From: a virus
Strand: one strand, 5' to 3'
Length of the DNA stretch: 24,135 bases
Virus record (IMG/VR): IMGVR_UViG_3300009409_000049
Location: 1-24,135 of that record
Part shown: in pieces, positions 1 through 24,135 of the stretch
Numbering within the stretch: position 1 is the stretch's first letter
How the letters are laid out: the number at the start of each line of letters is the position of its first letter
Position numbers and translations under genes: made by a program
The notes under the pieces: model-generated
What the model was told of the DNA's origin: nothing
Database searches by the model: none
The model's input: only the letters and a program-made list of their open reading frames with translations

Positions 1-1
1 C

Positions 2-76
2 AGCAGTGAAGAAGAAGCGAGTCGTGATGCTCTGTTCACAGAAGACGCAGTGATCTGTATAATGGCCCAGCTATGA
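2..76 (+). CDS. Possible C-terminal end of an upstream gene (partial)
   Basis: One reading frame is open from the left edge and stops at TGA 74-76. It overlaps the next start as ATGA, the arrangement used by many gene pairs in this window. The visible 24 residues are acidic at first (SSEEEAS) and end IMAQL. A second frame is also open from the edge and stops at 51-53, reading KKKRVVML before its last residues, so the choice is uncertain. The overlap and the absence of a clear ribosome site before position 73 favour this frame through translational coupling. No function can be given. Confidence 0.35.
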   Translation, partial: SSEEEASRDALFTEDAVICIMAQL

Positions 77-77
77 G
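35..77 (+). promoter_or_regulatory. Possible sigma70-type promoter / dyad before the first gene
   Basis: TTCACA (35-40) and TATAAT (58-63) are 17 bases apart, a good match to a housekeeping promoter. The predicted transcript would start near 70 and be almost leaderless for the gene at 73. CTGTATA (55-61) followed by AGCTATGAG (70-78) resembles the CTGTATA...AGCTATACAG dyad in the three repeated intergenic elements at 4457, 5785 and 7882. The site may lie inside an upstream coding frame, so it could be chance. Confidence 0.3.
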
Positions 78-828
78 CGACGACGACACACAAGACGAGA
101 CGAGCATCGACGATGAACAAGTCATCGACGGCACGCTCGTGCCTGCAACAGTCGAGAACTCGTTCTTGGGCAAAGCAGAGAAGAAAGCGAAGATGCTTGA
201 GCGACGCATGAAGATCGCTGTGCTGCATCATCGAGGCATCACGAACCAACGCCGACTCGCTGCTGCTCTTGAGTGTTCGCTCTCGACTGTTCGCAAAGAC
301 TTGGCGTGGCTCTTCAGGCAGTGGCGACGCGAGTGTGTCGACGACATACGAAACGCGAAAGCGAAGTCGATCGCTGAGTTGTCGTACACTCGCAACGAGT
401 TGTGGGAAGCGTGGCGTCGATCGAAGTCGGACTTCAGAGAGACACGCACAGTCACGACGAGAGAAAGCAAAGACGACGAAGACCCGACGATCGTGACGAC
501 GACAGTCACGCGAAAGCAGAACGGCGACCCGCGATACTTAGAACAGATCATCCGTATCATGCTCGCAGAGGGCAGGATAATGGGCGTCGACGGCGAAGTG
601 AAAGTGAACTTGGGAGACACGAAGCTGTCGATCGATCTCGGCAGCATGATCAAAGTGATCGAAGCAGATCAGCATCGTGTGTGTGATGAAGACTTCATCG
701 AGCAAGTCGTCAACGCACGAGCAGAAGAACTGGGCGTCATCGACGCTCACAGCGTACCCTCTAACGGTCAAGGAGACAACGGCGATGGAAAATCACGAAC
801 ACAGAACGGTGACTCTTCAGTTCAATGA
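73..828 (+). CDS. Helix-turn-helix DNA-binding protein, possible small terminase subunit
   Basis: This is a 251-residue protein with an acidic N-terminus. Residues 45-83 contain a probable helix-turn-helix (ITNQRRLAAALECSLSTVRK). A helical stretch rich in Trp and Arg follows (WRREC, ELWEAWRRSKSD), and then the block GDPRYLEQIIRIMLAEGRIMG at 151-171. An N-terminal helix-turn-helix followed by a W-rich helix and a 'GxPxyLxxI...GvdG' block is the layout of several small terminase subunits, which bind packaging sites and recruit the large subunit. That assignment is inference. The large terminase is about 9 kb away on the other strand. No clear ribosome site precedes the ATG. The 3' end overlaps the next gene by 44 bases. 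Confidence 0.7.
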   Translation: MSDDDTQDETSIDDEQVIDGTLVPATVENSFLGKAEKKAKMLERRMKIAVLHHRGITNQRRLAAALECSLSTVRKDLAWLFRQWRRECVDDIRNAKAKSIAELSYTRNELWEAWRRSKSDFRETRTVTTRESKDDEDPTIVTTTVTRKQNGDPRYLEQIIRIMLAEGRIMGVDGEVKVNLGDTKLSIDLGSMIKVIEADQHRVCDEDFIEQVVNARAEELGVIDAHSVPSNGQGDNGDGKSRTQNGDSSVQ

Positions 829-1399
829 TGACAGCGATCGAGCACAAGATGTGCCAGCAGTCGACATCGTGCCGCAAGTGCTGACGTTGAACAACGTGCC
901 GTTCATCAAGCACACTCAACGCGACGACATCTATCACGAAGCGAAGGGCAGCTTGAGCGTCACGTCAGACTCGATGCCGTTCGGCGGATCAGAGTTCGTC
1001 GACACGAACAGCGAAGAGTATCAACGAGTACACGAGTTCATCACGACAGTGAAGATCACTGACGGCTTCGCAGAAGCAGGCGTCACGCACGTCGCAGCAG
1101 CGATCGGCATGCTCGCAGCAACGATCGGCAAGGATGCGTTCAACTCTTCAGTGAACGACAACCCGTCGCTCGGTCAGTTGTTCACTGTGAAGCTTGCGTC
1201 ATGGACGCGAAAGCTTGGCGCGTTCAAGAAGAGCAAGAAGCATCACAAGTACGTGCTGCGAGCGACTGCATCGTGTGCTTGGCTCGCAGGCGTGACAACG
1301 ATGATGGCAGGTGCATGCGGCGTGCTCGAACATGAAGAAGACGATGATGATGATGAGATCGACTTCGGCAACGAGTACACGACAGAAGAGGACGACTGA
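785..1399 (+). CDS. Hypothetical protein with two hydrophobic helices and acidic tail
   Basis: The protein has 204 residues and I do not recognise the family. The ATG at 785 was chosen because AAGGAG lies nine bases upstream; a longer in-frame reading from 677 has out-of-frame-like composition. Two hydrophobic stretches, about residues 98-115 and 161-181, could be membrane helices or buried helices. Between them is a Lys-rich segment (FKKSKKHHK). The C-terminus is strongly acidic, with a run of Asp and Glu from 182 onward. The gene starts inside the end of the helix-turn-helix gene and is followed two bases later by the next gene, so all belong to one operon. Confidence 0.7.
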   Translation: MENHEHRTVTLQFNDDSDRAQDVPAVDIVPQVLTLNNVPFIKHTQRDDIYHEAKGSLSVTSDSMPFGGSEFVDTNSEEYQRVHEFITTVKITDGFAEAGVTHVAAAIGMLAATIGKDAFNSSVNDNPSLGQLFTVKLASWTRKLGAFKKSKKHHKYVLRATASCAWLAGVTTMMAGACGVLEHEEDDDDDEIDFGNEYTTEEDD

Positions 1400-1401
1400 T
1401 C

Positions 1402-1695
1402 ATGATCGCGACGAACAGGATGATCGAGACGCCGGGCATGCACAGCACAGCCCCCGACTCGTGCTGTGCTGTGTGCGATGAACCGTTCGACGATGACGAC
1501 TCTCTGCGACTGCTGATGATCGCTGAGTGTGAAGTCGCATGCGAAGAGTGTGCTCGTGAGATACTCGGCATGCCGCAGTACGCACCGTCGAAGTTCTATG
1601 TCGCACGAGACACGACGCAGATCATCGTCAACGTGCTGCTCGCTGTCGCTGCGATCACGTATGTCGTCGTCGAGATAGCCAAAGACTTTCAGTGA
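1402..1695 (+). CDS. Small zinc-ribbon membrane-anchored protein
   Basis: This 97-residue protein has two Cys pairs, C22-x2-C25 and C47-x2-C50, spaced as in a zinc ribbon. A C-terminal membrane helix follows at about 73-92 (IIVNVLLAVAAITYVVV), leaving only five residues after it. It is therefore probably a tail-anchored protein with a zinc-binding domain facing the cytoplasm. The ATG at 1402 follows the upstream stop by two bases; an alternative ATG at 1420 would shorten the N-terminus. The neighbour at 1709 also has paired Cys motifs. The function is unknown. Confidence 0.7.
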   Translation: MIATNRMIETPGMHSTAPDSCCAVCDEPFDDDDSLRLLMIAECEVACEECAREILGMPQYAPSKFYVARDTTQIIVNVLLAVAAITYVVVEIAKDFQ

Positions 1696-1708
1696 AAGGA
1701 GTCACGCG

Positions 1709-2389
1709 ATGGGCAACCTCGCAGACAAGATCGGACTGCTCGCATCTGGCGAGGCGAAGAAGATGAAGAAGAACATCGGCGAGATCAGTGTGCAACTCAC
1801 GCCGCTTCAGACAGACTACAAGCAGACACACATCAGCAACTCGATCGCACTGCTGAAAGAACAGCAAGACAGAAGACAAGCAGCACGCGACGCAGTCGAG
1901 GTCATCAGCGGCAGATGCTTCCCGATCGCTGCGATCTTTCAGGGTTCGTGCGTTCAGTGCGGCACAGTGTATCGTGCGTCTCGCGAGACGATCATCGACG
2001 CTGACTACTATCTGACGTACGACACAGACGCCGGCAAAGAGATCGCGACGATCGACTGTCGCGAGTGCACGATCGACGTGAAGCTGAAGCCGTACAAGTA
2101 CAGCAAGATCACGCCAGCAGTGCAGCACGCTGACCCGCCGATGAGCAAGACAGAGCAGTTCGCTTGCTTGTGCCCGAAGTGCGGCACGTTCTTGCTCGCC
2201 GATAGTGAAGACGTCGACGCTTCGACTGTCGTGCGAGACGAAAACGGTGACGAGAAGGTTCGTGTCGAGTGTGCTTGCTGCTCGTGCAGAGTGTTCGCTT
2301 ACGAGTTCGGCGGGTTCATCGAAGACGAAGAAGCGAAGAAGGCAGTGAAGCGAAAGATGATCTTGCTGAAGGGTGCGTGCGATGGCTGA
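1709..2389 (+). CDS. Double zinc-ribbon hypothetical protein
   Basis: The protein has 226 residues with two separate four-Cys clusters. The first is C81-x2-C84 with C117-x2-C120. The second is C155-x2-C158 with C190-x2-C193, and extra Cys at 153, 188 and 191. Both look like zinc ribbons of about 40 residues. The first 65 residues are predicted helical and charged, with QTDYKQTHISNSIALLKEQQ a likely amphipathic helix. A good ribosome site (AAAGGAG) lies nine bases before the ATG. Zinc ribbons in phage proteins often bind nucleic acid or host RNA polymerase, but nothing here shows which. The 3' end overlaps the next gene by eight bases. Confidence 0.75.
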   Translation: MGNLADKIGLLASGEAKKMKKNIGEISVQLTPLQTDYKQTHISNSIALLKEQQDRRQAARDAVEVISGRCFPIAAIFQGSCVQCGTVYRASRETIIDADYYLTYDTDAGKEIATIDCRECTIDVKLKPYKYSKITPAVQHADPPMSKTEQFACLCPKCGTFLLADSEDVDASTVVRDENGDEKVRVECACCSCRVFAYEFGGFIEDEEAKKAVKRKMILLKGACDG

Positions 2390-2702
2390 CTTGCATCAAG
2401 CAGACAAGATGCCGCGACTGATCAGCATGACGATGACGATCGATCATCACGGCTGCACGCTGTACGAGTACGTCACAGACGGGGCAGTGCCTGGGCGAGA
2501 CGACTGTGCTTGCAGGATCACGTACGGCAGCGCGAGCGACATCGAGCATGGGCACATGGTCAGGTACGCGACTGTCACGTACAAGTACAAGTCGCACGAA
2601 GAGTTCACAGAGTTGCGAGATCAAGTCGCAGCGATCACAGGGAACAAGTACAGCGTGCCCGTCAAGAAGAAGAAGCGACGCAAGAGAAAGATCGTACTGT
2701 GA
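2382..2702 (+). CDS. Hypothetical protein ending in basic tail KRRKRKIVL
   Basis: This is a 106-residue protein of unknown family. The ATG at 2382 is eight bases after AAGGG and overlaps the preceding gene; a GTG at 2373 is in frame but lacks a ribosome site. The body looks like a beta-rich domain (MTMTIDHHGCTLYEYV, MVRYATVTYKYKS). The last residues form a strongly basic tail, VKKKKRRKRKIVL. The next two genes end in closely related tails (KRGRKIIL and KRGRKVIL), although the rest of the proteins differ. The stop and the next ATG share a base (TGATG). Confidence 0.7.
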   Translation: MADLHQADKMPRLISMTMTIDHHGCTLYEYVTDGAVPGRDDCACRITYGSASDIEHGHMVRYATVTYKYKSHEEFTELRDQVAAITGNKYSVPVKKKKRRKRKIVL

Positions 2703-2998
2703 TGGGTGCACCAATACCGCAGATCAAGAAGTTGGATCAAGACTTGATCGATGCGATGACAGCAGTCGGAGACGCAGCGAAGGGAGCGAGCGTGTCTGTC
2801 GACGAGGCTGCTGCACTGTCAGTCGCAGCGTCGACGAGCAACGCAAGCGTCGAGCAGTTGTCGATCGCACTCAAGGTGCTCGTCGATCGCTACCCTGAAG
2901 AAGCAGAGCGTCTGCGTCAGTCGCTCTTGTCACGAGCGTCGAAGCCAGAGACAATAGAGTTCGAGCGACAGAAGCGTGGTCGCAAGATCATCTTGTGA
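2702..2998 (+). CDS. Hypothetical helical protein ending in KRGRKIIL
   Basis: This 98-residue protein is Ala- and Ser-rich and probably all-helical (LIDAMTAVGDAAKGA, VEQLSIALKVLVDRYPEEAE). It finishes with the basic tail RQKRGRKIIL. The start ATG overlaps the stop of the upstream gene by one base, so translation is probably coupled. The tail is shared in position and pattern with both neighbouring genes, which suggests that one partner recognises all three proteins. I do not recognise a family, and the size and composition would fit many small phage proteins. Confidence 0.7.
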   Translation: MGAPIPQIKKLDQDLIDAMTAVGDAAKGASVSVDEAAALSVAASTSNASVEQLSIALKVLVDRYPEEAERLRQSLLSRASKPETIEFERQKRGRKIIL

Positions 2999-3008
2999 GA
3001 GAGAACAG

Positions 3009-3716
3009 ATGCTTGACTTGAGCAACATCAACATGAAGAAGATCAAGGTCGACATCAAGAACGTCGACGACGCTGTGTTGAAGTCTGCACTCGCGAAAGC
3101 GAAGAAGACGTTGATCAAGAAGTTCGAGCAGGACGCCCACGCTCAAGCAGTCAAAGCAGCAGCAGCAGAGTCAGCAGTGAAGAAGTACAGCAAGAACTTC
3201 AGCGCAGCGTTCTTGGGGGCGTTGAGCAAGCTGTCGCAGCAAGAGCAGGAGAAGCTGCTCGAAGAGAGCGACGAGTACGGCGGGCTTGCTGTGCCGCCCG
3301 TCTTCGACGACATGATCATCTCGACGCCGATGCTCAAGGGCGAGGACTTCTCGCTCGTGCCAGCGCCGTCGAACGCAGATGCAGTGATCGCTGACACAGC
3401 AGAGATCAAAGACGATCACACGATAGGCGATCTCGCGTCGATGATCCAAAGCAAGTACGCAGAAGCACTCGCGAAGAAGATCGACGACGAGATGCTGCAC
3501 GGCGACGGGTCAGCGAAGACCCCGAAGATCGTGATGGGCGTCGACGTCGGTGCAGGCAAGAGCTTCAGCACAGTGCAGGCGAAGAACTGGGGGTGCGTCG
3601 TCGACAACGTGACGCACGATCAGATTCTCAACGCACTCGACGAGATCAAGCAAGAAGAGCCGAAGCAAGTCAAGCTGCCGCCCCGACAGAAGAGAGGACG
3701 CAAGGTGATCTTGTGA
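3009..3716 (+). CDS. Shortened HK97-type capsid-protein-like paralogue with basic tail
   Basis: This is a 235-residue protein. Residues 91-116 (from GGLAVPPVFDDMIISTP through LKGEDFSLV) align closely with residues 295-320 of the major capsid protein at 19912 (VPDAFDDMFITTP, LLHGELFPLV). Residues 152-167 (EALAKKIDDEMLHGDG) match EALMNWLDNQIANGDG at 399-414 of that protein. The segment between the two blocks is about 43 residues shorter than in the capsid protein. After the GDG loop only about 69 residues remain, against about 163, so most of the A domain appears to be missing. The N-terminal 90 residues are helical and Lys-rich. The C-terminus is RQKRGRKVIL, like the two genes before it. It could be a minor capsid component, an assembly modulator or a decaying duplicate. 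Confidence 0.7.
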   Translation: MLDLSNINMKKIKVDIKNVDDAVLKSALAKAKKTLIKKFEQDAHAQAVKAAAAESAVKKYSKNFSAAFLGALSKLSQQEQEKLLEESDEYGGLAVPPVFDDMIISTPMLKGEDFSLVPAPSNADAVIADTAEIKDDHTIGDLASMIQSKYAEALAKKIDDEMLHGDGSAKTPKIVMGVDVGAGKSFSTVQAKNWGCVVDNVTHDQILNALDEIKQEEPKQVKLPPRQKRGRKVIL

Positions 3717-4234
3717 TCGAGACTCAGCCATCTGGTGCAGTGTTCAGTTCGTGTCGCTTGTATCGCTACAAGCTTTGGCGCAACTGGTCGTTCGACTCTG
3801 CGTTGTTCCCGCAAGACAACTTCGCGTACGTTGCGTTCATCGGGTTGAACCCGTCGACTGCTGACGAGCATCAAGACGACCCGACGATCAGACGCTGCAT
3901 TAGATTCGCACGCGACTGGGGATATGATGCGATGGTCATGCTCAACTTGTTCGCGTACAGAGCGACAGAGCCTGCTGACATGAAAGCGATCGACGAGCCG
4001 AAGTGCGTGATCGCGAACAACGATTATGCGATCGCACAGACTGCACACGATGCAGCACTGACTGTCGCATGTTGGGGAGTGCACGGCGAACACAAGCAGC
4101 GAGGCGAACGAGTGCGAACGATACTCGACGAAGTCTGCACGCTGCAACACTTCGGCGAGACACGCGACGGGCACCCACGCCACCCGTTGTATCTTCGAGC
4201 AGACACTGCACCGACTGCGTGGTACAGATCGTGA
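3713..4234 (+). CDS. DUF1643 family protein
   Basis: The protein has 173 residues and the whole length fits the DUF1643 family. The pattern runs YRYKLWRNW, FIGLNPSTAD, DDPTIRRCIRFARDWGYD, NLFAYRATEP, ACWGVHG and HPRHPLYL. DUF1643 proteins occur in phages and bacteria and have no established reaction that I can cite. The conserved polar residues suggest an enzyme or nucleotide-binding role. The start is GTG at 3713, overlapping the stop of the upstream gene (TTGTGA); no better start fits, because the conserved block begins at residue 16. The stop overlaps the next gene's GTG in the same way. Confidence 0.85.
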   Translation: MIETQPSGAVFSSCRLYRYKLWRNWSFDSALFPQDNFAYVAFIGLNPSTADEHQDDPTIRRCIRFARDWGYDAMVMLNLFAYRATEPADMKAIDEPKCVIANNDYAIAQTAHDAALTVACWGVHGEHKQRGERVRTILDEVCTLQHFGETRDGHPRHPLYLRADTAPTAWYRS

Positions 4235-4359
4235 TCACACAGAAGCTGCTCGCTCTGTTGCTGCTCGTCGCGACGATGCTGCTGCCGCTCGTCGCTGTCG
4301 TCTCGTATCACGTCGGCGTGTGTGTCACACGTCAAGCACTCGACGTCGCGAACGACTGA
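4231..4359 (+). CDS. Single-span membrane peptide
   Basis: This is a 42-residue peptide starting at GTG 4231, which overlaps the DUF1643 stop as GTGA. It is almost entirely one membrane helix (LLALLLLVATMLLPLVAVVS) followed by a short polar tail ending ALDVAND. It is the last gene of the first operon; the repeated intergenic element begins immediately after its stop. Size and topology resemble small phage membrane peptides that act on the host envelope or regulate lysis, but no family is recognisable. Confidence 0.6.
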   Translation: MITQKLLALLLLVATMLLPLVAVVSYHVGVCVTRQALDVAND

Positions 4360-4360
4360 G

Positions 4361-4592
4361 CGAATCCGAGAATCTTCAGATCGACTCTCGATCGCACGCT
4401 GATCTGACGCGAATCTGTGCCATTTTAGAAAATAAATGGATCGACGTAACTCGTTGCTGTATATACACTTCAGCTATACAGTCACACCGAATCCAGATTA
4501 TCTTTCAAGATTCTGCTTGCAGACGACGAAGAAGACGTCATACTGAGCATGCAGTCAACGAAGCACACAGCACACGAACGGGAGACGAAACG
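4361..4592 (+). promoter_or_regulatory. Repeated intergenic promoter element, copy 1
   Basis: This is the first of three related elements (others at 5689 and 7787). The 5' part carries GAATCCGAGAATCT and an inverted repeat TCAGATC...GATCTGA (4376-4407). An A-rich block AGAAAATAAATGG follows. Promoter P1 is ATGGAT (4436-4441), 18-base spacer, TATATA (4460-4465). A dyad CTGTATA-N11-TATACAG (4457-4481) covers the -10 and start region. Promoter P2 is CTTGCA (4516-4521), 17-base spacer, CATACT (4539-4544). The leader ends GGGAGACGAAACG before the ATG at 4593. Promoters are by pattern only, but the spacing repeats in all three copies. Confidence 0.75.
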
Positions 4593-4778
4593 ATGACACT
4601 CGCAACACTCGCACACAAGATGATGCTGACCGTCACGCAAGCCGTCGCACTGCCCGCAGTGATCGACACTGCTGCTGAGTCACAGAACATCACACGCGAC
4701 GCCATGATCTCGCACTGCACTCGCAGCAGTGAAGTCTGCGAGTACCTCGCAAGCATCTGTCGCACTGTCACGAACTGA
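4593..4778 (+). CDS. Small hypothetical protein, first gene of unit 1
   Basis: This 61-residue protein of unknown family is Ala/Thr-rich (MTLATLAHKMMLTVTQAVALPAV) and has three Cys in its C-terminal half (HCTRSSEVCEYLASIC). GGGAGACGAAACG directly precedes the ATG and is the standard initiation cassette of this region. It is the first gene after repeated promoter copy 1. A small, orphan, promoter-proximal gene in a phage accessory block is typical of host-takeover proteins, but that is inference from context alone. Confidence 0.65.
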   Translation: MTLATLAHKMMLTVTQAVALPAVIDTAAESQNITRDAMISHCTRSSEVCEYLASICRTVTN

Positions 4779-4821
4779 TCGCAGACTTCACACTTCACTC
4801 ACTTCAGCTTACGGAGACGAA

Positions 4822-4887
4822 CTGAAGCAGCGTCGCAGCGAGCAAGAGAACGCGATGCAGAAGAACGCTGACGCGAAGAGCAACTGA
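4822..4887 (+). CDS. Possible 21-residue micro-ORF with CTG start
   Basis: After a C/A-rich leader, GGAGACGAA leads straight into CTG AAG CAG, then an open frame of 21 residues ending TGA at 4885-4887. The peptide is very polar (KQRRSEQENAMQKNADAKSN). The gene at 8998 has GGAGACGAACTG followed by ATG; here the same string is followed by AAG. Either CTG is used as a start, or an ancestral ATG became AAG and the gene is decaying. An internal ATG at 4855 has no ribosome site. Confidence 0.35.
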   Translation: MKQRRSEQENAMQKNADAKSN

Positions 4888-4935
4888 GACACGCAGTCAC
4901 GATCACGCAACACTCAACGCAAGCGAGACAGGCAG

Positions 4936-5319
4936 ATGACACATCAGATCACACACGACGAGATCGCAGCACTCGTCTCGAAGCAGCGAGCACTCGTTGC
5001 CGTCAAGATCGGAGGCGTGCTGCACACGTTCATGTTCGATCAGACAGACGACGGGCGAGCATGGGCGTCGAGCGAGATCGCACTGCTGATCGACGCACTG
5101 AAGCCCAACAGTTACGCAGTCGAGTTCGATGACGTTCGTGAGTGGGTCGAAGATCACGCGATCGTCGATCTGTCGAAGACTGGCGCAGATCAGTACACGT
5201 GGGACAAGACGAACAGCAGAGTGAAGCATCAACGCATCAGAGTCACTGTGCGACCGCAGGGCGACAAGCACGTGCGACGCGAGACGCTCGATCGCATCGT
5301 GTACAAGTCGCTCGACTGA
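4936..5319 (+). CDS. Hypothetical protein, unit 1
   Basis: The protein has 127 residues of unknown family. The N-terminal part looks like an alpha/beta fold (ALVAVKIGGVLHTFMFDQ, SSEIALLIDALKPNSYAVEFDDV) and the C-terminal part is basic (NSRVKHQRIRVTVRPQGDKHVRRETLDR). No Cys and no membrane segment are present. It lies in the same unit as its neighbours, separated by a C/A-rich leader. The ribosome site is weak (GACAGGCAG before the ATG). A basic C-terminal strand region could contact nucleic acid, but there is no motif to support a specific role. Confidence 0.7.
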   Translation: MTHQITHDEIAALVSKQRALVAVKIGGVLHTFMFDQTDDGRAWASSEIALLIDALKPNSYAVEFDDVREWVEDHAIVDLSKTGADQYTWDKTNSRVKHQRIRVTVRPQGDKHVRRETLDRIVYKSLD

Positions 5320-5377
5320 GAGAACACGCAGCACACACAGTCACAGACACTTCACACTCAGAGCAGGAGACAGATCG

Positions 5378-5671
5378 ATGAAGAAGACACGCAAGGCACT
5401 CGAAGCATACAAGCGAGAGCAGATCGAAGAAGTCAACGATCGCTGGGCGTTCGTCGGGGCAGGGCAACGCAACGGGGCGGGCTGTTCGCGTCATCTCTTC
5501 ACTGTGTTCTTGAAGACGCCCGACTGCGAGCGAGGCGAGTACGCAGACGAGATCGACGTGTGCTGCACGACGCAGACACAAGCGAAGCGCATCGCGATCA
5601 CGCTGATCGAGTGCGGCGAGTATCAGAGCGACTGCACTGCTGCTCGCGTCGTCTGGGGCGGTCGCTCGTGA
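5378..5671 (+). CDS. Hypothetical Cys-containing protein, unit 1
   Basis: This is a 97-residue protein of unknown family. It opens with a charged helix (KKTRKALEAYKREQIEEVNDRW) and continues with a Cys-rich body: C36, C50, the pair CC at 62-63, C78 and C85. The pattern is not a regular zinc ribbon. AGGAGACAGATCG precedes the ATG. It is the last gene of unit 1; copy 2 of the repeated promoter element begins just after its stop. Confidence 0.7.
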   Translation: MKKTRKALEAYKREQIEEVNDRWAFVGAGQRNGAGCSRHLFTVFLKTPDCERGEYADEIDVCCTTQTQAKRIAITLIECGEYQSDCTAARVVWGGRS

Positions 5672-5688
5672 TGACGTGAAGCGTCGAG

Positions 5689-5925
5689 CGAATCCGAGAA
5701 TCTTGATCGGACGCTCGATCGAGCAGCAGATTCTGCATCAATCTGAAGATTCTCAGAAAGTATTTTGGATCGCGTAAGTCGTTGCTGTATATACAGTTAA
5801 GCTATACAGAGCAGCGATCTGCGAACTTTCTCGAAAGATTTCGCTTGCAAGCGACGATCCATCTGTCATACTCACAAGTGATGAGAGTGATCAACGCAGA
5901 CAACTTCAACACACGAGACAAAACG
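5689..5925 (+). promoter_or_regulatory. Repeated intergenic promoter element, copy 2
   Basis: The order is the same as in copy 1. GAATCCGAGAATCT (5690-5703) pairs with AGATTCT (5728-5734), with an inner GATCG/CGATC, to form a stem-loop that could end the upstream transcript. AGAAAGTATTTTGGATCGCG follows. P1 is TTGGAT (5765-5770), 17-base spacer, TATATA (5788-5793). The dyad CTGTATA-N11-TATACAG spans 5785-5809, and its left part forms the perfect palindrome CTGTATATACAG. P2 is CTTGCA (5844-5849), 17-base spacer, CATACT (5867-5872). A long in-frame extension upstream of the next gene runs through this element and is not credible as coding. Confidence 0.75.
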
Positions 5926-6069
5926 ATGAGCGGATTCAACACACAACGAGAAGTCGAAGCGAACGAAGCTTTCATCACAGAGACATGGGGCGAAGACTTC
6001 TTCGCACTGTGCATGAAGTCAGAGGGCACGACGTTCCTCGCACTGCTCGTCGAGCACAATCGAATCTAA
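5926..6069 (+). CDS. Small hypothetical protein, first gene of unit 2
   Basis: This 47-residue protein (MSGFNTQREVEANEAFITET...) is acidic and predicted helical, with one Cys. The ATG at 5926 was chosen because GAGACAAAACG precedes it, matching the initiation cassette of the other genes, and because everything upstream is the repeated promoter element. It is unusual here in using TAA as stop. The family is unknown. Confidence 0.65.
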   Translation: MSGFNTQREVEANEAFITETWGEDFFALCMKSEGTTFLALLVEHNRI

Positions 6070-6108
6070 ACACTCACAGCAACTCACTTCAACTCAGGAG
6101 ACGAAACG

Positions 6109-6594
6109 ATGACACAGCAACACACGAAGACGAGCAAAGCAGTCGCAGTCGTGCAGCAGATTAGAGACGCGATCTCGATGCTCGACACGCTCGATCACGA
6201 CAGCAGTCAGTTGCGACTCGCGAAGCAGTGGGTCGCTGATGGCGCGAAAAGCGTGTACTCGAATCACGACTTCGACGTCTTGCAGTCGCTTCAGTCACGA
6301 CTCAGTCTGATCGACGCACAAGTCAGCAGCAGCGTCGCGACGCCCGTCGACGCGATGAAGATCAATAGCGTCCAGATGTATCAGGGCAAAGTGTACGCCC
6401 TGCTCGTTCAACTGAGTTCGCCCAACGGGCAGTACGCAGACGAGTACGCTGCACTCCCCGCTGCTGTCATGTACGGCGATCGACTGTACGTCAAGACAAG
6501 CTGGTCGAGCGACACGCTCAACGCATGCTACAAGCCCGCATGCCACGCGACGCGACCGATCGCGACGCCCGTCGACGTCAGCACTGCTCGCTGA
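6109..6594 (+). CDS. Hypothetical protein, unit 2
   Basis: The protein has 161 residues of unknown family. The first 80 residues are helical (KAVAVVQQIRDAISMLDTLD, DFDVLQSLQSRLSLIDAQVS) and likely form a coiled coil or helical hairpin. Residues 80-135 look beta-rich (INSVQMYQGKVYALLVQLSS). The C-terminus has two Cys (ACYKPAC). AGGAGACGAAACG precedes the ATG. It is the second gene behind promoter copy 2. Confidence 0.7.
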   Translation: MTQQHTKTSKAVAVVQQIRDAISMLDTLDHDSSQLRLAKQWVADGAKSVYSNHDFDVLQSLQSRLSLIDAQVSSSVATPVDAMKINSVQMYQGKVYALLVQLSSPNGQYADEYAALPAAVMYGDRLYVKTSWSSDTLNACYKPACHATRPIATPVDVSTAR

Positions 6595-6672
6595 TCATGA
6601 AGCACGTCGCGTCGAGCGATCATGACTCGACGCGACTCACATCAACATCACTCGAACTCAGGAGACGAAACG

Positions 6673-7083
6673 ATGACACGCAAGACACACTTGGTCGACG
6701 AGAAGCGAAGAGTCGCTTGCAACGTGCAGCACATCACGATCGGTCTGCAAGCGAAGAAGCTTGACGACTTCAACAAGACCGAAGCGCGTCTGTGCTGCAA
6801 GCGATGCCAAGTGACAGCAGATCGCTGGAACGCGAAGAACGCGAACAGCGTGAACGCCATCGTCGCAGCAGCGACAGCGTCAGAGGCAGCTTGGCAGAAC
6901 ATGCCCACGACAGTGAACGAACTGATGACAGCAGCAGCGCACGCACTCGAAGATCGCGACACTGATCTCCTTGAGGCGTTGCAGTCGCACACCCGCAACT
7001 GGCTGCAAGACGACGAAGCGATGCTCGCACAGACGTACATGCTGCACACGATGCTCGAAGCAGTCTACCAGCTTGACGACTGA
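6673..7083 (+). CDS. Hypothetical helical protein with CCxxC motif, unit 2
   Basis: This is a 136-residue protein of unknown family. The N-terminal 45 residues contain LCCKRCQVTADRW, a Cys cluster that could bind a metal together with the earlier Cys at 16. The rest is Ala-rich and helical (SVNAIVAAATASEAAW, VNELMTAAAHALEDRD). The start at 6673 was chosen over an upstream in-frame ATG at 6622 because AGGAGACGAAACG lies directly in front of it. Confidence 0.7.
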   Translation: MTRKTHLVDEKRRVACNVQHITIGLQAKKLDDFNKTEARLCCKRCQVTADRWNAKNANSVNAIVAAATASEAAWQNMPTTVNELMTAAAHALEDRDTDLLEALQSHTRNWLQDDEAMLAQTYMLHTMLEAVYQLDD

Positions 7084-7117
7084 AGCAACTCACACACTCG
7101 AACTCGGAGACACAGCG

Positions 7118-7426
7118 ATGAAGACGATCATGCAAGCAGCACTGCTCAACGGGATGAACACTCACAACGCACGAGTGCGAGACAGCAAGTTCTCAGCACG
7201 CATCAAGCTGATCGACTTCTGCAAGAACGTGTACACGCTCTTCGTCTGGGTCGACGCAGACACGCGACTGTTCTATCTGCTCGACTGCAACGGGACGCCG
7301 AACAGCGTCAGCAACATCTTCAGAGCAGAACTGCCGAGCGACCCGACGATCTTCGACGACACAGACGACATGCTCGCAGCGATCGCAGCAACAGCGAACG
7401 TCGCAGAGTCTGTCACGATACTCTGA
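7118..7426 (+). CDS. Hypothetical protein, unit 2
   Basis: This 102-residue protein of unknown family has an alpha/beta pattern: a helical start (MKTIMQAALLNGMNTHNARV), two likely strands (NVYTLFVWVDADTRLFYLLD), then a helical acidic end (DDTDDMLAAIAATANVAESV). CGGAGACACAGCG precedes the ATG, and a C/A-rich leader (GCAACTCACACACTC) separates it from the gene before. Confidence 0.7.
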   Translation: MKTIMQAALLNGMNTHNARVRDSKFSARIKLIDFCKNVYTLFVWVDADTRLFYLLDCNGTPNSVSNIFRAELPSDPTIFDDTDDMLAAIAATANVAESVTIL

Positions 7427-7470
7427 AGCAACTCACAGCAACTCACAAGCATCACACGGGAGACACAGCG

Positions 7471-7680
7471 ATGAAGACAGTCAGAGCAGCAGACGTCGAC
7501 GGCGTCATCAGATACTTCACGATCGGAGACTCGATCTCGTTCAAGTGCGACGTCGAGCAGAGTTCAGAGATCACAGCAGTGCGTCGCTCGGCGTACGGCG
7601 TCGCTGCTGTGCGAGTCAACGTCACTGAGGGCGGGTACCCTCACGGCGAGACGTGGATCGACTGCGATCGCTGCTGGTAG
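7471..7680 (+). CDS. Small beta-rich hypothetical protein, unit 2
   Basis: The protein has 69 residues and looks all-beta, perhaps a small barrel (GVIRYFTIGDSISFKCD, AVRRSAYGVAAVRVNVTEGG). It ends with WIDCDRCW, giving a C-terminal CxxC. GGGAGACACAGCG precedes the ATG. It is unusual in ending with TAG. The family is unknown. Confidence 0.7.
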   Translation: MKTVRAADVDGVIRYFTIGDSISFKCDVEQSSEITAVRRSAYGVAAVRVNVTEGGYPHGETWIDCDRCW

Positions 7681-7732
7681 CCTGAGCAACTCACACTCAC
7701 TCACAACACAGACACTCAAGGAGACGCGATAC

Positions 7733-7786
7733 TTGCGAGAGTTCGCACGCATGCAGCGTCTGATCGCGTTCGCGAAGAGCGACTGA
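7733..7786 (+). CDS. Possible 17-residue micro-ORF with TTG start
   Basis: AAGGAG (7718-7723) sits nine bases before TTG 7733. The frame encodes a basic amphipathic peptide (REFARMQRLIAFAKSD after the start) and ends at TGA 7784-7786, immediately before promoter copy 3. The C/A-rich leader and strong ribosome site match the genes of this region, which argues that it is translated. It is too short for composition tests. Confidence 0.45.
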   Translation: MREFARMQRLIAFAKSD

Positions 7787-8018
7787 GAATCCGAGAATCT
7801 GAGATCGAGCACTGTTCGAGCAGCAGATTCGCAGACAATCTTGCCGAATCCAGAAAGTATTTTGGACCGCGTAAGTCTGTGCTGTATATACACTTGCGAC
7901 ATACAAGACACGCAGATCGCGAGAATCTTTGAAGTTGACGCTTGCAGACGACGATCTGAAGAGTATGATCATCAGTGCAGTCAACGCAGCAACACGACAC
8001 GAACTGGGAGACGAAACG
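7787..8018 (+). promoter_or_regulatory. Repeated intergenic promoter element, copy 3
   Basis: Same order as copies 1 and 2. GAATCCGAGAATCT (7787-7800) has AGATTC (7825-7830) as the pairing arm. AGAAAGTATTTTGGACCGCG follows. P1 is TTGGAC (7862-7867), 17-base spacer, TATATA (7885-7890). The dyad here is CTGTATA-N11-CATACAA (7882-7906), with two mismatches in the right half. P2 is CTTGCA (7941-7946), 17-base spacer, TATGAT (7964-7969), the best -10 of the three. The leader ends GGGAGACGAAACG before the ATG at 8019. Confidence 0.75.
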
Positions 8019-8273
8019 ATGAAGACTCGAACGAACAGCACAGCGAAGCGACAGATGACGCAGAAGCAGTTCTTCGTCTGGCTCAACTTCTTTCGCGATG
8101 CAGAAGTTGTCATCGGCAACGGCAAGACGATCTGGGTGATCGAGGGTGGCAAGCACAGCAGCGACAAGGGCTGCGTCGTCTTCTTGTCTCGCATGCACCA
8201 GATCAACAAGTACAACAAGCCCGAGCGCGTCACGTACACTTGCAGCGAGACTCGTCTGCGACTCGCTGACTGA
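8019..8273 (+). CDS. Hypothetical protein, first gene of unit 3
   Basis: The protein has 84 residues of unknown family. A helical segment (QKQFFVWLNFFRDAEVV) is followed by what look like strands (KTIWVIEGG, KGCVVFLS, RVTYTCSE) and a basic linker (RMHQINKYNKPE). Three genes in a row in this unit encode small basic-to-neutral proteins with similar strand content, but no clear sequence identity is visible between them. GGGAGACGAAACG precedes the ATG. Confidence 0.7.
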   Translation: MKTRTNSTAKRQMTQKQFFVWLNFFRDAEVVIGNGKTIWVIEGGKHSSDKGCVVFLSRMHQINKYNKPERVTYTCSETRLRLAD

Positions 8274-8326
8274 TCTCGACTCGACACTCACACTCACTCA
8301 CACACTTCACACAGAGAGACAAAACG

Positions 8327-8668
8327 ATGACGATCTCAACACTCAACCCGACGAAGAACGAACTGATGACAGCCGTGCGAGCACTCGTGATCTGCAAGAG
8401 CGGCGAACTCACAGAGCAACGCATCAACAGCGAGAACGAGTCGTTCGACTTCCAGCGACTGCTCGGCAAGATCGAAGTGCGAATCAAGGACGAGTGCGAC
8501 ACGTACGGCAGAAGTGGACGCGAGGACGGCAACTATGTCGAGGATCAGTATTACGCTTTCACGCTCACTCGCTTCATGGGCAAGTGTGCTTCGATCTTCG
8601 ACGAGCGAAAGTCGTGGCAGCATCGCATCAAGATCAGCGACATCAGAAGCATCACGCTCAAAGACTGA
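8327..8668 (+). CDS. Hypothetical protein, unit 3
   Basis: This is a 113-residue protein of unknown family. A helical N-terminus (TKNELMTAVRALVICKSGEL) is followed by a charged middle (FQRLLGKIEVRIKDECDTYG) and a basic end (KSWQHRIKISDIRSITLKD). The ribosome site is AGAGAGACAAAACG. The leader in front contains the repeated ACTCAC string. Confidence 0.7.
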   Translation: MTISTLNPTKNELMTAVRALVICKSGELTEQRINSENESFDFQRLLGKIEVRIKDECDTYGRSGREDGNYVEDQYYAFTLTRFMGKCASIFDERKSWQHRIKISDIRSITLKD

Positions 8669-8733
8669 TCACACACGTCTGCGACTCGCGACACAGATCG
8701 TCGCGAGTCGCTCAACACACGAGAGACAGAACG

Positions 8734-8955
8734 ATGACCACACGACGACAACGACAGACGCTCAGACTGCTTCGAGAAGCGTTCAGCAACGCAGACTCGA
8801 TCGAGACATGCGATCAGACAGAGTACACTGGGCGAGTGCTCGTCACGATGTCGCAAGTGTCGAGCGATTACAAGACGCGCCGCCACAACAAGTTCGCAGT
8901 CGGCCCTCGCGGCGGGCTGTACGTCACGAAGCAAGAGTTCTTCGTGTACGACTGA
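8734..8955 (+). CDS. Small basic hypothetical protein, unit 3
   Basis: The protein has 73 residues, basic at the N-terminus (MTTRRQRQTLRLLREAF) and beta-like at the C-terminus (NKFAVGPRGGLYVTKQEFFVYD). The first 20 residues could be a nucleic-acid-binding helix. GAGAGACAGAACG precedes the ATG; longer upstream frames lack a ribosome site and overlap the previous gene. The family is unknown. Confidence 0.7.
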   Translation: MTTRRQRQTLRLLREAFSNADSIETCDQTEYTGRVLVTMSQVSSDYKTRRHNKFAVGPRGGLYVTKQEFFVYD

Positions 8956-8997
8956 AGCAACTCACTCACACTCACTCGAACTCAAGGAGACGAACTG

Positions 8998-9345
8998 ATG
9001 ACACAGATCACGCAAGACATGAAGCCCACTCGACTGACGCTGCTCGCACTGCTGCTCGCTGACGACTTCGACGGCGAGGGCTTCGGCAACAGCAGACGCT
9101 TGCACGCAGCAGCGAGCGACGCTGTCGACAGCGGACTGCTCGAAGCACACGTCTGGCCCGAGAAGAAGTACGAACTCACAGACGCAGGCGAAGCGATGCT
9201 CGACGCTCTCGACGCAGCAGCAGACGAAAGCTTCGAGAACGAGATCGGCACGCCCGACGAGTTCACAGAGCAAGATCGTCGCGAGTACGCAGAAGAAGAG
9301 AAAGCACAAGCGAAGCGAGACGCACTCGCTGATCCTGACGACTGA
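8998..9345 (+). CDS. Winged-helix-like protein, last gene of unit 3
   Basis: This is a 115-residue protein. Residues 10-66 resemble a winged helix: a helix (RLTLLALLLADD), a second helix (RLHAAASDAVDSGLLEA) and the wing-like string KKYELTDAGEAMLDAL, which has the 'yeLTdaG...l' pattern common in PadR/MarR-type winged helices. The C-terminus is very acidic and charged. A DNA-binding regulator of these transcription units is possible but not shown. AAGGAGACGAACTG precedes the ATG. Confidence 0.65.
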   Translation: MTQITQDMKPTRLTLLALLLADDFDGEGFGNSRRLHAAASDAVDSGLLEAHVWPEKKYELTDAGEAMLDALDAAADESFENEIGTPDEFTEQDRREYAEEEKAQAKRDALADPDD

Positions 9346-9360
9346 TCGAGACATCTGTTC

Positions 9361-9442
9361 GCGGGACGATGCTTGTAGTGTCGCCCGCACCCGCCTGCTG
9401 ACGCACGCTTTTCTCACATAGGGCAGCGTCAGCAGGCATTTT
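9361..9442 (+). terminator. Hairpin terminator between converging operons
   Basis: GCCTGCTGACGC (9393-9404) and GCGTCAGCAGGC (9426-9437) are perfectly complementary 12-base arms around a 21-base loop, followed by ATTTTC on the + strand. A second imperfect hairpin (GCGGGAC...GTCGCCCGC, 9361-9388) lies just upstream. The pair sits between the last gene of the + strand unit and the end of the large terminase on the - strand. The T-run is only on the + side, so it should mainly stop + transcription. Confidence 0.7.
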
Positions 9443-9569
9443 CATGCGCAGACAGCGAGCAGATCAGCACAGACGCTCACAGATCGACGCTCTGATCTCG
9501 ACGCTTCGACAGTCATCGAGAGCGAGACAGCCGCTGAGATCGACGCACAGACGCTCAGATCAGCGATTC
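9443..9569. other. Gene-free stretch with GACGCT repeats
   Basis: No gene with a credible start lies here. CACAGACGCTCA occurs twice (from 9468 and 9546), and GACGCT occurs several more times, often next to GATC. One + frame reads through with gene-like composition (SDLDASTVIESETAAEIDAQ) but has no start codon after the TAG at 9419. It may be a decayed gene end, or a repeat-containing site next to the terminase gene. Confidence 0.4.
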
Positions 9570-11225
9570 TCAGCGTCGTGCAGACGTCTCAGGGCCCAGG
9601 GCGTCGTCGAGACGCTTCGAGATCGCAGACTGACGTGCAGGCTGCTCGTCAGCTTTCGGCGTCTGCGGTCGCTTGCTCGTCGCGATCAGCCCAGCGCCAG
9701 TCGGGCGGGGCGGGCGAACTCTGATGCCGAGTGCTTCCCATGCGAGAGCAGCAGCGTCGCCGTCGTCGGGCGATCTGCCGAGCATCTGTCTGATCGTCTT
9801 CATCTTGCTCTCGCGATGTGCGTCAGTCGCTCGATCTTTCGGCGGCAGCTTCAGACGTCCCTCGCTGTCGCGTGAGTCAGGCAGCACGTTCAAGTCTTCT
9901 CGCAGTGCGTTGCAGTTTGGCGGCAGCGTGAAGCCCGTCACGAGTTGCCCTTCTGTGTCGAACGTCGCGATCTGCTGAAGAGCAGTCGAGAGTCTGCCGT
10001 ACATCTCTGCTCGCTTGTTCGCGTACGCTTTCTTGTCTGTCGCTGACTGCCCGAAGTTGATCACTCGCACTTCGATGTTTTGCTCCCAGAGTCTGTCACC
10101 GATCTGCTTGCCGCCACCGCCTGCATCGATCGTGACAGAGCGATCAGCGATGTCGTGCTTCTTCATCAGTTGGATCGTGATGCCTGCGATCTCCATCGTG
10201 TCGGGCGTGTCTTTCGAGAACTGCTCGATGACGCCGAATCTGTCGACGACGCACCACGACGACTTGTCACGCCCGCCGCCTGCAACATCGACGCCCATCG
10301 CTCGACGTGTGTCACGTGCTGCTGTCTTGCTGAAGTTGTCTTGAGCGATGTCGAGTGCTTCGATCGGGAACAACTGATCAGCACTGCCTTCCGGGAACTT
10401 GCCGTGCAGTCTCGTGTGTTGCTTGAAGCGATCCCATGTCGCGAGTCGCTCAACGTACTCTTCGTAGCTGATCACGCCGGGGATAGGTTGCGGCGGCTTG
10501 CCCGGATACCCTCGCTTCTTCCAGAGCATGCCCGCGATCACGTTCGGTGAGTCGAGTGCGTCGATGTGTATCACCTTCTTCTGCAAGCCTGGGCGATCGT
10601 CGACGTGTGCTGCGTTGCCGCTTCTGCACTCGCGATAGAAGAAGTTGGTAGTGTTCAACGGGTTGCCGATCACGAGTATGCGATGCGCCTGCGAGTCTGT
10701 CGCATCATAGAACTCGTCGCCAACACCCGACGACTCGTCGAAGATGAACAGCACTCTCGGCAGCGTGTCTTCGGGCAGATGATGTCCCTGAAAGTTCTCG
10801 ACTTGTCGCGTCACGTGCCCTGCGATGTAATGCTTCGGCACAGCGATGCCAGTCGACTGATCGATGAACTGTGCGTCGAGTGACTGAAGTCTGATCGCGT
10901 CAAGCGGGCGTGCTGCTGACTGCACGAGCGACGACATCTCTTGCCAGAGTATGCCCTTCAGTTGCTTCTCGCTCGACGACGACGTGACGACGATCGCGGG
11001 TGATCGCGACGAGAAGAACCAGAGAGCGATCAGTGCAGCGACGCGAGTCTTGCCGAGTTCGTTGCCTGTGTGCACGAACGTCTTCTTGTTGTCAGAGACA
11101 GACTGTGCGATCGACAACTGCTTCTCGTACATGATCATCTCGGGCCAGAAGTACGAGAAGAACGCACACGGCTTCGTGGCGAACGCAGATGCGCCTGCGA
11201 CTTCTGGTGGTGCAGTGTCTGACAT
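9570..11225 (-). CDS. terL: Terminase large subunit (packaging ATPase-nuclease)
   Basis: This 551-residue protein powers DNA packaging into the prohead and cuts the concatemer. The Walker A variant is TGNELGKT (53-60), the Walker B is VLFIFDE (158-164), and NFQGHH (144-149) precedes it. The RNase-H-fold nuclease acidic residues are D313 (MGVDVAGGG), D367 (VTIDAGGGG) and D490 (DDGDAAALAW). All motors and nuclease motifs are intact and the length is normal for the family. It is the last gene of the reverse operon, 12 bases after the methyltransferase stop. There is no clear ribosome site, so translation may depend on the upstream gene. Placing terL antisense to the other head genes is unusual. 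Confidence 0.95.
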   Translation of the reverse strand: MSDTAPPEVAGASAFATKPCAFFSYFWPEMIMYEKQLSIAQSVSDNKKTFVHTGNELGKTRVAALIALWFFSSRSPAIVVTSSSSEKQLKGILWQEMSSLVQSAARPLDAIRLQSLDAQFIDQSTGIAVPKHYIAGHVTRQVENFQGHHLPEDTLPRVLFIFDESSGVGDEFYDATDSQAHRILVIGNPLNTTNFFYRECRSGNAAHVDDRPGLQKKVIHIDALDSPNVIAGMLWKKRGYPGKPPQPIPGVISYEEYVERLATWDRFKQHTRLHGKFPEGSADQLFPIEALDIAQDNFSKTAARDTRRAMGVDVAGGGRDKSSWCVVDRFGVIEQFSKDTPDTMEIAGITIQLMKKHDIADRSVTIDAGGGGKQIGDRLWEQNIEVRVINFGQSATDKKAYANKRAEMYGRLSTALQQIATFDTEGQLVTGFTLPPNCNALREDLNVLPDSRDSEGRLKLPPKDRATDAHRESKMKTIRQMLGRSPDDGDAAALAWEALGIRVRPPRPTGAGLIATSKRPQTPKADEQPARQSAISKRLDDALGPETSARR

Positions 11226-11237
11226 GCAGTGCAGTCT

Positions 11238-12785
11238 TTAGAGTTCCGACAGCGTACACTTGCAGCCGTGCGTCGTCATGCGTTCGAGTATCACGGCGAC
11301 GTAGCGAGGGTCGATCTCGATGCCGTGACAGCAGCGATCACTCTGTTCAGCAGCGAGCATCGTCGTTCCGCTTCCGAGGAACGGCTCGAACACTCGCCCG
11401 CCGACCGGGCAGCTACTCACGATCGCTCGCGCCATCATCGCAACGGGTTTGGGTGTTGCGTGCCCGTGTCGCTCTTCGCCGACGACTCGCTTGAAGTCCC
11501 AGACGTCGGTCATGTTGTCGTGCGTGTTGTCGAAGTATGCGCGTGTCGCATAGAACGCTCGCTTCAGTTCGTCGTGCTCTCGCTTCAGTTCGTCGTGCTC
11601 TCGCTTCAGTTCGTCGTGCTCTCGCTTGAAGGCGTCGTGCTTGCATGCCTCTGCCTGAAGACGCTCATACTGTTCTCTGGTTGGGAACGACCACTGCGAC
11701 TTGCTGAACCAGTGATCTGCCATGCGAGGGTGAAAGCCGAAGAACTTCGCCACGTCCTTGTTAGACCACCCGCACTTGCGTCGCTCGCTGTCGAGGTACT
11801 CGCGCACGGACTCGAAGCCCTCCCAATAGTTGTCTGCGTTATTATTGAACCCTTGCTCGCCAAGCATGAAGAAGAGACATCGTTCACCCATAGGTGCGTA
11901 TTGGCGAAGCCCTGCCATCCCGTCTTTCCCCCAACTGGCCCCCGTGACTTGACTCCAGATGATCTCGTTGCGGAACGTCAGTCGTTCGCTGTCCTTCAGC
12001 CCGCCGACGTACCACAGTCGCCACAAGTCTTTAGCGTTGCCCCAGATGTACGCGCTGCCGTTGTCGTCAACGTGCGGGCGTGCTGTCGTCCACCATGCCA
12101 TCTGAAACGCATCAAGCTTCTCGCGGTACAGGTTGTCGTTCTGCACGCCATCATTCTCCTTGCCCATTCCGTACGGCGGGTCTGCGTGCACGAGTTGCAT
12201 CTTCTCGTCGCCCATCACTCGCTCGACGTCTTCGCTCTTCGTCGAGTCACCACACAGCAGACGATGCGTCTGCTTGCCTTCGATCACCCACAACTGCCCC
12301 GACTTCGTGTCCCACTCCTCTTGCAGTTCTGCTGCTCGATCAATCGGCGCTTCGTCTTCGACGATCGCGACTGGCGTCTCAAGCAGTTCAGCGATCTCAG
12401 TGTCATCGAAGCCGAGCGACGACAAGTCGAACTCCTTGTCGAACAACTCTGTGACGCCGCTGAGTTCTTCGAGTTGCTGAAGCAGCACGTCATCGTCCCA
12501 CTCAGAGAGTTCGCCCGTCTTGTTGTCGGCGATCGCATACGCCATCGCTTGAGTCGCAGTGAGATCAGTGCGCACGACGTTGATCGTGTCCCAGTCGAGT
12601 GCTTGCGCTGCGATGTACGTGCCGTTGCCAGCGACGATCGTGCCGTCTGTGTTCACTAAGATCGGGCGCTGCTGACCGAACTGCGTGAGAGACAGCTTGA
12701 TCGCGTCGATGTTCTTGTCTGGGTGTGCTCTCGCGTTGTGCGGGTCAAGCGTCAACGATGCGATCGGTACGTTCTCGATGTTCAT
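11238..12785 (-). CDS. ParB-like domain fused to a beta-class DNA methyltransferase
   Basis: The protein has 515 residues. Residues 1-95 are a ParB/Srx-like N-domain (GQQRPILVNTDGTIVAGNGT, then AIADNK). The methyltransferase follows with the catalytic DPPY at 202-205 and the S-adenosylmethionine site FLGSGTT at 469-475. DPPY before FxGxG is the beta-class order, meaning N6-adenine or N4-cytosine methylation. Between them, about residues 383-409, lies a run of REHDELK heptads likely to form a coiled coil. Phages carry such fusions to mark their own DNA; the recognition site cannot be read from sequence. ATG 12785 was chosen because AGGGG lies seven bases upstream; a GTG at 12833 would overlap the previous gene. 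Confidence 0.9.
   Translation of the reverse strand: MNIENVPIASLTLDPHNARAHPDKNIDAIKLSLTQFGQQRPILVNTDGTIVAGNGTYIAAQALDWDTINVVRTDLTATQAMAYAIADNKTGELSEWDDDVLLQQLEELSGVTELFDKEFDLSSLGFDDTEIAELLETPVAIVEDEAPIDRAAELQEEWDTKSGQLWVIEGKQTHRLLCGDSTKSEDVERVMGDEKMQLVHADPPYGMGKENDGVQNDNLYREKLDAFQMAWWTTARPHVDDNGSAYIWGNAKDLWRLWYVGGLKDSERLTFRNEIIWSQVTGASWGKDGMAGLRQYAPMGERCLFFMLGEQGFNNNADNYWEGFESVREYLDSERRKCGWSNKDVAKFFGFHPRMADHWFSKSQWSFPTREQYERLQAEACKHDAFKREHDELKREHDELKREHDELKRAFYATRAYFDNTHDNMTDVWDFKRVVGEERHGHATPKPVAMMARAIVSSCPVGGRVFEPFLGSGTTMLAAEQSDRCCHGIEIDPRYVAVILERMTTHGCKCTLSEL
11560..11640 (-). repeat. 21-bp tandem repeat encoding REHDELK heptads
   Basis: Three perfect copies of a 21-base unit (CGCTTCAGTTCGTCGTGCTC plus T on the + strand) span 11560-11622, with a diverged fourth at 11623-11640. 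Each unit encodes seven residues, REHDELK, inside the methyltransferase. Perfect DNA identity means the expansion is recent or still changing by slippage. Confidence 0.9.
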
Positions 12786-12802
12786 TGTGGCCCCTGTTGT
12801 GT

Positions 12803-13033
12803 TTATGTTGCGAGCAAGTACAGTCCGCGGCACACCCAGAACACAACGATCGGTGCAGCGAAGACTGCGCCGATGATGACACAGAGACAGCCGAACCCGT
12901 GAGACAGCGCCCCGCCGAACCCTCCGCTGCTGGTCATGGCTGCGTCCCTGAAGAAGATCACGCTGACACCCCAGAACGCGACGCCGACGAACGCGAGTGT
13001 CTTGCAGACGATGTGTGCTGTGTCGAGATCCAT
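12803..13033 (-). CDS. Small two-span membrane protein
   Basis: This is a 76-residue protein with two membrane helices, about residues 10-28 (KTLAFVGVAFWGVSVIFF) and 49-74 (LCVIIGAVFAAPIVVFWVC). A Gly/Ser-rich loop joins them. The ATG at 13033 lies two bases after the TAG of the gene before; the longer frame from 13114 is out-of-frame reading of that gene. No family is recognised. It is one of several consecutive small membrane proteins of the reverse operon. Confidence 0.7.
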   Translation of the reverse strand: MDLDTAHIVCKTLAFVGVAFWGVSVIFFRDAAMTSSGGFGGALSHGFGCLCVIIGAVFAAPIVVFWVCRGLYLLAT

Positions 13034-13035
13034 GC

Positions 13036-13251
13036 CTACTGCTTTCGTGTACCGAAGAAGATGATCGCTTCCCCGATCAGTATGACCGCAACAGCGCCGG
13101 CCCAACAAGGCCATATCTCGACGAGTGCTTGTGCTTCAGTCCATTCTCGATGCTTTGCGATCTGCTGCATGCGAGCGAGCGCGATGATCAAGACTGCCAT
13201 GATGCAGTACGCTGCGCGGATCACTTCGACTGATGTCTTGTTGAGTCTCAC
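13036..13251 (-). CDS. Small two-span membrane protein
   Basis: This 71-residue protein has two hydrophobic helices, about 11-27 (IRAAYCIMAVLIIALARM) and 47-67 (WPCWAGAVAVILIGEAIIFFG), with a charged loop between (QQIAKHREWTEAQALVE). The start is GTG 13251, overlapping the upstream stop as GTGA. The ribosome site is weak, so coupling to the preceding gene is likely. The family is unknown. Confidence 0.65.
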   Translation of the reverse strand: MRLNKTSVEVIRAAYCIMAVLIIALARMQQIAKHREWTEAQALVEIWPCWAGAVAVILIGEAIIFFGTRKQ

Positions 13252-13496
13252 TGATGCTCGCAGCTTTCTTGCTCAAGAGGTTCGAGATCGACACGTTCGC
13301 CGCTGACTTGCTCGAAGCCGAAGCGAGGCAGCGTCATGATCGTGCGCATCCATCTGATGATCTTCAAGATCGTTCTCGACTGCGACAGTGCGAGATCGTC
13401 GGGATACGGGCAGCGATGTCCTTGCGACACGATCGCGAACAAGCGAAAGCGAACGGGCGGCTGTGCTGCTTCGATCTGTTCATCAGGGTGCATCAT
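13248..13496 (-). CDS. Hypothetical soluble protein of the reverse operon
   Basis: The protein has 82 residues without a membrane segment. The middle is basic (PVRFRLFAIVSQGHRCPYPD, ILKIIRWMRTIM) and the end acidic (GERVDLEPLEQESCEHQ). GGGAG lies five bases before the ATG at 13496, which overlaps the upstream stop. An opposing + strand frame covers the same bases but lacks a ribosome site and breaks the continuous operon. The family is unknown. Confidence 0.6.
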   Translation of the reverse strand: MMHPDEQIEAAQPPVRFRLFAIVSQGHRCPYPDDLALSQSRTILKIIRWMRTIMTLPRFGFEQVSGERVDLEPLEQESCEHQ

Positions 13497-13708
13497 GAAC
13501 TCCCGGAAGCGTACACGAGAAAGCGCCAGAGCCAGTACAGCGCGAAGACAGCGAAGCAGATCACAGCAGCGCCGCCTGACAAGATGCTCACGGGAATCCA
13601 CCCGCCCATCGCATCGTACGTGCCGCTGTCGAACTTGAAGATCGAGTACACGCACAACGCAGTGAACGCGACTCCGACGATCATCATCCAGAAGACGAAC
13701 TCTTGCAT
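13493..13708 (-). CDS. Small two-span membrane protein
   Basis: This is a 71-residue protein with two membrane helices, about 4-24 (FVFWMMIVGVAFTALCVYSIF) and 38-66 (IPVSILSGGAAVICFAVFAL, then YWLWRFLV). The ATG at 13708 is two bases after the TGA of the upstream gene and GGAG lies about ten bases before it. Its stop overlaps the next gene as ATGA. Function unknown; two-span topology with short loops is also that of some holins, but there is no lysis gene beside it. Confidence 0.7.
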   Translation of the reverse strand: MQEFVFWMMIVGVAFTALCVYSIFKFDSGTYDAMGGWIPVSILSGGAAVICFAVFALYWLWRFLVYASGSS

Positions 13709-13710
13709 GA

Positions 13711-13953
13711 TCAGAACTCCTTGCCGTTCGACATCGCGATCACTTTCAGTGGCGCGGGTGCATTGATGACTGCACGTGCTCGATCTTGCCACTGGTCGAA
13801 CAGTGCGTTGTCTGCTGCATCTTTCGCGAACACGATGATCTGCCCTGACTCTGTGTCGCAGTTCAACACGTCGCTGTACTCCTTGCCGTTCGCGTCGAGC
13901 ACGTGGCACGGTGCGAGTGGCGGGTCTTCGTCTGCTTCCCAGTTCAAGTACAT
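13711..13953 (-). CDS. Hypothetical soluble protein of the reverse operon
   Basis: The protein has 80 residues from ATG 13953 (AGGA nine bases upstream). An ATG at 13962 overlaps the upstream stop as ATGA and is nearly as likely, adding three residues. The fold looks alpha/beta: APCHVLDANGKEYSDVLNCD, SGQIIVFAKDAADN, then a helix and strand ending VIAMSNGKEF. No membrane helix. The family is unknown, but a small beta-rich protein of this type could be a structural accessory. Confidence 0.65.
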   Translation of the reverse strand: MYLNWEADEDPPLAPCHVLDANGKEYSDVLNCDTESGQIIVFAKDAADNALFDQWQDRARAVINAPAPLKVIAMSNGKEF

Positions 13954-13958
13954 CGAGA

Positions 13959-14192
13959 TCATTCCTGAAGCCATGACGCAACCCAGATCGCGCCCGTCGC
14001 GATATGCTGTGCGCCGAGTGATGCGAGTGCTGCGAAGCACGTGTTGCTGAACGTCTGCTTCTTGCTGTCGTCGTCAGTCGCTCGGCAGCATCGATACAAC
14101 TCTCGCAGCGACGCACAGAAGAACGCGAACGACACGAGCACGAACAGCACAGACACGACTGCGAACGCATACGAGAGAGTGGTTGAGATCAC
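13959..14192 (-). CDS. Small membrane protein
   Basis: This is a 77-residue protein. A strong membrane helix covers about residues 8-29 (YAFAVVSVLFVLVSFAFFCA). A polar middle with Cys pair (RCCRATDDDSKKQ) follows, and a weaker hydrophobic segment at about 52-74 (FAALASLGAQHIATGAIWVA). The start is GTG 14192, overlapping the upstream stop as GTGA, with AGGGTG five bases before it. The family is unknown. Confidence 0.7.
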   Translation of the reverse strand: MISTTLSYAFAVVSVLFVLVSFAFFCASLRELYRCCRATDDDSKKQTFSNTCFAALASLGAQHIATGAIWVASWLQE

Positions 14193-14761
14193 GGCATCAC
14201 CCTGAACCAGACGAACAGCACGACGACGATGACTGCGGCGCAGATCATGATCCACTTCGTCTCTTTGCGCTTCGCTGTCTTCGCTTCGATCTTGTCGATC
14301 TTGTTCTTCTTTCGCTTGTCACGTCGATCGGGCGTGTCGTCGTCTTCGTCTTTGCGTCGACGTCTGCGACTGAAGAACTCTCGCCACAGTCCTGCCTTGA
14401 CGTCTTCGCTCTCGCGACGCTTGATCAGCGCCATGACGTGACGATGTCGAGCACTCAGCCCAGGCACATCACCCTTCAGGGGCGATGTCGTCGCGAGCCA
14501 TGACTTGAGTCGGCTCGTCGGTGCTTGCTCACACCCTGCGATGAAGCTGCTGAAGTGATCTGCTGCGAGACGTTCGTGCAGAGACTTCATCGCTTGCGAC
14601 TCTTCGTTCACTTCGTCGATCATCTGCTGCACATCAGACGCTTGATCGCGATCTGCTTCGACTCGTATGTTCGCAAGCATGTCAGCAAGCGGCTTCTTCT
14701 TGCCCTTGCGCAGTCGCTCTGCATCTGCTTCTTCTGATCGTCGTCGAGATCGTCGAGACAT
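14189..14761 (-). CDS. Highly charged tail-anchored protein
   Basis: The protein has 190 residues. It begins with a basic stretch (MSRRSRRRSEEADAERLRKG), has a helical middle (VQQMIDEVNEESQAMKSLHE), then an extremely charged region (SRRRRRKDEDDDTPDRRDKR). It ends in one membrane helix at about 168-187 (KWIMICAAVIVVVLFVWF) with three residues after it. This is the layout of a tail-anchored protein with a large cytoplasmic domain. ATG 14761 was chosen because GGAC and the previous stop lie just upstream; a longer frame from 14911 is a shadow of that gene. The function is unknown. Confidence 0.7.
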   Translation of the reverse strand: MSRRSRRRSEEADAERLRKGKKKPLADMLANIRVEADRDQASDVQQMIDEVNEESQAMKSLHERLAADHFSSFIAGCEQAPTSRLKSWLATTSPLKGDVPGLSARHRHVMALIKRRESEDVKAGLWREFFSRRRRRKDEDDDTPDRRDKRKKNKIDKIEAKTAKRKETKWIMICAAVIVVVLFVWFRVMP

Positions 14762-14766
14762 GATCG

Positions 14767-14997
14767 TCAGTCCTTGTCGAGTTGCTTGAGTGTGATCGTG
14801 CCCATCCACTTGCCGCACGAGTTGTGATCTTTCACTGCGGGCCAGTGACCGATGTGTCGCCCTGCTTTCGCTGGCAGCGACTGCACGATCACTGGCTGAT
14901 CGAAGTGACACTCTCCCCAGTCTTCCTTGCCCTTGCGAAACGACTCGCAGTGTCGGCAGGGCTTGTTCGTCAAGTCTGTTGAGAGTGCGTCAGTCAT
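14767..14997 (-). CDS. Small four-Cys phage protein
   Basis: This is a 76-residue protein with C14-x2-C17, then C30 in WGECHFDQP, then C61 in HNSCGKW. The order CxxC...GxC...P...CGxW is that of a common small phage protein family with a putative metal site formed by four Cys. I know of no assigned function for that family. ATG 14997 lies three bases after the upstream stop; a GTG at 15003 would overlap that stop and add two residues. Confidence 0.75.
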   Translation of the reverse strand: MTDALSTDLTNKPCRHCESFRKGKEDWGECHFDQPVIVQSLPAKAGRHIGHWPAVKDHNSCGKWMGTITLKQLDKD

Positions 14998-14999
14998 GT

Positions 15000-15461
15000 T
15001 CACTCGTCGGGCTTGTCTTCAGCTTCGTCGCCGTCAGTCGCTTCGCCGTTCGTGAAGCACACTGCGATCATGCTCTCGACGCTCTTGTCTCGAACGAACT
15101 CACGCGACTCGCCGTCGAGCAGTGCTCGCTTGTGATCAGCTTCAGCGACTCGCGTCGCGTTGCTGCTCGTGACAGGCACACGTCTGAACAGACCGTTGAT
15201 CACTTCGCCCGTCTTCTTCTCGACGAGCATGAAGATGCCGACATACGACGCACTGGCGTCGACGTCGTGCTTCTTGTTGAACAGCAGAGACGCGATCGGC
15301 AGATCACTTGTTCGCCACTCTCGCACTGCTGCGTTGTGTTGCGCTGTCGTCAGCATAGGCGAGATGCCGCCCTTCTTGCAAGCTTCGATGCAGACGCTGC
15401 CTGCGACTGCGTTGATCTTGACTGCACCACACTTGCACCGTACGGGTTCAACTCGGGCCAT
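15000..15461 (-). CDS. Hypothetical Cys-containing protein, first gene of reverse operon
   Basis: The protein has 153 residues. The N-terminus has Cys at RCKCGAVKI and VCIEACKKGG, which could bind a metal. The middle (ASYVGIFMLVEKKTGEVING) looks like a strand pair and the C-terminus is acidic (NGEATDGDEAEDKPDE). A strong ribosome site (AAGGAG, seven bases before ATG) and a promoter about 50 bases upstream mark it as the first gene of the - strand operon that ends with the terminase. The family is unknown. Confidence 0.7.
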   Translation of the reverse strand: MARVEPVRCKCGAVKINAVAGSVCIEACKKGGISPMLTTAQHNAAVREWRTSDLPIASLLFNKKHDVDASASYVGIFMLVEKKTGEVINGLFRRVPVTSSNATRVAEADHKRALLDGESREFVRDKSVESMIAVCFTNGEATDGDEAEDKPDE

Positions 15462-15499
15462 CGTAAGTCTCCTTTTCTGAAAGCTGGGGGTGTTGCGTT

Positions 15500-15537
15500 G
15501 CAGGGTTTATGATAGCAAAAACCCTGCCGTCTGCACA
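15500..15537 (-). promoter_or_regulatory. Reverse-operon promoter covered by an inverted repeat
   Basis: GCAGGGTTT (15500-15508) and AAACCCTGC (15519-15527) form a perfect nine-base inverted repeat around a ten-base centre. On the - strand that centre contains TATCAT (15514-15509), with TGTGCA (15537-15532) 17 bases upstream: a promoter with its -10 in the middle of a dyad. A repressor bound here would block it. The same dyad could form a hairpin, but there is no T-run placing it as a terminator. Confidence 0.5.
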
Positions 15538-15545
15538 GAGCAGTG

Positions 15546-15574
15546 TTGATCGAATCGTGCTGAGTCGGTACAGT
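15546..15574 (+). promoter_or_regulatory. Candidate promoter for the head operon
   Basis: TTGATC (15546-15551), a 17-base spacer and TACAGT (15569-15574) form a fair housekeeping-type promoter reading into the portal operon. It is back to back with the reverse-operon promoter, so the two head-related operons diverge from 15500-15580. Confidence 0.4.
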
Positions 15575-15581
15575 TCAGTGT

Positions 15582-15872
15582 ATGCCATGCCTGCGATTAG
15601 CAATCAGACGGGTCTTCAGGTTCGTGCTTCACTGTGTCAGAGGCAGCGTTCTGCGCGTGCGTGTCGTCTTGTCGAAGGCAGTCGATCGCAACAGAGCGAC
15701 CGCGATCGAGAGTCTCGAAGCACGCATCGCTTCAGACAAGCTGATCATCCAGTCACTGCGAGACGAGAACTTGGAGATGGACTTCAGACATCAGCGACAA
15801 GTGTCGCGACTCAAAGCTGACATCGCTGTCGACGTTGCGAGAATGGTCAGCGCAGAGGGAGAACGACGATGA
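15582..15872 (+). CDS. Small coiled-coil protein before the portal
   Basis: An open frame of 96 residues ends in ATGA overlap with the portal gene. The second half is clearly helical and charged (AIESLEARIASDKLIIQSLR, MDFRHQRQVSRLKADIAVDV), a likely coiled coil. The first 30 residues are Arg-rich with atypical codons, so the true start may be a GTG or TTG near 15658-15672; none has a convincing ribosome site. The bases before it (15462-15581) carry only the two promoters. The position suggests a head-assembly accessory, but this is inference. Confidence 0.5.
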   Translation: MPCLRLAIRRVFRFVLHCVRGSVLRVRVVLSKAVDRNRATAIESLEARIASDKLIIQSLRDENLEMDFRHQRQVSRLKADIAVDVARMVSAEGERR

Positions 15873-18109
15873 CTGTTGCAAGCGAGTTCGCGACTTCAGT
15901 GCGCGATCGATGCAGAGCGAAAGAATTCAACGGCGACGCTGGCAGCAGCGCGTTGATGACGGGCGACAACTCAGCAGGCAGTCTGTTCAGTCAAGACGAC
16001 GCGAACGAGTACAACTATGCCTCGTTCAAGTCTCGCGTGTACTCAGTCATCAGACCGATCGCACAGCAGATCGCATCGCAACAGATCAACGTCGGCAGAC
16101 TCGTCGGCAGCGGTGGCGCTGCAAGACAGTTCGATCGCCCGACGAAAGAGTCTCTGCCTGACTCGTGCAAAGCGTTTCAAGAAGACATGGAGATCGTGCC
16201 TGATCACGTGCTGATCGATCGCTTCAGAGAGCCGAACCCTGTGATGCCGATGTGGCACTTGCAGTACAGCACGATCTGCTCGTATCAACTCACGGGCGTC
16301 ACGTATTACTGGATGCCAGAAGAGCAGGGACAGATCAACATCTGGCCAGTGCCGTCGACATGGATCACACCGAAGCACGACAAGGGTCACTTCGCAGAGT
16401 ACGAGATCAACCCTGGCGGATTCGGCAAGGGCATCACTCGCCCGTCTGAAGAGTTCGCACGCTTCGTGAACCCTGACCCTGCTGATCCGTTCGGGTGCAA
16501 GTCGACACTGAAAGCGCACGCACTTGCAGTCGCAGCAGACAACGCGATCGAGACAGCGCAGGTCGCTGCGTTTCGCAACGGCATCTTCCCGTCGCACGCG
16601 ATCGTGCTTGGCGACATCACAGACGTCGAAGGTGCGAACACGGGTCGCCCGACTCTGCTGAAAGAAGATCGCGATCGCATCACTCGCTCGATGATGGACA
16701 TGTACGGCGACGTGTATCAAGCAGGCACGCCGATGATTCTCGACGCACTGATCAAAGACGTGATCGATCTGTCGAAGTCGAACAACGAGATGGACTTCCT
16801 CGACTCAGGCAAAGCGACAGACTCTCGCATCAGTCGCGGCTGGGGTACGCCGTCAGCGATCACGGGCGAACTTGAGAACGTCAACAGAGCAGGCAGTGCA
16901 GTCGCTCAGACGCACTTCATCAACTTCACTGTGAACCCGTTGATCGAGTATATGTCGCAAGTGCTGACGCTGTTCGTCGCGCCGCGCTTCGCAGCGACTG
17001 GCGAGCGACTCGTCGTGTGGATCACGCCTGCACGCCCTGACGATCCCGAGAACACGCGAGCGAATTATCAGGTGCTCGCGAAGCATCAAGCGTGCAGCAA
17101 GAACGAGATGCGATCTGCGCTCGAAGGACTCGGCCCGCTCGTCGACGGCGACGTGATACCGAAGCCGATGAACCTCGAAGACGTGCCTGCTGTGCCTGAC
17201 AAGAGCACAGAGTCGAAGCGTAAGGTCACGCGAAAGATTCACTTGAAGCGACTCAAGTCGCTGACTGCTGATGGCATGGCAGGCAGATGGCTCAAGCAGC
17301 ACACGAAGATCGAAGCAAGCTATGTTGACGAACTCAGCGATCTGTTCGTCGAAGCAGGCAGCAGAGCAGCACAGCAGATCACTGATCTCGCGATAGGCAA
17401 GAGCGAGACGATGAGCGAAGCAGTCGCAGTTGCAGCAGCAGCGATCGGCGGCAAAGAGTTCGACGCGCAGATCATGGCGATCTCGACAGAGCACGTGCTT
17501 GGCTCGCTCGCGACTGGCGCTGTGTCTGAACTGAACGACTTCGAGGAAGCGAAAGCAGCAGCAGCGTTCTCTGCGGGTGACGTGCTGATCGAGTTGCCGC
17601 TTCCGATTCAGACTGCGATACAACACGAACTCACGACGATCATGATGCAGCCGTACTGGGGCGAGATCGCTGAGACAGTGCTGACTGATCTCGCTGGCAA
17701 AATATCTGCGGGCATCAATCAAGGCATGTCGACTCGCGAGATCGCACTGTCTGTTCAAGGGCAGAACGGCATGCTCGGCAGAGCAGCGAGCAAGCACAGA
17801 GCGATGCGCATCGCACGCACTGAAGTGACTGGCGCACTCAACGCAGGGCATCACACAGCACGTGCTGATCTTGTCTCTCAGGGCTTGATCAGACAGATGC
17901 AGTGGATGACTCTGATGGACAACTATACGCGAGGCACGCACGGTCGACTCAACATGAAGAAGACTTCAGCGAAGGGCATGTTCAACGTCGGCGGCACGAA
18001 AGCGCCGTACCCTGGGCACGTCGGACTGCCAGCACGAGAGCGCATACACTGTCGCTGCACTGCTGTGTCTGTCGTCGACCCTGACGCAGTCGTTCCGTTC
18101 GCACCATAA
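15869..18109 (+). CDS. Portal protein fused to a MuF-type head morphogenesis domain
   Basis: This is a 746-residue fusion. Residues 1 to about 430 are an HK97-type portal: SRVYSVIRPIAQQIASQQI, LTGVTYYWMPEE, IWPVPSTWITP and the C-proximal PSAITGELENVN, which is the usual 'lgvPp.llG' region. The portal forms the dodecameric ring through which DNA enters. Residues about 640-735 are a MuF domain with RIARTEV (647-653), D684-N-Y-T-R-G-T-H691 and the closing IHCRC (726-730). MuF proteins are minor capsid proteins, and fusions to portals are known. The middle (430-640) is helical. GGGAG precedes the ATG, which overlaps the upstream stop. Confidence 0.92.
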   Translation: MTVASEFATSVRDRCRAKEFNGDAGSSALMTGDNSAGSLFSQDDANEYNYASFKSRVYSVIRPIAQQIASQQINVGRLVGSGGAARQFDRPTKESLPDSCKAFQEDMEIVPDHVLIDRFREPNPVMPMWHLQYSTICSYQLTGVTYYWMPEEQGQINIWPVPSTWITPKHDKGHFAEYEINPGGFGKGITRPSEEFARFVNPDPADPFGCKSTLKAHALAVAADNAIETAQVAAFRNGIFPSHAIVLGDITDVEGANTGRPTLLKEDRDRITRSMMDMYGDVYQAGTPMILDALIKDVIDLSKSNNEMDFLDSGKATDSRISRGWGTPSAITGELENVNRAGSAVAQTHFINFTVNPLIEYMSQVLTLFVAPRFAATGERLVVWITPARPDDPENTRANYQVLAKHQACSKNEMRSALEGLGPLVDGDVIPKPMNLEDVPAVPDKSTESKRKVTRKIHLKRLKSLTADGMAGRWLKQHTKIEASYVDELSDLFVEAGSRAAQQITDLAIGKSETMSEAVAVAAAAIGGKEFDAQIMAISTEHVLGSLATGAVSELNDFEEAKAAAAFSAGDVLIELPLPIQTAIQHELTTIMMQPYWGEIAETVLTDLAGKISAGINQGMSTREIALSVQGQNGMLGRAASKHRAMRIARTEVTGALNAGHHTARADLVSQGLIRQMQWMTLMDNYTRGTHGRLNMKKTSAKGMFNVGGTKAPYPGHVGLPARERIHCRCTAVSVVDPDAVVPFAP

Positions 18110-18145
18110 TCCATAACGTGGGTCGCTGCAACGAGTTATGTCAAC

Positions 18146-18168
18146 AAGTGCAAACCAGGTTTGCACTT
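18146..18168. repeat. 23-bp palindrome
   Basis: AAGTGCAAACC and GGTTTGCACTT are perfect 11-base inverted arms around a single A. The site lies between the portal stop (18109) and the preferred start of the next gene (18189). It could be an operator, or a weak hairpin (CTTCTTTC follows) trimming the portal transcript. Confidence 0.75.
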
Positions 18169-18188
18169 CTTTCACGAAGCGCACGAGC

Positions 18189-18401
18189 ATGATGTCGAAG
18201 AACGAACTGATCGCCCAAGGTGGCAACAGAGAGACGTCGAACGCAGTCGACTTGATTGTCGAGACGCTTTCGGCTAATCTGAAAGCACACGTCGGGCAGG
18301 AAACTCACTACGGGCGATTCGGCATAGAGATCGAATACTTCGCTGGGCAGATCAGAAGCGTTCAGCGAAGCGATGCAGTGAGAGTGCTGTTCAAGAAGTG
18401 A
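18189..18401 (+). CDS. Small hypothetical protein between portal and protease
   Basis: The protein has 70 residues, family unknown. A helical first half (SNAVDLIVETLSANLKAHVG) is followed by strands (RFGIEIEYFAGQIRSV) and a basic end (VRVLFKK). ATG 18189 is followed by a second ATG at 18192; neither has a good ribosome site. A longer reading from ATG 18138 would place the 23-bp palindrome inside the gene, which seems less likely. A strong terminator follows. Confidence 0.6.
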   Translation: MMSKNELIAQGGNRETSNAVDLIVETLSANLKAHVGQETHYGRFGIEIEYFAGQIRSVQRSDAVRVLFKK

Positions 18402-18427
18402 CAATCTGAACATGGGACCATACAAGG

Positions 18428-18465
18428 CCCGCTGCTGCACACGAGTGCGGCATGCGGGTTTTTTT
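18428..18465 (+). terminator. Rho-independent terminator before the protease gene
   Basis: CCCGC...GCGGG with an inner GCAC-ACGA-GTGC stem, followed by seven T, forms a strong intrinsic terminator. The protease ATG is only 20 bases after the T-run, leaving no room for a promoter there, so the protease and capsid genes depend on read-through or on a promoter further upstream. Confidence 0.85.
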
Positions 18466-18485
18466 CGTTTACTCGGAGAGCAGTC

Positions 18486-19856
18486 ATGTCACAGACGGCT
18501 GAAGCAACGCAAGCAGAACTCGACGCGATGCAAGTCAAGCTTGCAGCAGAAGTCATCGATCGAGCGAAGTCAGGACACGCACCGCGATGGGGCGTCGGCA
18601 ACGCGACTGCGTATCTCAACGACATCAGCGGCTGCCTTGCAGGAGGCGTCTGCCCGACGAAGCTGCTCGGCAACAGCACACCCGCACAGTGGACGCAAGC
18701 GATCAAAGATGCAGAGAGTCGCTTGACGTACTGTGACCCAGAGATGGACGTGTTCGAGTTCGAGCACGATCTGAAGCGAACAGGCAAGAAGCTGACTGAA
18801 GGTTCAGTCATGGACTTCTCAGCGATCATCTCGACAGTCAAGCAAGATCGTGACGGCGACATACTCGTGAGCAAAGGTGCGTCAGTCGACAACAAGGCAC
18901 CGCTGCTCTGGCAGCACATGGCGTTCGAGCCGATCGGCATCGTGCGAGAGTCACGAGTGCAAGCGAAGAAGATCACGGGCAAGATGTCGATCATCGACTC
19001 GCCGCTCGGTCGCGACGCTGCACAGCTTGTCGAGTTCGGCGCACTGCGTATCTCGCATGGCTTTCGCGTGTTCGAGTTCGAGCCGATGGACAACGAAGAG
19101 CGAGGCTTCAAGATCACGAAGTTCGAGATCATGGAAGTGTCGCTCGTGTCTGTGCCGTCGAACACTGATGCAGTGATCACAGCGTTCTCTGCTGAGAAGC
19201 TTCATCACCCGATGGTCAAGCAGTGGGCAGGCGCGAAGTTCAGTGCACGCCCAGTGCAAGTGCCCGGCGCTGATCTCGAAGTCACGCCAGCGATCAAGAC
19301 GACAACGACGAACACGAAGAAGGTTGGCGACTGCGAAGAGTCAACGACTGTGATCGTCGAGCCGATCGGCATCGTCGCGCCGAAAGCAACAGCGAAGAAC
19401 GACTGCTCGTGTGACGTGAAAGCAGACGCGAGCACTGAAGACAAGATCGGCTTGCTCGATGTCTTGTTCGCGAGAGCGTTCACTGCTGAAGAGTTCGCAC
19501 TGATCGAGTCAGGCGACTTCGAGAAGCTGATCAAGGGCGGGCGAGCGCTCAGCAAAGCGAACGAGAAGCAACTGCGAGACGCGCTCGACATGATCAAGCG
19601 GATCACAGAGAACGATGACGCGACGCCCTCGATCAAGACTCTCGCCGTTGGCGCAGTCGCGAAGATCGAGAACGTCATCAAAGCAGTCGACCCAGAAGAG
19701 AGCGAAGCGAGTGCGAGTGAGTTGTTCGCGAAAGCGTTCATCGCACTCGACGGCGACGTCTCGACGATCAACACGTGGCTCGGTGTTCTTGAGACATCGA
19801 AGTCGCAACTCTTAGCACACCAATTCGACGAAGAACTCGAAGAGATGCTGAACTGA
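18486..19856 (+). CDS. HK97-type prohead protease with C-terminal extension
   Basis: The protein has 456 residues. Residues about 100-235 are the U35 prohead protease: MDFSAIISTVKQDRDGDI, PLLWQH144 with the catalytic His, KITGKMSIIDS, LRISHGF with the catalytic Ser190, and EIMEVSLVSVPSNTDA. It processes the capsid protein after assembly. About 220 residues follow, with a Thr/Lys-rich linker and a helical end (FAKAFIALDGD, LEEMLN) that may act as scaffold. The catalytic domain is preceded by about 95 unusual residues with Cys. GGAG lies eight bases before the ATG. Confidence 0.9.
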   Translation: MSQTAEATQAELDAMQVKLAAEVIDRAKSGHAPRWGVGNATAYLNDISGCLAGGVCPTKLLGNSTPAQWTQAIKDAESRLTYCDPEMDVFEFEHDLKRTGKKLTEGSVMDFSAIISTVKQDRDGDILVSKGASVDNKAPLLWQHMAFEPIGIVRESRVQAKKITGKMSIIDSPLGRDAAQLVEFGALRISHGFRVFEFEPMDNEERGFKITKFEIMEVSLVSVPSNTDAVITAFSAEKLHHPMVKQWAGAKFSARPVQVPGADLEVTPAIKTTTTNTKKVGDCEESTTVIVEPIGIVAPKATAKNDCSCDVKADASTEDKIGLLDVLFARAFTAEEFALIESGDFEKLIKGGRALSKANEKQLRDALDMIKRITENDDATPSIKTLAVGAVAKIENVIKAVDPEESEASASELFAKAFIALDGDVSTINTWLGVLETSKSQLLAHQFDEELEEMLN

Positions 19857-19865
19857 ACTGTGTGG

Positions 19866-19881
19866 CGCTGAAGTCTCAGCG
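19866..19881 (+). terminator. Weak hairpin between protease and capsid genes
   Basis: CGCTGA-AGTC-TCAGCG is a perfect six-base stem with a four-base loop, followed by the T-rich TCTTGTCTTTCTC. It may pause transcription, or stabilise the 5' end of a processed capsid mRNA. It lies 30 bases before the capsid ATG. Confidence 0.4.
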
Positions 19882-19911
19882 TCTTGTCTTTCTCATAAGG
19901 GAATTGGAACT

Positions 19912-21645
19912 ATGAAACTTACTGCCGCCCTACGCAAGTGGGCAGTCGAGAACCTCGACATCAAAGCAGACGCGACTGACGACGAGATCAAGATCGCATT
20001 GAAGGCAGCGATGGTCGGTGACGAGCCGAAGCTGTCGCTTGAGAAGTTCGCTGAGTTGTCGCAGACGAAGAGTGCTGCGTCAGATCAGATGAAGGAGTTG
20101 ATCACGTCGTCGATGACGACTGCTGTTGAGCCGATCAACGAAGCGATCGCCAAGCAGGGCGAGAAGCTTGACGCTGTCATCGCAGACGTCGCTGAGTTGA
20201 AGACGGTCAAGGCTGGCGACGACGACGATGCAGACGCTGACGACGATGCAGACGACGATGCTGACGACGATGCTGACGCAGACGAAGCTGAGAAGCGCAT
20301 CGAAGCGATCGTCGAGAAGTCGCTCGCGAAGATGAACGCAGGTGCTGACGTCATCGGTGGCGAGAGCATCTCGCTGAAAGTCTTCGGCAACAGTGTTCGC
20401 GTCAAGGGTGCTCACGAGCAGTACAGCACGACGAAGACTGCGCTGACGATGCCTGAGCGATCGAAGGGCGGTCGCTTGAACGCGAACGCTGGTGGCCCAG
20501 TGATCAAAGAAAAGGGCGGCGCTCCGATGGACTGCCCGTCGCAACTCGACAACGCTGTCTGCGGTGCGTGGTTCAAGAGCATGTTCTCGAACTTGCACAA
20601 GTCGAACGGACTGCCGATCGGTCGCAACATGCGACTGACTGAGCACGACAAAGACTTGATGGCGTACTCGATCCGCGAGATGAAGTGGACGGGTCCGATC
20701 GGCACGGGTCGCGGCGAGCCGCAGCACTGGGTCAAGTCTCAGAAGCTGACGCCTGACTTGCAGAAAGCGCTGCTTGACGATTCAGGCAGTGGCGGTCAAG
20801 AAGCTGTGCCTGATGCGTTCGATGACATGTTCATCACGACGCCTCTGCTGCACGGTGAGTTGTTCCCGCTCGTCAACCTCGTGAACTTGTCGCAAGGTTC
20901 TTCGATCGATGGGTTCGCGATCTCGAACCCGACGATCAACTCGAACGAAGCCGAAGGCAGTGCGATCACTCTTGAGACGACCACGTCGTTCATCAGTGCT
21001 CTCGACACTACGATCTTCCCGTGCGCGGGTGCGATCGAGATCGGTGAAGACTTCGAGGACGATTCGCCAGCGAACATCGGGCAGACGCTCGGTCTGCTGT
21101 TCGGCGAGGCGTTGATGAACTGGCTCGACAATCAGATCGCGAACGGCGATGGAACGACTGAGCCGACTGGCATCTTCACGACGAGCGGTACGACTGTCAT
21201 CACGACGTCGAACGGCACGAGTGGTCCGTGGGTTGTCGGTGACGTCGAGCAGTTGCTGTTCGGTGTCAACAAGGCGACGCGAAGAGCGCTCGGTGATCGA
21301 AGCGTGTTCGTGATGAACGATACAACGTATCGTCGTCTGCGTGGCGTCAACGTCGGCTCGACTGACGCACGTCGCGTCTTCGGGATGGATCACGAAGCGT
21401 ACACTGTCCTCGATCGTCCTGTGAAGATTCAGGACGACATCGCTGACAATGACGCATGCTTCGTCAACATGGCGTACTACCGTCTCTACCGTCGTCTCGG
21501 CATGCAGTTGCGTTTCGAGAACACGGGACAGACGCTCGGCTTGAAGAACACGAAGTTGGTGATCTTGCGGGCTCGCTTCGGTGGACAGATGACGCTTGCG
21601 TCGGCTGTCGCTGAGACGAACACTGCGCCAGTCGTCAACTCGTAA
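19912..21645 (+). CDS. Major capsid protein, HK97 fold, with long N-terminal delta domain
   Basis: This 577-residue protein forms the icosahedral shell. Residues 1-290 are a large N-terminal region: helical and coiled-coil (KFAELSQTKSAASDQMKELI), with an Asp/Ala tract at 103-124. It is probably removed by the protease encoded just upstream, but the cut site is not evident. The HK97 fold begins near 299 (VPDAFDDMFITTP), the spine helix and G-loop are EALMNWLDNQIANGDG (399-414), and VFVMNDTTYRRL lies in the A domain. Arg codons in the C-terminal half are mostly CGT and Gly often GGT, unlike the neighbours, consistent with very high expression. AAGGGA precedes the ATG. Confidence 0.93.
   Translation: MKLTAALRKWAVENLDIKADATDDEIKIALKAAMVGDEPKLSLEKFAELSQTKSAASDQMKELITSSMTTAVEPINEAIAKQGEKLDAVIADVAELKTVKAGDDDDADADDDADDDADDDADADEAEKRIEAIVEKSLAKMNAGADVIGGESISLKVFGNSVRVKGAHEQYSTTKTALTMPERSKGGRLNANAGGPVIKEKGGAPMDCPSQLDNAVCGAWFKSMFSNLHKSNGLPIGRNMRLTEHDKDLMAYSIREMKWTGPIGTGRGEPQHWVKSQKLTPDLQKALLDDSGSGGQEAVPDAFDDMFITTPLLHGELFPLVNLVNLSQGSSIDGFAISNPTINSNEAEGSAITLETTTSFISALDTTIFPCAGAIEIGEDFEDDSPANIGQTLGLLFGEALMNWLDNQIANGDGTTEPTGIFTTSGTTVITTSNGTSGPWVVGDVEQLLFGVNKATRRALGDRSVFVMNDTTYRRLRGVNVGSTDARRVFGMDHEAYTVLDRPVKIQDDIADNDACFVNMAYYRLYRRLGMQLRFENTGQTLGLKNTKLVILRARFGGQMTLASAVAETNTAPVVNS
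20218..20289 (+). repeat. Asp/Ala-coding microrepeat in the capsid gene
   Basis: GACGACGATGCAGACGCTGA-like units repeat imperfectly and encode the DDDDADADDDADDD tract (capsid residues 103-124). The repeat could vary by slippage. The acidic tract joins the N-terminal coiled coil to the next helical segment. Confidence 0.75.
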
Positions 21646-21681
21646 GCAGCGAAGCAAGACTGATTGCTTGGTGTGTTGCAG

Positions 21682-21718
21682 CCGACGAGCGGGCTTCGCG
21701 CTCGCTCGTCGGTTTTTT
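21682..21718 (+). terminator. Strong terminator after the capsid gene
   Basis: CCGACGAGCG (21682-21691) and CGCTCGTCGG (21703-21712) pair perfectly over ten bases with an 11-base loop, followed by six T. It ends the abundant capsid transcript and limits expression of the genes downstream. Confidence 0.95.
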
Positions 21719-21768
21719 AATAAGCTACCCACCGAAGTTGAACACTGTCTCAGAAAAGGAAACGAAAG

Positions 21769-22341
21769 ATGTCAGAGCAACCACCGAAGCTGTCGAACGC
21801 AGAGATCATCATCGAGATCGAGTCTCGCAACCGCAACGTCTTGTTCATCCCGACAAGCGATGTGCTGCGAGGCGTGTACGATCGCCACAAGCTGTACGCT
21901 GGCGCGACGAGTCGTCGCGGCTTCATGCAACTCGACAAGCTGCCAGGGATTCGCATCGCGATCAACATCGCAGCGAGCAGGGGTCGCATCTTCGACCCGA
22001 TCGGACTCCCAGAGTTTGAAGAGATCGCAGCGAGTGCTGCACGCATCTTGCACAAGTGCGGACTGCGTGAGTCGCCTGAGCCGATCGCTCCATCGAAAGT
22101 CGAGAAAGATCAGACGCTCACGCAGACTGCTGTGAAGTCATGGATCTATTGGATGCGACAGCACGTCGACAACGGCGATGCAGTGCTCGTGTCCGGTACG
22201 TTCCCGTCGTACGAGACGATCGCGAAGCTGCCAGGGAAGACGCTGATCAACCCAGCAGAGACTGTCGTCGGTGCGATCAGGTATCTCGAAGATCGCCCTG
22301 AGAACAAGAACGTCATGGAACCAATGACGGTCGAGGACTGA
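21769..22341 (+). CDS. Hypothetical protein after the capsid gene
   Basis: This is a 190-residue protein I cannot assign. The first 60 residues mix strands and helices (AEIIIEIESRNRNVLFIPTS, RGFMQLDKLPGIRIAINIAA), and the last third has SWIYWMRQHVDNGDAVLVSG. It follows the capsid terminator, with AAGGA about nine bases before the ATG. In HK97-type head modules the gene at this place often encodes a connector or head-completion protein, but no such motif is visible here. Confidence 0.7.
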   Translation: MSEQPPKLSNAEIIIEIESRNRNVLFIPTSDVLRGVYDRHKLYAGATSRRGFMQLDKLPGIRIAINIAASRGRIFDPIGLPEFEEIAASAARILHKCGLRESPEPIAPSKVEKDQTLTQTAVKSWIYWMRQHVDNGDAVLVSGTFPSYETIAKLPGKTLINPAETVVGAIRYLEDRPENKNVMEPMTVED

Positions 22342-22347
22342 ACACGC

Positions 22348-23283
22348 ATGCGAGTCGGCGTTGCATACCCTCACGACATCAGATCGAAGTACGCTTGGGC
22401 GGCTGACGCTCTTGCGTCGCTCGGTCATGACGTCGTGAGGATCGACAGCGTCGACTCGTTTCGTTCAGAAAGTGATCTGTGTGACTTGATCATCGTCGCA
22501 CACAAAGGTGCAGGGATGAACAAGACGTCACTGACTGCTGCGATCAGAGATGCTCGATGCACTGTCGTGCAGTGGTGGTTCGATCTGATCATGCTCAACG
22601 ACAAGCGACCGCTTGCAGAGCAGCAGATCATCAAGTCGTTCGGTGATCAGCTTCGGGCATGCGATGTCGTGTTCGTGAAAGAAGCAGATCATCTCGACGA
22701 GTACACAGCACTCGACATCAACGCACAGTGGCTCGACCAAGCGTGCCCGTCTGATCTCGCAGCGTGTGAGCACAGAGACTCGCCGCAGTTCGATCTGCTC
22801 GTGTACGGCACAGCAGGCAACAGCTACGGCAAGCGAGTCGACGTCGTGCGAACACTCGCGAGTCGCGGGCACAAGGTCGCATGGGCGTCACGCAGCGAGA
22901 TGCCGCAGCACGCGAACATCACGCCGCTCTCGTTCGTCGCACCGCACGATCTGCCGATGCTCGCTTCAGATGCTCGCTTCACAGTCTGCATCGATTACAC
23001 GCACAAGATCGAGGGCTACTGGTCAGACAGAGTATGGCTCGCGATGGGAATGGGTGCGTGCGTCGCTCACAGATCGACTGACGGCTTCAACGCACCCGAA
23101 GCGACTCACATAGACTTCGAGTGCCATGTGCGCTTAGACATCGAACTGAGACGGCTCAGAGCAGACACAGCGGGCAGACGAGCGATCGGCAACGCAGCAC
23201 GCGAGCATGTGATGCGTCATCACACGTACGAAGCACGGTGTCAGGAGATCATAGAACGATGCAGACTCACAGCAGCAGCGTGA
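22348..23283 (+). CDS. Putative GT-B type glycosyltransferase
   Basis: The protein has 311 residues and resembles the CgeB/GT1-type glycosyltransferases. The N-terminal Rossmann half starts MRVGVAYPHDIRSKYAWAAD and continues LIIVAHKG and CDVVFVKEADH. The second half has LLVYGTAGNSYGKRVDVVRT, VCIDYTHKIEGYWSDRVW, then LAMGMGACVAHRSTDGF, which fits the nucleotide-sugar binding region of these enzymes. The C-terminus is helical (GNAAREHVMRHHTYEARCQE), as in the family. A sugar could be added to a virion protein or to a host molecule; acceptor and donor cannot be read from sequence. Confidence 0.75.
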   Translation: MRVGVAYPHDIRSKYAWAADALASLGHDVVRIDSVDSFRSESDLCDLIIVAHKGAGMNKTSLTAAIRDARCTVVQWWFDLIMLNDKRPLAEQQIIKSFGDQLRACDVVFVKEADHLDEYTALDINAQWLDQACPSDLAACEHRDSPQFDLLVYGTAGNSYGKRVDVVRTLASRGHKVAWASRSEMPQHANITPLSFVAPHDLPMLASDARFTVCIDYTHKIEGYWSDRVWLAMGMGACVAHRSTDGFNAPEATHIDFECHVRLDIELRRLRADTAGRRAIGNAAREHVMRHHTYEARCQEIIERCRLTAAA

Positions 23284-23402
23284 AGACGTGCAGACACTGC
23301 ATGGGCAAGAAGACAGTCTCGCTGCTCGTCAAGGGCAAGACAGAGACTCGAACGTGCCCTGCTTGTGACGGCACGGGCAACGCGACGCTGAGAACAAAAT
23401 AA
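23259..23402 (+). CDS. DnaJ-type zinc-finger mini-protein
   Basis: This is a 47-residue protein with C11-x2-C14-x-G-K and C33-x2-C36-x-G-T-G. These are two of the CxxCxGxG motifs of the DnaJ Cys-rich domain, enough for one zinc site. There is no J-domain. ATG 23259 overlaps the glycosyltransferase end by 25 bases and has AGGAG 11 bases upstream. Such single-zinc peptides are common in phage genomes; this one may help protein folding or assembly, but that is inferred. Confidence 0.8.
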   Translation: MQTHSSSVKTCRHCMGKKTVSLLVKGKTETRTCPACDGTGNATLRTK

Positions 23403-23413
23403 GGAACGAGATC

Positions 23414-23695
23414 ATGAAGATTCTAGGACATGCACGACTCGCAGTCGCAGCGACGAACGTCACGACACTCGTGAACGGTGCGCCACCACCGGCAGGCACG
23501 AAGCGTGTTGTGCTTCAAGCAGAAGTCGACGAGTTCAGATTCACGGGCGACGGCACGACGCCGACTGCGATCATCGGTCGACGAGTGATCGTCAACGAAG
23601 AGATCGCGATCGACACTGATCTCGATCAGATCAAGCTGTTCGGAGAAGCAGCAGGCTCGATCGTCAACGTCGTGTACTACGGCGAAGACGTTTAG
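23414..23695 (+). CDS. Small beta-rich structural protein, probable head decoration
   Basis: The 93-residue protein is predicted all-beta: RVVLQAEVDEFRFTGDGTTP, TAIIGRRVIVNEEIAIDTDL, QIKLFGEAAGSIVNVVYYGE. The 'frftgDGttPta..G' and 'dl..iklfge.ag..vnv.yyge' patterns are those of small phage virion proteins that sit on the capsid or at the head-tail joint. It lies a short way after the capsid gene. AAGGAAC precedes the ATG. Assignment is by pattern only. Confidence 0.65.
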   Translation: MKILGHARLAVAATNVTTLVNGAPPPAGTKRVVLQAEVDEFRFTGDGTTPTAIIGRRVIVNEEIAIDTDLDQIKLFGEAAGSIVNVVYYGEDV

Positions 23696-23742
23696 CGAAG
23701 AACAGGACGTTCCCTAGAACTCGCAGACCGAGGCAGAGCACG

Positions 23743-23955
23743 ATGACGGATCAACAACCTCCCGATCCCGATTCGTGGATCGAATATCGACGACTCGTGT
23801 TGGCAGAACTTGAGCGAATCAATGAATGGCTGTCGAAGATCGAAGAGCGAACGCAGACAACAAGAAGAGACGTCGCCGTGCTGCAAGTCAAGTGCGGCAT
23901 GTGGGGCGCAGCAGCAGCAGTCATCGTGTCACTCGCAGCAGCACTCTTGAAATAG
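23743..23955 (+). CDS. Small helix-plus-membrane protein, XhlA-like
   Basis: This is a 70-residue protein. An amphipathic helical segment (WIEYRRLVLAELERINEWLS) and a basic linker (TQTTRRDVAVLQVKCGMWG) lead into one C-terminal membrane helix (AAAAVIVSLAAALL, about 54-69). This layout is common for small phage proteins near structural genes and resembles XhlA-type holin-accessory proteins. A role in lysis or membrane attachment is possible. A weak GAGG lies ten bases before the ATG. Confidence 0.65.
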   Translation: MTDQQPPDPDSWIEYRRLVLAELERINEWLSKIEERTQTTRRDVAVLQVKCGMWGAAAAVIVSLAAALLK

Positions 23956-23968
23956 GAAGAACACTTCG

Positions 23969-24135
23969 ATGATCAGCGAAAACCTAACACGCTTGCGAGA
24001 ACTGTCTGTGCAACTCACGCCTGCACCAGAAGACATCGCGCGCAAAGTCGTCGAGTTATTGGCTGATGGAATCTTACTGATCAACCACGAGGGTGACATC
24101 GTGTACGCAAGCCCGTTCGCGTCTGATCTGTTCGG
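23969..24135 (+). CDS. PAS-like protein, N-terminus only (partial)
   Basis: Fifty-five residues are visible before the right edge. After a helical start (MISENLTRLRELSVQLTPAP), the residues LADGILLINHEGDIVYASPF and ASDLFG fit the start of a PAS domain ('dgill.d.dG.iv.aN..a..lfG'). PAS domains sense ligands or signals and mediate dimerisation. The rest of the protein, including any output domain, is outside the window. AGGAAGA lies nine bases before the ATG. Confidence 0.6.
   Translation, partial: MISENLTRLRELSVQLTPAPEDIARKVVELLADGILLINHEGDIVYASPFASDLF

Follow-up and report, generated by a model that had tools for sequence, protein, structure and literature searches.

A mosaic gene related to the major capsid protein, outside the head cluster of a phage known from metagenomes

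A gene run with a common basic tail

The window, the whole 24,135-nt stretch of DNA analysed here, belongs to a phage known from metagenomes only. In its left part lies a run of five genes whose adjacent starts and stops overlap or almost touch (Table 1). The fourth of these, P0001, carries sequence related to the major capsid protein (MCP) of the same phage, whose gene lies far downstream next to that of the prohead protease.

Table 1. Coordinates of the gene run, of the segments of P0001 and of the head genes with which they were compared
Feature	Position	Strand	Remarks
First gene of run, Cys-pair protein (zinc-ribbon-like)	1709..2389	+	KRKMIL near C-terminus
P0004	2382..2702	+	tail KKKKRRKRKIVL
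P0003	2702..2998	+	tail RQKRGRKIIL; weak tape-measure-like similarity
P0001, mosaic mini-MCP gene	3009..3716	+	235 aa, ATG start, TGA stop
P0001 aa 21-73, long confident helix	3069..3227	+	AF2 pLDDT about 81-95; TIGR01554 stretch aa 10-106
P0001 aa 74-117, MCP N-arm block	3228..3359	+	BLASTP, synonymous-site comparison
P0001 patch matching prohead-protease gene, at missing E-loop	3328..3389	+	peptide SLVPAPSNADAVI; 62-bp DNA match
P0001 aa 138-216, MCP spine helix, GDG G-loop, possible A-domain start	3420..3656	+	Pfam, TIGR01554, hhalign
P0001 C-terminal tail RQKRGRKVIL	3684..3716	+	9/10 identical to P0003 tail at 2966-2998
DUF1643 gene, start overlaps P0001 stop	3713..4234	+	PF07799 E 1e-41
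Prohead protease (Peptidase_S78)	18486..19856	+	PF04586 E 1e-10; stretch matching P0001 = 19117-19178
MCP, parent-type protein	19912..21645	+	PF05065 E 1e-21; Foldseek HK97 E 7e-9
MCP N-arm	20743-20874	+	
MCP spine helix	about 21061-21165	+	

The initial annotation had described P0001 as a truncated MCP paralogue set among neighbours with a common C-terminal tail, and was right on both counts: the tails of P0001 and P0003 differ at a single position of ten, and that of P0004 is similar. Among viral contigs, a degenerate DNA pattern for KRGRK[IV]IL followed by a stop was found in this phage only. Homologues of P0003 and of the first gene of the run were likewise found, in viral contigs, in the same phage only, and neither P0004 nor the first gene had a match among phage records. 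In general pattern, and as a resemblance only, the P0001 tail recalls the MuA-type ClpX degron, a C-terminal RRKKAI (PMC8138137): in KRGRKVIL, too, hydrophobic residues at the C-terminus come after a cluster of basic ones, but the sequence is a different one. Perfect AAGATnATCTT palindromes occur at 2354 and 2984, both in tail-coding regions, and nowhere else in the window.

P0003 gave weak but repeated matches to tape-measure families (PF10145, E 0.01; PHROGs 28, 5493, 4704 and 991), and nine controls, eight shuffles and a reversal, gave no tape-measure match. The registers of these alignments conflict, and the best shuffles score near P0003 on the profile of the relatives' tape measures, so that P0003 is at best weakly suggested to be a tape-measure fragment. 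The tape-measure gene of this phage is not within the window; contigs reaching further to the right were sought to recover it, and none was found.

Elsewhere in the window, three similar intergenic repeats (4346-4596, 5686-5809 and 7770-8022; 74-83% identity) have the core CGTAAGTC..TGCTGTATATACA, and both longer copies terminate with the leader GGGAGACGAAACGATGA. They are possibly phage-specific promoters or leaders; sigma-70-type sites showed no enrichment in the region. An Rfam search returned nothing. The gene at 73-828 has an HTH-like N-terminal region and a match to PHROG 645, a family with the annotation 'RNase E' (E 8e-12). At 11238-12833, on the minus strand, a ParB-like N-terminus is fused to an adenine-specific DNA-methyltransferase domain, and the 746-aa portal protein (15869-18109) has an SPP1 gp7/MuF-like domain at its C-terminus.

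Homology to the MCP and the parts that are absent

Two blocks of P0001 had been noticed to match the MCP in the same order, and this is borne out. BLASTP aligns aa 74-117 with the MCP at 23/44 identical residues (E 5e-10). With a profile of 14 clade MCPs, hhalign gives a single colinear alignment of aa 73-171 (97.1%, E 7.4e-11), which takes in the spine-helix/G-loop block (about 132-171). Profile searches with the 235-aa protein also matched capsid families. NCBIfam TIGR01554 (HK97 MCP) scores 27.6 bits, a marginal pass of the curated cut-off of 27.5, in two colinear segments: aa 10-106 align with profile positions 30-127, and aa 138-216 with about 200-268. The spine-helix block is matched independently by Pfam Phage_capsid (aa 126-176, E 0.0018), at 18.1 bits and thus under the Pfam cut-off of 24.2, and by the major head protein family PHROG 10 (E 5e-5). 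An N-arm and then a spine helix, in MCP order, are thus found by BLASTP, TIGR01554 and hhalign taken together. At the DNA level the P0001-MCP match beats all codon shuffles (0/1000; fitted p 3e-6). Given the BLASTP, Pfam, PHROG, TIGR01554 and clade-profile matches, these comparisons of sequence confirm that the homology of P0001 to this phage's MCP is real and not due to chance.

The motif PLLHGELFP, invariant in 14/14 MCPs compared, reads PMLKGEDFS in P0001, with 4/9 residues different, and in a tree P0001 falls on a very long branch whose position is not resolved. Like HK97-family MCPs (TIGR01554, PF05065), it has a pre-N-arm helix, an N-arm, a spine helix and a GDG G-loop. The helix at aa 21-73 occupies the place of the MCP delta (scaffold) domain, with little sequence similarity to it. 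A match between the P0001 N-terminus and the methylase gene was heavily gapped (p 3e-4 before correction) and is not relied on.

Unlike HK97-family MCPs, P0001 lies outside the head cluster, bears a protease-like patch and a basic tail, and lacks several parts of the fold. In TIGR01554, neither positions 128-199, which cover the E-loop with its flanking strands, nor positions 269-385, which cover the C-terminal P-domain strands and most of the A domain, have a counterpart in P0001. The earlier observation that the A domain seems missing therefore holds for most of that domain; its start may remain (to aa 216), and the E-loop is gone too.

Structure prediction was carried out for both proteins. 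The AlphaFold2 model of P0001, built from a shallow and gapped alignment, has a pLDDT of 57.7 and a pTM of 0.31; only helix 21-73 and some of the helix after it are modelled confidently, and a helix at 139-164 is predicted at moderate confidence. A fold search with this poor model found no HK97 match and no meaningful match in the PDB, whereas the model of the phage's MCP from the same kind of alignment (pLDDT 60.5) does match HK97 capsids (E 7e-9). Since the P0001 alignment was shallow and gapped, its poor model is weak evidence taken alone. Added to the loss of the E-loop, of the P-domain strands at the C-terminus and of the greater part of the A domain, it leaves the capsid fold proposed for P0001 in the initial annotation without support.

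The same evidence bears on the suggestion that a truncated paralogue could join the shell as a minor subunit or vertex form. T4 gp24 is a vertex protein and a paralogue of gp23 that has kept the whole HK97 fold. P0001 is likewise a second MCP copy in one phage, but without the whole fold. Its MCP homology, just over the curated TIGR01554 cut-off, is what such a role has in its favour; however, the parts needed in the lattice are absent, the model is not HK97-like and MCP-invariant residues are changed, so that a minor shell subunit is very improbable.

A patch matching the prohead-protease gene, and the age of the pieces

When the genes of the window were compared in all 351 pairs, the best local DNA match was P0001-MCP and the next best P0001-protease. 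The second of these, overlooked in the initial annotation, pairs 3328-3389 with the end of the prohead-protease domain at 76% identity over 62 bp, and the peptides so paired are SLVPAPSNADAVI/SLVSVPSNTDAVI. At aa 113-127 all identical residues (10/10) use the same codon, with a chance of 2e-4 given the residues. The DNA score was reached by none of 1000 codon shuffles of P0001 compared with all sense genes, and against the protease gene alone the fitted p is 1.6e-5, for a match that is short (15-21 residues). Because the motif SLVPAPSNADAVI is conserved in the proteases of nine relatives, the prohead-protease gene is the likely source of the patch.

P0001 thus resembles Peptidase_S78 prohead proteases (PF04586, TIGR01543) in a 13-residue motif from the end of their domain, with similarity at the DNA level to the phage's own protease gene. 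Unlike them, it has the motif only: neither P0001 nor the patch fragment has an S78 profile match, and the catalytic domain is absent. The patch makes P0001 a mosaic, more than a plain truncation of the MCP, and we reject the latter on account of the patch and the loss of the E-loop.

The two borrowed pieces differ in how far their codons have diverged. In the MCP block 14/23 identical residues share a codon where 11.4 are expected, which places synonymous sites near background. This small excess, set against 10/10 in the patch, suggests that the MCP ancestry of P0001 is older and that the protease patch looks younger.

We also compared codon bias, which is 0.345 bits/codon in P0001, 0.364 in the MCP gene and 0.377 in the protease gene, a comparison that is not wholly frame-specific (the P0001 +1 frame scores 0.23) and in which a recent mosaic of coding fragments would give the same outcome. 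After simulated neutral drift of 0.25 substitutions/site, the bias had fallen to about 0 bits and the frame stayed open in 9% of cases. With its frame open and its codon bias intact, P0001 is unlikely to be in advanced pseudogene decay, which disfavours the earlier suggestion of a decaying duplicate.

A related possibility is that P0001 is a functionless relic of recombination, in which MCP and protease pieces came to lie in a non-head operon and stayed open by chance or youth. P0001 is indeed a patchwork from other genes of the same genome, absent from 13 related viral contigs, with a poor fold model and altered MCP-invariant residues. However, near synonymous saturation indicates that the MCP block is old, while frame and codon bias remain intact and both ends of P0001 form tight operon junctions. 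We regard a relic as unlikely, though a serious contender.

Distribution and possible role

A second contig, assembled from a different IMG sample, also carries the locus; over 12.4 kb it shows three differences, all outside the P0001 ORF. This identity excludes an assembly chimera of one sample and is no measure of selection. An artefact of assembly or frame choice might be suspected, as the data are all from metagenomic contigs; the contig from the second sample refutes single-sample chimerism, and with the locus present there we reject an assembly artefact and consider an artefact of either kind highly implausible.

The 13 related viral contigs (records up to 104 kb) have one MCP each, with MCPs about 33-49% identical. 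In the DNA searched of these contigs, all possibly fragments, there was no P0001-like gene and no second MCP copy. In loci from a Porticoccaceae MAG and a Pirellulales MAG, the stretch fetched had an MCP and no P0001-like gene. Searches for a P0001 homologue found none in genome contigs and none in annotated phages, where one MCP match was at chance level. In the collections searched, P0001 is therefore restricted by sequence to this phage, in the window and the second contig.

The origin and anatomy of P0001, that is, its homology to the MCP, colinearity, missing parts, protease match and tail, are well supported by these comparisons. As an overall explanation, which we hold to be about evenly poised, P0001 would be an intact, lineage-specific accessory gene that combines fragments of the MCP with a protease patch and a tail, and whose product acts by contact and not as a subunit. 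The MCP gene would have been duplicated from the N-arm through the spine helix and perhaps as far as the first part of the A domain; the duplicate would have lost the E-loop and everything further downstream. A short stretch of the prohead-protease gene would then have been copied into the E-loop gap, and P0001 would carry the basic tail common to its operon neighbours.

We infer that P0001 is translated together with its operon, and that its product could not hold a lattice position; an expressed product that is not a shell subunit is somewhat probable. Its helical N-terminus, N-arm and spine helix may bind MCP assembly intermediates, so as to modulate assembly or to serve as a chaperone-like decoy. 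The basic tail may direct P0001 and its neighbours to one common partner. Since the MCP parts kept in P0001 could bind such intermediates, an assembly modulator is our leading guess, and action by contact with them is a tentative mechanism.

A host-facing role would be another use for the same parts. The MCP is known to trigger the defence system CapRel directly (PMC9712102), so an MCP mimic encoded in a non-head operon might serve as a decoy for sensors of newly made MCP, or as a superinfection factor. The retention of the MCP N-arm and spine with loss of the lattice parts would fit, as would the weak resemblance of the upstream P0003 to another virion protein, the tape measure. However, such a mimic could equally set off the sensor, and we consider this role improbable. 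The literature was searched for phage decoys made of truncated capsid protein, and nothing relevant emerged. Still more speculative is a reading of the whole run, 1709-4234, as a dedicated system of small virion-protein mimics, one of them the MCP derivative with its protease patch and another a fragment resembling the tape measure. Each would bear the same basic C-terminal tag for one partner, be it a protease, a membrane or nucleic acid, and the mimics would either steer assembly or disarm host sensors that recognise virion proteins.

If made, the product of P0001 would be an MCP-derived protein without lattice-forming parts, kept away from the head operon. It would provide a natural test for which MCP segments give assembly contacts or alert MCP-sensing defences. 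The patch and the common tail would show a small phage gene built from pieces of the same genome, and even if functionless, P0001 would still be a well-marked case of in-genome gene patchwork.
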